A DNA stretch of 64,000 nucleotides. It comes from Haloferax sulfurifontis ATCC BAA-897. Lineage in GTDB: Archaea > Halobacteriota > Halobacteria > Halobacteriales > Haloferacaceae. The position numbers were made by a program, and so were the translations under genes. Below, piece after piece: positions 1 through 64,000 of this stretch (within the stretch, counting starts at the first letter, position 1; each line of letters starts with the position of its first letter). The notes under the pieces are model-generated. The model had not been told where the DNA came from. It ran no database searches and saw only the letters and a program-made list of their open reading frames with translations. The stretch is taken from NCBI RefSeq assembly GCF_000337835.1, contig NZ_AOLM01000027.1, positions 1-64,000 on the forward strand. The letters are read 5' to 3'.

Positions 1-205
1 CCCACCGGCCGGCGACGTTGCCCACGGCGTCGACGCGGACCGAGAGGCCGGCGTCGCGCAGTCGCTCGACGAAATATTGACGGGCGCGGCGGTCGGCGTC
101 GCTCCCGGTCAGGACGGTGCGGCCGCGTCCCGCCGGCGCGTCGATGTCGCCGAAGCGGGCGTTCGCTTCGATGTCCTCGCGGAGTCGTTGCTGGGAGGCC
201 TGCAT
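1..205 (-). CDS. Zn-dependent hydantoinase/carbamoylase-type M20 amidase (N-terminal fragment)
   Basis: Only the first 68 residues are inside the window; the gene runs off the left edge. The start ATG is the reverse complement of 203-205. The visible stretch has the N-terminal signature of N-carbamoyl-L-amino-acid hydrolases and allantoate amidohydrolases of peptidase family M20: the GSDADRRARQYF segment (TxxDxxARxxF in relatives) followed by VDAVGNVAGRW. These cytoplasmic enzymes cleave carbamoyl or ureido amides. The metal ligands would lie outside the window, so activity cannot be judged. It follows the M20D gene on the same strand after about 130 bases and is probably co-transcribed with it. 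Confidence 0.75.
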   Translation of the reverse strand, partial: MQASQQRLREDIEANARFGDIDAPAGRGRTVLTGSDADRRARQYFVERLRDAGLSVRVDAVGNVAGRW

Positions 206-334
206 ATGCGGCTCAACTCGCAAACGATGTGCAATAATTGTGTGTGTTCGTGGCAGATTCTACGGGTCGACGGCGGCGACGACGGGCGAGACGCGCGGCT
301 GGTCGGGGTCGAACAGCCGGGTCGAACCGCCGCG

Positions 335-1597
335 TTAGAGCGTTCGAATCGTCTGACACACCACGTCGACGCCGATGTCGAGAGCGTCCTCGTCGATGTC
401 GAACCGCGAGGTGTGGTGGCCGAACTCGTTGCTCGCGCCGATGCCGACGTAGGTCGCCTTCCCGCCGTGTTCCTGAACCCGCCGGATGAGATAGGAGGCG
501 TCTTCGCTCCCGCCGATGTCGAGTCGCGGGACCGTCTCGGTCACGTCGTCGAGGTCGGCCGCCGACGCGAGGACGGCCTCTATCATCTCGTCGTCGGCCG
601 TGAACGTCGCCGTCTTCCCGTACAGGCCCGTCTCGACCGACACGTCGTGCATGCCCGCGGCGTGGTCGAGCACGCGCCGGGCCTTGTCGAGCATGTACTC
701 GTTGAGGTCGGCGGTCCCGCCGCGGACCTCGACGCGGAGGCTCGCCTCTTCCGCGATGATGTTCTGCGGGTTGGGCGACTCGAACTTCCCGACGTTGATG
801 CGGGTCGCGCCGTCGGCGTGGCGCGGAATCCCGTAGAGGTTCTGGACCGCGGCGGTCGCCGCGTGGAGCGCGTTGCGCCCCTCGTTGGGCGCGTTGCCCG
901 CGTGGCTGGGCGCGCCCTCGAAGGTCACGTCGAGTTTCGCGTTCGAAAGCGGGTTCTCGTAGGCGCCGATGACGGTTCCCGTGGGGTTGCCGAGGCCGAG
1001 GTGGAGCGCGAGGAAGTAGTCGATGTCGGAGAGCAGGTCGGTCTCGCTCATCGGCTTGCCGCCGCGGCCGCCCTCCTCGGCGGGCTGGAAGAACAGCCGG
1101 AGCGTGCCGTCGAACCCGCCGTCGTCGTCGATGTCGCGGGCGATACCGAGGCCGATAGCGGTGTGGCCGTCGTGGCCGCACGCGTGCATTTCGTTGGGGT
1201 GCGTGCTCGCGAAGCCCAGTTTCGCGGGGCGGTGTTCCTCGTCGCTCGACTCGGTGCGTTCGAGGGCGTCCATGTCGACGCGGACGCCGACGGTCGGCCC
1301 GTCGCCGAAGCGCTTCTCGGCGACGAGACCCGTGACGCCGTCCATCCGGTCGAGGTAGGCATCGGGTGCGCCCTCCTCGCGTGCGCGTTCGATTGCGGCC
1401 GCGACCGCGTCGTCGTCGGGGACGCCCAGTCGCTCGTCTTCGGCGACGGCGTCGGAACCGAGGTGGAGCGTGAACTCGCGGTCGTCGAGCGCGGCGGCGA
1501 TGAGTGCGGTCGTGCGGAACTCCTTCCATCCGGACTCCGGATGGGCGTGAAGGTCCTGTCGTAACTCTCGCAGGGAGAGCGTGCTGGCGTACGCCAT
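335..1597 (-). CDS. M20D-family amidohydrolase (N-acyl amino acid / aminobenzoyl-glutamate hydrolase type)
   Basis: A 420-residue cytoplasmic amidohydrolase. Visible family motifs are DLHAHPESGW at residues 15-24, the metal-binding CGHDGHT at 140-146, the QPAEEGG catalytic/metal glutamate motif at 171-177, HLGLG near 199, a SHAGNAPNEGRNAL dimerisation-domain motif and a C-terminal GHHTSRFD that supplies the last histidine. Family M20D removes acyl or aminobenzoyl groups from amino acids. The substrate is unknown. It is transcribed divergently from a peptide ABC importer and precedes a second M20 amidase, so hydrolysis of imported acylated amino acids or short peptides is a reasonable inference. 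The ATG start at 1597 places DLHAHP close to the N-terminus, as is usual. Confidence 0.85.
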   Translation of the reverse strand: MAYASTLSLRELRQDLHAHPESGWKEFRTTALIAAALDDREFTLHLGSDAVAEDERLGVPDDDAVAAAIERAREEGAPDAYLDRMDGVTGLVAEKRFGDGPTVGVRVDMDALERTESSDEEHRPAKLGFASTHPNEMHACGHDGHTAIGLGIARDIDDDGGFDGTLRLFFQPAEEGGRGGKPMSETDLLSDIDYFLALHLGLGNPTGTVIGAYENPLSNAKLDVTFEGAPSHAGNAPNEGRNALHAATAAVQNLYGIPRHADGATRINVGKFESPNPQNIIAEEASLRVEVRGGTADLNEYMLDKARRVLDHAAGMHDVSVETGLYGKTATFTADDEMIEAVLASAADLDDVTETVPRLDIGGSEDASYLIRRVQEHGGKATYVGIGASNEFGHHTSRFDIDEDALDIGVDVVCQTIRTL

Positions 1598-1680
1598 GAA
1601 GCCGATATTGCAACCACCCGCTTAAACTGTTTGGGAAGCGGTAGCACAACGAACCCGACCGGTCTATAGTGTAGATTAGT

Positions 1681-1702
1681 GCCAAGTTTGTGAGAGTTTG
1701 GC
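1681..1702 (+). promoter_or_regulatory. Inverted repeat GCCAA-N12-TTGGC just upstream of the TATA box
   Basis: GCCAA at 1681-1685 and TTGGC at 1698-1702 form a perfect 5-bp dyad. It lies immediately before the TATA element, where a repressor or activator could affect the Dpp promoter or the divergent amidohydrolase promoter. No regulator gene is adjacent, so this is only a candidate operator. Confidence 0.35.
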
Positions 1703-1706
1703 AAAG

Positions 1707-1716
1707 TTATAAATAA
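1707..1716 (+). promoter_or_regulatory. TATA box of the peptide ABC importer operon
   Basis: TTATAAATAA is a strong archaeal TATA element. Transcription would start near 1738, leaving a leader of about 45 bases before the ATG at 1783. Confidence 0.6.
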
Positions 1717-1782
1717 CGGTGTTTCATGAGCTAAGGTATCACGCGTACCGCTACAAGGGTGTGTACGTAGCTCAACAAAACA

Positions 1783-3534
1783 ATGGCAGACGACAACATT
1801 ACCGAGATAAACATGGACAGACGGCAATTTATCGCGGCCGCGAGTGCGGTCGGCGCGGCTGGCTTCGCGGGCTGTACCGGCGGTGACTCCGGTGGCTCCG
1901 GCGGCTCCGACGGGACCGAAACGAGCGGTGGAAGCACCGACAGCAGTTCGTCGGGTAACTCGGGAGAGACCGTCCGCGTCAACGTCGCGCTCGCCGCGGA
2001 GCCGTGGAACTTCGACCCCGCGCTCTGGACGGACACCGCGACCAGCACCATCGGCGGCCTCATCTACGACGAGGTCATCGAGCTGACCCCCGACTCCGAA
2101 CTCCAGCCCGGCCTCGTGACCGAGGTTCCCGACCCCGTCGACGGCGGGACCGCGTTCGAGTACACGCTCCGCGAGGGCGTCACGTTCCACAACGGCGACG
2201 AGGTGACCGTCGAGGACTTCAAGTACTCCGTCGACTGGATTCTCAACCCCGACAACAACTCGCCGGTCAAGAGCCGCCTCCCGTTCGTCGAGGACACCGA
2301 AATCGTCGGCGACCGGACGCTCCGGCTCAACCTCTCCCAGCCGTTCGGGACGCTCAACTGGTGGCTCACGCGCGGACTGGAGGGCATCGTCCCCGAGGGC
2401 TCCCGCGGCGACACCTCGGAGGGCAAAGGACCGAGCGGCCTCGCGACCGACCTCACGCAGGACCCCTCCGGCGCGGGCACCGGCGCGTTCAAATTCGTCG
2501 AGTGGAAAAGCGGCAGTCACGTCCTCCTCGAGAAGAACGAGGACTACTGGAAGGAGGGCGCGCCCGCCGTCGACGAGTTCAGATTCGACTTCATCGGCGA
2601 GGACTCCACGCGCCTCGCGAACCTCCGTTCGGGCCAACTCGACCTGACCGACAAGGTCCCCCCGAAGGACTTCGACGGCCTCAGCAGTCAGCCGGACATC
2701 ACGACCGAGTCCGTCCCCGGCAACTTCACGCAGGTGCTGTACGTGAACCTGATGGAGTCCGAGGGCAACCCGATGAGCAACCGGCACAACCGCCGCGCGG
2801 TCCTGTTCGGCATCGACCGCGAGGAGATTCTCGACGAGGTGTTCTACGGACAGGGCGCGGTCCAGAAGGGACCGTGGTACCCAGACAGCGACTGGACCTC
2901 GCCGAAGCTCAAGGAGATGCAGATGTACGACCCCGAGAAGGCGAAAAAGGAACTCGAACTCGCGGGCAACCCCGACGGCTTCGAGATGGACATCATCGCC
3001 ACGAAGGGGTCGTGGTTCAAAGACGAGGCCGTCGTCATCCAGAACCAGCTGTCGAAAATCGGCATCGAAGCCACCGTCACCGCCGTCGACAAGTCCACGC
3101 TCCTCAACCAGGTGTACAGCACGGACACGTGGCACGCCGCGATGGAAGACTGGGCGCAGTCGATTCCGGTCGCCACGTCGTGGCTCGACGCCGGCTACGC
3201 CGACAACAACCACAACCACAACAACTGGCACCACCCGTCGGACGACCTCGAAGACATCTACGCGCCGAGCGGCCCCGCCGCGCCCGAAGACGCCGAGGGC
3301 GACTTCTCGAACGGCCACGAGTGGTACGTCTCGAAGCTCCGCGAGGCGCAGGCGTCGACGGACGAACAAGAACAGAAGGAAATCGTCTGGGAACTGGAGG
3401 AGTACCTCGTCGAACACGGCATTCAGATCGACATCGCCTACGTGAACAAGCTCGAAGCGTGGCGCAACGCCATCAACGACTACGAGGTGGGCACGTTCCA
3501 GGACAACTACCGCTTCGTCTCGAAGGGTGAGTGA
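1783..3534 (+). CDS. ABC transporter substrate-binding lipoprotein (peptide/SBP family 5)
   Basis: A 583-residue extracytoplasmic solute receptor. The N-terminus carries a Tat motif (MDRRQF, residues 11-16), a hydrophobic stretch and a lipobox ending AGFAGC, followed by a Gly/Ser-rich linker: a Tat-exported, lipid-anchored haloarchaeal protein. The body is SBP_bac_5-like, with ALWTDTATSTIGGLIYD, the TFHNGDEVTVEDFKYS motif common to DppA/OppA/NikA and a C-terminal DNYRFV. It is the first gene of a five- or six-gene importer operon and would deliver ligand to the permeases. Ligands in this family range from di/oligopeptides to nickel or sugars. The M20 hydrolases next door favour peptides or acyl amino acids. 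ATG 1813 is an alternative start that puts the Tat motif at the very N-terminus. Confidence 0.92.
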   Translation: MADDNITEINMDRRQFIAAASAVGAAGFAGCTGGDSGGSGGSDGTETSGGSTDSSSSGNSGETVRVNVALAAEPWNFDPALWTDTATSTIGGLIYDEVIELTPDSELQPGLVTEVPDPVDGGTAFEYTLREGVTFHNGDEVTVEDFKYSVDWILNPDNNSPVKSRLPFVEDTEIVGDRTLRLNLSQPFGTLNWWLTRGLEGIVPEGSRGDTSEGKGPSGLATDLTQDPSGAGTGAFKFVEWKSGSHVLLEKNEDYWKEGAPAVDEFRFDFIGEDSTRLANLRSGQLDLTDKVPPKDFDGLSSQPDITTESVPGNFTQVLYVNLMESEGNPMSNRHNRRAVLFGIDREEILDEVFYGQGAVQKGPWYPDSDWTSPKLKEMQMYDPEKAKKELELAGNPDGFEMDIIATKGSWFKDEAVVIQNQLSKIGIEATVTAVDKSTLLNQVYSTDTWHAAMEDWAQSIPVATSWLDAGYADNNHNHNNWHHPSDDLEDIYAPSGPAAPEDAEGDFSNGHEWYVSKLREAQASTDEQEQKEIVWELEEYLVEHGIQIDIAYVNKLEAWRNAINDYEVGTFQDNYRFVSKGE

Positions 3535-3609
3535 GGAGCCGATGCACACGCGTTCGCGTCGGACTCGTCGACCGCCGGCGGCGACCGAGGAGGTGACTCA
3601 GCCGTGAGC

Positions 3610-4569
3610 ATGTCCCGGTTCGTCCTCAAGCGCCTGCTGTTGAGCATTCCCGTCCTCCTCGGGGTGAGCGTCGTCGTCTTCGCACTCGTTCACCTCGCGC
3701 CGGGCGGGCCGGTCCGGGTGATGCTCGGCCCGCTCAGCAACGAAGAGCTCGTCAGACAGATTCGCCTGGAGATGGGGCTCAACCGCCCGCTGTACGTCCA
3801 GTACGGTATGTGGGTGCTGGACGCACTGCAGGGCGACTTCGGCGTGTCGTGGACGGTCCAACAGGGGACGCCCGTGACCGACATCATCGTCGAGCGCATC
3901 CCGCTGACGGTCGAGCTGTCGATTCTCAGCATGATTACGGCCGTGCTCATCGCCATCCCGGCGGGCATCATCAGCGCCGTCCGCAAGGACAAGCCCGCTG
4001 ACCACGCCGCGCGCATCGCCGCGCTGTCGGGCATCTCGATTCCCGACTTCTGGCTGGGCATCATCCTCATCATGATCTTCGCGGTGCAGTTTTCGTTCCC
4101 GTGGGCGACCGGCGGCTGGACGCCGCCGTGGGTCGACCCGGTGGCGAACCTCCAGCAGTTGTTCCTCCCGGTCATCACGCTCGGGACGGCCTACTCCGCG
4201 CTCATCGCCCGGATGATGCGCTCGGAGATGCTGGACACGCTCAGTCAGGACTACGTCAAGACCGCCCGCGCGATGGGCATCGGCGCGCGCGAAATCGTCC
4301 TCAAGGACGCCTCGAAGAACGCGCTCATCCCCGTCGTGACGGTCATCGGCGTCGGACTCGGCCAACTCATGAACGGCGCGATTCTGACCGAGACGGTGTT
4401 CAACCTCCCCGGTATCGGGAAGCTCCTGATACTGGCCATCGACCGTCGCGACTACCGCATCATCCAGGCGCTCATCCTGTTCATCGCGAGCGTGTTCGTC
4501 TTCGCGAACCTCGCGGTGGACGTGCTGTACGCCTACCTCGACCCCCGCATCAGACACGATGGAAACTAA
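3610..4569 (+). CDS. ABC transporter permease, DppB/OppB type
   Basis: A membrane permease of 319 residues from ATG 3610 (an in-frame GTG at 3604 adds two residues). The protein begins MSRFVLKRLLLSIPVLLG, typical of DppB. It has about six membrane segments, a periplasmic region after the first, and the cytoplasmic EAA coupling loop around DYVKTARAMGIGAREIVLKD that contacts the ATPases. It ends with the family motif YAYLDPRIRH. It forms the channel with the next gene, which overlaps or abuts it. Confidence in the family is high, but the transported ligand is not determined. Confidence 0.92.
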   Translation: MSRFVLKRLLLSIPVLLGVSVVVFALVHLAPGGPVRVMLGPLSNEELVRQIRLEMGLNRPLYVQYGMWVLDALQGDFGVSWTVQQGTPVTDIIVERIPLTVELSILSMITAVLIAIPAGIISAVRKDKPADHAARIAALSGISIPDFWLGIILIMIFAVQFSFPWATGGWTPPWVDPVANLQQLFLPVITLGTAYSALIARMMRSEMLDTLSQDYVKTARAMGIGAREIVLKDASKNALIPVVTVIGVGLGQLMNGAILTETVFNLPGIGKLLILAIDRRDYRIIQALILFIASVFVFANLAVDVLYAYLDPRIRHDGN

Positions 4570-5575
4570 CATGGCAACGACAGACCAGACGGACGAGGCG
4601 GTGCCGGCCGCGCAAGCCCCCAGCACGCACCACAGTCAGTTCGAGATGTTCTGGAAGGAGTTCCGCCGGAACACCCTCTCGCTCGTGGGGAGCGCGATCA
4701 TCCTCACGATGCTCCTGACCGCGCTGTTCGCGCCGTTTCTCGCCCCCCACGACCCGACGACGCAGTTCGAGGCACCGGACGGCGAACACAACCCGATGCC
4801 GATGGGCACCGAGATGCTCGTCGAGAACGACGCCGGCGAGGTCGTCGGCACGACGACGGCCTACCTCGGCACCGACCACCACGGCCGGGACATCCTCTCG
4901 CGCATCATCTACGGGTTGCGGACGCTGATGACCGTCTCGCTCGGCGTCGTCGGCTTCGCGATGGCGCTCGGCGTGACCGCCGGCGCAATCGCCGGCTACT
5001 ACCGCAACACGTGGGTCGACGAGATCATCATGCGCTTCATGGACATCCTGTTTTCCTTCCCGAGTCTCATCCTCGCCATCGCGGTGCTCGGCGTCCTCGG
5101 GGTGGGAAGCACGGAGTACGGCTCGTTCACCCTCCCGAACATCGTGAAAGTCATCGCCGTCATCGGCGTCGTCTACATCCCGAGTTTCGCGCGCGTCATG
5201 CGCGGCTCAGTCCTCAAGGAGATGGAAGAGGACTACATCGACGCCGCGAAGTCCCTCGGCGCGAGCGACCGACACATCCTCGTGAAGGACATCGCCGTCA
5301 ACACCCTGCCGACCGTCGTGGTCCAGGGGACGCTCTACATGGGGACGGCCGTCCTCGCCAGCGCCGCGCTGTCGTTCCTCGGACTCGGCATCCAGCCGCC
5401 GAACGCGAGCCTCGGGCTGATGCTGTCGAACGCCCGCGGCTACCTCTACAGCGGCGAGTGGTGGTACTCGGTGTTCCCCGGGCTCGTCATCGTCGTCACC
5501 ATCCTCGGGTTCAACCTGCTCGGTGACGGCCTGCGCGACGCGCTCGACCCCCGCAACGACGGAGGCGAGCGATGA
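4559..5575 (+). CDS. ABC transporter permease, DppC/OppC type
   Basis: A 338-residue permease partner of the upstream DppB-like protein. It has an N-terminal cytoplasmic tail, a first membrane helix, the GTDHHGRDILSR motif diagnostic of DppC/OppC, and an EAA loop at DYIDAAKSLGASDRHILVKD. It ends GDGLRDALDPR as is usual for the family. The listed ATG overlaps the previous gene by 11 bases, and a second ATG at 4571 would start just after its stop codon. Translational coupling is likely either way. Its stop overlaps the next start in an ATGA arrangement. Confidence 0.92.
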   Translation: METNMATTDQTDEAVPAAQAPSTHHSQFEMFWKEFRRNTLSLVGSAIILTMLLTALFAPFLAPHDPTTQFEAPDGEHNPMPMGTEMLVENDAGEVVGTTTAYLGTDHHGRDILSRIIYGLRTLMTVSLGVVGFAMALGVTAGAIAGYYRNTWVDEIIMRFMDILFSFPSLILAIAVLGVLGVGSTEYGSFTLPNIVKVIAVIGVVYIPSFARVMRGSVLKEMEEDYIDAAKSLGASDRHILVKDIAVNTLPTVVVQGTLYMGTAVLASAALSFLGLGIQPPNASLGLMLSNARGYLYSGEWWYSVFPGLVIVVTILGFNLLGDGLRDALDPRNDGGER

Positions 5576-6648
5576 GCGCCGAACCGGACGAACAGCCCGT
5601 GCTCGAAATCCGCGACCTCGTCACGCGGTTCTACACCGACGAGGGAACCGTCAAGGCCGTCGACGGCTCGTCGTTCGACCTCTACGAGGGCGAGACGCTC
5701 GGTATCGTCGGCGAATCGGGCTCCGGCAAGTCCGTGACCGCGCTGTCGATGCTCCAACTCGTCGACAGCCCCGGTCGCATCGAGCGAGGGAGCGTCCGCT
5801 ACCGCGGCGACGACCTGCTCGAAAAAAGCGAGGCCGAGATGCGGACGATTCGGGGCAACGACATCGCGATGATGTTCCAGGACCCGATGACGAGCCTCAA
5901 CCCCGTCTTCACCGTCGGCAACCAGATCAGCCGGGTCATCAAGACCCACCAGGACGTGTCGGACGCGGCGGCCCGCGAGCGGACCATCGAACTCATGGCC
6001 GACGTGGGCATCCCCGAACCGACCTCGCGCGTGGACAACTACCCCCACCAGTTCTCCGGCGGGATGCGTCAGCGCGCGTTGCTGGCGATGGCCATCTCCT
6101 GCGAGCCGGACGTGCTCATCGCCGACGAGCCGACGACGGCGCTCGACGTGACCATCGAGACGCAGATATTCAACGTCCTCGACAAACTCCAGGAGAAGTA
6201 CGGGATGAGCATCATCCTCATCACGCACGACCTCGGCGTCGTCGCCGGGACCTGCGACCGCGTCGCCGTCGCCTACGGCGGCCGCGTCGTCGAGCGCGCC
6301 GGCGTGGACGCCCTCTTCGAGAATCCGCGGCACCCCTACACCCGCGGCCTCATGCGGTCGATTCCGCGACTCACCGACGACACCGACCGGCTGACGCCCG
6401 TCGAGGGCGACGTGCCGAACCTCACCGACCTGCCGTCGGGCTGTTCGTTCCACCCGCGGTGTCCCCACGCGACCGCCGAGTGCGAGTCGTACGACCCCGA
6501 ACTCCGGGAGGTCGAACCCGGTCGGGAGGCGGCGTGTCTCCACGCCCGCGGCTACGACCTCTCGCCGTCGGCCATCGAGACGAAGCGCGCGGAGGCGGAC
6601 GGCGGCGGTCCCACGGCCCCCGCGACCGACGGAGGTGAGCCGCGATGA
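5572..6648 (+). CDS. ABC transporter ATP-binding protein, DppD/OppD type
   Basis: A 358-residue cytoplasmic ATPase. Walker A GESGSGKS is at residues 47-54, the Q-loop is in [12 protein letters not shown], the ABC signature is FSGGMRQR, Walker B is [12 protein letters not shown], and the H-loop is in ITHDLGVV. The C-terminal oligopeptide-transporter extension with [12 protein letters not shown] supplies the cysteine cluster usual in DppD/OppD. It couples ATP hydrolysis to import through the upstream permeases and probably heterodimerises with the next gene. Start and stop overlap the neighbours by four bases (ATGA), so the operon is tightly coupled. Confidence 0.93.
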
Positions 6649-7751
6649 GCGACGACCCGCTGTTGTCCGTCTCGGGGCTCCACAAGTACTTCACCCAGAA
6701 CGACGGCTTCATCGACCGCCTGCTCGGAGCCGACGAGACGGTGAAAGCCGTCAACGGCGTCTCCTTCGACATCGAGCGCGGCGAGACGCTCGGCCTCGTC
6801 GGCGAGTCCGGCTCCGGCAAGTCGACGACCGCGCGGTCGGTCCTCCGGCTGGACGAGCCCACGAAAGGGACGGTCAGTTACGACGGGACCGACCTGACGG
6901 CGCTGTCGGACCGGGAGATGACGGAGATGCGCAAGCGCATCCAAATCGTCTTCCAGGACCCCGCGTCGAGTCTCAACCGCCGGAAGACCGTCGGCCAAAT
7001 CATCAAACAGCCGATGGAGATTCACGGCCTCTACAAGGGCGAACGCGACGCCCGCGTGGACGAACTCATGGAGACGGTCGGCCTGCCTCCGCAGTACTCC
7101 AACCGCTACCCCCACGAGTTCTCCGGCGGCCAGCGCCAGCGCGTCGGCATCGCCCGCGCGCTCGCTGTCGACCCGGACTTCATCGTCGCCGACGAGCCCG
7201 TCTCCGCGCTCGACGTGTCGATTCAGGCGCAGATTCTCAACCTGCTCGACGATTTGCAGGAGGAGTTCGACCTGACGCTTCTGTTCATCGCTCACGACCT
7301 CAGCGTGATTCGCCACGTCTGCGACCGCGTCGCCGTGATGTACCTCGGCGAAATCGTCGAACTCGCCGACGCCGACGAGCTGTTTTCGAACCCTCAGCAC
7401 CCCTACACGCGGGCGCTGTTGGGCGCGATTCCCCAGCCGGTGCCGGAGCTGGCGCGGCAACGCCAGGTGCTCGAAGGCGAAGTTCCCTCGCCGCTCGACC
7501 CGCCGTCGGGCTGTTCGTTCAACCCGCGGTGTCCCGAAGCGACAGAAGAGTGCACGTCGGTCGACCCGACGCTCGACGACGTGGCGGGCGCGACCGGCGG
7601 CCACAAGGCCGCCTGCATCCACGTCGACGAGTTCGAAACAGGCGCAGGCGTTCCGAGCGCCGCACAGGACGTCGACGAGCGGTTCAGCATCGAGAACTTC
7701 GACGCCGAACCGACGCTCGTCACCGACGGCCGGGGTGACGACGACAGATGA
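6645..7751 (+). CDS. ABC transporter ATP-binding protein, DppF/OppF type
   Basis: A 368-residue ATPase, second of the pair. Walker [10 protein letters not shown]-loop [15 protein letters not shown], signature FSGGQRQR, Walker [13 protein letters not shown] and H-loop IAHDLSVI are all present, followed by the C-terminal [12 protein letters not shown] cysteine motif. An insertion after the first beta strands ([20 protein letters not shown]) is typical of DppF. ATGA overlaps on both sides place it between DppD and the small membrane gene. Confidence 0.93.
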
Positions 7752-7960
7752 GCATCGCCGTCAAGCCGATGCTCCGCATCGTCCTGACGTTCGCCATCGT
7801 GTGGTTCTACCGCGGGCTGTTGCCGCCGCTGTCGCCCGTGGCGAGCACCGTCGCGCTGGTCGTCCTCGCGGTGCCGACGTGGGTGGTCGTGAGCCGCCTG
7901 CTTTTCAACTCCGGCGGGGCGCTGGCGGTGATAGACGACGAGTTCGACCGCGGCGGGTAG
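7748..7960 (+). CDS. Small two-helix membrane protein at the end of the importer operon
   Basis: A 70-residue protein whose ATG overlaps the stop of the DppF-like gene (ATGA), so it is very probably the last gene of the operon. It has two hydrophobic segments, about residues 8-25 and 30-50, and a short acidic tail ending DEFDRGG. I recognise no family. The coupling suggests a role with the importer, such as an accessory or stability subunit, but nothing in the sequence shows a mechanism. Confidence 0.65.
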   Translation: MSIAVKPMLRIVLTFAIVWFYRGLLPPLSPVASTVALVVLAVPTWVVVSRLLFNSGGALAVIDDEFDRGG

Positions 7961-8417
7961 CAGTCGACGGGCGCGCCGCTCGTGCCCTGCCCGCAACACT
8001 ATTAATAAGAATACTGACATATACGCAATTATCTAACCAAATCGTTAGTATCGGATGGGTATTCATAGACATCTGATTGTGGATACTACAAGAGCTATGT
8101 AGCCATATTTCAGCAATTCGACTCAATGTCTGTTAGACATCGCGGTTAAAGGAGGAAACACATCTTTTCGGCGGTATATCCGCAATAGATGCACTGATAA
8201 CCTATATCCGAGAATTGTCTAATATTTCTCCGGATTGAAAGAGATATAAGTTCTGATATATAATTGATTCTGGTAGGTGTGTCGTTCGAGTGCGGTATCG
8301 TCATACTCTGTGGTCGGAGTCGCCCGCTACTTGGAACCCGAAGTACCGTTGTGAGTCGAGTACGAGCCGAGGTGACAGAGACGAGGCCACCGGGCCAGCG
8401 AACGACCGCCCTCGGCG
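7961..8417. other. AT-rich intergenic stretch between convergent operons
   Basis: The Dpp operon (plus) and the FGGY kinase (minus) converge here. The sequence is AT-rich around 8000-8270 with several TATA-like runs. I see no gene, RNA or repeat that I can support. T-rich tracts could terminate the plus-strand operon. Confidence 0.4.
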
Positions 8418-9878
8418 TCAGTCCCGTTGATAGAACGCCGCGATGTCCCGCCATCGGTCGAAGTACGCCTCTTTTTGCGTATCGAAGTCCGCGCCCACCG
8501 ACGGGTCCGGATCGATAACGTCACGCTCTCGGAGGAGGTTTTCCGCCGCCGTCTCGACGTCGCTGTAAATCGACGTGATAAGTGCGGGGGCCATGATGGC
8601 ACCAGCGGTCGTTCGCGGCTCCATCTCGACGACCGGGCGGTCCCATATCGACGCGCGGAGCGTGTTCCACCAGTCGTAGTTGCCGTCGAGCGTCGGCGTC
8701 CCGTCGTTGATGACGAGCACGCGGTCGATATCGGTGTCGAAGTGCTCTTCGACCAGCGAGATGTACGTCCACTCGGTCAGGATGATGCCGGTAATGAGCC
8801 CGCGCGCCAGTCGGCCGTGGACCTCCTCGGTCGACAGGGAGTTGTCGTAGTTGAGGCCGAGGAGCGACCCCGCGACGTCGGCGTCGAAAAACGGGCTTCG
8901 GTTGCCCTTGAGGAACACCTCGTAGCCGTGGCCACTCGGGACTTGCCGGGCGAGTTCGAGCCCGCGCTCCGGCGTGCAGTTGAGGACGCGGTCGAAGAAC
9001 CACCGAAGGAGGTTGCCGGTGTCGAACGACGCGCCGGGCAGGTAGCCGTCGATAGGGTGACGGTGGTAGTACAGCGCCGGGTGCGGCGAGACGGACTCCG
9101 AGACGTACTTGACGACGCTCGAGGCGCCGAAGGTGATGCTGAAGTCCCCGGGTTTGACGCCGCCGTTCGCCAGCACCGAGGCATTGCCGTCAGTGAGCCC
9201 CTGAAAGAGTTTGATGCCGTCGAAGCCGGTCCGCTCGGCCAACTGGCCGTCGGCGACGCCGATGAACGAGCCGGGTGGTCGAATCGCCGGAAAGAGCGAC
9301 CGAGGCAGGTCGAGCGTCTCGAACAGCGACTCGAACCACGTGGGCAGGGGCGTCGTCACGTCGGCACCGAACTTCAGCGCGTTCGTCCAGTCGGTCTCGA
9401 TATCGCGCCACGGCGTCGACGCGTCGAACCGGAGCCGGTACAACAGCCACGTCGTCGGGCTGAGAATCCACTCCACCCGCTGGAACTTTTCGGGGTGCTC
9501 CTCGCGAAGCTTCAGAATCTTCGGAAGGGGGCTGGTCGGAGAAAACGCGATATTCTGGTTAATCGAGAGGTCAGACAGACCGAGGTCGCGGAGCTTCGAC
9601 GCCTGTTCGGGCGCGGAATCGAAGTACATCTGCGGGGAGAACACCGGCTCACCGTACTTATCGACGAGCACGGCGGTCCCCGACGTACTCGCGACCGAGC
9701 CGATACCGGTCTGCGGGAGTGCTGGTGCCGCTTCGTGGAGCGCTCGCTCCCACGCGAGCGTCGTCTGCTCGGCGACGGGTGCCTCACCGCCGGCGAGTCG
9801 TTCACCGTCGGTGCTGTACACGTCGACATGCACGCTCGCGGTACCGAGATGAACGCCGACCAGTTGCGGGCTCTCCAT
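8418..9878 (-). CDS. FGGY-family carbohydrate kinase, divergent
   Basis: A 486-residue protein with the ASKHA/FGGY kinase layout. An N-terminal phosphate-1-like motif (LVGVHLGTASVHVDVY) is followed by the first ribonuclease-H-like domain, and the middle GLTDGNASVLANGG and SITFGASSVVKYVSE correspond to the sugar and ATP loops. The usual C-terminal GGGxxSxxWxQ adenosine motif is replaced by NDGTPTLDGNYDWWN. Family members phosphorylate sugars, polyols or AI-2-like compounds. It lies downstream of the IclR regulator on the same strand and probably belongs with the PTS and aldolase locus. The substrate is unknown, and the degenerate C-terminal motif makes altered activity possible. Confidence 0.75.
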   Translation of the reverse strand: MESPQLVGVHLGTASVHVDVYSTDGERLAGGEAPVAEQTTLAWERALHEAAPALPQTGIGSVASTSGTAVLVDKYGEPVFSPQMYFDSAPEQASKLRDLGLSDLSINQNIAFSPTSPLPKILKLREEHPEKFQRVEWILSPTTWLLYRLRFDASTPWRDIETDWTNALKFGADVTTPLPTWFESLFETLDLPRSLFPAIRPPGSFIGVADGQLAERTGFDGIKLFQGLTDGNASVLANGGVKPGDFSITFGASSVVKYVSESVSPHPALYYHRHPIDGYLPGASFDTGNLLRWFFDRVLNCTPERGLELARQVPSGHGYEVFLKGNRSPFFDADVAGSLLGLNYDNSLSTEEVHGRLARGLITGIILTEWTYISLVEEHFDTDIDRVLVINDGTPTLDGNYDWWNTLRASIWDRPVVEMEPRTTAGAIMAPALITSIYSDVETAAENLLRERDVIDPDPSVGADFDTQKEAYFDRWRDIAAFYQRD

Positions 9879-10224
9879 ACCACGCCGTCACACAGGACGC
9901 CATTAAATCCTTCCGAGGATGGTACCCCAGCGAGCGCGTGAGGGCGCAGTCCGGCCGACTGACAACAGCGGGGTTCATTTGAGAAGAGTTAGCATATGCT
10001 CTGGGAGAGCGCACATTCGGTTGACAAGCATCCCCGAAGTGAGAGAATACAGTTAGATAACCGTGGAGATAGGGGACATACCCGGATAAAGTCTAATTGT
10101 AGCCTGAGAGACCAGGATCCTGTATCTGAGAACAGAAGTACACTCGAGCTGAACAGACCCGTCAGGGCCAGCGGCGGCTTGCAAGAGTAGTCGAGACGGG
10201 AATTACAAATCTATGTGCGTAATG
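9879..10224. other. Intergenic region with probable FGGY kinase promoter
   Basis: It lies between the IclR stop and the kinase start, both minus strand. A TTTAAT element on the minus strand near 9902-9908 sits about 25-30 bases before the kinase ATG, which fits a nearly leaderless transcript. I see no gene in the rest. Confidence 0.4.
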
Positions 10225-10986
10225 TTAGTGGTTCGTGTGGAGTTCGATGACGTTGGCGGCGCTCTGGACGATGTCGGGAACCTCGTCGGTGAACCGCTCG
10301 TTATTCATGCGGCTGACGGGTTGCGAGACGCTGATTGCACCGAGGACGGTCCCGTCTTTCGCGATGATGGGTGCGCCAACGCATCGGAGCCCTCTGATGA
10401 GTTCCTCGTTGTCCACGGCGTAGCCCCGGTCACGGACCGTCGCCAACTGTGCGTCGAGTTCCGCTCTGTCGGTGATGGTCTGGTCGGTCTCCGCGGGAAG
10501 GCCGTGTTCCTCGATGATGTCGTCGACGCGCTCGGACGGGAGGTGCGCCAGTATCGCCTTTCCGAGTCCGATGGCGTGGAGCGGCCGTCTGAGGCCGGGG
10601 TAGATGTCTAAATCGACCGCCCGCTCACCCTGTTCGGAGGCGAGGTAGACGCCCTGTCCGTACTCCTCGACCATCAGGTTCGCGAGTTCGCCGGTCTGGG
10701 ACGCCAACCGGTGGACCTCGCGCTTCGCCACCTGATACAGCGGGTGGCGGTGCTGTACGTATCCCCCGAATCCGAGCAGGCGGAGACTCAGTTCGTAATC
10801 GGTCCCGTCGCGGACGACGAACTTCTCGGCTTCGAGCGTGCTGAGGTGGTTGTGAACCGTGCTCTTGTTCATCCCGAGTTCCCGTGCGAGGAACGTCACA
10901 CTGCTCGACCCGTGTTCTCGAAGCGCGTCGAGCACCCGAATCGTCTTCCGACTCGTTTCGACCCGGTTGGGCGCGTTTTCTGTCAT
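10225..10986 (-). CDS. IclR-family transcriptional regulator
   Basis: A 253-residue DNA-binding regulator. The N-terminal winged helix-turn-helix contains SSVTFLARELGMNKSTVHNHL, and the C-terminal IclR effector domain includes GLGKAILAHLPSE, GYAVDNEELIRGLRCVGAPI and GAISVSQP. The open frame extends upstream, but ATG 10986 gives the proper family N-terminus, and a TATA element (AAACTATTTA, minus, 11020-11011) lies about 30 bases away, predicting a leaderless mRNA. It is divergent from the UPF0047/aldolase/TIM genes and upstream of the kinase, so it probably controls this sugar locus. TGTTC-type dyads overlap its promoter. Confidence 0.9.
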   Translation of the reverse strand: MTENAPNRVETSRKTIRVLDALREHGSSSVTFLARELGMNKSTVHNHLSTLEAEKFVVRDGTDYELSLRLLGFGGYVQHRHPLYQVAKREVHRLASQTGELANLMVEEYGQGVYLASEQGERAVDLDIYPGLRRPLHAIGLGKAILAHLPSERVDDIIEEHGLPAETDQTITDRAELDAQLATVRDRGYAVDNEELIRGLRCVGAPIIAKDGTVLGAISVSQPVSRMNNERFTDEVPDIVQSAANVIELHTNH

Positions 10987-11019
10987 AACAGCGTGTCGTC
11001 GAGGCAACCCTAAATAGTT

Positions 11020-11045
11020 TGTTCCATCGAGTAGAACAGCTGTTC
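11020..11045. promoter_or_regulatory. Overlapping TGTTC/GAACA dyads: candidate IclR operator
   Basis: TGTTC at 11020-11024 pairs with GAACA at 11034-11038 (spacer 9), and GAACAGCTGTTC at 11034-11045 is a perfect 12-bp palindrome. Both sit just upstream of and over the TATA region of the iclR-type gene, in the divergent control region, which suggests autoregulation. The assignment to this regulator is inference. Confidence 0.5.
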
Positions 11046-11162
11046 GATTCAGCGAGACAGCGGAGCGAGTCGTCGACACCGGTCGAGCGGTGGCTGTAGA
11101 AGGGGGAACCCGAGATATCTGCCGCCTAACGGTCGCTGTGCGGTGTTCGGTGGAGCCTCGGC

Positions 11163-11174
11163 AAAAACTATTTA
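11163..11174 (+). promoter_or_regulatory. TATA box of the UPF0047/aldolase/TIM operon
   Basis: AAAAACTATTTA precedes the ATG at 11199 by about 27-30 bases, predicting a leaderless transcript. It nearly matches the AAACTATTTA element of the divergent regulator gene, consistent with coordinated control. Confidence 0.5.
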
Positions 11175-11198
11175 CGCTCACTCTCTGAGCTACGGTGT

Positions 11199-11624
11199 AT
11201 GGAGATACAGACAGAGAGCTTCTCCATCGAGAGCCACAGCAGGTTCGAGATTCTGAGCGTCACCCCCGAGGTGGAAGCGACCATCGAGGACCTCGGCGTG
11301 ACCGATGGACTCGTGTACGTGTCGACGCCGCACACGTCCGCGGCGCTCTCGACCAACGAGTACGAAGAGAAGCTCCTCGACGACATGATTGACAAGTTCA
11401 AGGAGATAGCCCCCCCGGACGAGGGCTACTACCACGACCTCGACCACATCACCGCGGGCGAGCAACCGAACGCTCACGCGCACCTCATCTCCGCGATGAT
11501 CAAGCGACCGGTCCTGCTCGTCCTCCGCGACGGGGACCTCGACCTCGGGACCTGGGAGGAGGTCATGTTCTTCGAACTGTGCGGCCCGCGCGAACGAACG
11601 ATTACCACGACGATTCTACAATAG
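11199..11624 (+). CDS. UPF0047/YjbQ-family protein
   Basis: A 141-residue single-domain protein of the YjbQ family, sometimes annotated as secondary thiamine-phosphate synthase. Family motifs seen are VYVSTPHTSAALSTNE, YYHDLDHITAGEQPNAHAHL and the C-terminal GTWEEVMFFELCGPR; the histidines would form the metal or active site. It is the first gene of the divergent operon, two bases before the aldolase, so a role in this sugar pathway rather than in thiamine biosynthesis is possible. The physiological function of the family is poorly defined. Confidence 0.88.
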   Translation: MEIQTESFSIESHSRFEILSVTPEVEATIEDLGVTDGLVYVSTPHTSAALSTNEYEEKLLDDMIDKFKEIAPPDEGYYHDLDHITAGEQPNAHAHLISAMIKRPVLLVLRDGDLDLGTWEEVMFFELCGPRERTITTTILQ

Positions 11625-11626
11625 CC

Positions 11627-12403
11627 ATGACGGACCAACGACTCGGACGATCGGTGACTGTCGCTATCGACCACGGCCTCCATTGGGGTTCCCTCGAAGG
11701 GTTCGAGGACCCCGCGGCGCTCCTCGACACGGTGTTGGACGCCGGCCCCGACGGTATCCTGGCGAGCGTGCCGTTCCTGAAGCGCTTCGAGGACCGAATC
11801 GACGCCGCCGACGTCCACACCATCGGCACGCTCGACCTCCTGTACGACTCGACGATGCCGGGCGACATCGAGAACGCGGAAATCCACTCACAGGTGTTCA
11901 GCGTCGAGGACTGCGCCGAGGTGGCCGACGCCGCGAAGGTCGCGCTCGTCTTCGGCCGGGAGGACCCCGACGTGCTGAAGGAGAACGCCGAGTTCGTCGC
12001 GGCCGCGGCCGAGGACTGCGACGACGCGGGGATTCCGCTCATCGTCGAGCCGACCCTCTGGGGCCAGCGCGCCGACGACGAGTTCGACACCGACTACCTC
12101 GTCAACGCCAACCGCCTGGGCTTCGAACTCGGCGCGGACATCCTGAAGACGCCGTACCCACCCACGGGCTTCGAGCGCATCGTGGACAACGCGCCGGTGC
12201 CGACGTACATCGCCGGCGGCCCCACCGTCGAGACGGACCGAGAGGTACTGGAGATGGTCCACGGTGCCGTCGAGGCCGGTTCGCAGGGCGTGATGTTCGG
12301 CCGGAACGTCTGGCAACGGGACGACCCCGCGGCCATCATCGACGCGCTCTCGGCCATCGTCCACGAGGGCGCGACTATCGAGGAGGCGGAGACGCTGTTG
12401 TGA
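11627..12403 (+). CDS. DhnA/LsrF-type class I aldolase
   Basis: A 258-residue TIM-barrel aldolase. ATG 11627 follows the previous stop by two bases; a longer open frame overlaps the preceding gene and is not preferred. VAIDHGLHWG (residues 12-21) is the conserved DHG motif of DhnA-type fructose-bisphosphate aldolases, ADHS synthases and LsrF. Lys174 in ADILKTPYPP is the expected Schiff-base lysine, and IAGGP plus GVMFGRNVW are the phosphate-binding loops. It probably cleaves a phosphorylated ketose to triose phosphates or related products. Its neighbour is a triosephosphate isomerase paralog, and a PTS follows. Confidence 0.83.
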   Translation: MTDQRLGRSVTVAIDHGLHWGSLEGFEDPAALLDTVLDAGPDGILASVPFLKRFEDRIDAADVHTIGTLDLLYDSTMPGDIENAEIHSQVFSVEDCAEVADAAKVALVFGREDPDVLKENAEFVAAAAEDCDDAGIPLIVEPTLWGQRADDEFDTDYLVNANRLGFELGADILKTPYPPTGFERIVDNAPVPTYIAGGPTVETDREVLEMVHGAVEAGSQGVMFGRNVWQRDDPAAIIDALSAIVHEGATIEEAETLL

Positions 12404-12431
12404 CTCCCCGAGGGAGCCCCCAAACCCACCC

Positions 12432-13109
12432 ATGAATCTCCCGTACCCCCACTTTCAGGTCAACTTCAAGGTGTATCCGGACACGAGCGGCGAGGACGCG
12501 CTCGCGTTCGCGCGGATGCTCGAAACGATAGAGGCGGAGACCGACGCGCGCTTCGTGTTGACGCCGCAACTGCCGGACATCCGGCTGATAACCGAACGCA
12601 CCGACCTCGCCGTCACCGCGCCCGCGATGGACGCCGTCGAGCCCGGTCGCGGGATGGGGAAAATCCTCCCCGAGACCGTCGCGGACGCGGGGGCCGACGG
12701 CGTCGTCATCAACCACGCGGAGAACCGCGACACGCTGTCCGACCTCGTGTGGAAAATCGAGCGCTGTCGCGACCTCGACCTCGACTCGGTCGTCTGCGTC
12801 GACAGCATCGAGATGGGTCGCGCAGTCGCGGAGTTCGACCCCGACTCGATGATATACGAGATGCCCGAAGACATCTCGTCGGACCGCGCGATCACGCAGA
12901 CCCACCCCGACCGCGTGCGCGACTTCATGTCGATGGTCGAAGCGGAGAACCCGCGCACTCGCGTCCTCGTCGGCGGCGGCATCTCGACCGCCGAAGACGT
13001 CCGCCTCGCGTTCGAACAGGGAGGCCACGCGACCGGTGCCGCATCGGCCGTGTCGCTCGCGTCGGACCCGGAGCCGCTCCTCCGCGACATCGCCGCGAGT
13101 TTCCCCTGA
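12432..13109 (+). CDS. Triosephosphate isomerase paralog with altered phosphate loop
   Basis: A 225-residue barrel clearly related to archaeal TpiA: QVNFKVYP (Asn11, Lys13), DAVEPGRGMGKILPE, the catalytic NHAENR (His95), Glu143 in YEMPED, and VGGGISTAEDV with the C-terminal phosphate loop. The mobile loop that reads ELIGTGIPVS in archaeal TpiA (from memory) is here EDISSDRAITQ, so the canonical phosphate gripper is changed. An isomerase acting on another phosphorylated aldose/ketose pair, such as a tetrose phosphate, fits the change and the sugar-locus context. Simple TpiA activity is not excluded. It starts 28 bases after the aldolase. Confidence 0.75.
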   Translation: MNLPYPHFQVNFKVYPDTSGEDALAFARMLETIEAETDARFVLTPQLPDIRLITERTDLAVTAPAMDAVEPGRGMGKILPETVADAGADGVVINHAENRDTLSDLVWKIERCRDLDLDSVVCVDSIEMGRAVAEFDPDSMIYEMPEDISSDRAITQTHPDRVRDFMSMVEAENPRTRVLVGGGISTAEDVRLAFEQGGHATGAASAVSLASDPEPLLRDIAASFP

Positions 13110-13187
13110 GACGGTCAGACGGTCGCCGACGGCGGACCGCCCCGTCTCGCGCCGCGCGGTGACTGCGGCGCGTCAGACCGGCGCAAT

Positions 13188-13197
13188 CTTTTTTAAT
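13188..13197 (+). promoter_or_regulatory. TATA box of the EIIB gene
   Basis: CTTTTTTAAT lies about 33 bases before ATG 13226. This favours the 13226 start, giving a nearly leaderless mRNA, over an upstream in-frame ATG at 13196 that overlaps the element. Confidence 0.5.
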
Positions 13198-13225
13198 GGT
13201 CATCGATGATGTGCAATACACGACA

Positions 13226-13522
13226 ATGACAGCGAAAAACATCCTCGTAGTGTGTGGCACATCGGTCGCGACGTCGACGGTCGTCAAGGAAGCGCTGAAA
13301 GAGAAGCTCCCAGCGCGGGGCCTCGACATCGGGACCATCGCCAAGGCGAAGGCGACGGAAGCCCCCGGCAAGGTCTCGTCGGGGAACTTCGACCTCATCG
13401 TCACCACGACGCAACTCAACCAGGACAAGTTCGACATCCCGGTCATCCACACGACGGCGTTCATGACCGGCATCGGTCAAGACGAAGTCCTCGACGACAT
13501 CGCCGCGGCGCTCGAAGACTGA
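13226..13522 (+). CDS. PTS EIIB component, galactitol type
   Basis: A 98-residue cytoplasmic phosphocarrier. ILVVCGTSVATSTVV places the phosphorylated cysteine at residue 10 in the P-loop-like turn characteristic of GatB. The rest (FDLIVTTTQLNQDKFDIPVIHTTAFMTGIG) follows the IIB-Gat fold. It would accept phosphate from EIIA and transfer it to the sugar during transport through EIIC, encoded 91 bases downstream. Confidence 0.88.
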   Translation: MTAKNILVVCGTSVATSTVVKEALKEKLPARGLDIGTIAKAKATEAPGKVSSGNFDLIVTTTQLNQDKFDIPVIHTTAFMTGIGQDEVLDDIAAALED

Positions 13523-13613
13523 TTGACGCGTCTGCGACGCGGATTTTTCACGAACGATAGCAATGTTTATGTGGGCTCACTCTCATCCTGAGACAGGGTT
13601 GTGAGTTAATAGC

Positions 13614-15137
13614 ATGGCAGTACCAGAAGTACTCTTACAGAGTGGTGTGAGTTCCCTGTTGAATTCGATCAACAGCGTAATCCAATCGCTGGGCGTGAGC
13701 GTCCTCCTTCCGATAATCATCTTCCTCATCGCGCTCGCGTTCCGGGTGGACGTGTTGAAGGCGGCGCGCTCGTCCATCCTCATCGGCATCGGCTTCATCG
13801 GCATCAATCTCGTCATCGGGCTGTTCAGCGAGAACATCAGCCCGCTGGCCCAACAGATGGTCGAGGTGACCGGCATCACGCTTCCGGCGGTCGACGTCGG
13901 CTGGCCCGCCGCCGCCGCCATCGCCTTCGGTATCGCGGAACTCGGCGTCTGGATGATTCCGCTGTTCGTGGTGATGAACCTCGTCCTCTTCGCTATCGGC
14001 TTTACCTACACGCTCAACGTGGACATCTGGAACTACTGGCACTTCGCCTTCATCGGCGGGCTGGTCTACATGAGCACGAACAACTGGCTGTACTCGGTGG
14101 CGGTCGGGCTGACGCTGGGGCTGTTCGTCCTCGTGGCCGCGGACTGGACGCAACCGGCCGTCGAAGAGACGTTCGACACGCCCGGTATCTCCATTCCGCA
14201 CGGGACCTCGGCACCCTACGCCGTCGCCGCGATTCCGATTCACTGGGCGGTGGATAAGACGCCGCTCGGGAACATCGAAGCCGACCCCGACGCGATTCAA
14301 GACCGGTTCGGCATCCTCGGTGAACCAATCTTTGTCGGCCTCGCCATCGGGCTCGTCATCGGTATCGCCGCCTACAGTAACGCGCTCTTCGTCGCCGAGA
14401 GCTGGTACGCCATCCTCACCGCCGGCATCTCGTTCGCCGCGGTGATGCACATCCTCCCGATGATGGTCGGTATCCTCATGGAGGGGCTGACGCCGCTTTC
14501 GGAGTCGATTCGGAACTACATGACCTCGCGGTTCGAAGACCGCGACATGGCGATCGGCCTCGACTCGGCTATCCTCATCGGCCACGAGTCGGTCATCGCG
14601 TCCAGCCTGCTCATCGTTCCCATCGCCATCGTGATGTCGATCATCCTCCCCGGCAACGACGTCCTGTGGGGAATCGACCTGGCGACGTTCCCGTTCTTCT
14701 TCGCGCTGATGGTTCCCATCATGAACGGCAACATCGTGAAGATGGTCGTCACGGGAACCATCCTGCTCGTTCCGCTTCACTACATCGCCTCCGCGGTGGC
14801 TCCCCTCCTGACGCAGGCGGCGGGGAGCGCGGGCTTCGACCTCGGTGGCCGCGGGCTCATCACGTCGCCCGTCGCTGACGCGGGGTCGCCCGCGACGGGC
14901 ATCCTGACACTCATCCCGGCGCCGGTCGCCCTCGCGGTCGGACTCGTCATCGTCCTCGGTATCTGGGTCGCACTCCGGATGTGGCCCCAGCGGATGTACA
15001 TGGTCGCCGGCGCGTCCGAAGAGAAAGCGCGGGAGACCGTCGAACGTCGTCACACCGGCAAGGGCGGCGGGCTCCTGCCCAACAAACTCGGTTCGACCGT
15101 CGACGCGACGAGCGCAGAGGGTCGCTCCGACGACTGA
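13614..15137 (+). CDS. PTS EIIC permease, galactitol type
   Basis: A 507-residue polytopic membrane protein with about ten or more hydrophobic segments; it transports and co-phosphorylates its substrate. EIIC-Gat motifs include ALAFRVDVLKAARSSILIGIGF near the N-terminus, DVGWPAAAAIAFG, NLVLFAIGFTYTLNVDIWNYWHFAF and NGNIVKMVVTG. It is longer than typical bacterial GatC because of a polar C-terminal tail after the last helix (AGASEEKARETVE onwards). It lies between the EIIB and EIIA genes. GatC-family substrates include galactitol and other polyols; the substrate here is unknown. Confidence 0.87.
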   Translation: MAVPEVLLQSGVSSLLNSINSVIQSLGVSVLLPIIIFLIALAFRVDVLKAARSSILIGIGFIGINLVIGLFSENISPLAQQMVEVTGITLPAVDVGWPAAAAIAFGIAELGVWMIPLFVVMNLVLFAIGFTYTLNVDIWNYWHFAFIGGLVYMSTNNWLYSVAVGLTLGLFVLVAADWTQPAVEETFDTPGISIPHGTSAPYAVAAIPIHWAVDKTPLGNIEADPDAIQDRFGILGEPIFVGLAIGLVIGIAAYSNALFVAESWYAILTAGISFAAVMHILPMMVGILMEGLTPLSESIRNYMTSRFEDRDMAIGLDSAILIGHESVIASSLLIVPIAIVMSIILPGNDVLWGIDLATFPFFFALMVPIMNGNIVKMVVTGTILLVPLHYIASAVAPLLTQAAGSAGFDLGGRGLITSPVADAGSPATGILTLIPAPVALAVGLVIVLGIWVALRMWPQRMYMVAGASEEKARETVERRHTGKGGGLLPNKLGSTVDATSAEGRSDD

Positions 15138-15142
15138 CCGCG

Positions 15143-15170
15143 CAGTTACAGTTACAGTTACAGTTACAGT
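15143..15170. repeat. Hexanucleotide tandem repeat (CAGTTA) x 4.7
   Basis: CAGTTA is repeated four times plus CAGT immediately after the EIIC stop codon, in the gap before the EIIA gene. The copies are exact, so the tract could vary in length between strains. No function is evident. Confidence 0.85.
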
Positions 15171-15276
15171 CACCCGTCGGTGCCCGCGACTCGACCGCGA
15201 CGAGTCGCCGCGTTTCCCGGCACCGCCGGCGAACCGGTACCAACACTTTTCTCGGAGACCCGCGTACGACTCATCG

Positions 15277-15738
15277 ATGCGAACCGAAAGCCTCGAACTG
15301 ACTGGCGAGACGGACGAAGCGGTCCTCACGGAACTCGGCGCGTACGCCTACGACCAAGGCTGGGCCGACAAGACCTACGCGGACGCCCTTCTGGAACGCG
15401 AAGCCGACTACCCGACGGGACTCGACATCCCGACGATGGGGTTCGGCATCGCCATCCCCCACGCCGACCCCGACCACGTCTCCGAACAGGCCGTGCTCCT
15501 CGGACTGCCGCCCGCGGGCGAGTCGATAGCCTTCCGGAGCATGGACAACCCCGACGAGCGCGTCGAGGCCGAAGTCGTCGTGTTGCTTCTCGTGACAGAC
15601 ACCGACGGCTACTCCTCGTTCCTCTCGAACCTCGCGAAACTCTTCCAGGCCGAGGAGTTCGCCGAGCTGACGAAGCGCCGCGACGCCGACGGCCTGCTCG
15701 ACCTCGTCGTCGAGCGCTGTGTCGATTTCGACGGCTGA
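15277..15738 (+). CDS. PTS EIIA component, mannitol/fructose/galactitol type
   Basis: A 153-residue cytoplasmic phosphocarrier of the PTS_EIIA_2 fold. FGIAIPHADPDHVSEQ places the phosphoacceptor at His62, and VVVLLLVTD with the following helix completes the domain. It relays phosphate from HPr to EIIB. It lies 139 bases after EIIC and converges with the EI gene, whose stop is 14 bases from its own. A full A-B-C-HPr-EI set is thus present. Confidence 0.88.
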   Translation: MRTESLELTGETDEAVLTELGAYAYDQGWADKTYADALLEREADYPTGLDIPTMGFGIAIPHADPDHVSEQAVLLGLPPAGESIAFRSMDNPDERVEAEVVVLLLVTDTDGYSSFLSNLAKLFQAEEFAELTKRRDADGLLDLVVERCVDFDG

Positions 15739-15751
15739 GAAGGTCCAGTTC

Positions 15752-17434
15752 TCAGTCGATGAGCGCTCGCACGTCCTCGCGGGTCTCGGCGTTGAGGGCC
15801 GCCTCGGCGAGCGTCGCCGCCGACTCGTCGTCGACGTCCCGGACGCCCGCTTTCACGTCGGGAATCGTCACGGCGCTCATGCTCAGTTCGTCGAGACCGA
15901 GCCCGACGAGCAGTTCGGTGAAGTCCGGGTCGCCGGCCATCTCGCCGCACATACCGACCCAGGCGTCGCCCTCGTGGACGGCCTCGACCGTCCGCGCGAT
16001 GGCGCGGAGAACCGGCGGGTGAAGCGGGTCGTGTAACGAGGCGACGCGGTCGTCGTCGCGGGCCGCGGCCATCACGTACTGCGTGAGGTCGTTCGTCCCG
16101 ATACTGAGGAAGTCGAGGCGTTCGGCGAACTCGCGGGCGAGGAAGACCGACGCCGGCGTCTCGACCATCGCGCCGAGTTCGGGGACCGCGTAGTCGATGC
16201 CCGCGTCGTCGAGTTCCGCGGCGATTGCGCTCACTTCGTCGAGGAGCGCGTCGAGTTCCGCGACCGTCGACACCAGCGGGAACATCACGGCGAGTTGCGC
16301 CGGGCCGGCGGCCGCGCGCAGAATCGCGCGGACGTGTTCTTCGAACAGTTCGGGCCGCTCGCCCGGTGCGAACCGGACGCCACGGACGCCGAGAAACGGG
16401 TTATCGCCGGGGTCGGAGTCGACGTACGGAATCGGCTTGTCGCCCCCGATATCGAGCGTTCGGACGACCACGCGCGACCCGGCGAACGTCTCGCACACCT
16501 CACAGAGCGCCTCGTACTGCTCGTCTTCGTCCGGCGGCGCCTCCCGGTCGAGAAAGAGGAACTCCGTTCGAAAGAGCCCGACGCCGTCCGCGCCGCGTTC
16601 GGCGGCCGCCACCGCTTCCCGCGGCGTTCCGACGTTCGCGGCGACTTCGACGTGCCGGCCATCGACCGTCGTGACGGGGTCGTGCCGAACCGTCGCGCCG
16701 CTCGATTCCCGCGCCGCGGCGACGGCGTCGGCGTCCGGGTCGACGGTCACGTCGCCCGTGGTGCCGTCGACGACGAGACGCGTGCCGTCGTCGAGGTCGA
16801 CCGCGTCGGGGTCGACGCCGACCACCGCCGGAATCGCCAGCGACCGAGCCATGATGGCGGCGTGCGACGTGCGGCCCCCCTCGACCGTGACGAACCCGGC
16901 GACCGCGTCGGGGTCTAACTGCGCGGTGTCGCTCGGCGTGAGCCGCTCCGCGACGAGCACTGTTCCCTCGGGGAGCGTCGAGAGGTCGACCCGGTCGCGG
17001 TCGAGCAGAATACGGAGCAGTCGGTCGCGGACGTCTCGGAGGTCGTCCGCGCGCTCGGCGAACATCCCATCCGCCCCCTCGAACGTGGCGATGGGGTCCT
17101 CGAACGCCCGGGAGACGGCTCGCTCGGCGGTGACGCCGTCTTCGCTGACCGCGGTTTCGACGCCGTCGGTGATCTGTGGGTCGTCGAGGAACTGCAGATG
17201 CGCGTCGAATATCTCCGCCTCTTCCGCGCCGACACGCTCGGCCGTCCGAGACCGCTCGCGGGCGAGTTCGTCCGCCGCCGTCTCTCGTGCCGCCTCGAAC
17301 CGCTGACGTTCGGTCTCGGGGTCGACCGCCGACCGCTCGTCGTCGTCGAGGTCGACCGCGGAATCGTACTGGACGACCGTGCCGACACCGAGTAGCGGCG
17401 TCACCCCGACGCCCGAGATTCGGCGGTCGCTCAT
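15752..17434 (-). CDS. ptsI: PTS enzyme I (phosphoenolpyruvate-protein phosphotransferase)
   Basis: A 560-residue cytoplasmic enzyme that starts the phosphate relay from phosphoenolpyruvate. From ATG 17434 it begins MSDRRISGVGVTPLLGVG. The swivelling domain has GGRTSHAAIMARS with the phosphohistidine at 191. The PEP-binding barrel has GLFRTEFLFLDR, RTLDIGGDKP, FLSIGTNDLTQY and the catalytic cysteine in MCGEMAGDP. Length and motifs are complete. It is divergent from the HPr gene across a 128-base promoter region. A longer open frame upstream of 17434 lacks family similarity. Confidence 0.95.
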   Translation of the reverse strand: MSDRRISGVGVTPLLGVGTVVQYDSAVDLDDDERSAVDPETERQRFEAARETAADELARERSRTAERVGAEEAEIFDAHLQFLDDPQITDGVETAVSEDGVTAERAVSRAFEDPIATFEGADGMFAERADDLRDVRDRLLRILLDRDRVDLSTLPEGTVLVAERLTPSDTAQLDPDAVAGFVTVEGGRTSHAAIMARSLAIPAVVGVDPDAVDLDDGTRLVVDGTTGDVTVDPDADAVAAARESSGATVRHDPVTTVDGRHVEVAANVGTPREAVAAAERGADGVGLFRTEFLFLDREAPPDEDEQYEALCEVCETFAGSRVVVRTLDIGGDKPIPYVDSDPGDNPFLGVRGVRFAPGERPELFEEHVRAILRAAAGPAQLAVMFPLVSTVAELDALLDEVSAIAAELDDAGIDYAVPELGAMVETPASVFLAREFAERLDFLSIGTNDLTQYVMAAARDDDRVASLHDPLHPPVLRAIARTVEAVHEGDAWVGMCGEMAGDPDFTELLVGLGLDELSMSAVTIPDVKAGVRDVDDESAATLAEAALNAETREDVRALID

Positions 17435-17562
17435 CGGTCCCCCGTAGCTATCGCTGAATACGCTTCGCTTGCGAACATGGCAGGCGTCTAGTCCGCATCC
17501 GCCGGTAAAAACACTCGCCAAACGGTAAAGCCTTAGTGCCGGCGTGGGATGTTGTCGCACGG

Positions 17563-17844
17563 ATGCCAGCGAAATCAGCGACAGTAGTCGTAGAGCACGA
17601 GACCGGTCTCCACGCGCGCCCCGCGTCGATGTTCGTCCAGACGGCGTCGAAGTTCGAGACGGACATCTCCGTGCGGAAAGCCGGCGGGGAGACGGAAGTA
17701 GACGCCAAAAGCAGTATCGCCGTTCTCTCGCTCGGTGTCGGCCCGGACGAGGAAATCGTCATCACCGCCGACGGCAGTGACGGCGAGCAGGCCGTCGAGC
17801 GACTCGTCGAACTCGTCCGGAACGACTTCGACCTCGATTCGTAG
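17563..17844 (+). CDS. ptsH: PTS phosphocarrier protein HPr
   Basis: A 93-residue protein with the HPr active site ETGLHARPAS, phosphohistidine at residue 17. SSIAVLSLGV near residues 50-59 matches the loop that carries the regulatory serine in Gram-positive HPr; whether Ser50 or Ser51 is phosphorylated in archaea is unknown. It carries phosphate from EI to EIIA. ATG 17563 gives the normal N-terminus; an upstream in-frame ATG at 17536 adds nine residues. It is divergent from ptsI, so both may share control elements. Confidence 0.93.
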   Translation: MPAKSATVVVEHETGLHARPASMFVQTASKFETDISVRKAGGETEVDAKSSIAVLSLGVGPDEEIVITADGSDGEQAVERLVELVRNDFDLDS

Positions 17845-18275
17845 ACGACCGCTCGGACACGTCGTCGACCCGACGCCCGTCGACGTGGTGGGCACGACGA
17901 GTGACTACAAAGCCGCCTGCAACCACGACGGCGAGTTCGACCGCGGAGGGGAACGGCCTCGCGGAATCGGTCGGGGTTCCTCCTCCCGGCCGAATCTGAG
18001 ACAGACATCTGACGGTTTCTGGTATTACTCAGATATTTGAGAATTCCGGCGGGCAGTCCGAGAGTACGCGAGATATCCCGGACACGCGCGCTGAGAGTGG
18101 ATTCAACCGCCGATTGAGATTTCAGGCGTTCAGAAATCGAAGTTTGGCGTTCGGTAAAGAAAAAACGAGCTTATCGTTGCTTTCGAACGTGTATATCGGT
18201 GTTTCCGGATATATGTCTCTACACCCACGACATCAGCTTATCTTGATTACTGATATGTGTCTTTGACCAGGGTGT
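17845..18275. other. Intergenic stretch without a supported gene
   Basis: This lies between ptsH (plus) and a small lipoprotein gene (minus). The right half is AT-rich, with runs such as the A-tract near 18160. I see no convincing ORF, RNA or repeat. Confidence 0.4.
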
Positions 18276-18473
18276 CTAGCGTCGAACCGGGGAGTTGGTC
18301 GACATCGCGGGCGACGCGGTCGTCTCGGTGCTCGTCGCGTTGCTCGTGTCCGCGGCGTCGGCGTCGCCACCGGTCGTACAGCCGGCGAGCCACGCCGCCG
18401 CGGCCGTCCCGCCGACCGCGAGCGCCTGCCGCCGCGTCAGCAACCGACCGACCGGTTCGTCGTCGTTGTCCAT
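18276..18473 (-). CDS. Small Tat-type lipoprotein, possibly truncated
   Basis: A 65-residue frame starting at ATG 18473. It has a twin-arginine motif (LLTRRQALAVGG), a hydrophobic stretch and a lipobox AWLAGC, followed by an acidic Asp/Ser/Thr linker that is normally a spacer before a folded domain. The frame stops soon after the linker. The sequence just downstream in another frame (reading DQLPGSTLDTLVKDTYQ before a stop at 18247) looks like a continuing tail. It is either a very short lipoprotein or one frameshifted near 18300. Function unknown. Confidence 0.45.
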   Translation of the reverse strand: MDNDDEPVGRLLTRRQALAVGGTAAAAWLAGCTTGGDADAADTSNATSTETTASPAMSTNSPVRR

Positions 18474-18641
18474 AGTCGTCTGTTCGCCGTCGGGCCGATA
18501 ACCGTTGGCCGAACTGGGGCGGAACTGAGACCCCAGTGGTCCACAAATTCGAGGGCCGTCGGGGACGTCGCGGCGCACCCGGCGGTCAGGCGGTCAAAAA
18601 ACGCGTGCCGATGACGGGGCTGTCGGTGGTGACCGTCGCGG

Positions 18642-18791
18642 TTAGTGGATTGCTCTCCACACCAGTCCGAGGAGGATGAACGGCGCGAACGGTATCATGA
18701 GCACTGCAATCAAAGCGACGATGAGCGTCCCCATGAGCCCCATCTGGGTGTTCGAGTAGTCGGTTCGAACGGGGTTGACTGCGCGGGCCAT
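18642..18791 (-). CDS. 49-residue single-helix membrane protein
   Basis: A small gene from ATG 18791 to TAA 18642-18644. The N-terminus is polar (MARAVNPVRTDYSNTQMG), followed by about 27 hydrophobic residues and the tail VWRAIH. A minus-strand TATA element (CTATTTATATATTAA, 18848-18834) lies about 50 bases before the start, giving a short leader. The clean promoter, hydrophobic design and stop placement support a real small protein. I do not recognise its function. Confidence 0.6.
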   Translation of the reverse strand: MARAVNPVRTDYSNTQMGLMGTLIVALIAVLMIPFAPFILLGLVWRAIH

Positions 18792-18833
18792 ACGTAGTCG
18801 TCAGTTCCCCTCATACATAACGTGACTGGATAG

Positions 18834-18848
18834 TTAATATATAAATAG
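18834..18848 (-). promoter_or_regulatory. TATA box of the 49-residue membrane protein gene
   Basis: The minus strand reads CTATTTATATATTAA, one of the strongest TATA matches in the window. Predicted transcription starts near 18815. Confidence 0.55.
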
Positions 18849-18897
18849 CCGCGAGAGCGGAGCGGCAGTTGTGGGCGAACACAGGACGTGACGGGGG

Positions 18898-20106
18898 TTA
18901 CGCCCGACTCGGCTCCGGCGCTCGAAGCGCCAAGAGCACGCCGACGACGGCGACGCCGCCCGCGGCGAAGAACGCGGGTGCGTAGCCCGCGTAGTCGATA
19001 ATCGCGCCGGCGGCGATGGGGGCGGCGAACGCCCCGAGGAGTCCGACGCTCGTCAGGAGCGAGACGGCCGTCGCCCGCACCGAGGGGGCGACGAGCTCGG
19101 CGATGTACGAGAAGATGAGACCGGTGACGAGTTGGATAGCGAAGCCGACGACGACGACCGCACCGACGACGAGGCCGAGCCGCGAGACGAACGCGAACGC
19201 GACGACCGCCGGCGTGGCGACGGCGAACGACGAGACGATGACGCGGCGGCGGCGACCGCCGAACGCGCGGTCGGTAATCACGCCGCTTGTCGACCGCGCC
19301 ACCGCGCCGATGGCGGGAAAGAGCGCGGTCAGGAGGCCGCTCGCCGCCAGCGAGATTTCGAACTCGCTGGCGAGGAAGCTCGGGAGCCACGTGTTGACGA
19401 ACAGGTACAGCGAGTAGGCGAGAAAGCAGAGCCCGCAGACGGTCCAGACCGCCCGACTCCCGAACAGTTCGCGGAGCGCCGCCCCGTCGGGGGACGGCGC
19501 GTCGACACCGGGGACGCGTCGGCGCGTCGCGGCCGCGAAGAACGCGACGCCGACGACCGCGACCCCGGCGTACAGCGGGAGAATCGCGGGCCAGCCCGCC
19601 GCGTTTGCGATGAGCGGGCTCCCGAACTGTCCGATGGCGAACCCGACGGGCGCGCTCGCGGTGAACACGCCGACCGCGGTCGCGCGCTGTTTCGGGGGGA
19701 CCGCGCTGCCGACGACGTTCGCGCCCGCGTTCCAGAACGTGACGTACGCGAGGCCGCCGAGCACCCGCGAGGCGAGGAGCCAGCCGTACGCGCCGGCGGT
19801 GGCCGCGTACCAGCCCCAGCCGCCGGCGACGACGAGCGCGACGGTCGCCAGTCCGACCACGCGGCGCACGGAAAACCGGTCGAGGACGACGCCGATGGGG
19901 ACGCTCGTGACGACCGCCGTCGCGTACATGACGCTCACGAGCCAGCCCGCCGCGCTCGAACTCAGCCCGAGCGAGTCCTGAATGGCCGGAAAGACGCTCG
20001 CCGGGGCGATTTCGTAGGCCGCGGCCGCCGTCGAAAGCAGGAAGAAGCCGACGACGATTCCCAGTGTCTCGCGTCGCGTGCCCGTCGTGTCGTCAGTCGT
20101 ACTCAC
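18898..20106 (-). CDS. MFS transporter
   Basis: A 402-residue major facilitator protein with about 12 membrane helices. I prefer the GTG start at 20106, which gives a short polar N-terminus (VSTTDDTTGTRRETLG); the longer open frame has an Arg-rich non-membrane extension. A family A-motif-like loop follows helix 2 (PIGVVLDRFSVRRVVGL), and a second copy occurs in the C-terminal half (SGVITDRAFGGRRRRV). The substrate cannot be inferred. It is expressed from the region next to a nucleotide-sugar-like SDR gene on the same strand but 86 bases away. Confidence 0.85.
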   Translation of the reverse strand: MSTTDDTTGTRRETLGIVVGFFLLSTAAAAYEIAPASVFPAIQDSLGLSSSAAGWLVSVMYATAVVTSVPIGVVLDRFSVRRVVGLATVALVVAGGWGWYAATAGAYGWLLASRVLGGLAYVTFWNAGANVVGSAVPPKQRATAVGVFTASAPVGFAIGQFGSPLIANAAGWPAILPLYAGVAVVGVAFFAAATRRRVPGVDAPSPDGAALRELFGSRAVWTVCGLCFLAYSLYLFVNTWLPSFLASEFEISLAASGLLTALFPAIGAVARSTSGVITDRAFGGRRRRVIVSSFAVATPAVVAFAFVSRLGLVVGAVVVVGFAIQLVTGLIFSYIAELVAPSVRATAVSLLTSVGLLGAFAAPIAAGAIIDYAGYAPAFFAAGGVAVVGVLLALRAPEPSRA

Positions 20107-20192
20107 GGTTTCGCTACCTGCTCGGCGGAGGAGTATGAAACCGCCTGATGTCGGTCCGGTTTCGTCTCGTGGTGACCGCGAGCGGCACCGAC

Positions 20193-20837
20193 TCAGTCGC
20201 CGCCTCGAAGCGCCCGCTCGATGGGCGTCTCGCCGCCCGTGAGGCGTATCGTCTCGCCGACCGTCCGGTCGGTGTCGAGACAGGCGACGGCCGTCTGTGC
20301 GACGTCGGCCCGCGGAATCTCGGCCGTGTCGCCGCCGAGGCCGTCGGCGGCCAGCGAGACGGAGCCGGTGCCCTCTGCGTCGGTGAGCGCCGTGGGGCGG
20401 AGAATCGTCGAGTCGAGCGACGACTGTTCGAGGTGGTCGGCGGCGCACCGCTTGGCGACCAGATACGGCCGCAACGGCTCCGGCCCCGCGAGCGGGTCGC
20501 CCGCGCCGACGGAGCTAATCATCACGAAGCGGTCGATTCCCCGGTCGACACAGGCATCGACCACTCGCCGAGCGCCCCAGAGGTCGACCATGAGCGTCTT
20601 GTCCGCGCCCGTCGACCCACCGGACCCTGCGGTGAAGACGACCGCGTCGGCCCCGTCAAGCGCCGCGTCGAAGTCGCCTTCGAGGTCGCCCAGTCGCGGC
20701 TCGCCGCCGCGGTCGCGGACCGCCTCGAACTGCGACTCGTCTCGCACGACGCCGACGGGGTCGTGGCCCGCGTCCGCGAGTCGCGGGAGAAGCTCGCGTC
20801 CGATACCGCCGTTCGCGCCGATGACTGCGACCTGCAT
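20193..20837 (-). CDS. NAD(P)-binding atypical SDR (NmrA/YwnB-like)
   Basis: A 214-residue protein beginning MQVAVIGANGGIGRELLPRL, with the GxxGxxG dinucleotide-binding motif of atypical short-chain dehydrogenases. DAVVFTAGSGG, FVMISSVGAG and YLVAKRCAADHL correspond to the strands and the YxxxK-like region, and DTDRTVGETIRLTGGETPI is the C-terminal family signature. ATG 20837 is chosen because it puts the Rossmann strand at residue 2. Such proteins act as reductases or redox sensors; the substrate is unknown. Confidence 0.82.
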   Translation of the reverse strand: MQVAVIGANGGIGRELLPRLADAGHDPVGVVRDESQFEAVRDRGGEPRLGDLEGDFDAALDGADAVVFTAGSGGSTGADKTLMVDLWGARRVVDACVDRGIDRFVMISSVGAGDPLAGPEPLRPYLVAKRCAADHLEQSSLDSTILRPTALTDAEGTGSVSLAADGLGGDTAEIPRADVAQTAVACLDTDRTVGETIRLTGGETPIERALRGGD

Positions 20838-21003
20838 GATTCGGCGGCGTGTAGTCGGGCCGGCGCAATAGGGGGCTTGGTTCGGCGAAGATGGCGAGGG
20901 GGCCCGCGCGACGGGAGCGCCGACGACCGACACCGAGTCCCGTCGAACCGGACGGTACTGCTGGAATCGTCACCGTCCTTGGTCCGCGGGTCCGCGTTCG
21001 AGT

Positions 21004-22017
21004 ATGCGCGATTCGAACCGCGAGTGGATTCTCGCCGAGCGACCCGAGGGAGAGCCGGACACGGACAGCTTCGAACTCCGCGAGGGCGACCGCCCGGAGC
21101 CGCGACACGGCGAACTCCTCGTGCGCGTGCGGTACCTCTCCGTCGACCCGTACATGCGCGGTCGGATGCGAGACGCGGAGTCGTACGCCGAGCCGTGGTC
21201 GGTCGGCGACCCGATGCGGGGAGCCGTCGTCGGCGAAGTCGTCGAAAGCAAAAGCGACGCCTACGACGCGGGCGACCTCGTGACCGGCAACGGGGCGTGG
21301 GCCGACTACAGCGTTCTCGACGCCGACGAGGTCGCGCCGGTCGACCCGTCGGTCGCGGACCTCCCCGCCTACCTCGGCGTGCTCGGGATGCCCGGCCGGA
21401 CGGCGTACTTCGGCCTGCTCGACGTGGGCGACCCCTCGCCCGGCGAGACGGTCGTGGTGTCCGGGGCGGCCGGCGCGGTCGGCTCCGTCGTCGGCCAGAT
21501 TGCGAAGCTCAACGGCTGTCGCGTCGTCGGCTTCGCCGGCTCCGACGAGAAGGTGTCGTGGCTCACCGACGACCTCGGTTTCGACGCCGCAATCAACTAC
21601 AAGCAGGTCGACGACTACCTGGCGGCGCTCGACGACGCCGCGCCCGACGGCGTCGACGTCTACTTCGACAACGTCGGCGGCCCCATCACCGACGCGGTGT
21701 TCACCAAGCTGAACCTCGACGCCCGCGTCGCCGTCTGCGGGCAGATCGCTCACTACAACGACGAGAGCGTCCCGACCGGGCCGCGAAAGCTCCCGCAACT
21801 CATCGCGCCGCGCGCGAAAGTGCAGGGACTCCTCATCGGCGACTACGCCACCCGGTTCGGACAGGCCAGCGAACGGCTCGGGTCGTGGGTCGCCTCCGGC
21901 GACCTCGAACACCGCGAGACCGTCGTCGACGGACTGGAGAACGCGCCCGACGCGTTCCTCGGACTGTTCTCCGGCGACAACATCGGCAAGCAGGTCGTCG
22001 GCGTGTCCGAGCCCTAG
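21004..22017 (+). CDS. NADP-dependent oxidoreductase, zinc-independent MDR (alkenal/curcumin reductase type)
   Basis: A 337-residue medium-chain reductase. The N-terminal GroES-like domain has YLSVDPYMRGRM and MRGAVVGEVVES, as in leukotriene B4/2-alkenal reductases. The Rossmann domain shows LGMPGRTAYFGLLDVG, VVVSGAAGAVGSVVGQIAK and VDVYFDNVGGPITDAV. There is no catalytic-zinc cysteine pattern. It reduces carbon-carbon double bonds of unsaturated carbonyls in characterised relatives. It is divergent from the SDR gene. Confidence 0.9.
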   Translation: MRDSNREWILAERPEGEPDTDSFELREGDRPEPRHGELLVRVRYLSVDPYMRGRMRDAESYAEPWSVGDPMRGAVVGEVVESKSDAYDAGDLVTGNGAWADYSVLDADEVAPVDPSVADLPAYLGVLGMPGRTAYFGLLDVGDPSPGETVVVSGAAGAVGSVVGQIAKLNGCRVVGFAGSDEKVSWLTDDLGFDAAINYKQVDDYLAALDDAAPDGVDVYFDNVGGPITDAVFTKLNLDARVAVCGQIAHYNDESVPTGPRKLPQLIAPRAKVQGLLIGDYATRFGQASERLGSWVASGDLEHRETVVDGLENAPDAFLGLFSGDNIGKQVVGVSEP

Positions 22018-22081
22018 CTCGGCGGTGCTTCGGCCGTCAGTGGCAGGTCGCCCCACGAACGCGACCGGTCGTGCGACTTCG

Positions 22082-22098
22082 TTTTAGCCCGTCCTAAA
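22082..22098. promoter_or_regulatory. Upstream DtxR-like half-conserved operator
   Basis: TTTTAGCCCGTCCTAAA has TTTAG/CTAAA arms in the same geometry as the strong site at 22119-22134. It lies just upstream of the TATA box, so a second repressor dimer could cover the promoter. It is weaker than the other copies. Confidence 0.5.
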
Positions 22099-22118
22099 CT
22101 TCGAAGCACCTATATCGC

Positions 22119-22134
22119 TTTAGGCGAGCCTAAT
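22119..22134. promoter_or_regulatory. DtxR/IdeR-like iron operator over the transcription start
   Basis: TTTAGGCGAGCCTAAT is a near-perfect palindrome matching the DtxR/IdeR/MntR consensus (TTAGGTnAGCCTAA). It falls between the TATA element CTATAT (22110-22115) and ATG 22139, where a metal-loaded repressor would block a leaderless transcript. Confidence 0.8.
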
Positions 22135-22138
22135 CCGT

Positions 22139-23380
22139 ATGTTGGACGACGACGGCGAGAACGCGAGGCCGACCCGGAGAGACTACCTGACGTACGGTGG
22201 GGCGCTTCTCGGCGGCGGGGTGCTCGCGGGATGCGCCGGCCAGTCGGGCGACGACGCGACGGCGACGACGACCGCGGCCGACGCGGCGACCGAAACCGAG
22301 ACAGGGGCCACCGAGACGGCGGCCGAGACAGCTGAATCGAGCTACGCGGCCGAGCTGTCGCCGGTCGGGACGGTCACGCTGGACGAGCCGCCGACGAACG
22401 TGTTCACCCACTTCCCGTGGTTCCCGGACATGGCGAGCGCGCTCGGGCGGGGCGACACCGTCAACGACCTCTGGTGGGACGGCACCGTCGCGGGCCTCGA
22501 CTACTTCACTGCCGACTTCGACGGCTTCGAAATCGAGTGGGCGGACGCGGCGGGCGAGTACGGCTTCACGAAAGAGCGGCTGTACGAACTCGACAGCGAC
22601 CTCCACCTCGTCGACCCCGCGTGGGTGTCCACGCAGGACAACTGGAGCCGAGCCGACATCGACGAGGTCGCGGACAACGTCGGCCCGTGGTTCGGCAACT
22701 ACTACAGCAACTTCAACGCCGCGCCCCCGGGGGAGTGGGCCGACGGCTACGAGTACTGCGACCTCTGGGAGCTGTTCGACCGCGTCGCGTCGCTGTACGG
22801 CGAGCGCGACCGCTACGAGGCGCTCCAGTCCGTCCACGACGACCTGCTCGGCACCGTCGAGGGCGGACTGCCACCGGAGTCCGAGCGTCCAACCGCCGCG
22901 TACCTCTCCATCTCGACGGACCTGTCGAGCATCTACCTGCTCCGCCTGAACGCGCCCGGCTACTGGAACTCTCACACCCGGCCGCTCGGCGCGGTCGACG
23001 CCTTCGGCGACGCGGAGTTCACGGGACCGTTCCAAGAGGTCGATATGGAGGCGCTGTTAGAGGCCGACCCCGACGTGATTCTCGCGTTATGGACCGTCAC
23101 GGAGACGTTCGACTTCGACGGGCTGAAACAGAACCTCCGAGACGACCCCGTCGGCCGCGAACTGGCGGCCGTCCAGAACGACCGCGTCTACCCGCAGGGG
23201 ACGCGGTGGCAGGGGCCGCTGATGAACCTGTTCCAACTGGAGATGACGGCCAAACAGCTCTATCCCGAGCGGTTCGGCGCGTGGCCGACCTACGAGGACG
23301 GCGACGACTACCCCGACTTCGGGACCGACGAGCGGTTGTTCGACCACGAGCGGGTCGAGGAGATCGTCACAGACGGCTAG
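22139..23380 (+). CDS. Iron(III)/siderophore-type ABC substrate-binding lipoprotein
   Basis: A 413-residue extracytoplasmic protein. It has an N-terminal RRDYLTYGG Tat-like motif, a hydrophobic core and a lipobox VLAGCAGQ, then a Thr/Ala-rich linker. The TroA/BtuF-like body shows TVTLDEPPTNVFTHFPWFPDMASALGRG, the second lobe with DPDVILALWTV and the terminal AKQLYPERF motif, consistent with periplasmic ferric-chelate or haem receptors. DtxR-like operators at its start support an iron role. No permease or ATPase is adjacent, so it may serve a transporter encoded elsewhere. Confidence 0.85.
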   Translation: MLDDDGENARPTRRDYLTYGGALLGGGVLAGCAGQSGDDATATTTAADAATETETGATETAAETAESSYAAELSPVGTVTLDEPPTNVFTHFPWFPDMASALGRGDTVNDLWWDGTVAGLDYFTADFDGFEIEWADAAGEYGFTKERLYELDSDLHLVDPAWVSTQDNWSRADIDEVADNVGPWFGNYYSNFNAAPPGEWADGYEYCDLWELFDRVASLYGERDRYEALQSVHDDLLGTVEGGLPPESERPTAAYLSISTDLSSIYLLRLNAPGYWNSHTRPLGAVDAFGDAEFTGPFQEVDMEALLEADPDVILALWTVTETFDFDGLKQNLRDDPVGRELAAVQNDRVYPQGTRWQGPLMNLFQLEMTAKQLYPERFGAWPTYEDGDDYPDFGTDERLFDHERVEEIVTDG

Positions 23381-23601
23381 CCCGTCACAGCCTGTCGTTC
23401 CCGTCAATCAGCGGTAACGTCCGAAAAGAGGTATGTTGAGAGTTGATGGCGGGAGCTGAGTTCGATGCCTGTGGAGTTTTCAGACTCTGCCCGCGTGAAC
23501 CCGACCGACCAGCTATTCTGTGGTTTGACAGGGACGACATTCGTTCCAGACGAACCGAATCCGACAAACGAATAGACGACGCATCCGTCTTGGGTGGTGT
23601 C

Positions 23602-25278
23602 TCAACGGTCAGCGGCGGCGTCCGGTCGGCTCAGTCGGATTCGGACTTGCGTGCCGGAGTCGGACGCTTCCACGCTCAGTGTCCCGTCCGAGCGAGAGAC
23701 GATCCAGTACACCAGCCACAGGCCGATGCCGGAGCCGTGTTCGAGGTCCGTCTCTTCGCCGGCTTCCAAGACGGCGAACTCAGACGGCGGGAGGCCCGGT
23801 CCGTTGTCCTCGACGATAATCGTCACTTCCGACGGGGACACATCGGTCGTGACGCGCACGGCGATCGGTTCGTCGCCGGAATGGTGAGACACGGCGTTCT
23901 CGATTAACTCGGCGAGTGCGAGGTCGAATCGTGGATGTGCGTCAACGACGACGTCATCGACGTCGAACGAGACGGATTTCAGAAATTCGGCCGGAACGTT
24001 TTGTCTCAGCTTGAGTAGATACTCGTTGAGCGAACGGCGGTCCGTCTCAGAATACGACAGCACGGTCTCGATTTTCCTCGCTTTGGCCGCTTGTTCGACG
24101 ACTTTCATCGCACGCGTATGTATGCGACCCGCCGACTGAGCGGTCTCACCACCCGTCGAGTCTCGGATGATGGCCGCAAAGCCCGCAATCACGTTGAGGT
24201 CGTTTCGAATGTTATGACGGAAGATACGCGACAGGACTTGTTTGAGGAGGTCCAATTCTTCCTCGCGCTCTTTGAGGGCCGTAATGTCGCTCAACACGAC
24301 GATTTTTCCGGTCACTCCCCGGCCATAGGAAATCGCCGACGTCTCAATCGAGAACGTTCGCGTTCCACCGTTTACCGCTAACTTGATGACGTCGGTGGTC
24401 TCCTCGTCCGAAAGCACCGAAGCGTCGCAGATGAACTCCTCGAGTTTGGTACCGATGAGGCGCCGTCCTGACAGTTGGTGTCCCGATTGGTTCGCATCAA
24501 CGATGTAGCCCGCAGAGTTGACCACGAAGATGGGGTCGGTGATCTCTTCGAACGTCTGCTCCCGAGCGACGGGAACGAACTTCAGTAACCCGTGTTCCCG
24601 AATCGAATACGCGAAAAAGAGCCCGGAACACGAGTACAGAACTGACGTGGGGTCGAAATAAATCGGGACGAGTCCCACGACTTTCACTACCGTCGAACCG
24701 ACGAGCATCGAAAACACGACTAAGAGATAGACGGTCTGTCGGCGTTGCGTGCCGCTCGTCCGGAGCAGTTCTCCGACGAACATACCGGCCGCCAGAAACA
24801 CGAGCAGGTAGCCGTAGACCTTCGTCACGAGGAACTTGAGCGGGCCATCGAAGATTGGAAAGTGTAAGATACCGTCCGCGGTCGCGTAGTATGCACTCGT
24901 AAACACCAGTTCGTACGGATTAACCCACGAGATGACAAACAGAAGCAGTATCGGGCTGAACAGGACGTAAACGACGGTCCGGGAGACGGTCTGTTTGAAG
25001 ACGAACTCGTAGGCGAGTAAGAAAAGCGTCACTGCGGCGGTCGGAATCATCACCCAGAAGAAGTTTGCAACCGCTAACGTGAGCTGTGGGTCCGGGATAA
25101 GTGTGAACGTCGCGAACAGCAACGACCAGAGACCGCCGGTGGCCATCGAGAGGATAAACCAGATGACGCCCGGTTTATCGCGTTCTTGCCAGAGGAGATG
25201 GCAGTTCACGACCGATGGAATCACCCCAAGGTACATCAGGACGACAGCGATTTCAGGGGTGAGCCATCGGTCAAGCAC
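23602..25278 (-). CDS. Sensor histidine kinase with 7TM N-terminal domain and PAS
   Basis: A 558-residue membrane kinase with a GTG start. About seven helices in residues 10-230 form the histidine-kinase 7TM domain common in haloarchaea. A PAS domain follows (FEEITDPIFVVNSAGYIVDANQSG), then the dimerisation H-box FRHNIRNDLNVI carrying the phosphorylated histidine. The ATPase domain has the N-box ELIENAVSHH, the G1 box VEDNGPGLP and G2 GSGIGLWLV. No response regulator or receiver gene is nearby, so it is an orphan. It converges with the iron-type lipoprotein gene but no functional link is shown. Confidence 0.9.
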   Translation of the reverse strand: MLDRWLTPEIAVVLMYLGVIPSVVNCHLLWQERDKPGVIWFILSMATGGLWSLLFATFTLIPDPQLTLAVANFFWVMIPTAAVTLFLLAYEFVFKQTVSRTVVYVLFSPILLLFVISWVNPYELVFTSAYYATADGILHFPIFDGPLKFLVTKVYGYLLVFLAAGMFVGELLRTSGTQRRQTVYLLVVFSMLVGSTVVKVVGLVPIYFDPTSVLYSCSGLFFAYSIREHGLLKFVPVAREQTFEEITDPIFVVNSAGYIVDANQSGHQLSGRRLIGTKLEEFICDASVLSDEETTDVIKLAVNGGTRTFSIETSAISYGRGVTGKIVVLSDITALKEREEELDLLKQVLSRIFRHNIRNDLNVIAGFAAIIRDSTGGETAQSAGRIHTRAMKVVEQAAKARKIETVLSYSETDRRSLNEYLLKLRQNVPAEFLKSVSFDVDDVVVDAHPRFDLALAELIENAVSHHSGDEPIAVRVTTDVSPSEVTIIVEDNGPGLPPSEFAVLEAGEETDLEHGSGIGLWLVYWIVSRSDGTLSVEASDSGTQVRIRLSRPDAAADR

Positions 25279-25632
25279 GTATTCTATACCAGCATTATCG
25301 AGCTAATTATTCTTTTGGGAGACCTGTAATATAATCCACAATTCATGCTGGAGCGCCCATCCAGTGACGCCAGTGTGGCGACAGGAACGGCGATTCTACC
25401 CCTTCTCGCTACGGGGAACGCCGGCATCCGCGCTCACGTCTCGAAGCACTCGCCCGGTCTCCCTGAGGTGGTAGTTGAGACTACACCGGGTTTAGCGGGG
25501 CTGTGATGCGTGGTTTCGACCGAATTGACGAGGGGAATCTGCTTCGGATTATCCTCGAAACGCGTGTTCTTGTTGAACTGGAAACTAATTCGGAGGATTT
25601 CCGAGACTCTGGATAGTGTCGCCACTCAGACA
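25279..25632. other. Intergenic sequence between the kinase and the IS element
   Basis: The left part holds the kinase promoter area. The remainder includes short open frames on both strands that resemble no family I know. Nothing further can be supported. Confidence 0.35.
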
Positions 25633-27326
25633 CCGCGCTAACACAGGTAGAACCCCCCACTACCCGATTCCCGTTTCCTTCTTCAACAACGTCAGTGTAT
25701 TGTCGGCTGTTACGATCGGCGAATGCTCGTACTCACCGGTCAACTCAACCTGCACGAGCAAATCGACCGCTCGCCAAATCGAGTACAAGAGACACGCGAA
25801 TGCGAAGTAGAAGAACCGCAGCCCGAAATCCTTCGACGTCGTCGTGGCCATGAATCGCTTGATCGACTTGTAGCCACTCTCGATTTCCCACCGGTAGCCG
25901 TACTCCGTGAGGTGCCCAGTCCCTCTATTCGTCATGAACACCGAGTACTGTCGATGGTCGTCGTGCTCAGCGTTCTCTTTGCGGCGGTAGATCAGCGTCG
26001 TCTCGTGCCACTCACTCTTCCCAAGATGGAGTTTACGATCGGTCTCATACCGGTCTTGATCGCGCTGGAGCAACCGCTTCGCCTGCTCTCGCTGGTCTGC
26101 ATCCGCTTGGGGACGACGTAGGAGAGCCCACGCTGGCTGATCATCTCCAGAACGTGCTGACTATCGAATTCCCGATCCATCAGGACGTTATCGACGTGGA
26201 CGAGCTCTTCAGCCGAATCGAGCAAGTCCTCGACGATCTCCTTGCGTGACTCGCCTTTTCGTACCGGGCGGGCATCGAGGACGAGTGGGACAGCGTTCCC
26301 GACCAGCTGGACTGTCGCCCACTGATAGGCGTACTCGTCAGTGTTCTCTTTCGTTCCGATGATCTCGTCCTCATGGCCTGTGCGGTCGCCGGTAAAGGGG
26401 TCGGCCTCGGTAATGTCGATAGCGACGATCCCTGCGCGGAAGAACTCCTCTGTCTCTGCGAGCTGGTTGATGAGCTGTCGGACCGCCTGTCGGTACATCT
26501 CGCGAATCTGCTCGATAGAGAGATTACGAATCTGGTCGCGATGACCGTGCCCGAGTGGTGTTCGATCACGCGTCGACTCGTGGATGAAGCTGCGAGCCCC
26601 CTCGTTGGCGGCCAAGTTCTCACGGAGTCCTAAGTAGGTCTGTAAGCCCCAGTAGGCGTTCTCGGGAATCTCACAGCCCTCGCCACGGTTGAGCGAGAAC
26701 GCGGGGAACACGACGTGACTGACGTGCTTGGTAATCGTCCCTGTCTTGTCGAGGATGGCCTGGTCGTCCGGGTCCGGTTCAGCGGCGTCGTGGCCTCGAG
26801 TCGGGAGGTTTCGGTCTGGTTCGCGTGGCACAGCGATATCCGCGTTTTCCGCTTTGATGAGGATCGTGCGAGCCGCTGTCCGGACCGTTTCCCGGAGATC
26901 TCGCGTGAAGCGTTTGTTCCAGGTCCGCCAGAGCGTCGATTGATCGGGAACCGTTCCCAACTCTAGACGTTCGCAGAGTGTGGTCCGGCTCTCAAGGTAC
27001 TCCAGGAGTTCTGTTTCGTGCTCCCACCCGTGGAGTTCTTTCAGCACGAACATGCGAAAGAGGGTATCCATCTCGTAGCGTGTCGAGTTTTCGTAGCAAT
27101 CGTGGGCCTCGAAGCGAAAGTAGGCCAGCGGAAGTTCGCAGACGAATTCTTCAATCGAGTCGTGGTCTGGGTGCGTAAACCAGACATTCGAGACGACTCG
27201 AACGTCCGATTCTAATCCGCCAAGCGAGGTACGATCATATAGCGGCGTCGAGTTATATATGGGCCACTCAATGTGCTGCCGGCGTGCGATCCGGCCAAAA
27301 ACACTACGCTGGGATTCACTTGTCCC
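25633..27326 (-). mobile_element. IS4-family insertion sequence (ISH8-like), boundaries approximate
   Basis: The element is defined by its transposase. Possible ends are the imperfect inverted repeats ACAGGTAGAACCCC near 25634 and ACAAGTGAATCCC (minus strand) near 27325, which share the pattern ACA-GT-A-CCC. No target duplication was identified, so the limits are tentative, and the transposase frame slightly overruns the right limit. It lies between a histidine kinase and a CDF transporter and interrupts no recognisable gene. Confidence 0.6.
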
Positions 27327-27332
27327 AGTCAC
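25660..27332 (-). pseudogene. IS4-family transposase, frameshifted
   Basis: The N-terminal two-thirds reads in one frame from about 27332 to 26100, with DDE residues in GIVAIDITEADP and VLMDREFDS. After VVPKRM the frame goes astray, and the family continuation ADQREQAKRLLQRDQDRYETD is found one frame over, running to 25660 with the Y-x2-R-x3-E-x6-K signature in YGYRWEIESGYKSIKRF. Restoring one G after the ATG at 26100-26102 would join the two. All catalytic motifs are present, so it is a recent single-base inactivation. The initiation codon is uncertain. Confidence 0.85.
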
Positions 27333-27413
27333 TACGAGATCGTGGCTGCGATATGGGAAGAGCCAATCTAACCGCCCAACAGAAGGACTGTAGTTTGCAG
27401 TATCGAGAACAGC

Positions 27414-28322
27414 TCATGCGGGCGAAGTTGCCGAATCATCAGCGTCTTTCCATTCGTCGAGTCCAGCGGGATCAAGATGGACGTGGACGTCTGAAACTGA
27501 TTCGACCTCACGGACACATTGGCGAAGATCTGATTCGAGATCGTGTGCCTCGACCACAGTTAGATCTTTGGCTACTTCAGCATGGAACTCGACCTCAACC
27601 ATGTGCCCGGAGTAGTACGCAACGAAATCGTGAATCCCGTGAACGGCGGAGTGTTCTCGAATCTGCTGTTTGATTTTTTCCTGTTCTGATTCGGGTGGTG
27701 CACGATCAGCAAGGTACTGAATATTCTCACGAGAGATGTCTACACCTTGGTGGATGACGAGCAGACTCACAATGCCGCCCGCAATCGGGTCAAAAATTGG
27801 GTAACCGACAGCCATACCCAGGACGCCCACAAGGGCTGCGCCTGTGGTATAGAGATCATTGAGGCTGTCAGCGGCAAGCGCTCGAAGACTTGGCAACTGG
27901 AGTTCTTGATTCTTGTATTGCGTATACCAGTAACAGAGATACATATCACCGAGTGCGAACAGGAGTCCGAGTACGAGCCAAATACTGTACTCGGCAGAGA
28001 CTCCAGTAAAAATCGAGTGACCTGCATCGTACAACAGTTTGAGTCCGAGAAGAACGAGGACGCCGCCAACGAAGAGCGCAGAGAGCGGTTCGAATCGATT
28101 GTGTCCATGTGGATGTGAGTCATCAGCATCGTCGAAGGCGGATCGGCCCCAGATCAAGACAACACCGCTTGCGAGAAGGTCAGCGACGGAGTGCGCTGCG
28201 TCAGCGGTGAGTGCGAGGCTTCCAGTGAGCAATCCGAGTGCGCCCTCGACACCGATTTTGAGGGCATTTAATAGAACATTGGCCCAAGAGACTTTGAGAA
28301 AGGCCACGCGTGAGTCTGCCAT
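27414..28322 (-). CDS. Cation diffusion facilitator (CDF) metal transporter
   Basis: A 302-residue membrane protein with six helices and a C-terminal cytoplasmic domain. ALTADAAHSVADLLASG carries the D-x3-H(x)D metal site of helix 2, the histidine-rich SHPHGHNRFEPLSALF follows, and LRALAADSLNDLYTTGAA is the matching site of helix 5. The C-terminal domain ends in VEFHAEVAKDLTVVEAHDLESDLR, typical of CDF regulatory domains. It exports divalent metals such as Zn, Mn or Fe; the specificity is not evident, though the D-D-D pattern differs from classical Zn sites. Confidence 0.92.
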   Translation of the reverse strand: MADSRVAFLKVSWANVLLNALKIGVEGALGLLTGSLALTADAAHSVADLLASGVVLIWGRSAFDDADDSHPHGHNRFEPLSALFVGGVLVLLGLKLLYDAGHSIFTGVSAEYSIWLVLGLLFALGDMYLCYWYTQYKNQELQLPSLRALAADSLNDLYTTGAALVGVLGMAVGYPIFDPIAGGIVSLLVIHQGVDISRENIQYLADRAPPESEQEKIKQQIREHSAVHGIHDFVAYYSGHMVEVEFHAEVAKDLTVVEAHDLESDLRQCVREVESVSDVHVHLDPAGLDEWKDADDSATSPA

Positions 28323-28634
28323 AGAATGATAATACTGCTACTTCCGCATAAGAGACCTCATTAGTCGCGTATAATCGAGTTTTTGATTCAATCTAAACTT
28401 TGCTCGGGGCACTGAGAATCATCAAGTAATCAAGAGGCCCCTCAGACGACTGTGCCTACATATGCATTGAGACAGGCGGTCTCAACTACTGCCCTGAGGA
28501 CTCCTGTAGACCGGTGACCAAACAAGTATAGTACGAGCGGCGAGATTGCTCCGAGAGATGAACGGTACGGACTGGTTCCCACGACGGCAGTCTCCGATCT
28601 GTCACCTCCGCTCTCGGGGAGGAGCATTACTGAG
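28323..28634. other. Divergent intergenic region between CDF and UbiA genes
   Basis: It contains the promoters of both flanking genes; AT-rich DNA at 28323-28400 suits the CDF gene. A short minus-strand frame (28442-28627) has no features of a real protein. Confidence 0.35.
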
Positions 28635-29435
28635 ATGAGGGTAGCCGACGCACGGTTCCTGTTTTTTCAGTTGAACATCTGGCTGTGTTTGCTCTCGGCC
28701 GCGATGGTCGGGGTCTCGGGGCTAGCGATGGGTGTCGACCCTCGCTCAATCGGGAGCGGGCTCCTGCTCGCGCCACTCCTGTTTTATTTCATATACGTCG
28801 AAGACCGACGCGGGGGGACGGCCGAAGACGAGATAAACCAACCGCACCGGACGAAGCTCGTCCGGCGGTACCAGCGGGGGCTGTTCGCGACGGAACTGCT
28901 CGCGTTAGTCGGCTACGAACTGGTGGTCTGCCTGCTGGTGTTTCAGGCGGGAACCGCGACTGCCAGCGACCTACTGTTCGCCCAGATTCCCCTCGTCGTA
29001 CTCGGAAGCTACGGGTGGCTGAAGCGCTATCCGACGCTCGATTCCATCGGCGTCGGGTTCACTTGGGCGTTCGTGGCCGTCTTTTCGGTCGTCGCGGCGA
29101 CACCCCTGCAGTATTCGCTCGACGGCGCGGCTGTCTTCTTCGGGTGGTTTCTGATTACCGCCGCCGGAGTCGAGTCCCGCAACATCCAGGACATCTCCGG
29201 AGACACACACGCGAATAAGACCACGCTCGCGGGCTACTTAGGACCCCGAACGGCGTCGGTGTTAGTTCGACTCCTGAAAGCGGGCGGCGTGGCCGTGTTC
29301 TGGGCCGTTTCCGGGCCGCTCGTCGCCGGCCTCGTCGTCTGCTACTTGCTTTCGCTCTCGGTGTTCCGCCATCTCACGCGGCTACACAGGCGGGGCCCGT
29401 CGTCTGAGACGAGTCAGAGCTCCGCCCGCGGGTGA
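28635..29435 (+). CDS. UbiA-family prenyltransferase-like membrane protein
   Basis: A 266-residue polytopic protein with about eight helices. The first aspartate motif of UbiA enzymes (NDxxDxxxDxxNxPxRP) appears as VEDRRGGTAEDEINQPHRTKL, with Asp residues kept but the leading Asn replaced. The second is NIQDISGDTHANKTTLAGYLG. Family members transfer prenyl chains to aromatic or lipid acceptors (quinones, archaeal ether lipids, C50 carotenoid precursors). The substrate here is not determinable. Confidence 0.8.
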   Translation: MRVADARFLFFQLNIWLCLLSAAMVGVSGLAMGVDPRSIGSGLLLAPLLFYFIYVEDRRGGTAEDEINQPHRTKLVRRYQRGLFATELLALVGYELVVCLLVFQAGTATASDLLFAQIPLVVLGSYGWLKRYPTLDSIGVGFTWAFVAVFSVVAATPLQYSLDGAAVFFGWFLITAAGVESRNIQDISGDTHANKTTLAGYLGPRTASVLVRLLKAGGVAVFWAVSGPLVAGLVVCYLLSLSVFRHLTRLHRRGPSSETSQSSARG

Positions 29436-29510
29436 CGTGACGCGATGCGACGCGATGCGACACGACGTTGCGCGACGTGGTGCGACGCCACGTGATGCGA
29501 CGTGACGCCG
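29431..29510. repeat. Degenerate 10-bp tandem repeat
   Basis: About eight consecutive 10-bp units resemble CGCGATGCGA or CGTGACGCCA, including two exact CGCGATGCGA copies at 29441-29460 and a third at 29491-29500 with one change. It fills the gap between the convergent UbiA-like and MacB-like genes, starting within the last codons of the former. Confidence 0.75.
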
Positions 29511-29512
29511 CG

Positions 29513-29535
29513 GACCCCGCTTTGCGGCGGGGGTC
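29513..29535. terminator. Hairpin between convergent genes
   Basis: GACCCCGC-TTT-GCGGCGGGGGTC can fold as an imperfect GC-rich stem directly before the stop of the minus-strand permease. It may end transcription from either side. There is no T-run, so support is modest. Confidence 0.4.
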
Positions 29536-30678
29536 TCAGCCTCTCAACGCGTCGACCGGCCGGTCGTTCGCCGCTTTCCACGCGGGGTAGACCCCGCTGA
29601 GGATGCTCGCGACGACGGCGAAGCCGAACCCGTACACCAGATACTGGAAACCGCTCCACTGCAACGCCCCGAGCGGGTCTCCTGTAATCATCTGGAAGAT
29701 GACGAGCCCCGCCGCAAGCGAGAGGAGCACGCCGATGAGCCCTCCGAGCGCGCCCATCAGGGCGGCCTCCGTCAGAATCATCCGAAGCACTTCGGAACGC
29801 CGAATCCCGACCGCACGGAGGACGCCGATTTCGCCGCGGCGTTCGACCGTGCTCATCAGCATCACGTTGAGGATGGCGACGCTCGCGACGACGAGCGAGA
29901 TGCCGCCGATTGCCAGCAGGGCGAGCGAAAGCGTCTCCAAGAACCCGCCGACTTGGCCGGCGTTGCCGAACGTGTTGATGCTGAGTTCCTCTTCGTCGTC
30001 GGTGTTGAAGTACTCGTCTAACTCCCCGCCGATTTCGGTCGCGGTCGAGCTATCCGCGGCGACAATCGTCACGACGTCGTAGTGGTTCTGGTCGGAGAGG
30101 GCGGACTCGGGCAACACGAGTTCGCCGCCGCCGAAGCCGAACGCGTTTTCTTCCTCGATTAAGCCCTGTACGCGGTACAGTTGGCCGTCGTACTCGACGG
30201 GGTCTCCCTCCTCGATGCCGAGGGTGGTCGCGGTGCTGTTGCTGAGGAGTGCGCCGCTCAACAGCCGGGTGGGCGCTTCACCCGAGGTGAGGTTGTACAG
30301 CGCCGCCGCGTTCGTCACCCCGGTGACGCTCACCCGCACCTCCCGTCCGTTTCGCGACGAGACCGTCGTCGAGTTCGTCTTCTGGGGGACCACCTCCGCG
30401 TCGGTCACCAGATTTCGCATCGTATCGACCTGGTCGTCGGTCACCCCGTCCGTGTCGCTGTCCTGACCGGACGTTATCGACACCTCGTTGCCGATGCTTC
30501 CCAGTTGCGACGTCGCTTGTTGCTGGATTGCGGCCGTCGCCATCCCGAGCGAGCAGATGGAGACCACGCCGATGATGATGCCGAGCGCGGCTAACACCGT
30601 CCGCAGTTTGTTCCGGCCGAGGTTCCGCCACGCCATCTGGACGCTGGGGAACCGCCAGAGGAAATCGACGACGCTCAT
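29536..30678 (-). CDS. MacB/FtsX-type ABC transporter permease
   Basis: A 380-residue membrane protein. Helix 1 follows [26 protein letters not shown], the classic MacB/LolC N-terminus. A large extracytoplasmic MacB_PCD domain spans about residues 50-240. Three C-terminal helices carry the FtsX domain ([25 protein letters not shown] and [19 protein letters not shown]). ATG 30678 overlaps the stop of the ATPase (ATGA), so they are co-translated. Such exporters act by mechanotransmission on extracytoplasmic substrates, not by classic transport. No MacA/HlyD adaptor is present; a CARDB-type anchored protein takes that genomic place. Confidence 0.92.
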
Positions 30679-31352
30679 CGTCCGGAGACCTCCGTGATGA
30701 CGCCGTCGACGAGTCGGACGGTGCTGTCGGTGTACTCCAGCATCTGTTCGTCGTGGGTGACCGCGACAATCGCGACGTTCTCGTCCTCTTTTAACCGAGT
30801 CAGCTCGCTCAGAATCGTCTCTCCGGTGGCTTGGTCGAGGTTCCCCGTCGGCTCGTCGGCGAGGAGAATGTCCGGCTCGTTGATCAGCGCCCGCGCGATG
30901 GCGACGCGCTGTCGCTGGCCGCCCGACAGCTGATCGGGTGTGTGGTCGAGTCGGTCGCCGAGCCCCACTCGCTGTAGGAGGTCCTGCGCGCGGTCGTGCC
31001 GGTCGACCGAGGTGTCCCACATCGAGGGAAGCTCGACGTTTTCGGTCGCGGTCAGCATCGGCAACAGGTGGAAGTCCTGAAACACGAACCCGATACCCGA
31101 CCGACGCTCTTCGGTCAGCTCGTCCTCGGTGAAGTCGGTCACGTTGCGACCGTCGAGGTGGACCGTCCCCTCTGTCGGCGTGTCGAGCAACCCGATCATG
31201 TTCAGCATGGTACTCTTCCCGGAGCCCGACGGGCCGATGATCGTCACCATCTCACCGCGGTCGGCTTGGAAGTCGACGTGGTCGAGCGCGGCGATGACCT
31301 CCTCGCCGTTCTGGTAGCGTTTCACGACGTCAGTGAGTTCGATGACACTCAT
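30675..31352 (-). CDS. MacB/LolD-type ABC ATPase
   Basis: A 225-residue ATPase. Walker [11 protein letters not shown]-loop [20 protein letters not shown], signature [15 protein letters not shown], Walker [13 protein letters not shown] and H-loop VTHDEQ are all present, with the size and motif spacing of LolD/MacB-like domains. ATG 31352 begins one base after the stop of the upstream CARDB protein gene and its own stop overlaps the permease start, giving a three-gene operon. Confidence 0.94.
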
Positions 31353-31353
31353 G

Positions 31354-32547
31354 CTAGTGGTGGCGCCAGCGATAGATGCCAACTCCGCCGAGTACGACGA
31401 CCACCAGCACGCCCCCGATAACGGGCAACGAAAGCGGGAGACCACCCGACGACCCGCCCGAACCCTGACCCCGATTGGACTGGGGACCGCCGGCGGCGGG
31501 CGTGGCGCCGGCGCCGCTCGAATCGATCGGCACCTCCTGTGTCGTCGTCACGCGGTCGCCGTCCACGATGTAGGACACCTCGATGGGGACGGTGGTCGGC
31601 TCGCCGCTGAGCTGTGCGGTCAGGTCGAACGTGGCGAACTCGCTCCCCTCTACGCGCCCGACGAAGTAGCCGCCGGACGGCGAGCCGTGGGACACGTTTT
31701 CCGTCTCCTTGACAGTCAGCAAGACCGAGCTCGCGTCCGTGTTCCCGACGTTCGCGGCGTCGCCCTGTATCGTCACGGAGCCGGTGGTTCGCGTGGTCTC
31801 GATGCTCGTCAGTCGAATCTCGCCGGGGACCGACTCGTCGTCTATCTCCTTCGACAGCGAGGTCGTGTACGTCTCTCCGTCGACGGTGTACGTCGCGGTG
31901 AACAGCACGACCTGGTCGCTCATATCGTCGGTGTCGAACACGACAGAGCGGTTCGTGTCCGGGCCGAGGTTCGCAGTGTACCGCTGGGCGACCTGAGAGT
32001 CGTTTACCGACGCGGTGATTTCGACGTTCGAGAGGTTCGTGTTCCCGTAGTTGGTCAACTCCACGTTGACGGTGTCGTTCGTCTGCTCGGTCACGGAGAG
32101 CCCGGCTCGCACGTCCCGTTCTTCGACCTCCACGATGACCGGGTACTCGACGTTGATGACGTTCCCGTTTTCGTGGCGGCCGGAGACGTGGACTCTGAGC
32201 TGTTTCTCTCCGGCGCTCGTGAACGTGGTCGACAGCGGCACGTCGACGGAGCCACCCGGCCCGAGCGTTCCGAGGTTGTTCGCTTCGGCGACGATGCGAC
32301 CGCCCGAACGGAGCGTGACCTCTTTGAGGTCCACGCCGCCGGAACTGCTCTCGAAGTTCGAGACGGTCGCGCGAACCGTGACCGACTCGCCGACGTACGG
32401 CTCACTCGGTTCGACTGTCGTCGAGTTGACCACGATTTGCCCCGACTGGGCGCTCACTGCCGAGGGACCGCCGACGAGGATGCTCGTGACGGCCAACAGC
32501 GCGACTGCCCCCGCGACAGCGGGCCGAACACCACGACTCCGCGTCAT
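31354..32547 (-). CDS. CARDB-domain surface protein linked to the MacB-like exporter
   Basis: A 397-residue secreted, membrane-anchored protein. A signal peptide is at residues 1-33 (hydrophobic, ending PSAVSAQ). Repeated beta-sandwich CARDB/COG1361-like domains follow, with VGESVTVRATVSNF, TLGPGGSVDVPLS, VNVELTNYGNTNLSNVEI and VTIQGDAANVGNTDASSV, then a Gly/Ser-rich linker near residue 365 and one C-terminal helix before RWRHH. The fold is outside the cell and the anchor is at the membrane. I infer that it acts as the extracytoplasmic partner of the ABC exporter, as it is one base from the ATPase gene. ATG 32547 is preferred over 32727 because it gives a normal signal peptide. Confidence 0.82.
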   Translation of the reverse strand: MTRSRGVRPAVAGAVALLAVTSILVGGPSAVSAQSGQIVVNSTTVEPSEPYVGESVTVRATVSNFESSSGGVDLKEVTLRSGGRIVAEANNLGTLGPGGSVDVPLSTTFTSAGEKQLRVHVSGRHENGNVINVEYPVIVEVEERDVRAGLSVTEQTNDTVNVELTNYGNTNLSNVEITASVNDSQVAQRYTANLGPDTNRSVVFDTDDMSDQVVLFTATYTVDGETYTTSLSKEIDDESVPGEIRLTSIETTRTTGSVTIQGDAANVGNTDASSVLLTVKETENVSHGSPSGGYFVGRVEGSEFATFDLTAQLSGEPTTVPIEVSYIVDGDRVTTTQEVPIDSSGAGATPAAGGPQSNRGQGSGGSSGGLPLSLPVIGGVLVVVVLGGVGIYRWRHH

Positions 32548-32854
32548 GCGCACGACCCGGACGTCACAGTCGTTTGACGACCGCCGTCGGTTCGCCCGCC
32601 GAGCCGAACCGACCGCGTCAGCGGTGTCTGCTTCTTGGAGAGCCGATCGATCAGTGGGACCATCTGGTTGCGTCGCTCCATTTCTACAGAACAAATCAGC
32701 GAGCCAAGAATAGATGAGTCTTTTCACTACTTAGACCCAAATCACCCAGACATACCGCCGCAGTCGGTGAATCTGATACCCGTTTGTCGGCTTCGACACG
32801 CCGCCGACGTCTCGGGAAAAAGACAGACGCTCGAACAGACGCCCCGACGAGACG
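32548..32854. other. Intergenic region upstream of the CARDB/MacB operon
   Basis: It separates the operon from the beta-helix gene on the same strand. An upstream in-frame ATG at 32727 would extend the CARDB gene without a signal-peptide-like sequence. I see no separate gene. Confidence 0.35.
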
Positions 32855-35800
32855 TCAGGCCCGAGTCGCGACGAGATACGCGATGGCGGTGAGTCCGACC
32901 CAAAGCGCCCCGGCGACGCCGGCAACGAACACGAGCCGCGTCGACCCGACGACTCCGGCGACGAGCCAGACCAGAATCCCGGCCCCGGCGAGTAGCTGGA
33001 CGAACAATCCGCGCAGGGGAACGGGCTGGCTCCGAACCGTCCGAACCATTCCGTACCCGCCGAAGAAGAGCGCGGACAGGAAACAGCCACCGCCGAGGAG
33101 GCCCCACGCGGAGAGCAGGCCGGTCCCGGAGGCCGCCCCCCGCTCTCCCTCACGGTCGGCCGGGGCTTCGAGGACCTCGGTGGAGCGTTCCGACTCCGTG
33201 GCAGTCGCCGGTACCGGGCGAATCCGTGCCGTCGCGGATTCGTTGCTGTCGATTCCGAGGCCGTCTTCGACGCTGAGTGCGACCGTGAGCGTCTCGTTCG
33301 GCATGCGGAGGCTGAGTCCGGCGCGCTCCCGCGTCGTGTGGCTCGTCCCGTTGACGACGAAATGGTACGCCAAGACCGAACCGGTCTCCACCGCGCTTTC
33401 GGCCCCCGAGAGCTGGATTTGACTCCCCGCGGCCGCCGTCGACGGCGTACTGAGCCGCGGGGTCGGCCGTCGGTACCGTTGGCCAATCGGGGCGTCCGCG
33501 ACCGGGATGAAGTCGACCCAGCCGTTGGTAATCGTGATTTCGTCGCCGTCGCCTTCCGGCAGGATAGAGGAGTGATACGGCCCGCTCGCGGCCCCCCAAT
33601 AGTTCGACTCCGCGTCGACGGTCCGTATCGAGTCGGTGACGATTCGCGCCGTCGCGTTCGCCGTGACGAGCCGGGAGATGTTGATCTCCATCCCGGTGTC
33701 GTGGCCGTAGACGTCGTTGTTAGCGATTCGGTAGCGGTCGGCGTCCGCCTCGCCGTACGAGAGCTCGATACCCGTCGGCAGTGAGTCGTCGACACGGCGG
33801 ATATCGACTGCGCCCTCGGCCGTCGACCGGGTGTGGCTCACGCCGTCGGTGCGAAGGACGGCGACCGTATCGTCCCAGAGCGTCGCGATTTCGATCTGTT
33901 GCCGGAGTTGCGGGTTCGCAACGAGCTCCTCGAACGGGGCGTCGACGTCGCTCTGGTCGAGAATCGCACCGCGGGACCCCTCGGCGACGTAGAGTCCGGT
34001 TCCGGGGGCGACGCCGTCGAGTGCTGGCGGTCGGACGTGCGTATTCGTGTTGAACACGATGTCGTTGTTCCGAACCGTCGCGTTCAGGGTGCCGCGGGAC
34101 ACGAGCCCGTAGCCGTTCGCGGCGATGACGTTGTCCGACACGGTGAGTTGGCCGCTGTGGGTGAGCGGACTGGAGACGAGGACCCCGGCACCGCCGTTGT
34201 TCGCGAGGCGGTTCCCCGCGACGGTAACGCGGTGCACGAGGAGGTCCGAGCGCACCGTCAGCGCGTGGCCGCGGTTGTCGACAATCGTGTTGTTGGTCGC
34301 GACGAAGTCACGGGCCAATGCGCGCACGAACACGTCGAGACCGTCGCCGCCGTTCTCGGCGATTCGGTTTCGTGACAGCGTGACGTTTCGGACCACGTGG
34401 CTGTTGACCGCGACTCCGTCCTCACCGTTGTTGAGAACTCGGTTCCCGGTCACCCGACCGTTCCTGATCGCCCAGTTGGAGAGCGCGACCCCGTGTTCTC
34501 CGTTTTCGCTGATGACGTTGTCCGTGAGCCACAGTTCGCCCTCGCTCGTTTCGGACTGGATTTCGAGCCCGTTGCGGTCGTTGTCGACCAACTCGTTCCC
34601 GCGAAGCGTCACTCGCGTGACGCCACGGTCACGCCGCTCGGACTGCCGAACGCGAATCCCGGTCTCCGACTCCGAAATCCGGTTTTCGTTTGCGACCAGC
34701 GTCGTCTGCGTCCGCGTCTCGACGTGGATTCCCGCGTCGCCGGCGTGCAAGCTGTTACCTCGGAAACTGCCTTCGCTCTGGGCGGCCCGTATCGCCACGC
34801 CGTCTCCCCGCACGTCGATGAACCGACTGTCGCTGACCCGGATGCCGGTCGCGATATCCGCGTCGGCGAACAGCCCCGCGCCGTCGATCTCCTCGAACTC
34901 GGAGTCGCTGACGGTAATCCCCCGGACGCGCGTGAGGTCGGTCGGCGGCGCGTACGCGTACGGCGTCGTCTCCGCTCCGACGACGTACATCGCGTGGACC
35001 CCGTCGGATAACTGCGGAATCCGGCGTTCGAGCAGGCTGACCCCGACCGGGTACACCCCGCGCGTCCGCGGGTTCACGACCCCATCGAACTCGACGATGA
35101 GCCGGTCCCGACTCGATACGTACGTCGAGTGCGATAGCGAGATTTCCACGTGACGCCCGCTGACCGACACGTCCGAGACGGCATCGTCGAGCGACTGGTC
35201 GATGTCTCCGTCGTTGTCGGTATCGAGGCCGATGCGACGAAGCGACCCAGTCTCGATGTCGGCTACCGACCGCTCGGCCGGATACCGCAAGCGAATCGTC
35301 TCCATCGAGACGCCGACGCCGGGGGCGAGCCTGAGCGTGTGCCGTGCGGTCCGGTTCCGGCGTCGGTCCGTCGAGTCGAGTTCGACCTCTTCGACGGCCC
35401 CGATCGACGGGCTCGCGCGAATCGCGTGGCCGCCGATTTCGGTAAGCGTCGACCGCGTTATCGTCACCGGGGGCGTCGTCGTGCCGTTCGCGGAGAGCCC
35501 GGCCACAGAAAAGTTTTGCAGACGCGAGTCGGTGATGGTGACTGCTCCCTCCCCGCTCGTGGTCGTAATCCCGCTTCGACCGCCTCGTAACGTCGTATTT
35601 CGCAACGAGAGCGTCGACGACTCGGAGCCGTTGTAGCGAATCGTCTCCCATCTGAGGTCCCGCCCGGAGGCCGCACTCTGCGTAATCAGCACGGGCCGCG
35701 TTTCGGTGCCGGTCGCGCGCAACGACCCCCGGACCGTGAGCGAGACGCCCTCCGCGAGTTGGACCTCCGTTCCGGGGCGGATAGTCAGCGTCGCGCCGGG

Positions 35801-35992
35801 TTCGACAGCGACACTCCGGATGAGGCGATAGGGACCGCCGTCTTCGGTCCACGTCGTGTCGGACTGGATCGGTGATTCGACGAACGTGACCCCAGAGGGT
35901 GCCGCCATGGCCGACGCGCTCAACATGGGGGCGAAAAGCGTACAGACGACAGCGAGCGCCACAGCCCACGGGATCAGTTTGTTAGTCACCAC
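32855..35992 (-). CDS. Large right-handed beta-helix (NosD-like) surface protein with C-terminal membrane helices
   Basis: A 1045-residue protein, GTG start. The signal peptide ends near MLSASAMAA. Residues about 40-230 form a first parallel beta-helix (RPGTEVQLAEGVSLTVRGSL). Residues about 230-330 hold an inserted module with a DTDNDGDIDQSL calcium-loop-like motif and VVNPRT. A second, longer helix of NosD/PbH1 repeats (NRISESETGIRV, NVISENGEHGVAL, NRIAENGGDGLDV) runs to about residue 800, then ESNYWGAASGPY, a PKD-like domain and three or four C-terminal helices. Beta-helix surface proteins bind glycans or shape envelopes; no catalytic residues are evident. Transcribed towards the CARDB/ABC operon, it is probably part of the same envelope system. 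Confidence 0.83.
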   Translation of the reverse strand: MVTNKLIPWAVALAVVCTLFAPMLSASAMAAPSGVTFVESPIQSDTTWTEDGGPYRLIRSVAVEPGATLTIRPGTEVQLAEGVSLTVRGSLRATGTETRPVLITQSAASGRDLRWETIRYNGSESSTLSLRNTTLRGGRSGITTTSGEGAVTITDSRLQNFSVAGLSANGTTTPPVTITRSTLTEIGGHAIRASPSIGAVEEVELDSTDRRRNRTARHTLRLAPGVGVSMETIRLRYPAERSVADIETGSLRRIGLDTDNDGDIDQSLDDAVSDVSVSGRHVEISLSHSTYVSSRDRLIVEFDGVVNPRTRGVYPVGVSLLERRIPQLSDGVHAMYVVGAETTPYAYAPPTDLTRVRGITVSDSEFEEIDGAGLFADADIATGIRVSDSRFIDVRGDGVAIRAAQSEGSFRGNSLHAGDAGIHVETRTQTTLVANENRISESETGIRVRQSERRDRGVTRVTLRGNELVDNDRNGLEIQSETSEGELWLTDNVISENGEHGVALSNWAIRNGRVTGNRVLNNGEDGVAVNSHVVRNVTLSRNRIAENGGDGLDVFVRALARDFVATNNTIVDNRGHALTVRSDLLVHRVTVAGNRLANNGGAGVLVSSPLTHSGQLTVSDNVIAANGYGLVSRGTLNATVRNNDIVFNTNTHVRPPALDGVAPGTGLYVAEGSRGAILDQSDVDAPFEELVANPQLRQQIEIATLWDDTVAVLRTDGVSHTRSTAEGAVDIRRVDDSLPTGIELSYGEADADRYRIANNDVYGHDTGMEINISRLVTANATARIVTDSIRTVDAESNYWGAASGPYHSSILPEGDGDEITITNGWVDFIPVADAPIGQRYRRPTPRLSTPSTAAAGSQIQLSGAESAVETGSVLAYHFVVNGTSHTTRERAGLSLRMPNETLTVALSVEDGLGIDSNESATARIRPVPATATESERSTEVLEAPADREGERGAASGTGLLSAWGLLGGGCFLSALFFGGYGMVRTVRSQPVPLRGLFVQLLAGAGILVWLVAGVVGSTRLVFVAGVAGALWVGLTAIAYLVATRA

Positions 35993-36204
35993 GTTTGTCT
36001 TACACCCTGATAGGTCAGGATACGGATTTAGTTTTCCCTTCCCCGAGTGTCCGTCGCCGGCCCGAGGTCGAGACCGCTACCTCGACGACTAATATCTAAT
36101 AATATACAAAATAAATCTTATAGAACGACCGTTCGATAGAGTTTTAGGCCTCAACGAATCACGTCTCAGGTGTGAAATCGAACGTCGGAGACAGTGAGGA
36201 CTCG

Positions 36205-36218
36205 GTCGGTCGACTGAC
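36205..36218. promoter_or_regulatory. Imperfect palindrome upstream of the first RND operon
   Basis: GTCGGTCGACTGAC is a 14-bp palindrome with one mismatched pair, about 36 bases before the ATG at 36255. It could be a regulator site, but the regulator is unknown. Confidence 0.35.
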
Positions 36219-36254
36219 AAGCCGGCAGTTAGATAACTAACACAGATCACTAAG

Positions 36255-37877
36255 ATGGTACGGAACAAATCAGCGATACTCCTTTGTGTGCTAGTAGTAA
36301 CGTCAATCGCGGCAGTTCCCGTGTCGGCCGAGAGTTCAGTGTACGGCAATCCGGAGCTCTCGCTGAGCGTGTCGGACAACACCTACCGGTCGAGTGAGTC
36401 CGCGACGCTGTCGATTGTCGCAAGTAACAACGGACGGCTCGAACAGGGTGGGCCAGCGCAGTACGAACAGGAGGTTCAGACCGCACAGAGCGTCCAGATG
36501 GAGGTTCTCGAAGACCAGATCGACGCGCCGATCGACGTGAAAACGGGGACCGTGACGGCGGGCGCAATCCCGGATTCGGGAACCGCTCGATTCGATTTCA
36601 ACGTCGAAATCGGTGCCGCCGAGCCGGGGACCTACGAGATTCCCGTCGAAGTACAGTACAAGTACGTCCGGATGGTCACGTACGGCGACGTCGATGGCCC
36701 GGAATACGTGTGGCGGACGGTCACGAAAAAGAAGTCGGTGACGGTCGAGGTCGAAGACCGTCCGCAGTTCGAGGTCGTGAACGACGAGAATAACGCGGTG
36801 TTCGCCGGTGACACCGGCCGGCTCTCGTTCACGCTCGAAAACACGGGGACGCGAACCGCCACGTCGTCTTCGGTCCAGGTCACGACGCAGTCGCCGACGG
36901 TTTTCTTCGGAACGACGCAGAACCCGCAGTCGTCGACGAGCCTGTACGTTCCGTCGCTTCAGCCGGGTGAGCGGACGAACCTCTCTGTCCAAGTCGGTGC
37001 GGCGGCAGAAACCCAAGCCGGGTCGTACCCCATCGACCTCGCCGTGTCGTACGAGAACCAAAACGGTGTTACCGAGACCTCGGATACGCTGACGACCGGA
37101 GTCACGGTCAAACCCGAGCGGACGTTCGAGATCAGAGACATCGAAACGAAACGCTTCAGAGTCGACGAAGGCGAGGCGAAGATCGACGCACAGGTCGTGA
37201 ACACGGGCAGTGGGTCCGTGAGCAACGTCGCCGTCCGTATCGGCAACACGGCGGTTGTGACGCCGACGAACGGCGAGTCCGCGATCGGTGACCTCGAACC
37301 GGGCGAGTCCCAACCGGTCTCCTTTACCGTCTCGATTCCGGCGAGCGCCGAGCCGGGGACGAACACGTTCCCGTTCATCGTCGAATACGAGAACCAAGAC
37401 GGCGACGTGAGGACGTCCTCACCGATTCGCAAGTCGATATCGATCGGAGCGGAACAGGACCCGTTTTCGGTCGTGAACGTCAACACGAGCGTCTCGCCGG
37501 GGACGACGAAGACAGTGGACGTCGAGGTCCAGTACAACGGTGAAGAGCCGGTCTCGGCGGCCAACGCCAAGCTCTTCGTGAGCGACCCGATTTCGACGTC
37601 CGACGACGGCGCGTATCTCGGCGAGATGCAACCGGGAGAAACGAAGACGGCGACGTTCACCGTCAGCGCCGCCTCGGGAGCGATCGTCAAAGCCTACGAC
37701 GCCTCGGTCGAGGTCCGGTACGACGAGGCCGACGGCGACACGAAATACACTGACGGACTGCCGGTCGGCATCGCCCTGTCCCCGTCGAGCGGCGGACTCC
37801 CGATTCCGATGTCGGTCATCGGGGTCCTCGCACTACTCGGAATCGGCGCGATAGCCGTCGTCTACCGCCGCCGATGA
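36255..37877 (+). CDS. COG1361-type surface protein, partner of an RND permease (copy 1)
   Basis: A 540-residue secreted protein with a signal peptide (residues 1-24, ending PVSAE), a beta-rich exterior of repeated CARDB/NEW3-like domains and one C-terminal helix anchoring it (PMSVIGVLALLGIGAIAVVYRRR). Repeats include GDTGRLSFTLENTGTRTATS, LEPGESQPVSFTVSIP and MQPGETKTATFTV. It is a close paralog of the protein at 48236-49870 (shared VYGNPELSLSV/VYGSPDIDVF start, EVSYxYxR segment and similar repeat spacing). Its stop is 29 bases from the RND gene, and the same pairing occurs at the second locus, so the two very likely act together. Confidence 0.88.
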   Translation: MVRNKSAILLCVLVVTSIAAVPVSAESSVYGNPELSLSVSDNTYRSSESATLSIVASNNGRLEQGGPAQYEQEVQTAQSVQMEVLEDQIDAPIDVKTGTVTAGAIPDSGTARFDFNVEIGAAEPGTYEIPVEVQYKYVRMVTYGDVDGPEYVWRTVTKKKSVTVEVEDRPQFEVVNDENNAVFAGDTGRLSFTLENTGTRTATSSSVQVTTQSPTVFFGTTQNPQSSTSLYVPSLQPGERTNLSVQVGAAAETQAGSYPIDLAVSYENQNGVTETSDTLTTGVTVKPERTFEIRDIETKRFRVDEGEAKIDAQVVNTGSGSVSNVAVRIGNTAVVTPTNGESAIGDLEPGESQPVSFTVSIPASAEPGTNTFPFIVEYENQDGDVRTSSPIRKSISIGAEQDPFSVVNVNTSVSPGTTKTVDVEVQYNGEEPVSAANAKLFVSDPISTSDDGAYLGEMQPGETKTATFTVSAASGAIVKAYDASVEVRYDEADGDTKYTDGLPVGIALSPSSGGLPIPMSVIGVLALLGIGAIAVVYRRR

Positions 37878-37905
37878 CGGATTATGGACGGAACAAGGAG
37901 TAACC

Positions 37906-40164
37906 ATGGATAAGCTACGCGAGGTATTCAGGTCGGTCGGCCAGCAGGTCCAACAGCGACCAGTCGCGGTGCTCATCCTCGCAGTCCTGCTGATATTCAG
38001 TGCGTTCGGCGGTGCCGCACAGATCACGAGCGTCACTGGCGACGCCGCGTTCGTCGCGGACAACCCGACGTACAACGCCTTTTCGGAGTCGTTCGACCGG
38101 GGGAGCGTCGCCATCCTCGTGCGGGGAGATATCACGGAGCCGCGGACGATCCACGCGATAGACCGCGTCGACCGGGAGATGTCGACGAAGGCGAACGTCC
38201 ATGCAGTAACGAGCCCGGCCGATCAGGTCCGACAAGAGTACGGGCGAATCCCCGACTCGGAGGCGAAGATTCGGGACGTGATCGGGTCACCGGACTACAC
38301 CGTGGTCCAGATCGTCTTCGATACGGGACTCACTCAGCAAGACGAGCGTCCCATCTACACGCAAGCCGTGGAGGCGACTGACTGGGCGCAGTTCCCCGCC
38401 GGAACGACGGTGACCGTTACCGGCAGTGCCGCGTTCTCTGCACAGCTCTCGACGCTCATTCAGCAGAGTACACAGCAGTTGCTCGGGCTCGCCATCGGGC
38501 TCATGGTCGTGGCGCTGTTCTTCCTGTTCCGCGGCGTCCGCCTCCGCCTCCTCCCGATCGTCGCCGTCTTCGTGGGCGTTATCTACACCTTCGGGGCGAT
38601 CGGGTACGCGGGAGTCCCCAACTCGACGATGACCAGCGCGGTCTTCCCCATCTTGATCGGACTGGGCATCGACTACTCCGTCCAGTTCCACGAGCGGTAC
38701 GAGGAGGAACTCGAAAGCCATCCGCCGCGTGAGGCGCTTCCGGAAGCGCTGAGCGGAATCGGCCCACCCGTCTTCGTCGCCATGCTCGCCGCCGCCTTAG
38801 GGTTCGGAGCGACGTGGGTCTCGACGTCGTCCCCGTCTATCATCTGGTTCGCGCAGACATCGATCTTCGGCGTGCTCCTCACGTTCGCCGCGGGGATCAT
38901 CGTCCTCCTCCCGCTTCTCACCCTCTGGGTTCGCCGGAAGGACGACTCGACGGAGGAAACGCAAACGCCGGACCGAGGCGAAGATGACGCCCCGACGACG
39001 GCCACGGCCACGCAGTCCCAACACGACTCGGACCGGGTCGGCCTCGTTGGACAACTGCTCGGCCGTTCGGCCCGGCTACTCGCAAGTCACCCAGTGCTCG
39101 TCCTCGGCATCGCGCTGTTGATCGCCGTCGTGGGCTTCCAGGCCAGCGGGTCGCTCGACACGCTCGCGGATACGGAAGGGTTCATCCCGCAGGACCTCCC
39201 GGCGTATATCGACCTCCAACAGTTCCGCTCCGTTACCGGCGGCGGCTCGAGCACGAGTTACGACGTCCTCGTGACCGGCACGCACCTCAAACACCCGACG
39301 ACGTTGCAGTGGATGCTCGACTTCCAGCACGTCGCGACACAGGCCCCGCTCGTCCAAGGCGTCGATTCGCCGGCGACGCTGATCATGCAGTACAACGGGG
39401 GGCAACTCCCGCGTACCGAAAGCGGCGTCAAGCGCGTGCTCGAAACCGTGCCGGAGGCACAGAGGCTACAGTACTACAACGACGGACGCGCACATATCAC
39501 GGTCTACTCCGCACAGGACATGAGCACCCAGCAGGCACTGTCGTTCCTCCAGAACACGCGTGAGTCAATCGCGTACAGTAGCCCGCCCCCCGGCGTGACG
39601 GCGGAGGTCACGGGTACCGCCGCGATTTCGACGCCCTCCATCGTAGAGCAGATCAACTCACGAAACGTGACGACCGGACTGGGAGTCCTGTTCGTGTTTA
39701 TCCTGCTCCTCCTGTACTATCGCGACCTGGTGAAGGCCGTCGCCCCGCTCATTCCGATGGTGTTCGTCATCGGCTGGCAGAACATCTACATGTATCTGCT
39801 GAACATCCCGGTCTCGCCGCTCGGCGCGAGTCTCGGCGCGATGACCGTCGGAATCGGCGCAGAGTACACCATCATCGTGATGGACCGGTATTACGAAGAG
39901 AAACAGCAGGCGGGCGTCAGTCGACTCGACGCCGTCCAGACGGCGGCCACGCGGGTCGGGAAGGCAATCAGCGTGTCGGGAATGACGACCGTGTTCGGCT
40001 TCTCGGCGCTGGTGTTGTCGCCGTTCCCAATTCTCAGCGGGTTCGGGTTCCTGACCGTCGGCGTCGTGTTCCTGACGCTCATCGCGTCGCTGGTGACCCT
40101 CCCCCCGACGCTCGTCCTCTTGGACTCGATCGCCGAGCGCGTGACCGCCATGCGCTCGTCGTGA
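37906..40164 (+). CDS. HAE3/MMPL-type RND permease (copy 1)
   Basis: A 752-residue RND protein with the two-fold MMPL repeat: one helix, a large extracytoplasmic loop, then six helices, twice. Helix-4 motifs are LGIDYSVQFHERYEEE in the first half and IGAEYTIIVMDRYYEE in the second, with SSD-like helices around GVIYTFGAIGYAG. HAE3 permeases move hydrophobic compounds, lipids or sterol-like molecules using the proton or sodium gradient. Here it is co-transcribed with an anchored COG1361 protein, which may present or scaffold its substrate. Two extracytoplasmic porter-like domains face the S-layer space. Confidence 0.92.
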   Translation: MDKLREVFRSVGQQVQQRPVAVLILAVLLIFSAFGGAAQITSVTGDAAFVADNPTYNAFSESFDRGSVAILVRGDITEPRTIHAIDRVDREMSTKANVHAVTSPADQVRQEYGRIPDSEAKIRDVIGSPDYTVVQIVFDTGLTQQDERPIYTQAVEATDWAQFPAGTTVTVTGSAAFSAQLSTLIQQSTQQLLGLAIGLMVVALFFLFRGVRLRLLPIVAVFVGVIYTFGAIGYAGVPNSTMTSAVFPILIGLGIDYSVQFHERYEEELESHPPREALPEALSGIGPPVFVAMLAAALGFGATWVSTSSPSIIWFAQTSIFGVLLTFAAGIIVLLPLLTLWVRRKDDSTEETQTPDRGEDDAPTTATATQSQHDSDRVGLVGQLLGRSARLLASHPVLVLGIALLIAVVGFQASGSLDTLADTEGFIPQDLPAYIDLQQFRSVTGGGSSTSYDVLVTGTHLKHPTTLQWMLDFQHVATQAPLVQGVDSPATLIMQYNGGQLPRTESGVKRVLETVPEAQRLQYYNDGRAHITVYSAQDMSTQQALSFLQNTRESIAYSSPPPGVTAEVTGTAAISTPSIVEQINSRNVTTGLGVLFVFILLLLYYRDLVKAVAPLIPMVFVIGWQNIYMYLLNIPVSPLGASLGAMTVGIGAEYTIIVMDRYYEEKQQAGVSRLDAVQTAATRVGKAISVSGMTTVFGFSALVLSPFPILSGFGFLTVGVVFLTLIASLVTLPPTLVLLDSIAERVTAMRSS

Positions 40165-40193
40165 GTGTGACTCCGCCCCGCTTTTCTTTCCGT

Positions 40194-40217
40194 CCCCCGC
40201 GCTAACGCGCGAGGGGG
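40194..40217 (+). terminator. GC-rich hairpin after the RND operon
   Basis: CCCCCGCGC-TAA-CGCGCGAGGGGG folds as a strong stem 30 bases after the RND stop, preceded by the T-rich CTTTTCTTTC. It is the likely end of the operon transcript. Confidence 0.5.
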
Positions 40218-40278
40218 CCGCCGCTCTCGTCGATGACCGACCTCCGGAGGCGGAGGCAACGCACGGGATGGACAACGT

Positions 40279-40297
40279 CAGACCCACCGGGGGTCTG
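40279..40297 (-). terminator. Hairpin after the minus-strand secreted protein gene
   Basis: CAGACCC-ACCGG-GGGTCTG is a perfect 7-bp stem 15 bases past the stop of the convergent gene at 40312. It is a candidate terminator for that gene. Confidence 0.45.
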
Positions 40298-40311
40298 CGA
40301 TACGCTCTCGG

Positions 40312-41889
40312 TCACGCCCCGAGAGACGCGCCCCACGAAACCGTCGAAATCAGGTCCCTGACCATCTCGACGAATGTGCCGATGAGTCCGTCCGACGAGG
40401 ACTCCGAGGGGACGCTGGGTAACGGCGTGTTCGTTCGCACCGACCCGGCTGGGGTCGTTGTCGACGCGGTCGGTTCGTCGGCCGTTGCGTTCGGCGGTGC
40501 GACCTGAATCGTCTCGATGTGTTCCCTCCCGGTCGAATCGGTCGCGCGGACCCGGATACGTGTCGGATAGCCGTCCAGTTGGAGCGTTTCGTTGATGCGA
40601 ACGTCGCTGGTCACGCCCCCACCGTAAATCTGCGCTAAATCGACGGTGTTGCCGGTCGGTCCGACCGTCTCGGCGTACACGCTGGTAACGCGGCCGTCGT
40701 ACACGCGGCCTTCGACGTGGACGCGGTCATCGCTGACCCGAATCGTGTCCGGCCGGAGTTCGATAGTCGGGCGCACGAGTTGGGTAACGTTCACCTCGAG
40801 TTCGCGTGTCGTCGCGTTCTCGGTGCCGTCGTCCGCAACGATGGTAATGTTTCGACTGTCCCCCGCGAGTGGGATCGTCTTCGTGAACGTGTGTTCGATC
40901 GGCCGTGAACCGATTGGCTTCGGCTGAATCTCGTAGTTCAACCCCGAGCCGTCCGCCGACCCTCGACGAACGCCGACCGAACGGATGCCGACCGCGTCCG
41001 TCACCCGGATTGTCAGCCGAACCGCGGAGCGCGTTTTGATGAGGCTCTGGTTGAGTATCTCAATCGACGGCGGTGCCTCGTCCATAACGTAGAGGTCGAC
41101 GTCGTAGTGGCGGCGGTGGCCGCGCGAATCGAGCACCGATACCCTGAGACTGTTTTGGCCAGCATCCACGCGCTCGTCGAACGGCCCCAGCCGAAGCGGT
41201 CTGGAAATCGACCCGTTCGGATCGTCGATCACGACGCGTTTTCGAAAGCCCCAGGGCGCCTCGACGCCCTGACCGTGATAGCGCAGTTCGATCGACACCT
41301 GCTCGACGTCCGAGTGGTCGTAGATCGTCCCGTCGAGGCTAATTCGAGACCGGTTTATCGTATAGTTGGTCTCGGGACGGTCGTAGATACTGGTGTTGCC
41401 CGTCCGGAACGGCGACGTGAACACTATCGCCGGGGCGATCGAATCTTCGATTACCGTTATCCGTCGGGTCGTAGTGCTCCCGTTTTGCTTTACGAGGACC
41501 TCCAGCGCGTGCTCACCAGCGGTCATCTCGAGCGTTGCCGTTTCCTGAACCGCGGTGCTGTTCGGGGTATAGACCCGCCTGCTGTCACCATCCACGCGGA
41601 CGACGAGCAACTCGATCACTGCCGACCCGTTCGCTCGAACCGTGAGTTCGGGGTTGTCGCCCGTCGTGACCGTGTCACCGTCGGCAACAGTCCGGTTTTC
41701 GAGTACCAGCGTCAGGTTCGGCTCTGAGCGCTCGGTCGAGTTGTTCCGTTCGACCTGCTGGTGTGTGTCCGGGACGCCGATAGCCCCGTCTCCGGTCGTC
41801 GTTGATGGCTCCGCCGCGGCGCTTATCCCTGCAGTAAAAGAGAGTATCAGCAGAACTGCGGCCACCCAACCCACGTGCTTGGAGTCCAT
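40312..41889 (-). CDS. Secreted beta-sandwich surface protein of unknown function
   Basis: A 525-residue protein from ATG 41889. A TATA-like GATTTATCT (minus, near 41925) predicts a leader of about nine bases, favouring this start over GTG 41901. The signal peptide ends near ISAAAEP. The body is Ig-like or cadherin-like domains with many NxT/S sequons (NLTLVLENRT, NYTINRS, NITIVAD) and repeated phrases such as SVRLTIRVTDAVGIRSVGV and VRATDSTGREHIETI. A Thr/Pro/Ser linker precedes a short amphipathic C-terminus; no PGF-CTERM or clear membrane helix is seen. It is probably an exported cell-surface protein in the envelope island. Confidence 0.75.
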   Translation of the reverse strand: MDSKHVGWVAAVLLILSFTAGISAAAEPSTTTGDGAIGVPDTHQQVERNNSTERSEPNLTLVLENRTVADGDTVTTGDNPELTVRANGSAVIELLVVRVDGDSRRVYTPNSTAVQETATLEMTAGEHALEVLVKQNGSTTTRRITVIEDSIAPAIVFTSPFRTGNTSIYDRPETNYTINRSRISLDGTIYDHSDVEQVSIELRYHGQGVEAPWGFRKRVVIDDPNGSISRPLRLGPFDERVDAGQNSLRVSVLDSRGHRRHYDVDLYVMDEAPPSIEILNQSLIKTRSAVRLTIRVTDAVGIRSVGVRRGSADGSGLNYEIQPKPIGSRPIEHTFTKTIPLAGDSRNITIVADDGTENATTRELEVNVTQLVRPTIELRPDTIRVSDDRVHVEGRVYDGRVTSVYAETVGPTGNTVDLAQIYGGGVTSDVRINETLQLDGYPTRIRVRATDSTGREHIETIQVAPPNATADEPTASTTTPAGSVRTNTPLPSVPSESSSDGLIGTFVEMVRDLISTVSWGASLGA

Positions 41890-42398
41890 GTTCGAATACA
41901 CTAGCCAGTGGGCGTTTCGAAGATAAATCTACAGACCCAGCTATCATCGTTGAAATTCAGAGGGGACCAACAAGGTGGCTCCAAGGATACGGGCCAATAC
42001 GGTCCCGAGATCGGGAGCCACCAACCCAAGATGGAGTGTTACTGGTTTGTCGTTGCGAGTAAGCAAATCGGTGTACGATTACCCGCGTTACGGCCGTCAA
42101 ACAGCCGGCCAATGACACGCCTAGTTGGATCGATCCGATGACTGCCCATACAGAGGCTGGCCCGACGCCAACCTTTGTTTTTCTCAGAGCTATCGATACT
42201 AATCTATTTCGGTCCCAATCGCGTCCCACGCAGTCTCCGCTTCGTTGCGATACGACTCGGTCCCGGCGGAGCCGACCAGCCCCGCCGTTCCAGAATCGAC
42301 ACCGTTCGTACCTCTGTGGCGCATCCACCCGGCGAACGGCCGAGACCAAGGGAGACAAGTACCCAAACCGCTACCTCTCTCCGAGAGGAACTCTACCC
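41890..42398. other. Intergenic region before the TrmB-type regulator
   Basis: The divergent promoters of the secreted protein and the regulator must lie here. The sequence is lower in GC than its neighbours. No gene, RNA or strong repeat is seen. Confidence 0.35.
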
Positions 42399-43154
42399 AT
42401 GGATAACAGCGAAGCGATCGATGCGCTCATCGAGCTCGGTCTGTCTACGTATGAAGCTCGGGTGTTTACTGCGCTTATCGAACTCGGAGAGGGGACGGCG
42501 CGCGAAGTTGCGAAGACGTCTGACGTCCCCCGATCGCAGGTGTATACGACGACCAAAGAACTGCAGTCACGAGGCTTCATTAGCGTCCAACAGGCGAATC
42601 CACAGGTGTTCCAGCCGATATCGCTGTCCGAAGTCGAGTCGCAACTCAGTCGCGAATTCGCATCCAAGCGTGACACGGCGTTCGACCGGCTCAAGACGCT
42701 CGAACGGCAGACCGCTCCGGCGGCCGAACAGAGCGAAGACGTGTGGACGATTACGGGCACGCCGGCGATTATCGGCCGGGCCAGTCAACTCATCGACGAA
42801 GCCGAAACGCGTGTGATCTACGGTGCTAAGAGCCTCGAGCAACCGGATGCCGAACTCCTGAGTACAGTCCGCTCGTGCTGTTCGCGCGACGTCTCCGTCC
42901 ACCTGCTTCAGGATAGCGACCAGGAGATTTCAGACCAGTGGCGAGAGAACGAGTGTGTGTCTGTCGTGTCGATTCCACCGCAACAGGCCAAAGGTGACCA
43001 CGCGGTTCGGCTGTTACTCGTCGATTCGGATAGCTTCCTGCTGAGTGTCCGTAGCAACCGAACGGCACCCGAAATCGCGATTTGGAGCGCAAACACGACG
43101 TTTGCCGAGGCGTTCTCACAGCTCCTCACGAGTAGCCTGCCCGTTACCGAGTGA
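42399..43154 (+). CDS. TrmB-family transcriptional regulator
   Basis: A 251-residue regulator. ATG 42399 gives the usual N-terminus MDNSEAIDALIELGLSTYEARVFTAL, the TrmB winged helix-turn-helix, with EVAKTSDVPRSQVYTTTKEL as the recognition region. The C-terminal part (residues 120-250) resembles the effector or PLD-like domain of haloarchaeal TrmB proteins. It could control the S-layer gene, whose convergent stop lies 277 bases beyond its own, but no operator was identified. Confidence 0.88.
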   Translation: MDNSEAIDALIELGLSTYEARVFTALIELGEGTAREVAKTSDVPRSQVYTTTKELQSRGFISVQQANPQVFQPISLSEVESQLSREFASKRDTAFDRLKTLERQTAPAAEQSEDVWTITGTPAIIGRASQLIDEAETRVIYGAKSLEQPDAELLSTVRSCCSRDVSVHLLQDSDQEISDQWRENECVSVVSIPPQQAKGDHAVRLLLVDSDSFLLSVRSNRTAPEIAIWSANTTFAEAFSQLLTSSLPVTE

Positions 43155-43345
43155 AAACTCACAGTCTATCCTGCGACTCGCTTACGACCGACGCCGTTCC
43201 TGTGTGAGACGGTGCCAGCGCTCTCCGAGTTCTGACGCCGTTCCAGACGCTCGTGGAGACGACCCAGTTGCGGTCTCGGTCTCCACCGCAGTTCGCTCGG
43301 TGGCGACTCCCGCTCGTCAGAAGCGTCTCTTCGGGTTGGTAGGGT

Positions 43346-43373
43346 AAAATAAAAAGACCGGAACGAATCCGGT
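43346..43373 (-). terminator. Intrinsic terminator of the S-layer glycoprotein gene
   Basis: On the minus strand ACCGGA-TTCGT-TCCGGT forms a stem followed at once by CTTTTTATTTT, about 60 bases past the S-layer stop. It is the best hairpin-plus-T-run in the window and suits a very highly expressed gene. Confidence 0.75.
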
Positions 43374-43431
43374 TGGTTACTCGTCTGCTGTCGTCACATC
43401 CTCGTCGGAGTGACGAGGAGTGGTGGCGGCG

Positions 43432-45894
43432 TTAGTTCTCGCGGCGGAGTGCGAGAAGGGCCGCGCCGACGAGTGCGACGAGAGCGACTGCGATACCGAA
43501 GCCGGGCGTGTTGGAGGACGTGGTGGTCGTCTCCTCAGTCGGCTCTTCGGTGGTCTCAGTCGGCTCAGCGGTCGTGGTCGTTTCCGTGGGTTCGGACGTC
43601 GTCGTGGTCGTTTCCGTGGGTTCGGACGTCGTGGTGTCCTCACGCTCGGAGACGACTTCGACGTTCACGGTGTCCGTGTTGTCGCCGTCGTCGGCTTCCA
43701 CGGTGTACGTACCCGTCTCGAAGTCGGTGGTGTCAATTTCGACCATCCACTGGCCGTCGTTGTTCCACTCGTCAGTGTCTTCGAGTGCGACGGACGTACC
43801 GTCTTCATTCGTCACTTCGATGCTGATGGTGTTGTCGTCCGGCTTGAGGTTCGTCGAGCCAGCGATGACCATCGTTTCACCGGTCGCGACCGGGTTGATG
43901 CCAGCCGCTTCAGCGGCGTCCGGGTAGATCGAGTCGATGGACGTCGAGGACTCGGCCAGACGGAACGTCTCGGTGACGATCAGGTCGTCGCTCGCCGTCT
44001 CGTCAACCGTTTCGGAGGCGATGAGCTCGTTGACCTGCTCACCGTTGTTGTTGTTGCTGTCGAGCGTGTCGAGGTAGGTCTGCAGGTCGTCGAGGTCTGC
44101 GCCGGAGCTCGGGCCACCCGGGAGGGAGCCGTCACCGACGGCGCCGTCGCGACCGACCGAGAGGATGTGGGCGGTGACCTGGCCCTGCGTGAGGCCGACG
44201 GTGATGTCGTCCTCTTCGAAGGTACCGTCGCTGTCAACGCTCACGGACTGGTATTCGACGTTACCGCGCTCGTCGACGAAGATGACGAGGACGGAGTCGG
44301 CACCGCTGGCGGTACCGTTAACGTCAACCGTTCCGGATTGGACAGGTGCGACCTGACCGTTGATCGTCGTGAACTGACCCGTAAGGGCCTGGTCGACCAC
44401 GCGGAGCGAATTACTGCTGCTCACACCGCTGGTGAATTCGGACGTCGTAAGCGAGTCGTCGACGGTACCGTCGCCGCCGACGTCAGCGTCGGACGCGTCG
44501 ATGACACCGATGCGGTAGGTACCCGTCAGCGACAGGATGCTGCTACCGTCGCCGGGGAGGTTCGAGAGCGCAACGTCTTCTTCTTCGAACGTGTCGTCAG
44601 AGTCGACGTTGATTTCGTTGTCGCCGCCGATTTCGAGGAGCTGCCAGTCGCCATCGTCGCGGACGTAGATTGCGACGCTGTCGGAGCTGGTAGCCGTACC
44701 GTTAATGTCGACTTCCGAGCCAACGACGTACTGACCGGTCGGGCTCGAAAGTGTCGTACCGCCTTCTTCGACGGTGAGCGTGATGTCGTTCGTCGGGTCC
44801 GCGTCGACCGCTTCGGTCGCGTTCACACCAACGTCGTACACTTCGATGTCGACGTCGCTGTCGTCGAGGTACTGCGTTTCGATGCCGCCAACGGCGCTCG
44901 CACCGTCGATTTCGACGATTGCGTACGCGATGTCAGCGTCACTGACATCCAGGGTCGTGGATGCGGAGGAGTTGTTCACAGCGCTGCTGTTCGCAATGCC
45001 GACTTCCGAGGTATCACCGATGTTACGGAAGATTGCCTTGGCCTGCTGCGTCGTGATGTCGGACTGAGCGTCCGAAAGGTCAATGGCAACAACGTGCTCG
45101 TTGCCGTCGATGCCGTTCGTGACCGTGTACTGAACGTCAGTACCCTGGGTCACGGACTCGCTGTCGAGTTCGATGCCGACTTCGTCCTGCGACGAGATCG
45201 TGAGGGTCATCGTCTCGGAGGCCTCACCGAAGTCGAGGTCCTCAGCGCCTTCGAGGGTGATCGTGTACTCGCCAGCGTCCTGATCGGACATGTCGAGCTG
45301 AGCACCGTTCTGCGTGTCGACCGTGCTGTCGTTGATGACGTCGCTGGAGCTGGTCAGGACCTCGTTGGTGATGTCCGTTCCGCTCGGGTCTTCGACGGTC
45401 ACCGTGACCTTCTCGGCCGACTCGTAGTTGTAGTTAGCGTTGACGTAGAGTTCGTCAGCGTCATCGGAGCTGATAGCGGAGCCGGTGACGTCGCCACCGG
45501 ACGCCGTCAGGATTTCGCTGTCAGTGATGCGCGGTGCCAGCAGCGTGACGTTGGCCGAACCACTGTTGCCGTCAGCGGAGTACGTACCAAGCGGCTGGTC
45601 GTCCGAACTCTGCGGGATGGGCGAGGTAAGGTCGAGCGAGATACCTTCCGCGTTGCCCGAGACACCCGTCAGAAGCGGGTTCGAAGCGCCGAGACCGGCG
45701 TCAGTGTCGATTTCCTCACCGAGGAAGACGCGGTCTCCGGATGCAATTGTCTTGTTGAACGTTTCGTTGTCAGCGTCGAGATCTCCACGCTCCGCGGCGG
45801 CACTTCCCGTAAACGCGATGGCCCCCGCGAAGACGGAGGTTACCATCAGCGCGGCGAGAAGTATCGCACGCGTTTGATTTTTGATCGTTGTCAT
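43432..45894 (-). CDS. csg: S-layer glycoprotein
   Basis: An 820-residue major cell-wall protein. ATG 45894 begins the signal peptide ([20 protein letters not shown]), cleaved before ERGDLDADN. Long blocks match my memory of Haloferax volcanii Csg (827 residues), such as [11 protein letters not shown] and [19 protein letters not shown], with divergence elsewhere. The first NKT sequon matches glycosylated Asn13, and SANVTLLAP matches Asn83; DNET adds a sequon four residues before the first. The tail is a Thr/Glu-rich TETTTT region with repeats, then [26 protein letters not shown], the PGF-CTERM signal for ArtA processing and lipid anchoring. Confidence 0.97.
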
Positions 45895-46345
45895 AGTGTA
45901 CTTGTAGCGCCAGTATTTTCCGCGCAGTTCGCTGTGACGCGGATCCCTACTAGCGGGGGATGGGCAGGGGTACGGTAGAACCATATAAGCGGCCTTGGTA
46001 AATGCTTTCTGTTTCTGTTGCATGTTCGGTTCTGTCCCCGTTGCCGTCTCGCAGTTGGCGTCCGGGACGCAATCCCTCGCGCGCACGTAACAGGTTGGAA
46101 GCTAGGCGAACGATGCCCGTCAACTCTCGGAGAAAGGCGACCGGAAAACGAGCTCCAGCGGGGTATCGACCTCAAACCACCGACAACGACACGACAAGAA
46201 CGGCCACGGCGAGAGCCGCCTCATCCTCGACAGGTCGACGAGACGCAAGAACGGAGATCACGACCGCCGAGACGAGTCAGACCGAGAGTCTGCGGGCAAG
46301 TCACGACTTCAGTCGCGAGTGGGCGGCAGTGCCAGGTCGTAGGCG
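45895..46345. other. S-layer gene leader and upstream region
   Basis: It holds the S-layer promoter and an untranslated leader of about 65 bases, plus the sequence after the minus-strand gene that starts at 47920. An in-frame extension upstream of ATG 45894 lacks protein character. No other gene is seen. Confidence 0.5.
45981..45990 (-). promoter_or_regulatory. TATA box of the S-layer glycoprotein gene
   Basis: The minus strand reads GCTTATATGG. The start of transcription is predicted near 45961, giving a leader of roughly 65 bases, in line with the long leaders known for Haloferax S-layer mRNA. Confidence 0.6.
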
Positions 46346-47920
46346 TTACCCGCGAGTGGTCACGTTCGATTCGATCTCGATCTCTTTCGGTCCCGCGACG
46401 ACCGTGTCGTTGTAGCTAATCGAGACGTTCGCGGCCCCGGTTCTCGGCGGTGCGAAGTCACAGGCGACGACACCGTTCTGACCGACCGTCGTCAGACACC
46501 GTGAGAAATACGTGGTGCCCTCCTGTGAGATCGTGAGATCGATGTCCATCCTCGTCTGCGGAGCGAGGTTGGTCTGCGCCGAGACGTTGAGTTTCGTGCC
46601 GGCCATGGTGGCCGAGAGGTTGTCCACCGACGGTTCGGCGACCGTGAACGCCTCGGTCAGTACGACCCGCTCCCCGTCGGCGTGGATGTCGCTGTCGATG
46701 ACGACTGTCACGTTGTACGTCCCGGTTTCCAAGCGCGTGGAGTCGGCGACGACGTTGAGCGTGTCGGTCTCCGCGTCGTATGCGACGTCGAACACCGTCT
46801 GCGGGGAGATGAAATTCATCTCGGAGCTCTCGACTCGGAGATCGACACCGGGGCCCACGTTACCGAGAGCGTTCGGTGCGTACTCGATACTACTGCGTGC
46901 GGTCTCCCCTCCGAACGTCACCGAAACCTCGCTGGTTCCCTCGGTACGAGGGTTGACAACGTGGTATTCGAACAGCAACGTTTCGTTATCCGCGACCGAG
47001 ACCGGCTCGTCGAACGCCACCGTCAGCCCGCCGCTAGACGTGACCTGATACCGATTGACGGCGGTCCTGAGCGACCGGTCGATCTCGCCGTCGGCGTCCG
47101 TATCAATCCCGATGTGGTCGATCAGCCGTGAGCTGTGCAGGGACGGCGACCTCCCCTCTCGGTAGTTGACTCGGAGCGTTTGACTCGTCCGAACGTCCGC
47201 CTGTGGCGACCACTGTACAACGTGTGTCGTGTGCGCGCCCGTGGACGCGTTACGCGCGAACACCGACCGCGTGCCGGGAGCAGGCCGTTGAACGGAGCTT
47301 TCGAGCCCACTCACACGGTACTGCACGACCGCGTCGTCGCCGACGGCAACGACGGGGGACCCACCCTCGCGTGATCTATCGGTACAGTCGATGGTATCGG
47401 GTTGCTGAGTGGCCGGTACCGAACACGCCGCGCTCCCCCGGACCGATGGGGGCTCAATCCAGAGACGGTCCGCAATCCGGGTCTGGCCGGCGGAGGCGAT
47501 GACGTTGTACCGTCCGGTCGGGAGCGTCTCCGGGGCGGTCGCGCTCGGCCGAGTGAGGACCGAGACAGTGTCGTTTGCGTCCGCCGCGCGGAAGGCGGCG
47601 TCGGGGTCGTTTGCGTTTCGCGTGTCGAACACCACGGTGACAGCGCCGTCGCCGGAGCCGTCGGTCGCCGAGACGGTCGCCGAGAAGTCACCTTCCGCAG
47701 ATGCGATCTGGAGTCTGGCTTCGTCGGTGTTGTTGAGGACGAGCGTGCGCTTTACGAAGTCGCCTTGCTGTTCGATCCGTTGGGCGTCCGCGAACCGCAC
47801 CGACTCGTCTGTCGATTCCGACGCAGACACCGCGATTGCACCGCCGGGAATCGCCGTGAGGCCGAGAATCAACAAGAAAATAACAGATAATGTTCGTATC
47901 GAGCGGGTCCGTGGACACAT
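46346..47920 (-). CDS. DUF7827/BGTF-type surface protein
   Basis: A 524-residue secreted protein. The signal peptide from ATG 47920 ends near GAIAVSASES. Residues about 35-140 match the DUF7827/BGTF domain found in S-layer-like proteins (QQGDFVKRTLVLNNTDEARLQI and a beta-strand run through VTVVFDTRNAN). Residues about 270-340 hold HIGIDTDADGEIDRSL, ending VVNPRTEG, a module also present in the beta-helix protein at 32855-35992. No C-terminal membrane helix or PGF motif is visible. It follows csg on the same strand and probably decorates or docks in the S-layer. Confidence 0.75.
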   Translation of the reverse strand: MCPRTRSIRTLSVIFLLILGLTAIPGGAIAVSASESTDESVRFADAQRIEQQGDFVKRTLVLNNTDEARLQIASAEGDFSATVSATDGSGDGAVTVVFDTRNANDPDAAFRAADANDTVSVLTRPSATAPETLPTGRYNVIASAGQTRIADRLWIEPPSVRGSAACSVPATQQPDTIDCTDRSREGGSPVVAVGDDAVVQYRVSGLESSVQRPAPGTRSVFARNASTGAHTTHVVQWSPQADVRTSQTLRVNYREGRSPSLHSSRLIDHIGIDTDADGEIDRSLRTAVNRYQVTSSGGLTVAFDEPVSVADNETLLFEYHVVNPRTEGTSEVSVTFGGETARSSIEYAPNALGNVGPGVDLRVESSEMNFISPQTVFDVAYDAETDTLNVVADSTRLETGTYNVTVVIDSDIHADGERVVLTEAFTVAEPSVDNLSATMAGTKLNVSAQTNLAPQTRMDIDLTISQEGTTYFSRCLTTVGQNGVVACDFAPPRTGAANVSISYNDTVVAGPKEIEIESNVTTRG

Positions 47921-48235
47921 ACCCCTGACTATCTGGTCCGGCAGTAAGTACTTTCTGTCACAGTCACCATCCTCAAACGCCTGCAGGCGGCCCACAGGTC
48001 AGTTGAGAGTCCAGTTTTTCGTTTGGGTTCTGTCATCGGTCAGTACGGGTCCCCGATAACCGCCCGTTTGACGTGATTGACCCCGTCAAACGAGGGGTTT
48101 CTTGTTGATTCACCGACCGGTGTCCACAAAAGATATTAGTTGTGTGTCGCTACTGTTAGTAGAGATGTATACACAGGTTTTACTCCGAGCGTCTTGTCAA
48201 ATCACTTCCCTCCATCACACGTCTGAAACGTACTG
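47921..48235. other. Divergent control region with inverted repeats
   Basis: It carries the promoters of the DUF7827 gene (minus) and the second COG1361/RND operon (plus). It contains the 9-bp inverted repeat at 48065-48092 and the palindrome CACCGACCGGTG at 48111-48122, both ahead of the plus-strand operon. Confidence 0.5.
48065..48092. promoter_or_regulatory. Perfect 9-bp inverted repeat CGTTTGACG-N10-CGTCAAACG
   Basis: The arms are perfect (48065-48073 and 48084-48092). It lies about 145 bases before the second COG1361/RND operon and is the most striking dyad in this control region. A TetR gene lies downstream of the operon, but binding there is unproven. Confidence 0.5.
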
Positions 48236-49870
48236 ATGTACAGGGACACAGTTCGTTCTACGCTACTCGCTCTCTGTCTCGTCTCCCTGCTGACTACCTC
48301 GATGGTCGCTCCAGTCGTCGCCCAGACCGCGAGTTCGGGGCAAGTGTACGGGTCGCCCGATATCGACGTCTTCACCTCGACGAGTGAGTTCGAGCCCGGA
48401 ACGCAGTCGGAGCTCAGGCTCACACTCCGAAACAACGGCCAGATCGACCAATCGGGTCCGGAGCGCTACGAGAGCCGCGTGACGACCGCCCGCGGCGTCA
48501 CGGTCGAAGCGATGTCTGGAAGCGCGCCAATCGAGATTAACACCGGCACTATCGGGGCCGGAAACGTCCCGACGGGCACTGTCGACCTTGCGCCGATCGA
48601 TATCACGGTCTCCGAGAATGCGACCCCCGGAACGTATCGGATTCCGATCGAGGTGTCGTACACGTACACCCGACTCGTCGATTACGACCCGTCGGGTGCC
48701 GAGTACACGGACAACACGCGAACGAGAACCCACTACGTGACGGTTCGCGTCCGCGATCAGCCACGGTTCGAAGTCGTCGAGACGTCGTCGACCGCGCAGG
48801 TCGGGAACACTGGCGACCTCTCCGTGACGATCGAAAACACCGGCACCCGCGCCGCGACCGAAGCGAGCGTCACGGCGACCTCGCGGAGCGACGAACTCGT
48901 GTTCGGGACGGCCTCGGCGAGTTCGACCGCGCAGGTCGGCCGCTGGGCCGTCGGTGAGCGTCGGACGGTCAATTACACCGTTTCGCTCGCCGAAGACGCA
49001 ACGGTTCGCGGCTACACCGTTAATCTCGACGTCGACTACACCGATACGGACGGCATCGCTCGAACGTCGCGAACGATGAACATCGGCGTCACCCCCGCTG
49101 AAGAACAGAGCTTCGCCCTCGAAAACGTCTCTACGAACCTCCGTGTCGGCGCGGACGGAACGGTCTCGGGGACGGTCGTCAACAACGGGCCGAAACGCGT
49201 CGACGACCCCGTGCTCCGGCTCAGGTCGAGCAACCCGAACATCAACGTCGAGACGTCCGAATACGCGCTCCCGGACCTCGAACCGGGCGACAGTGCCACG
49301 TTCGAGTACGAGGTCGGCGTTAGCGACGCCGCGAGCGCGAACGTCCAACAGCTCAACCTCACGGTGGAGTACCGCAACAGCCGTGGGAACATCCGAGTCA
49401 GCGACGGGCTCACGACCAACGCCGAAATCGCGCCGCACCGGGACCGCTTCGTCGTCGAGGTGGTCAACGACACGATCGAAGCAGGCAGTGACACCGCACT
49501 CCGCGTGCGGGTCACCAACAACGGTGAGGAGCCACTCAGAAACATCGAAGCGAAAGCGTTCGTCCGCGATCCCCTCAGTAGTGACAACGACGAGGGCATC
49601 ATCGGCGAACTCCAACCGGGCGAATCCGAAGAGTTCACCATTGCGCTGAGCGCCGGGGCCGGCGCGTTGCCGAAGCGCTATCCAGTCTCCTTCGACTTCC
49701 AGTACGAGATGCCGGACGGAGACACGGAAGTGTCGCAAACGTACACCGTGCCCATCGAAGTAATCGAGTCACAGGGCGGCGGCCTCCCGATCGGGCTGAT
49801 CGTCGGCGCGGTCGTCGTTATCGGCGTGCTCGGTGTGTTCGGCTGGCGGCGCTTCAACACGGACGAGTAA
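48236..49870 (+). CDS. COG1361-type surface protein, partner of an RND permease (copy 2)
   Basis: A 544-residue secreted, membrane-anchored protein with a signal peptide ending near VAPVVAQTAS. Repeated CARDB/NEW3-like beta-sandwiches include GNTGDLSVTIENTGTRAATEASV, LEPGDSATFEYEVGVSD and LQPGESEEFTIALS. One C-terminal helix (IGLIVGAVVVIGVLGVFGW) precedes the basic tail. It is a clear paralog of the protein at 36255-37877. The stop is three bases before the RND start, so the two are co-translated. The likely site of action is the face of the cytoplasmic membrane below the S-layer. Confidence 0.88.
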   Translation: MYRDTVRSTLLALCLVSLLTTSMVAPVVAQTASSGQVYGSPDIDVFTSTSEFEPGTQSELRLTLRNNGQIDQSGPERYESRVTTARGVTVEAMSGSAPIEINTGTIGAGNVPTGTVDLAPIDITVSENATPGTYRIPIEVSYTYTRLVDYDPSGAEYTDNTRTRTHYVTVRVRDQPRFEVVETSSTAQVGNTGDLSVTIENTGTRAATEASVTATSRSDELVFGTASASSTAQVGRWAVGERRTVNYTVSLAEDATVRGYTVNLDVDYTDTDGIARTSRTMNIGVTPAEEQSFALENVSTNLRVGADGTVSGTVVNNGPKRVDDPVLRLRSSNPNINVETSEYALPDLEPGDSATFEYEVGVSDAASANVQQLNLTVEYRNSRGNIRVSDGLTTNAEIAPHRDRFVVEVVNDTIEAGSDTALRVRVTNNGEEPLRNIEAKAFVRDPLSSDNDEGIIGELQPGESEEFTIALSAGAGALPKRYPVSFDFQYEMPDGDTEVSQTYTVPIEVIESQGGGLPIGLIVGAVVVIGVLGVFGWRRFNTDE

Positions 49871-49873
49871 CTA

Positions 49874-52402
49874 ATGGACTTCCAGATCGATTACCAGCAC
49901 TACATCGACGTTGTCGACGGTTGGATAGTCGACCAGCCGAAGACAGTACTCCTCGCGTTCCTACTGCTTTCGGCGGGGTTTTCCGCCGGGCTCGGACAGT
50001 CTGGAACCTCGTCTGGAACCAGTCAGTTTACTGAAGACGTCCCCGCGTATCAGGCGTTCGAAGAGGTCAACGACAACTTCGAGCGGGTGACGTTCGAAGA
50101 AGACACCGGCACGACACAGCTCATCCAATCGGGGACGAACGTCCTGTCGAAGCCCGAGCTACTTCGGATGCTCAGGGCGCAACAGCGGTTGCAAGCGAAT
50201 CCCGAGCTGTCGGTCGTACAGACGACGAGCGTCGCCCGGGCCGTCGCCAGAGTCATAGACCCATCGGCCACGACGCTCGCTGAAGAGATCGACGCCGTCG
50301 AACAGGCGACGCCGACGGAGATCGACCGCGCAGTCCAAGTCGCCGTCGAACAGAACCCCGCGATTCGGGCGAGTCTGAGCGAGGACTTCAACGTACGTTC
50401 CGCGTCCGCGTCCGCGACGATCGGTATCGTCACTCACTCGCTTAGCGGAGAAGTGTCCGACTCGGCGGGGACGGGCGGTGACAGCCCGCTGACGGAGATC
50501 CAACGTCACGCCGAGTTCATCGTCGGCTCCGTCGGCGGCGATATCCGGGTCTTCGGGAGCGGAATCCTCTCCGAAGAGTTCAACTCGGTGATCGGCGACT
50601 CCCTCGCGCTCGTCGTTCCCGCGGCGGTCGTTCTGATTCTGTTCTTCTTGGTGTTCGCCTACCGCGACCCGATCGACCTCCTGATCGGGGTCGTCTCCCT
50701 CGCGATGGCCGTCCTCTGGACGTTCGGGTTTATGGGCCTCGCGGGAATCGCGTTCTCGCAGATGCTGATCGCGGTGCCGCCGCTCCTCCTCGCGGTCGGT
50801 ATCGACTTCGGTATCCACGCCATCAACCGCTACCGCGAAGAGCGGACCGAGGGCTTCGGCATCCACGAGTCGATGCGGACGGCGACTGACCAGCTTCTCG
50901 TCGCGTTCACTATCGTGACGGGAACGACCGTAATCGGCTTCGCGGCCAACGCGTCGAGCGACCTCGGACCGATTCGGGACTTCGGTATCGTCGCGGCCGT
51001 CGGCATCGTGTTCACCTTCCTCATCTTCGGCATCTTCCTGCCGGCGGCGAAGGTGTATCTGGACAGCCTCCGAGAGCGGGTTGGCTTCCCCGAATTCGGG
51101 TCCGAGCCACTCGGTGCAGAAGACACGGTCCTCGGGAAGGTCCTCCCCGTCGGGATTCACATCGCTCGTATCGCCCCGAAGGCGTTCCTGGTCATGCTGG
51201 TCGTGAGTACCGCGTGGATGGGGTACTACGGGTCGGGCGTCGATAGTCGCTTCACGCAGGATTCGTTCCTCCCGCCGGAGGACAACCCGGAGTATCTCGA
51301 ACTGTTCCCCCAACAACTGCAACCACGTGACTACACGGTGACGGAGACCACGAACTTCCTGGAGGACAACTTCCAGACGGGTGAAGAAGATGTCACGACG
51401 GTGTACGTGGAGGGCTCGCTCACGGACGGTGGTACCTTAGAGTCCATCTGGCGGGCCGGGAACAGCCCCCCCGACAGCTTCGTCATCGACGACGGCCACG
51501 CGCGGGAGACGAGTATCATCACCGTCATCCAGAGCTACGCGGAGCGGGACCCCGAGTTCGCGGCGCTCGTCGCTCGGAACGACCGCGACGCGAACGGCAT
51601 CCCCGACGACAACCTCAAGCAGATCTACGACGCGCTCCTCGACTCGCCTGCGCGCGGTCAGGCGCTCAACTACATCACCGACGATTACACCTCCGCGCGC
51701 GTCGAGTACGCGGTCGAATCCGACGCCAGTCAGGCCGACGTGACCGAAGACACGCGCGCGGTCGCGGACCGCTACCGCGTCGAGGCGACGGCCACCGGCA
51801 ACGTCGTCATTCTGAAGGCCGTCTCGGACGTCATCGCGCAGTCGGCGTTCATCAGCCTCGTGCTCGCGCTCGGCGGCTCCGCGGTCTTCCTCATCATCAT
51901 CTATACCCTGCTCGAAGGCCGGCCCTCGCTCGGCGTCGTGAATCTGATCCCGATCGTCGTGACTGTCGCCGCTATCGCCGCGACGATGCGGTATCTCGAC
52001 ATCCCGTTTAACGTGATGACCGGGACGATCCTGTCTATCGGTATCGGCCTCGGAATCGACTACTCGGCGCACCTCGTCCACCGGTTCGCCGAGGAGTACG
52101 ACGAGGGCACGGACGTCTTCGTCGCTCTGACCGACTCGGTGCGCGGGACCGGTGGCGCGCTCACCGGCAGTATGCTGACGACGGTGACCGGAATCGGCGT
52201 TCTCGTCATCGCGATTACGCCGATTCTCGGCCAGTTCGGACTCCTGACCGGGGTCTCGATTCTGTACTCGTACGTGGCCTCGCTCGTCGTCTTGCCGCCG
52301 GCGCTCGTCGTCTGGGCGCGCCTCGTCCACGGCGAGAACGCGGAGACTGCCGAAGCCGCGAGTGGCCCGGACGGCGCGGGCGGTGCGGGCGGTGCGGCGT
52401 GA
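49874..52402 (+). CDS. HAE3/MMPL-type RND permease (copy 2)
   Basis: An 842-residue two-fold RND protein. Helix-4 motifs are GIDFGIHAINRYREER in the first half and LGIDYSAHLVHRFAEEY in the second. It has two large extracytoplasmic loops; the second contains a segment with FRTQDSFLPPEDNPEY-like character near residue 455-475, where DxSFLPP phrases occur in archaeal RNDs. It is longer than copy 1 and ends in an Ala/Gly-rich tail. It pairs with the preceding COG1361 protein, and a CetZ-like and a TetR gene follow. Confidence 0.92.
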   Translation: MDFQIDYQHYIDVVDGWIVDQPKTVLLAFLLLSAGFSAGLGQSGTSSGTSQFTEDVPAYQAFEEVNDNFERVTFEEDTGTTQLIQSGTNVLSKPELLRMLRAQQRLQANPELSVVQTTSVARAVARVIDPSATTLAEEIDAVEQATPTEIDRAVQVAVEQNPAIRASLSEDFNVRSASASATIGIVTHSLSGEVSDSAGTGGDSPLTEIQRHAEFIVGSVGGDIRVFGSGILSEEFNSVIGDSLALVVPAAVVLILFFLVFAYRDPIDLLIGVVSLAMAVLWTFGFMGLAGIAFSQMLIAVPPLLLAVGIDFGIHAINRYREERTEGFGIHESMRTATDQLLVAFTIVTGTTVIGFAANASSDLGPIRDFGIVAAVGIVFTFLIFGIFLPAAKVYLDSLRERVGFPEFGSEPLGAEDTVLGKVLPVGIHIARIAPKAFLVMLVVSTAWMGYYGSGVDSRFTQDSFLPPEDNPEYLELFPQQLQPRDYTVTETTNFLEDNFQTGEEDVTTVYVEGSLTDGGTLESIWRAGNSPPDSFVIDDGHARETSIITVIQSYAERDPEFAALVARNDRDANGIPDDNLKQIYDALLDSPARGQALNYITDDYTSARVEYAVESDASQADVTEDTRAVADRYRVEATATGNVVILKAVSDVIAQSAFISLVLALGGSAVFLIIIYTLLEGRPSLGVVNLIPIVVTVAAIAATMRYLDIPFNVMTGTILSIGIGLGIDYSAHLVHRFAEEYDEGTDVFVALTDSVRGTGGALTGSMLTTVTGIGVLVIAITPILGQFGLLTGVSILYSYVASLVVLPPALVVWARLVHGENAETAEAASGPDGAGGAGGAA

Positions 52403-52428
52403 GTGTGCCGGCCATCCCTCGGTGAAAC

Positions 52429-52450
52429 GCGGGGCGGGGGTTCACCCCGC
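52429..52450 (+). terminator. Hairpin after the second RND operon
   Basis: GCGGGG and CCCCGC arms (52429-52434 and 52445-52450) flank a 10-base loop about 27 bases past the RND stop. It could end the operon transcript. Confidence 0.45.
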
Positions 52451-52582
52451 ACGGTCGAGACGCGCGGCCACGGCGGGCAAAACGCCGGCCGGGACGCACC
52501 GACTCCCCCCAACAACGTCCGTGCGCTCAGCCGCGGGAGACCGGGATTTTTTTCGCTCGGTGCGTAACAGACCAGACTATCA

Positions 52583-53683
52583 ATGAACGTGTTCTGCTTC
52601 GGAGCAGGGAAGGCAGGGGGGAACGTCGTCGAGCAACTTCTTCGCTACGAGCGCCAGCGAAAGGCGGATTTCATCGTCGGCGCGGCGGCGTGTGATACGA
52701 CCGCGGCAGACCTCGACGACCTGGCGCTGATTCCCGAGGACGCGCGCGTGCTGTTCGGCACGGCCGAAACCGGGGGACACGGCTTCGACGGCGACGCCGC
52801 CGGTGGCGTCGCGGCCGCCAAGGACGCACACCGACAGCTCCTCGAACCGACCGACAGTGCACCGATTGCGGCGAGCGACGCCTTCGTCGTCTGCGCCGGC
52901 CTCGGTGGCGGGACCGGCGGGCCGACTGCCGCAGTCATCGCCGAACAACTCTCCGAGCTGTACGACCAGCCGGTGTACGGCGTCGCCAGCTTCTCGACGT
53001 CGACAACTGACCCGCAGTGCGCTTCGAACACCCTGCGGTCGCTCCGGCAACTCGTGTCGGCCACGGACCACGTCTTCGGGTTCGACACCGCCTCGTGGGT
53101 CAAAGAGGAGCCGGTATCCGAAGAGCAGTACGACACGCTCGACGCGGAACTCGCGCGCCGCCTCGGCACGCTGTTCGCGGCGGGCGAGGTCACGACCGCC
53201 GACGACGTCGGTGCAAGCGTCGTCGACGCCTCCGAGATCATGAACACGCTCCGCGGCGGTGGGCTCGCGACGCTCGGCTATTCCGAACGCCCGCTCCCGC
53301 CCCGCGACACGAGCGTTCGCGGGCGTCTCAAGCGACTCATCGGCGACGACGCCGAGTCGGTCGACCAGATCGACTCGCTGAACCGAATCACGACGCAGAC
53401 GCGAGAGGCCGTCCGCGGACAGCTGACGCTCCCCTGCGATATCGAGACGGCATCGAGGGGGTTGCTCGTGATTACCGGACGGCCGGCGTGGCTCAACCGC
53501 GACGCGATAAGCCAGAACCAGGGCTGGCTCGAAGACCAGACCGGGAGTCTGGAGGTTCGCAACGGCGACGACCCGCGGCCGGATGCGGACGCCCTCAGCG
53601 TGTTAGTCGTCCTCGGCGGGGTCGCCCCGCCCGAGCGACTGACCGCGCTCCAGGCAGTCGCGGATGCGGACGACCCCAGCTAA
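52583..53683 (+). CDS. CetZ-family tubulin-like GTPase, divergent
   Basis: A 366-residue cytoplasmic protein of the tubulin/FtsZ superfamily. [14 protein letters not shown] at residues 6-19 and the tubulin signature GLGGGTGG at 106-113 bind [15 protein letters not shown] follows the nucleotide fold, and [13 protein letters not shown] is the conserved strand after the T7 loop. In FtsZ and CetZ the T7 loop reads NxDxxD; here it is VVDASEI, so the catalytic pair is partly changed and polymerisation-coupled hydrolysis may differ. CetZ proteins control cell shape and motility in Haloferax. It lies between the RND operon and a TetR gene. Confidence 0.85.
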
Positions 53684-53749
53684 AGACATCGTTAAGTACG
53701 GTTCGACACTATCTACGCTATAACCCTCGCGCTGACGACCCCAGAATTC

Positions 53750-54370
53750 ATGACTTACTTCTCGGATTCAGCAGACGCAGATCGACATCAGACACAACAG
53801 GCCATTCTCGAAGCGACGCATCAGATATTACTCGAGTCCGGTTACAGTGAGATATCTATCTCGCGAATCGCCGACCGAGTCGGCATTAGCAAGTCGGTCA
53901 TCTACCATTACTACGACAACAAGGAGTCGTTACTGGCGGAACTCTTAGACGTCGTGCATCGACGGTTCCTCGCGAAGATATTCGAACAGGAGGACACGAC
54001 ACCGCGCGAAGAGCTCGAACGGTTTCTGACATTGTTCGTCGCCGCGCCGTCGGTGAGTTGCCAGCCGGAGACCGAGCTGACACAGCTCGCGAAGACGTAC
54101 GTCGAACTGCGAACGCAGTCGATTTCGAACCCGGACTACCGCTCGATTTTCACCGAGTCGGAAAACAGGGTTAAACGGCGGCTCACGGAGACGATCGAAG
54201 AGGGAATCGAGCGGGGCGAGTTCAAGCCCGTAAACCCCGAGCGAACGAGCGAACACATCATCACGTTCGTCGCTGGGGTGCTGTTTCGGCAAGCGACGAC
54301 CGACTCGGTCGACAGTGAACAGCTGAACAGCGAGATTCAAGAACAGCTCGCCGACCGGATTTACGTCTGA
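53750..54370 (+). CDS. TetR-family transcriptional regulator
   Basis: A 206-residue regulator. The N-terminal helix-turn-helix reads QAILEATHQILLESGY followed by ISISRIADRVGISKSVIYHYYDNKESLLAELL, a textbook TetR DNA-binding domain. A helical ligand-binding domain of about 130 residues follows, ending in a dimer helix. TetR genes often sit beside the RND exporter they repress; the exporter here ends 1.3 kb upstream. The site it binds was not found with confidence. Confidence 0.92.
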   Translation: MTYFSDSADADRHQTQQAILEATHQILLESGYSEISISRIADRVGISKSVIYHYYDNKESLLAELLDVVHRRFLAKIFEQEDTTPREELERFLTLFVAAPSVSCQPETELTQLAKTYVELRTQSISNPDYRSIFTESENRVKRRLTETIEEGIERGEFKPVNPERTSEHIITFVAGVLFRQATTDSVDSEQLNSEIQEQLADRIYV

Positions 54371-54470
54371 GGCCGTTCGGCGAGGCGGCGACTTCCGCCG
54401 AACGACGGTCTTGGGTATCGATACGACACGGGGCGAGCGAAGGCGCCCGTCAGGCGCGGGCCGTAGTCAC

Positions 54471-55679
54471 TCAGTCGTCTCTGACCCACCGACGACCGGT
54501 GAACAGGAGCGCAGTCACCACGAGACCACCGAAGAAGCCGCTGAGCAGGAACGTCGACGAGTTCGAGGGGTCCACACTGCCGAGGGCTACGGTGAGTCCG
54601 TTAGTTCCCGTCGTCGTCGCCGCCGAGTCGAACTGGACCGACTGCGTCGCCCGGCCGGTCGTCTCGCCGACGTCGTACGTCGCGGCGACCGTCGCGGTGT
54701 CCGACGGCCAGCTATTGACGTCGACGACGACCGTCTCCGAGGTCGCGGCGTCGACCGACTGAAGCGAGGTCGTCGGCAACTCCGACTGGTTCGACGCGCC
54801 CGATATCACGACGTTGTCGATGGGTGCGTTCCCGTGGTTGGTGACGCGATACCGAACGGCGACCGAGTCGTTTTCCTCGAAGGCGGTCGCGTAGACCGAC
54901 ACGTCGTCTCGGAGCGGCTCGACCTGCATGGTGTCGAACGCTTCGACGGTTTCGCCGTCGTTGTAACGGAGCGTCGCCTTGAGTGCAGTCTCGCCCGCCT
55001 CCGACGGTTCGACCGTGAACTCGTAGGTCGTCGAGTTCTCTGCGGCGAGAACCGGCGTGAGTGCGGTCTGGGCCTGCATCTCGCCGGTAACCGAATCGAG
55101 TCGAAGCGACAGGTCCGTCAGCGCCGCGTCGTCACCGTTCGACACCGTGACGGTGACGGTGGTGTCGGCATCGGCGACCGCGTTGTGAGTCTCGATTTGG
55201 ACCCGCGGCGGAACCGTCGTCGACGTGCTCGGCTCCGAGACCGTGACGAACACCGGATGCTTGAGGTGGACGATCTCCGACGTCGCACCGTCGGAGTCGT
55301 AGTAGCGGCCGCGGACGTGTACGGTCAGTCGCTTGTCGCCGGCGGTGTCGAAGCGCGCACTGACTGGCACTTCGGCGGTATCACCAGCACCGAGCACACC
55401 GATCTGGTTCGCCTCGCTGTGTTTCGTTCCGGAGCGGTCCACGACCGTTACCTCCGTGACTTCGAAACTGCCGCTTCCCGAGCTGGAATGACTAATTGTC
55501 GGAGTGATTATAATACGGTCGCCGGTTTCCGGGTCGTCGTCGGACACGCTCACCCCGGTTACCGCCGTGTGCGCGGGCGACGACGCCGCACCACCCACGG
55601 CGCTTCCAACCGTGAGTAAACAGACAACCATTACTAATCCAACTAATGCACCGCGTTTCGGGCCGAATTTCGATGTCAT
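54471..55679 (-). CDS. CARDB-domain surface protein under iron-type control (paralog of the ABC-linked protein)
   Basis: A 402-residue secreted protein with a signal peptide at residues 1-32 and CARDB-like repeats (GDTAEVPVSARFDTAGDKRLTV, VTVTVSNGDDAALTDLSL, VAVRYRVTNHGNAPIDNV). One C-terminal helix anchors it (FLLSGFFGGLVVTALLF). FDTAGDKRLTVHVRGRY and HPVFVTVSE align with FTSAGEKQLRVHVSGRH and YPVIVEVEE of the MacB-linked protein at 31354-32547. No transporter is beside it. Two DtxR-like operators overlap its leaderless promoter, so expression should rise in iron (or manganese) limitation; a role in metal-chelate capture is inference. Confidence 0.82.
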   Translation of the reverse strand: MTSKFGPKRGALVGLVMVVCLLTVGSAVGGAASSPAHTAVTGVSVSDDDPETGDRIIITPTISHSSSGSGSFEVTEVTVVDRSGTKHSEANQIGVLGAGDTAEVPVSARFDTAGDKRLTVHVRGRYYDSDGATSEIVHLKHPVFVTVSEPSTSTTVPPRVQIETHNAVADADTTVTVTVSNGDDAALTDLSLRLDSVTGEMQAQTALTPVLAAENSTTYEFTVEPSEAGETALKATLRYNDGETVEAFDTMQVEPLRDDVSVYATAFEENDSVAVRYRVTNHGNAPIDNVVISGASNQSELPTTSLQSVDAATSETVVVDVNSWPSDTATVAATYDVGETTGRATQSVQFDSAATTTGTNGLTVALGSVDPSNSSTFLLSGFFGGLVVTALLFTGRRWVRDD

Positions 55680-55685
55680 GCAATC

Positions 55686-55701
55686 TTTAGGCTTGCCTAA
55701 A
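55686..55701. promoter_or_regulatory. DtxR/IdeR-like operator over the promoter of the CARDB gene (site A)
   Basis: TTTAGGCTTGCCTAAA is a perfect palindrome with the DtxR-type half-site TTAGGC. It sits between the TATA element (ATTTTTATTTATTT, minus, 55712-55699) and the leaderless ATG at 55679, exactly like the site at 22119-22134. Confidence 0.82.
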
Positions 55702-55712
55702 TAAATAAAAAT
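55699..55712 (-). promoter_or_regulatory. TATA box of the iron-type CARDB gene
   Basis: The minus strand reads ATTTTTATTTATTT. Its centre is about 27 bases before the ATG at 55679, predicting a leaderless mRNA. Confidence 0.55.
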
Positions 55713-55721
55713 GCACCGATT

Positions 55722-55737
55722 TTTAGGTCAGCCTAAT
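55722..55737. promoter_or_regulatory. DtxR/IdeR-like operator of the CARDB gene (site B)
   Basis: TTTAGGTCAGCCTAAT is close to the DtxR consensus TTAGGTTAGCCTAA. It lies upstream of the TATA box, so sites A and B flank the core promoter. Confidence 0.78.
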
Positions 55738-55839
55738 ACCTGGAGCGTGGCGTTCGGCGGTCGGGAGTATAGAAGTCACTATTGATTGACATTTCCGCGC
55801 TGTCCCACCGTCCGGATGAGGATACGTCCGAAAAGCGTC

Positions 55840-56151
55840 TCAGGAGAAGAGTCGACCAGTCTGCCACTCCCAGACCAGCTCCGACCCCAGCCAGACGAGC
55901 AACCAGACTGTTACGAGGACGAAGACGAGGGCGGTGACCGACAGTTGCTGGAAGGGCCGCGTGACCGCGAGTAAGAGCGGATAAAACAGAAGCAGGACCC
56001 CAGCCATGGCGCCGAGGCCGATCAGACTACAGACGTACCGCTCAGTCGCGTCGATCTCTGCGGGTTGGATCACTCCCTGTGTCGGTTGGTCGTCGTCAGG
56101 TACCGGCCCGTGTCGGTTGTACATCTGTCCGTTCCCTCCGTTATAATACAT
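55840..56151 (-). CDS. Small membrane protein with two helices
   Basis: A 103-residue protein from ATG 56151 (TTG codons upstream and ATG 56124 are alternatives; a TATA-like AATTATAAAC near 56162 fits 56124 with a short leader). The N-terminus is polar, PDDDQPTQGVIQPAEIDATERY, then two hydrophobic segments, LIGLGAMAGVLLLFYPLLL and ALVFVLVTVWLLVWL. No family is recognised. It is divergent from the secreted Tat protein gene. Confidence 0.6.
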   Translation of the reverse strand: MYYNGGNGQMYNRHGPVPDDDQPTQGVIQPAEIDATERYVCSLIGLGAMAGVLLLFYPLLLAVTRPFQQLSVTALVFVLVTVWLLVWLGSELVWEWQTGRLFS

Positions 56152-56248
56152 CAACAATAATTATAAACTTAGCGTCGGGGACGACACGACAGTCGACGAA
56201 CAGTTGTCTGACGAAATCTTGATTAACGTCGTCAGAGTGGACAGCACA

Positions 56249-56746
56249 ATGCCACTGTCAAATTCTCCGGACGAATCGCCAGCCGACCGGGCAAAGTCTG
56301 ACTCTCGCGGCGGGGTCACACGCCGACGGGTGTTGCAAGCGTCGGCCGGAACGGGCGCGCTCTTGCTCGCCTCCGGGACAGCCGCCGCCAACGGCAAGGG
56401 CGGCCAAGCGATCGTCAAGGAAGACGAGTACTATCCGGACGAGTCGTTCGTCATCCTCGAGGCCGAATCGTGCGATAACCAGACGCAGTACGGTTCCTGT
56501 CGCGATGACTCGCTCCCGTTCCGGTGTGAGGGCCAAGGCGGGCGGTTCCCCCCGGGCAAAGGCGGCGCGCTCCCGTTCCCGTGGTGGAACTTCAAATACG
56601 AGAGCGGCCCGCTTGAAGGAGAACTCCTCCGACTCTACACGCGAGACAACAGCATCGACACGGACAGCACCTACCGCTGGACGCGGAAGGAAAAAGACTG
56701 CCCCGAAACGCCCGACTACTACCAAGTCGGGTTCGCTCGCGACTAG
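56249..56746 (+). CDS. Tat-exported protein of unknown function
   Basis: A 165-residue protein starting at ATG 56249, which follows a TATA box (ATAATTATAAACT near 56160) by about 60 transcribed bases; a TTG at 56204 is possible but weaker. The signal peptide contains the twin-arginine motif TRRRVLQASAGTGALLLASG, cut after AAAN. The mature domain has four cysteines (CDNQTQYGSC, RCEGQGG, KDCPETP) that could form disulfides, and aromatic beta-like segments. I recognise no family; it looks like a small secreted beta domain. Confidence 0.6.
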   Translation: MPLSNSPDESPADRAKSDSRGGVTRRRVLQASAGTGALLLASGTAAANGKGGQAIVKEDEYYPDESFVILEAESCDNQTQYGSCRDDSLPFRCEGQGGRFPPGKGGALPFPWWNFKYESGPLEGELLRLYTRDNSIDTDSTYRWTRKEKDCPETPDYYQVGFARD

Positions 56747-57023
56747 TCCCGCCGCTCAGGGCGCTTCGAGCCGCGAACCGAAGCGTCTGGCGACGGGGTG
56801 CACTCGCGCGACCGAAACCCAGCCCCATGTGCGAAGTCTGTCAACAACCGCTCCCGAGCTGAAGCCGCCGAGACGACAGCACACGAGCGGTAGCCCGCCT
56901 AGAAACACTTTTCAGCATCAGATTAGATAGGAAACATGATGACTGGCTTGAACGATTCTCCCCGTCGCGGTACCCGAACGGTGCCTGCGGTGCGAACGAC
57001 TGACGTGAGCTGTCCCCACACCG

Positions 57024-57185
57024 ATGAGTGAGCCGTCGACGTTCGTCGAACAGACCAAAGTCCACCTCCACAAAGCGCTCGAAACGGACGACCCCGACGA
57101 GAAGAACTTCCACCTCCGGAATGCGCTTCAGCTCTGTGCGTGGGACGACCTGACCGACCGAGCCGAACAGAACGACGCCGACTGA
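57024..57185 (+). CDS. 53-residue acidic protein
   Basis: An open frame from ATG 57024 to TGA 57183-57185. The product (MSEPSTFVEQTKVHLHKALE then DDPDEKNFHLRNALQLCAWDD) is acidic, helical in pattern and has the composition of a haloarchaeal protein, in contrast to the neighbouring non-coding DNA. I do not recognise it. The reading frame and codon bias are the evidence. Confidence 0.5.
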   Translation: MSEPSTFVEQTKVHLHKALETDDPDEKNFHLRNALQLCAWDDLTDRAEQNDAD

Positions 57186-57987
57186 CGTTCTTCTCGCCGA
57201 CTATCGGTTCCGCATGCTCAAGGACGCGCGTGGAGACGGGGAGCCGAGCCACCGTCGATTCGTCTCGCGTCGCGGAACCAGTGGACTCGATAGATCAGAG
57301 TATAGTATTCGAATATTGTATGTTTTGAATATAGTATTTTTTCCGATACGAGTTATGTCTCGGTCGGGGTCGTCTAATTCATATATGTGATTGTATTTTT
57401 TACAATAGTAAATCAGATACGCCGATACTTTTTCCTATATCACACACATACTTCCAGAGTTGTTAGTTATGTGGCCAAGAGCGTTTAGCTTGAGATTTCA
57501 ATTTTGCCAGCTGAGAAGGATATATGCTTGGCTGATTGTTCGTGCTTCATGTGTTTTCACCCACAGGAATGATCGTCCGCTGGTTCGCCGGTCACCCTCG
57601 TATCCGCGTCGGAGATGTCGTCGTCCATCTCCCCCGAGGTCGTCTCCACGGGCCTTCGGCCGGCGTCACAGCAGGCCGCGCGACAGGCGACTCCGTCACG
57701 AATGGTTCGAAAGTCGGTGCGTGCCGTCCAGGTCCGGCTATCTCGACAGTTCGGTAGCGAATCACGATCGGTCGTGGCACCGTGGCCGTCCCACACGACC
57801 ACTGAAAGAGACTGTCCGTTCTATGTGACAGTCCCTCAATCTATCTTTAATAGCGTGTGCCTCGAACGAGTAGGTAAGCTCCCGCAGGCGGCTCACATAC
57901 AGTCGACGGGTGTCGAACCCGATGCCGCGTTTCGGCTCGTCATCATCCACTGATTACCACCCACCTGTCCGGGCGCAGGAGATTCCA
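57186..57987. other. Long region without a supported gene, left half AT-rich
   Basis: The stretch 57290-57500 is very AT-rich, with a TATTCGAATA palindrome and low-complexity runs. Beyond 57560 several short open frames occur on both strands, but none has coding character I can defend. It could hold a decayed gene, regulatory DNA for the pilin gene or an unannotated RNA. Confidence 0.4.
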
Positions 57988-58457
57988 ATGCAACAACCCT
58001 CTTCAACGACGATTCCGCCGTCTCACCGGTTATCGGTGTGATTCTGATGGTCGCGATTACCGTCATCCTCGCGGCCGTCATCGGCACGTTCGTCCTCGGT
58101 CTCGGCGACCAAGTCAGCGAAACCGCCCCACAAGCGAATTTCAGTTTCGACTTCGCAAACGACGTGTCTGACAGCGACGATGACGCCCAACTCGTCATCA
58201 CGCACGAATCCGGGACCAGCATCTCGGCGGACCGCCTCAACGTGACCATCGACGGAACCGGCGTCGCCGCCGATGATACCGATGATTACTCGTTCAGTAG
58301 CGAGTTCCCGGACGACGTCGAGGCCGGTAGTTCTGCGACCGTCGTGAAGGGCACGACCGGAGACGACGTCTGGGAAGGCGAGTCCATCCGCGTCGTCTGG
58401 ACCTCGGAATCCGGTTCGAGCTCGGCCACCCTGCACTCACAGACCGCACCGCAGTAA
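57988..58457 (+). pseudogene. PilA-type type IV pilin, frameshifted near its start
   Basis: The downstream frame encodes a haloarchaeal pilin: LFNDDSAVSPVIGVILMVAI, the hydrophobic H-domain with the prepilin cleavage zone before SPVIG, then ITVILAAVIGTFVLGLG and QVSETAPQA. It has no ATG, GTG or TTG before the first in-frame stop. The natural start ATG at 57988 reads MQQPSSTTIPPS and hits a stop. Adding one C to the run at 57997-57999 would give MQQPLFNDDSAVSPVIG. It is either a true single-base deletion (possibly phase-variable) or a sequence error. The body (139 residues from 58038) is otherwise intact. Confidence 0.75.
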
Positions 58458-58768
58458 CCACGCGCCGTCACTCTTTTTATCGAATCGAACGCGCGTCTCA
58501 GGATACAAGACAGTTCACAGCGTTGTTCTAACACAAATATGATCGTTACACCTTTTTCGGGTGGCGGCCGCCGTCCAGTGTGGGACCACCACACATGTAT
58601 CCCACCAGAACACTCTAGAGAGCCTGCAAGACCTAACACATCCTCTGACAGGTAAGAGGCAAAACGCTTTATGGGAGTCGTCTATCTGATAGTACGCGTC
58701 AGCTCGGAGTGTGTAGGCTTGCCGCCTTTCGCAGTCACACCCGATAGCGAGACGGAGGAATCCAGTAA
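58458..58768. other. Intergenic region upstream of the GT2 gene
   Basis: GCTTTATGGG near 58665-58674 could be the TATA box of the glycosyltransferase gene, with a leader of about 75 bases. No gene is seen. Confidence 0.4.
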
Positions 58769-60013
58769 ATGAGTACGAAACCCCAATCAGAATCCCCCGT
58801 AGACGCTCCACAACAGGGAGCGACGAACGGGCAGTCCGCCTCGGACATCCGCCTGAGCGGTGACGAGCTACTCCTGTCCGCAGACAGCGACATTACGCCC
58901 ACCCTCTCGGTCGTGATGCCTACCCTCAACGAAGAAGGCGGCATCGCCCAGTGTATCGAGTGGGTCAAAGCCGCCCTCGAAGAACTGCAACTCTACGGCG
59001 AGGTCGTCGTCGCCGATAGCTCGACCGACCGCACGCCCGAGATTGCGGCAGAGAATGGTGCCATCGTCATCGAACCCGACGGCAAGGGCTACGGCTACGC
59101 CTACCTGTACGCCTTCGAGCGCGTCCGCGGTGACTACATCGCCATGGGCGACGCCGACTGCACCTACGACTTCGAAGAGCTTCCCAAGCTGTTGAATCTC
59201 GTTCGGTCGGGCGAGGCCGACATGGCCATGGGCTCGCGGCTCGAGGGTGAGATTCTGCCGGGGTCGATGCCGCCCCTGCACGAACACGTCGGGAATCCAC
59301 TGTTGACGAAGTTCTTGAACGTGTTCTACGGCGCTGGCGTGAGTGACGCACACAGTGGGATGCGCGTGTTCAGTCGCGAGGCCTGGGAGACCATGGAGTG
59401 TTCGTCGACGGGCATGGAGTTCGCTTCGGAGATGATCATGGAGGCCGGCGCGAAAGATCTGGAGATTGCCGAGAAGCCGATTACGTACCATCCCCGCGAG
59501 GGCGAGGCGAACTTAGAGAGCTTCCCCGACGGCTGGCGACACGTGCGGTTCATGCTCGTGAATGCGCCCGGCTACCTGTTTTCGGCTCCCGGCTTCGGGT
59601 TGTCTGTGGTCGGGGTGTTGGCGCTCGTGCTGGCCTGGAGTGGCTTGGAAATCGGTGGGGCGCAGTTCGGCATCCACACCGGAATTGGTGGCGGGCTGTT
59701 GACCCTCGCTGGCTTCCAGTTGATGCTGTTCGGTGCGTTTGCGACGGTGTCCTCCGATCCGGTTCGCGGTGCGAGCGACCCGTTTACGACCTGGTTCACG
59801 AAACGGATTTCGCTTGAGAGAGGGGCGACGATTGGGTCTGTCGTGTTCCTTGCCGGGTTGGCCTACGGTGGGTTCCTGGCCTTCACGTGGGTGACGAGTG
59901 GCTTTAGTGCGCTGCCGATTGCGGTTGCCGACGTCGTTGCGACCGTGGCTGTGGTTGGTGGATTGCAGATGGTGTTTGGGTCGTTCCTGTTGGGGTCAGT
60001 TATCCGTGAATAG
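58769..60013 (+). CDS. GT2 glycosyltransferase with C-terminal membrane domain (dolichyl-phosphate sugar synthase type)
   Basis: A 414-residue protein. A family-2 catalytic domain (about residues 47-260) begins SVVMPTLNEEGGI and contains the nucleotide-sugar/metal DxD-type site GDADCTYDF, with HSGMRVFSREAWE and the acceptor region GMEFASEMIMEA. Four hydrophobic segments follow (LSVVGVLALVLAW onwards), anchoring it to the membrane. Relatives charge dolichyl phosphate with glucose, mannose or other sugars for N-glycosylation. It adjoins a decayed integrase and a surface-polysaccharide island. The exact sugar is unknown. Confidence 0.87.
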   Translation: MSTKPQSESPVDAPQQGATNGQSASDIRLSGDELLLSADSDITPTLSVVMPTLNEEGGIAQCIEWVKAALEELQLYGEVVVADSSTDRTPEIAAENGAIVIEPDGKGYGYAYLYAFERVRGDYIAMGDADCTYDFEELPKLLNLVRSGEADMAMGSRLEGEILPGSMPPLHEHVGNPLLTKFLNVFYGAGVSDAHSGMRVFSREAWETMECSSTGMEFASEMIMEAGAKDLEIAEKPITYHPREGEANLESFPDGWRHVRFMLVNAPGYLFSAPGFGLSVVGVLALVLAWSGLEIGGAQFGIHTGIGGGLLTLAGFQLMLFGAFATVSSDPVRGASDPFTTWFTKRISLERGATIGSVVFLAGLAYGGFLAFTWVTSGFSALPIAVADVVATVAVVGGLQMVFGSFLLGSVIRE

Positions 60014-60259
60014 TCTGCTCGAGGCTCCCGAGTCAACTGAATCGGACCTCGGTTCAATTCACACCGATGCAGTCCGTCACTTTTCGGCCGTGTAGTGAGA
60101 GAGAATACCATGCTCGTAGATAATACGATTCTACAGACAGCAAAAAGTTGACACCGTCATCGATTAGAAGAATTGACGAGCAATAATCTGGTTCTTGGAT
60201 CCGAGCGAAGACAATGAAAACACTGACCAAGAACTAACCCCTTGAGGTCAGACTTGTCG

Positions 60260-60880
60260 CCAAACCTGTCGAAGAACGCCCAACGAACGCCAGCTCATCG
60301 ACTTCCGAGCAGAGCGAGAATAGCGTCTGGACTGGCCCCTCCATTTCAGCAAGGCTCCCGAGAAACCCGAGGGGTATGTCGTCACCACGGTCAAGAACTG
60401 GGAGTACCGCATGGACAAATTCTATCGTTGGGGATTGACTAAGAGGAGGGCTACACGTCGGTGACTACATGGTCTACCTCGCTCGCCAGCCGAGATCACA
60501 CGTTAACAATGATACGTGTCGCAAGGCAGTGCAGATGCTCTACAATGGCGCGCCACCAGCGCGGCGGTGAGCAACGGGAATCCGAATTCTCGTTCGCCCA
60601 GCCGAACCAATCGAAGACGCCACGCGATTATCTCACTCGTGAGGTGCGACAGAAGACTCGGGTGCGCTGGAATACGAGAGTGTCCCATCAAGGCAGAACG
60701 TCTATAGGCAAGAACGTGACGCTGGCGAGCTTGCTTGGCCAACGGGTCGGGATACCGAAATCTCAAACCACTGAGGATGGCTGGGTGTGAGCCCATAGCT
60801 GGAATATTCCGTCATTCGTGTTCGCAGTGCACAGATCCAACTACGTCATCGAGACCCAACTCAACGATGCGATACGATCA
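60260..60880 (+). pseudogene. Decayed haloarchaeal tyrosine integrase
   Basis: Segments of an integrase read in different frames with stops between them: SPNLSKNAQR and ERQLIDFRAERE, KPEGYVVTTVKNWEYRMDKFYRW (core-binding region), DYMVYLARQPRSHVNNDTCRKAVQML, RGGEQRESEFSFAQPNQSK, PRDYLTREVRQKTR, ALEYESVPSRQNVYRQERDA, LGQRVGIPKSQTTED, SWNIPSFVF. These match the order of XerC/D-like haloarchaeal integrases. The catalytic RHRHY region is missing, cut where the IS5 relic begins. Confidence 0.75.
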
Positions 60881-60884
60881 AACG

Positions 60885-61262
60885 GGCCGTGTTGAAGCGC
60901 AATACTGCGTCGGAATTTGCTATTTGACGAAGTGCTTGAATGTCATAAACGATACACACCAGGACGATTTCACTGAACCCATAGACTAGGAACGCGCTCG
61001 CACGGCGAAGTCGAACAAGCGCTTGCCTGCCAAGTTCACAGTTTCAGTCATTGATCGCTGACAGTAGCGCAGTTCATCGATTCTGGCGCTGTGGAAGTGG
61101 TCGTACGATGCGAAAATCTTATGTTTGATCAGTGATCAAATACTCATCCCACGCTTGTCGTAGCTTTTGTCAGAAGCTAGTGACCACAGATCGTCCGGGC
61201 ATCGTTCGTAAAATGTGGCGTCAATAGCGGCGTGTTCGGACTCGTCCGTCAGAAGAAACAAC
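60885..61262 (-). pseudogene. IS5-family transposase relic
   Basis: On the minus strand, FLLTDESEHAAIDATFYER (first DDE aspartate region) is joined by a deletion to DDLWSLASDKSYDKRGMSI, a stop, then SLIKHKIFASYDHFHSARIDELRYCQRSMTETVN, LFDFAVRARS and SEIVLVCIVYDI. This is the order of haloarchaeal IS5-type transposases with internal deletion and stops. It truncates the integrase relic at its left side. Confidence 0.75.
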
Positions 61263-61263
61263 A

Positions 61264-63123
61264 CTACCTACATTGTACTATCCTTTGATGACCAGTTGTA
61301 TATATTTTAGAACTGAAGTCCTCTCCTACTGTGAACGATGAAAATATCACACCACGAGGATAAATGATGCTTCCGCGCTTGTTTAGTTCTTGTTGATCCC
61401 AGAGAATGGGTTCGGAGCAGATTTCTTTTTCATCATGTATTAAAATTGGACTCGTTGTCTCATCATTATATAACATCCTTGCTGCGTATCCTGATCTCAA
61501 GTAGTCGTAGCTCCCATCATCCACAACTACTCTTTGTGTGTGAAATCTTGCCCATTGCAGACTATGGTGTTTACTTTCTGTGAAATAGTTGGTAAACGTA
61601 CCAGTACTTGCTATTGGGTTGTCCCTTGTATATGTGTCATTAGATAATACTAACACTCCGCTAGAAACGATCAGCAGGGCTACAAAAATTTTGCCAAGTC
61701 TTTGGTGTGATACGGTTCTCCATATTCTCACTAATCCAAACGATGCTGTAATAATCACAAAAGGGATCGTCATTTTGGTGAATCTGTATAACTCCAACGC
61801 AGCGAATACACTTTTTAATAGCCTTATAGGTCCTGGAAAATAGAAAAGGCCAAGAGGGAGAGTGCCTATGATATACCAAGTTCTATTCTTTGATTCTGTA
61901 TTTTCCAGCGCGATAATAACCGCAACGGCAAAAGCGATCGCAATCAAAGTGTTGTCAAATAAATTTATAGAAAGTGATATGGGTGTTTGAAGTACTAAAT
62001 TGCCGCCGTACGAACTGGGACTAAAGTCTGTCAGCTTTGATAGAGTGCTTAGAACATATGGAACAAGGCGGGCGTTGATGAATAAAATAATATATGGTAT
62101 TGCCAATAATGCAGTAACGAAATAAATGGGCACTTGTCTTAGACTACTCAGAACACCCTTATCCTTTTGATCACCGGAATTTATGATTATCACCAACCAA
62201 ACTAAAACTATCAAGAACCATATTTGTCCGATTTTATGCCAATATGTGACTGGAAGAAGTAGTACCGCAAATAGGACCAACATATTCCAGGACGTATTGT
62301 CAACATCTCCGACCCAGGCGGCGAACAGGCCAAGTGGTGTGAGAGTAATGAACAACAGTGATGTCCGAGGGATTGAGTATGACCCAATATAAAGCGCCCA
62401 AAAAGAAAAACAAATCAGTACACCTGGGACCGCTCTATTATTTTTACTAACCATCCGAACGTTCTTAGACAAATATGTCATCAGCCATGGTGTAACGGAT
62501 AGGAGACCCCCACAAAGTACAAATATTCCTTCTCTGGCATCAATCCCCAAGAACGTTGAAGTAACAGCAACCGCGGAGAAAAATGCAGGGAATTGACCGT
62601 ATCCTTCTCCAGGAATCAGTCGATGGTATTCAGTAACGATCTCAGCACTTTGGACCATCAGAGCAGTATCTCCACTTCCAATATATAATGCGCTGGTTAG
62701 TGTGGTAGAAAAATGGAAGGTTAATAACCCTGCTGACGAGAGTATCAATGGGAAGACGGTGTCATCATAATCCAGTGCATAAAGTGCATTGGCAGTAAAT
62801 GAAACCGCAAGAAGCACGAAATGATATCTGGGACGGACAGGTTGAAATGCTGAAGGAACTGCCGCTGCAAGAGCAAAAATCGATGTGGCTATTAGTAATT
62901 TTCGTGAAACTAACTTTGAATCACGGATAGATGAACTAGACGAATTATTAGTTGAGAAGTGATACCAAATAGGCATGAAAACAAATACAGGCGCCATATA
63001 CAAGCCCAAGATAGCATACTGGGTCTGATCGATGAATACTAATATCGGATAGATAAGTACGCCACAGACGGAGAAGACGTATATTAATATTCTAACGCGA
63101 GATATCTTGTTTAGCATATTCAC
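61264..63123 (-). CDS. Polytopic membrane protein, glycosyltransferase-C/polymerase-like
   Basis: A 619-residue protein with about twelve hydrophobic helices over residues 10-500, then a polar C-terminal domain of about 120 residues facing outside (RFHTQRVVVDDGSYDYLRSGYAARML). The gene is AT-rich and uses A/T-ending codons, unlike the genes to its left. Topology and position beside a sulfatase-like gene and a glycosyltransferase suggest a Wzy-like polymerase or GT-C transferase of surface glycan synthesis. No diagnostic motif is certain. The codon use marks horizontal acquisition. Confidence 0.6.
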   Translation of the reverse strand: MNMLNKISRVRILIYVFSVCGVLIYPILVFIDQTQYAILGLYMAPVFVFMPIWYHFSTNNSSSSSIRDSKLVSRKLLIATSIFALAAAVPSAFQPVRPRYHFVLLAVSFTANALYALDYDDTVFPLILSSAGLLTFHFSTTLTSALYIGSGDTALMVQSAEIVTEYHRLIPGEGYGQFPAFFSAVAVTSTFLGIDAREGIFVLCGGLLSVTPWLMTYLSKNVRMVSKNNRAVPGVLICFSFWALYIGSYSIPRTSLLFITLTPLGLFAAWVGDVDNTSWNMLVLFAVLLLPVTYWHKIGQIWFLIVLVWLVIIINSGDQKDKGVLSSLRQVPIYFVTALLAIPYIILFINARLVPYVLSTLSKLTDFSPSSYGGNLVLQTPISLSINLFDNTLIAIAFAVAVIIALENTESKNRTWYIIGTLPLGLFYFPGPIRLLKSVFAALELYRFTKMTIPFVIITASFGLVRIWRTVSHQRLGKIFVALLIVSSGVLVLSNDTYTRDNPIASTGTFTNYFTESKHHSLQWARFHTQRVVVDDGSYDYLRSGYAARMLYNDETTSPILIHDEKEICSEPILWDQQELNKRGSIIYPRGVIFSSFTVGEDFSSKIYTTGHQRIVQCR

Positions 63124-63178
63124 TAAGTTCTCGTGGCTATCTTGATAGCTGAATTTTTTGACAATCCTATCATTTTAT

Positions 63179-64000
63179 TTACATATAACCCAAGTGTTCT
63201 AGGTGGTCTCTTAGTTCTTCATCATCCAAATCAACACCAGCAGCGGACGTTTTTTCACTAGTCACGCTATCGAATAAGGATGACAGCTCCTTAGCAGTAT
63301 CTTTGTTGGTATCTAAGCACATTCTACCATTCTTAATACTCTCGCTTTGGTCCGTTGGCAGCAGTAGCTCCCCGTGGTTCCTCCCTGTAAGCCCCTTTAA
63401 TTGTGTGGCACGGTGTATTGCCCATTTGTAATCCTTCGAGCGGACCATACCCACAGTAACAGGGTCACCTGCCATTGAAAATGTATATTCTTCTGAGTGT
63501 GGGTCGGTCATGTCAATTGGATCTCCTCTCATCATATTCGGTACCTTCCCACCAATCAAGTCAATTGCAGTTGGAGCTATGTTAAGAGCCGTTTGTTGCT
63601 TAGTGATCGTAGTGGTTTCGAGACTTGGATGATGGAAAATACAGGGTACATGAATAACTTCATTCCACATCTCATGAGGATGGCCGAACAACCCTTGTTC
63701 ACCAAACATTTCTCCATGATCTCCAACGATAATTGTCAACGTGTCCTCTGGAAGTTCAGTATGAAATTCCTTGATTTTAGAATCCAAGTGTGTGCAGGAA
63801 AGATCGTAGAGATCTTTAACTGCACCTATTGGGTCTCCAATACCCATCTTTTCACCACGTTGGGTAATCCCTTCTTTTGTTGATCCGTCGATTTCCAGGG
63901 TTAATCTCTGTGCGTCATGTGGAGAAATGTCGTCCGGAAGGTCAGTCTTTGGTGGCACATATGGGTGATGAACGTCCATGTAATGATGGTGTAAAAAGAA
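63179..64000 (-). CDS. Sulfatase/alkaline-phosphatase-superfamily protein (C-terminal part)
   Basis: The gene runs off the right edge, with 273 C-terminal residues visible. LHHHYMDVHHPYVPP, TLTIIVGDHGEMFGEQGLFGHPHEMWNEVIHVPCIFHHP (metal-binding DHGE and the GHPHE/HVP motifs) and APTAIDLIGG are typical of sulfatases and related phosphoglycerol or phosphoethanolamine transferases. The nucleophile region (C/SxPSR) lies outside the window. It is AT-rich like its neighbour, 55 bases away and probably in one operon. A role in modifying surface glycans is likely. Confidence 0.82.
   Translation of the reverse strand, partial: FFLHHHYMDVHHPYVPPKTDLPDDISPHDAQRLTLEIDGSTKEGITQRGEKMGIGDPIGAVKDLYDLSCTHLDSKIKEFHTELPEDTLTIIVGDHGEMFGEQGLFGHPHEMWNEVIHVPCIFHHPSLETTTITKQQTALNIAPTAIDLIGGKVPNMMRGDPIDMTDPHSEEYTFSMAGDPVTVGMVRSKDYKWAIHRATQLKGLTGRNHGELLLPTDQSESIKNGRMCLDTNKDTAKELSSLFDSVTSEKTSAAGVDLDDEELRDHLEHLGYM

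Follow-up and report, generated by a model that had tools for sequence, protein, structure and literature searches.

A gene for a CARDB-type surface protein stands alone at 54471-55679 in a stretch of 64,000 nucleotides from Haloferax sulfurifontis ATCC BAA-897 (contig NZ_AOLM01000027.1, positions 1 to 64,000; hereafter the window), and a similar protein is encoded at 31354-32547 within a MacB-type ABC operon. This raises the question of what such a protein does outside the operon, behind what look like binding sites for a metal-dependent repressor. An earlier note on this DNA had taken the two proteins for paralogs and had suggested that, under iron scarcity, the solo copy may give the MacB-like exporter a new target by acting as its alternative subunit, or may be a receptor. 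CARDB proteins in the window are not limited to this pair: two more of the CARDB/COG1361 kind (36339-37877 and 48302-49870) are each paired with an RND/MMPL permease. The features on which the analysis rests are collected in Table 1.

Table 1. Features of the solo CARDB gene, its promoter and the related loci in the window
Feature	Position	Strand	Basis
Solo CARDB surface protein, 402 aa	54471..55679	-	ORF; Pfam; hydropathy; AlphaFold2 model
D1, residues 38-148, domain common to 31354-32547; contains solo-specific His64	55236..55568	-	
D2, residues 156-254; missing in 31354-32547	54918..55214	-	
D3, residues 260-349	54633..54902	-	
C-terminal transmembrane anchor, residues ~374-395	54495..54560	-	hydropathy
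DtxR-type box 1, TTAGGCTTGCCTAA, starts -21 from ATG	55687..55700	.	
DtxR-type box 2, TTAGGTCAGCCTAA, starts -57 from ATG	55723..55736	.	
MacB-linked CARDB paralog, D1-D3-D4 + TM	31354..32547	-	
MacB-type ATPase of the same operon	30675..31352	-	
MacB-type permease of the same operon, MacB_PCD + FtsX	29536..30678	-	
COG1361 protein with its RND/MMPL permease, a pair of the same family as an HVO_A0466/HVO_A0467-type Haloferax pair	48302..52402	+	
Binding lipoprotein of ferri-siderophore type (PF01497), a regulon sibling sharing the promoter layout; boxes at 22120 and, with 1 mismatch, 22084	22139..23380	+	

The open reading frame of the solo gene, with its ATG at 55679, agrees with the boundaries given in the earlier note and encodes three Ig-like (CARDB) domains between a signal peptide and a C-terminal transmembrane anchor. 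Pfam finds CARDB (PF07705) in two stretches of the protein (E 2.6e-7), at 31.2 bits against a curated cut-off of 22.7 bits, which places it in the family. The AlphaFold2 model, predicted from a shallow alignment, has three beta-sandwich domains mostly at pLDDT 70-88, with the termini unresolved; with mean pLDDT values of 66.5 and 69.6 for models built from alignments of four sequences only, the three-Ig fold is predicted with modest confidence. Structural searches with VIA-align returned generic Ig folds, such as transglutaminase and complement C3, with no MacB- or iron-related structure among the PDB matches listed. Since CARDB and Ig folds are generic, such matches say only that the protein is Ig-like and do not point to a ligand. 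Among the residues that set the solo proteins apart are two examples: position 64 is His in 15 of 16 of them and Asn in 39/39 MacB-linked proteins, and Asp47, likewise found in 15/16, occupies a position where Pro prevails in the MacB-linked ones. A single metal site built from solo-specific Asp and His residues was considered and rejected, as D54 sits at one end of a strand in the model and H64 at the other, so that they would form no one obvious site.

Close orthologs of the solo protein occur in a Haloferax denitrificans-type genome labelled as the same species (92% identical) and in H. massiliensis (91%). A further fragment, about 75% identical and broken across frames (L077:6866-7189, genome G040), is probably a pseudogene. 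We found no relatives in viral contigs; those in plasmid records came from Haloarcula only, and the one inspected was MacB-linked. No literature on the solo subfamily was found in a search that missed most subscription papers.

How, then, is the solo protein related to the MacB-linked one? The two share a signal peptide and a C-terminal transmembrane segment, as the earlier note had said, and they are homologous, although by BLASTP only over the N-terminal domain D1 (35% identity over 126 aa, E 8e-18). Full-length homology does not hold for the window pair, since a different domain of a four-domain layout is missing from each: the solo protein is D1-D2-D3 and its counterpart D1-D3-D4. Homology over the whole length does hold against the four-domain MacB-linked haloarchaeal proteins, with which the entire solo ectodomain aligns by hhalign (E 8e-55, 328 columns, 34%). 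The closest relatives outside the solo clade are mostly 470-510 aa long, and their genes immediately precede those of a MacB ATPase and permease. In a tree of 55 proteins the 16 solo sequences (14 genomes) form one group with support of 100/100, apart from 39 MacB-linked proteins; the tree is midpoint-rooted, so it does not itself say which of the two states is ancestral. Two of the solo sequences bore a MacB flag in the tally; it stems from a tandem solo copy that matched the MacB-linked CARDB label, and no MacB gene lies behind it. The solo clade spans three haloarchaeal families (the labels f1, f7 and f12 are those of the search tool, and gene starts in other genomes come from a simple gene caller).

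Four Ig-like domains make up the profile built from the MacB-linked proteins, 35 of which are D1-D2-D3-D4; the shorter ones are D1-D3-D4 (three, including the window paralog) or D1-D2-D4 (one). By profile coverage D4 is therefore present in 39/39 MacB-linked proteins, even where D2 or D3 is missing, and absent from 16/16 solo proteins, all of which are D1-D2-D3. This membrane-proximal domain carries YFVG..SxFxxFDL, the most conserved stretch in the family, with a mean column identity of 0.74 over a 20-residue block against about 0.45-0.66 elsewhere. D4 may thus be the part tied to MacB, a probable docking contact of archaeal MacB partners. Gene order follows the same division: a MacB gene lies downstream of all 39 MacB-linked genes and of neither the window solo gene nor any of its solo relatives. 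In short, the solo proteins resemble the products of the CARDB-ATPase-MacB operons in their signal peptide, Ig domains, C-terminal anchor and homologous D1-D3, and differ from them in lacking both the downstream ATPase and permease genes and D4, in carrying His64 in place of Asn and in having an iron-type double operator.

The promoter bears on when the solo gene would be used. The DtxR-like sites reported earlier are two exact palindromes of the form TTAGGN4CCTAA, 36 bp apart, with an A/T-rich, TATA-like stretch between them. The pattern occurs 24 times in the genome, against once for the reversed control pattern, and there are only four exact doublets, all at 36 bp spacing (control zero). 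One of these precedes the solo gene. Of the other three, one precedes the gene of a PF01497 binding protein, next to which lies an operon containing IucA/IucC, aminotransferase and decarboxylase genes; the second precedes an import operon of the reductase-FecCD-ABC type, and the third a DUF7260 gene together with a DtxR-family regulator gene. Single boxes lie ahead of more binding proteins and of one SBP-permease-ATPase-type operon. The boxes start at nearly the same distances from the ATG in the solo gene (-57/-21) and in the siderophore-binding-protein genes (-55/-19).

Across the 16 solo genomes (G000, G353, G002, G094, G161, G230, G226, G235, G175, G162, G206, G240, G244, G216, G146 and G249), the doublet, scored at a spacing of 34-36 bp with no more than a single mismatch allowed, in one of the boxes, is retained in 13, in three families and with orthologs down to about 40% identity. 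It precedes none of the 39 MacB-linked relatives (Fisher p 4e-10, relatedness ignored). Counter to iron control, no recognisable box lies upstream of the solo gene in G146 or G249, and G216 has a single near-match only. The motif lies over the promoter, is common to iron-acquisition genes and is conserved in orthologs, so that, as judged from sequence, the solo gene very probably belongs to a haloarchaeal iron regulon of the DtxR-family, FerR-type kind; that the metal is iron rather than another is suggested by the content of the regulon. FerR and its fhu targets were named by Leyn and Rodionov (2015), as cited in PMC11349517, and the haloarchaeal FerR/DtxR regulon as described through that citation is alike in having boxes before fhu/siderophore-type genes. 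The company of the solo gene comprises binding proteins, an importer, synthesis genes and a regulator gene.

Other loci with such boxes came to light as well. DUF7260 is followed by a small DtxR-family regulator gene (Pfam) behind a 36-bp doublet at L070:4752-6200 (the same genome, contig C18), and by a second small gene behind the same kind of 36-bp doublet at L060:3256-4973, where the genes were matched by resemblance only. These loci suggest an autoregulated iron repressor with a partner. At L064:4138-6603 a box, with a near-box 36 bp off, is followed immediately by DUF5059 and a plastocyanin-like copper protein; this blue-copper protein appears to belong to the iron regulon and might serve as an electron carrier that spares iron.

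With these data in hand, the notion that the solo protein replaces the operon's CARDB partner in iron scarcity and so redirects the exporter can be weighed. It draws on the real homology over D1-D3, on the nearness of MacB operons, some 5-24 kb from the solo gene in G000, G175, G146 and G162, and on co-occurrence: in a sample of 392 genomes, 15 of them with a solo gene, island-class MacB is found in 10/15 solo genomes against 42/377 others, relatedness being ignored in this comparison and in the p-values. The expected pairing across genomes holds to that extent and breaks down in the other five solo genomes (G094, G161, G230, G226 and G249), which have no island-class CARDB-MacB operon; the first four have a distant MacB only, whose inspected surroundings contain no CARDB gene, and G249 has no MacB. 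Nor does any MacB-linked CARDB gene examined have a box ahead of it. With D4 missing and the solo gene able to occur independently of MacB, we downgrade this proposal and hold it to be very unlikely. The other half of the earlier suggestion, a receptor for iron-poor conditions, is compatible with the evidence and comes near the reading that we prefer.

The neighbourhood of the gene brings two further candidates into play. At about 29-56 kb the window holds the MacB operon, both COG1361+RND pairs, an S-layer-glycoprotein-like gene, a CetZ gene, a TetR gene and the solo gene itself, and parts of this surface island recur around solo genes in f12 genomes, and parts of it in distant haloarchaeal families; the island (29536-56000) also encodes a NosD-like beta-helix protein, and its S-layer-glycoprotein-like gene carries PGF-CTERM. 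The solo gene nonetheless stands alone in the sense claimed for it, its nearest neighbours being a convergent TetR gene and an unrelated small gene. The CetZ-type tubulin homolog (52583-53683) lies between the RND permease and TetR genes; the RND-CetZ-TetR-solo order is retained in H. denitrificans and H. massiliensis, and in another locus (L111) a divergent CetZ gene adjoins the solo gene. One might accordingly see the solo protein as an accessory of an RND/MMPL exporter, possibly a siderophore exporter, acting beside the COG1361-RND pairs. HVO_A0467 rises 44-fold in iron starvation and has been proposed to be the schizokinen exporter (PMC11349517), and RND genes of its family lie about 2-11 kb from the solo gene in seven genomes of three lineages (G000, G353, G002, G094, G161, G226 and G249). 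MMPL_A RND genes occur in 8/15 solo genomes and are absent from 11 other genomes of the same genus in the sample. G206 and G240 alone have a solo gene immediately ahead of a COG1361+RND pair and on the same strand, at a gap of about 145-150 bp. Tandemly duplicated solo genes lie at L113:8070-10575 and L114:8246-10806, where the doublet is kept only by the copy adjoining the COG1361+RND pair; G206 and G240 each have a tandem pair with the doublet before a single copy. The HVO_A0466-type COG1361 proteins (PMC11349517) are themselves anchored outer Ig chains with an iron-starvation link, often encoded close by, although their similarity to the solo protein is distant (hhalign probability 96%, E 1.3e-9, partial).

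These same pairs, however, already own an Ig-chain COG1361 partner, and the solo gene differs from those examined in having no RND gene of its own but DtxR-type boxes that they lack: no box precedes either COG1361+RND pair of the window or the HVO_A0466/0467-type pair of H. alexandrinus (L123). The window RND gene is 2.1 kb away on the opposite strand, with the CetZ and TetR genes between, so that the adjacent, co-directional RND gene typical of HVO_A0466-type proteins is missing here. Deletion of HVO_A0467 had no reported effect on growth under iron scarcity (PMC11349517). Strict coupling of the solo gene to siderophore synthesis was likewise unconvincing, IucA/IucC being present in 8/15 solo genomes (Fisher p 0.08, relatedness ignored); its absence from the other 7/15 means that the protein need not serve siderophore export, and agrees better with capture than with the export of a self-made siderophore of the IucA/IucC kind. 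We therefore consider an RND accessory rather unlikely. The Ig-repeat architecture with its C-terminal anchor could instead belong to an iron-responsive envelope component that stabilises or spaces the S-layer, and S-layer-glycoprotein-like genes lie near the solo gene in the window, G146, G206, G244 and G216. Against such remodelling, the f7 genomes keep the box doublet, yet no S-layer gene was seen near their solo genes, and the solo operator is one of the four exact iron-regulon doublets; we regard it as quite unlikely.

The best explanation as a whole, to which we give a little less than an even chance, is that the solo protein is a surface accessory induced by iron starvation on the side of iron or ferri-siderophore capture. 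It draws on the anchor, the homology, the conserved double operator, the regulon company, the absence of D4 and the single clade. With ample iron, a metal-loaded repressor would sit on the two boxes bracketing the TATA region and block transcription; when iron becomes scarce, the solo gene would be released together with the siderophore-binding proteins, the FecCD/ABC importer and the siderophore synthesis genes. Its product would be exported and held by one C-terminal helix, its three Ig-like domains extending into the space beneath the S-layer or inside it. Lacking D4, taken here as the MacB-docking domain, it would not work as a MacB subunit, and it would most likely bind an iron source or keep ferri-siderophore binding proteins near the FecCD importer. 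This specific capture-side role is possible but tentative; we rank it ahead of the RND accessory, the S-layer role and the MacB subunit, in that order. Counting against capture, what surrounds the solo gene is often a surface island, with RND pairs, a MacB operon or an S-layer glycoprotein gene close by and not iron importers; such a siting would suit an envelope role as well.

At the level of the family, archaeal MacB partners may be modular, with interchangeable outer Ig domains on a constant D4, one lineage having shed D4 and gained an iron operator to become a free-standing iron-capture or substrate-presenting surface protein. We think this unlikely as it stands; if true, it would describe a new kind of iron-acquisition component. 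The prediction that D4 is the probable contact with MacB can be separated from the question of the solo protein. From its sequence, the solo gene appears to be a conserved and strongly marked member of the iron regulon. At the time of an earlier study (PMC7407949), it was not known which H. volcanii genes serve siderophore export and import, and the solo gene bears on how siderophores and ferric iron pass through the archaeal S-layer and pseudoperiplasm.

Follow-up and report, generated by a model that had tools for sequence, protein, structure and literature searches.

The region from 60260 to 61262 very probably lies at the left border of the agl6/pilA2 "alternative glycosylation" locus, which is linked to csg and is represented here by the allele of the present strain. 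In this locus a cassette of low-GC glycan genes is located between conserved flanks. Comparison of strains, a conspecific one among them, shows replacement of the entire cassette or of nearly all of it. Coordinates refer to the window, that is, the entire 64-kb stretch analysed, which is the beginning of a 309-kb Haloferax contig; positions prefixed by C27 are numbered on the whole contig. Fifteen Haloferax genomes were compared (G000 to G014), G000 being the genome under study and G001 a genome listed under the same species. For ORF calling a simple GC3 rule was applied.

The window contains the S-layer glycoprotein gene csg (43438..45750, minus strand; TIGR04216, 1065.7 bits, over the cut-off), and the low-GC glycan genes are indeed close to csg, as had been supposed from the sequence. 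Genes over the TIGR04216 cut-off were found in three of the 15 genomes; csg of H. volcanii is HVO_2072. The block bearing csg (approximately 23400-56900) is absent from G008, where the counterparts of 22057-23370 and 56896-57198 are only about 8 kb apart. There is a second GC dip in the window at 24000-29000 (0.52-0.60), and the segment 25469-28492 has no counterpart between matching flanks in G001.

The left flank contains a pilin gene beside the island (57988..58457, plus strand; Pilin_N, PF07790, E 4.5e-18), assigned as PilA2 by position, and a GT2 glycosyltransferase gene (58769..60013, plus strand; PF00535, E 6.2e-26), which is the last conserved gene to the left of the variable block. 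The latter is taken to be agl6 because the pilin gene is its neighbour and because the locus agrees with the published description. Assignment of this gene as AglJ was rejected (159 versus 325 bits, under the NCBIfam cut-off). Relatives of the agl6-type gene with 87-94% identity occur in eight of the 15 genomes, the present one included, and the DNA similarity of the region to these relatives stops at 59997-60000. agl6 is absent from G001, and thus the left edge of the variable block is not fixed among genomes. Compared with G001 and G009, the pilin gene has a 4-base deletion directly after the start codon, the in-frame remainder being 58038-58457. The deletion (57988-58010) causes a frameshift at codon 3, as a result of which the signal peptide would be lost; it is either a true loss or an assembly error.

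Positions 20255-58152 match the DNA of G001, with gaps, and the left breakpoint falls inside the pilin gene, near 58170: the identity is 88-98% up to approximately 58120, drops to 74% over the following 50-base bin, and is 36-68% thereafter. Between 58.2 and 73.0 kb there is no DNA counterpart in the G001 stretch, and the region 105.1-132.7 kb of G001 carries different glycan genes. The matching restarts at 73.0 kb in rearranged pieces, among them a block at 75292-77569 with 91.7% identity, and becomes continuous from 113067 (95% identity). The long matches flanking the replaced region are 91-96% identical at the DNA level. The right edge of the cassette is not sharp, the region 77-113 kb being a mosaic. 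An Orc1/Cdc6 gene is located to the right of the cassette (C27:81587-82945). The region C27:77000-112000 has a GC content of about 55%, contains genes for TnpB, Fic, Orc1/Cdc6 and AAA ATPase, and is partly common to, and reshuffled among, G001, G008 and G009.

The conserved right block, C27:75293-77569, is present as a long match in nine of the 15 genomes. In seven genomes a single contig carries both flanks, namely in G000, G001 (by its pilin), G003, G006, G008, G009 and G014. In G013 the flanks are on separate contigs; only the left flank was found in G011 and only the right one in G012; the five genomes with neither flank found (G002, G004, G005, G007, G010) were not placed. The seven cassettes between the flanks are 15.3-27.4 kb long and have GC content of 0.46-0.53. 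The present cassette has at most 6% of its DNA in common with any other, that of the conspecific G001 included, and no pair of cassettes shares more than 26%, the value for the most similar pair, G009 and G003. The interval to the right of the GT2 gene thus contains different glycan genes at the same place in seven Haloferax genomes, and conserved synteny with normal composition is not what was found. The suggestion of the sequence-only reading that this position is a hotspot of surface-glycan replacement therefore stands.

The cassette starts, from 61264 rightwards, with a gene encoding a multi-pass membrane protein of 619 aa (61264..63123, minus strand), followed by a sulfatase-fold protein of the alkaline phosphatase superfamily (63179..64000, minus strand; PF00884, E 4.2e-23), a GT4 glycosyltransferase, a flippase of the Wzx/MATE type (Polysacc_synt/MatE), another sulfatase-fold protein, another GT4 and a sugar epimerase. 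The first sulfatase-fold gene continues beyond the end of the window, its whole length being C27:63179-64546 (455 aa). The first six genes have GC content of 0.40-0.43 and GC3 of 0.35-0.40, and the epimerase gene has GC content of 0.54. For comparison, the 36 ORFs called in window positions 1-60013 have a median GC3 of 0.83 and a minimum of 0.51. Both the sulfatase fold and the drop of GC content with changed codon use had been noticed from the sequence, and both are borne out. The cassette of G003 encodes a LAGLIDADG endonuclease (PF03161), and similar ORFs occur in G006 and G014; none was noticed in the scanned part of the ORFs called in the present cassette.

The space between the GT2 gene and the membrane protein gene contains relics of an integrase and a transposase. 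The first (60282..60826, plus strand) is what is left of a tyrosine integrase, namely its N-terminal half in decayed form. In tblastn with the annotated 367-aa integrase of Natrinema thermotolerans it consists of two collinear pieces, residues 19-68 at 60282-60431 (48% identity) and residues 71-209 at 60437-60826 (28% identity), and is interrupted by in-frame stops and by changes of frame. The higher-scoring piece reaches 55.1 bits, whereas 100 shuffled versions of this DNA did not exceed 23.9. A decayed integrase in several frames had been proposed at about 60260-60880; the relic is there, but its right end is near 60826, not 60880. The catalytic half, residues 210-367, is absent, and thus there is no intact integrase with a catalytic domain. 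A separate search with one fragment of the relic recovered the same integrase (one record, E 3e-8), and two further fragments produced no match. Ten places of the same genome were compared as possible intact sources of the relic; the matches were at chance level and no convincing parent was found. The segment 60059-60214 is weakly similar to another integrase of this genome (35%, E 0.002 in a tiny search) and is possibly a further integrase remnant to the left of the main relic.

The predicted IS5-family neighbour of the integrase is also present as a truncated and internally deleted transposase relic (60936..61252, minus strand). Residues 105-121, 179-253 and 258-271 of the 276-aa transposase of Halorubrum ezzemoulense align to 61252-60936, residues 122-178 being missing, and the best piece scores 85.1 bits, compared to at most 23.5 in 100 shuffles. 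The relic extends to about 10 bases from the stop codon of the neighbouring gene. The region of approximately 60866-61198 is matched by 35 plasmid records, many with annotated IS5 transposases, at 69-78% DNA identity. Another IS5 relic occurs where the low-GC genes end on the right (approximately C27:72313-72602); 167 bases of it are 94.6% identical to a segment from Haloferax prahovense.

These relics could mean that the cassette arrived in an integrative element or plasmid, that the decayed integrase was its own, and that the IS5 copies at both ends helped its movement. The location of the integrase relic at the left edge, the same orientation of the IS5 relics at the two low-GC ends, the Orc1/Cdc6 gene to the right and the low GC content are all compatible with such an origin. 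However, the integrase relic is unique to this genome among the 15: it is absent from the same edge in the 14 others, and the cassettes of other strains occupy the same place without it. When the DNA of 60014-61262 was compared with these 14 genomes, only the IS5 part produced matches, in two genomes, none of them at this locus. The IS5 relics of the two ends share only 65% identity over 222 bases, and the integrase lacks its catalytic half. The edges, where att-like repeats or tRNA genes might have been expected, have neither: no repeat between the two cassette edges exceeds 13 bases, there are no tRNA genes in the 64-kb window, and the sole tRNA gene in C27:58001-118000, that of tRNA-Met (97594-97668), lies in a strain-shared stretch far from the edges. 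Thus arrival in an integrative element is improbable, and the suggestion of the sequence-only reading that the relics are connected with the acquisition of the island is not supported. They are probably debris of older insertions into a tolerant site, bystanders and not the present vehicle, and an earlier role of insertion sequences in the history of the cassette is conceivable, given the second IS5 relic of the same orientation.

It is very improbable that the low-GC genes form a long-established cluster, fast-evolving and only foreign-looking, that was never replaced: all seven cassettes have low GC, which is thus a property of the locus, not of one donor, but the conspecific G001, with its 91-96% identical flanks, has non-homologous DNA and other genes at this site, and since divergence alone would not alter gene order and content, this explanation is refuted for the pair G000/G001.

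For a recombining cassette, homologous recombination in the shared flanks seems to be the simplest route of exchange, as there is no intact integrase, no tRNA gene at the edges and no repeat longer than 13 bases, and the cassettes elsewhere are free of the relic. The exchange would occur in the pilin/agl6 region on the left and in C27:75293-77569 on the right. Here recombination is what we infer, and the breakpoint at the conserved pilin N-terminus could also mirror selection on that segment alone. The predicted cassette enzymes would build a lipid-linked glycan, the predicted flippase would export it, and a predicted membrane transferase would deliver it to the S-layer or the pilin. Viruses or mating may then select among the cassettes.

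A possible component of this pathway is the membrane protein encoded at 61264-63123. It has no match in Pfam, NCBIfam or PDB, and thus its initial description as polymerase-like finds no support in any of them. Assignment as a polymerase (Wzy) was also rejected for its relatives, as the 19 family members produced no useful match (one was at chance level), and sequence and profile searches of PDB were empty. In a class-wide search at E <= 0.001 the protein matched in nine of 391 genomes, its own included, and in none of the other 14 Haloferax genomes. Iterated local searches linked it to proteins from the cassettes of G001 and G003 and to proteins encoded near agl6-like genes in other haloarchaea. 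In the alignment of the 19 members (A2), positions D152, Y175, H296 and R447 are nearly invariant. The A2 profile matches cassette proteins outside the alignment in G008, G009, G006 and G014 at 99.1, 96.6, 96.3 and 92.5%, respectively, compared to 8.9% for the GT87 protein of the G008 cassette. Thus a relative of the membrane protein is encoded in all seven cassettes.

Profile comparisons place this unnamed family at a distance from STT3/AglB. The profile of AglB was made from 19 of 20 AglB loci, with reading frames chosen by the WWDYG or WWDNG motif. In hhalign, A2 matches it with probability 80.7% over 116 columns, at the GNDPWYH loop, which corresponds to the catalytic-loop region of AglB/STT3; the matching columns surround the first conserved aspartate that follows the N-terminal helices. 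The decoys score 0.6% (MmpL), 0.3% (flippases), 0.6% (reversed AglB) and 0.3% (reversed A2), and 20 column shuffles score at most 0.4%. Without the subgroup of the present protein the probability is 65.8%. Single proteins yield 0.1-10.5%, so that the match is visible with the family profile only and the signal is remote. The E-values of these comparisons refer to a single target each. The membrane protein differs from STT3/AglB in having only these 116 columns aligned; neither it nor any of the 19 family members matches PF02516 (STT3), and its sequence does not contain WWDYG, the AglB/STT3 motif. The AlphaFold2 model from 10 sequences was too poor to use (mean pLDDT 44), and the result of Foldseek with it, nothing at E <= 0.001, is hence meaningless. 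The present genome has one STT3-family gene, on a different contig.

The family may be considered a candidate for the missing AglB-independent oligosaccharyltransferase. The available parts of two publications state that the Agl15 (low-salt) pathway has a transferase that is AglB-independent and unidentified (PMC3871713, PMC8241124), and the literature search yielded no paper settling such a role for this family. Alternatively, the protein might act extracellularly as a dolichol-phosphate-sugar transferase, or it might be a polymerase. A broader proposal, at present rather doubtful, is that every exchangeable cassette has its own divergent STT3-like transferase, fitted to its glycan and swapped together with it, and that the family includes the AglB-independent oligosaccharyltransferase of the Agl15 pathway. 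If the family is the missing enzyme, the question stated in 2013 and 2021 (PMC3871713, PMC8241124) becomes testable.

A protein comparable with the membrane protein by description is HVO_2052 (arCOG00563) from the second N-glycosylation neighbourhood of H. volcanii. The available part of a 2015 comparative study gives it as distantly related to PMT/STT3, with function unknown (PMC5898192). The two proteins, compared by description only, share the same kind of cluster and a distant relation to STT3. At the level of the locus, glycosyltransferases and S-layer genes are also found in surface-glycan genomic islands of Haloquadratum walsbyi, a member of another genus, as cited in Shalev et al. 2018 (PMC5867893), and the accessible text of a genome comparison involving H. 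gibbonsii LR2-5 describes strongly differing glycosylation genes (PMC7921747).

The known system most similar to the present one is the "alternative" glycosylation cluster, which in H. volcanii corresponds to agl5-agl15, spanning HVO_2046-HVO_2061 (PMC3871713). According to the available text of Shalev et al. 2018 (PMC5867893), such clusters were found by agl6, adjoin pilA2, are highly variable between isolates, have GC content of 52% and often contain an Orc1/Cdc6 gene; free-standing LAGLIDADG endonucleases occur in most isolates, and two isolates without agl6 retain the pilin, like G001 here. The present locus has the same GT2 and pilin neighbours, glycosylation and flippase genes beside them, strain-specific content (seven of the 15 genomes), very low GC and an Orc1/Cdc6 gene nearby. 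It is distinguished by the integrase and IS5 relics at the left edge and the frameshifted pilin gene, and among the genes called it lacks the sugar-nucleotide genes that adjoin agl6 in G009, G003 and G006. What was found is thus a new allele of an already published locus, the hotspot itself having been published in 2018 (PMC5867893). The locus acts like a serotype locus, with close relatives swapping the whole sugar-coat cassette at one site near the S-layer gene, and this matters for virus resistance and mating. To the swapping already known in Haloferax, the present analysis contributes two conspecific genomes whose breakpoints are defined, and a previously undescribed family of membrane proteins common to the cassettes.
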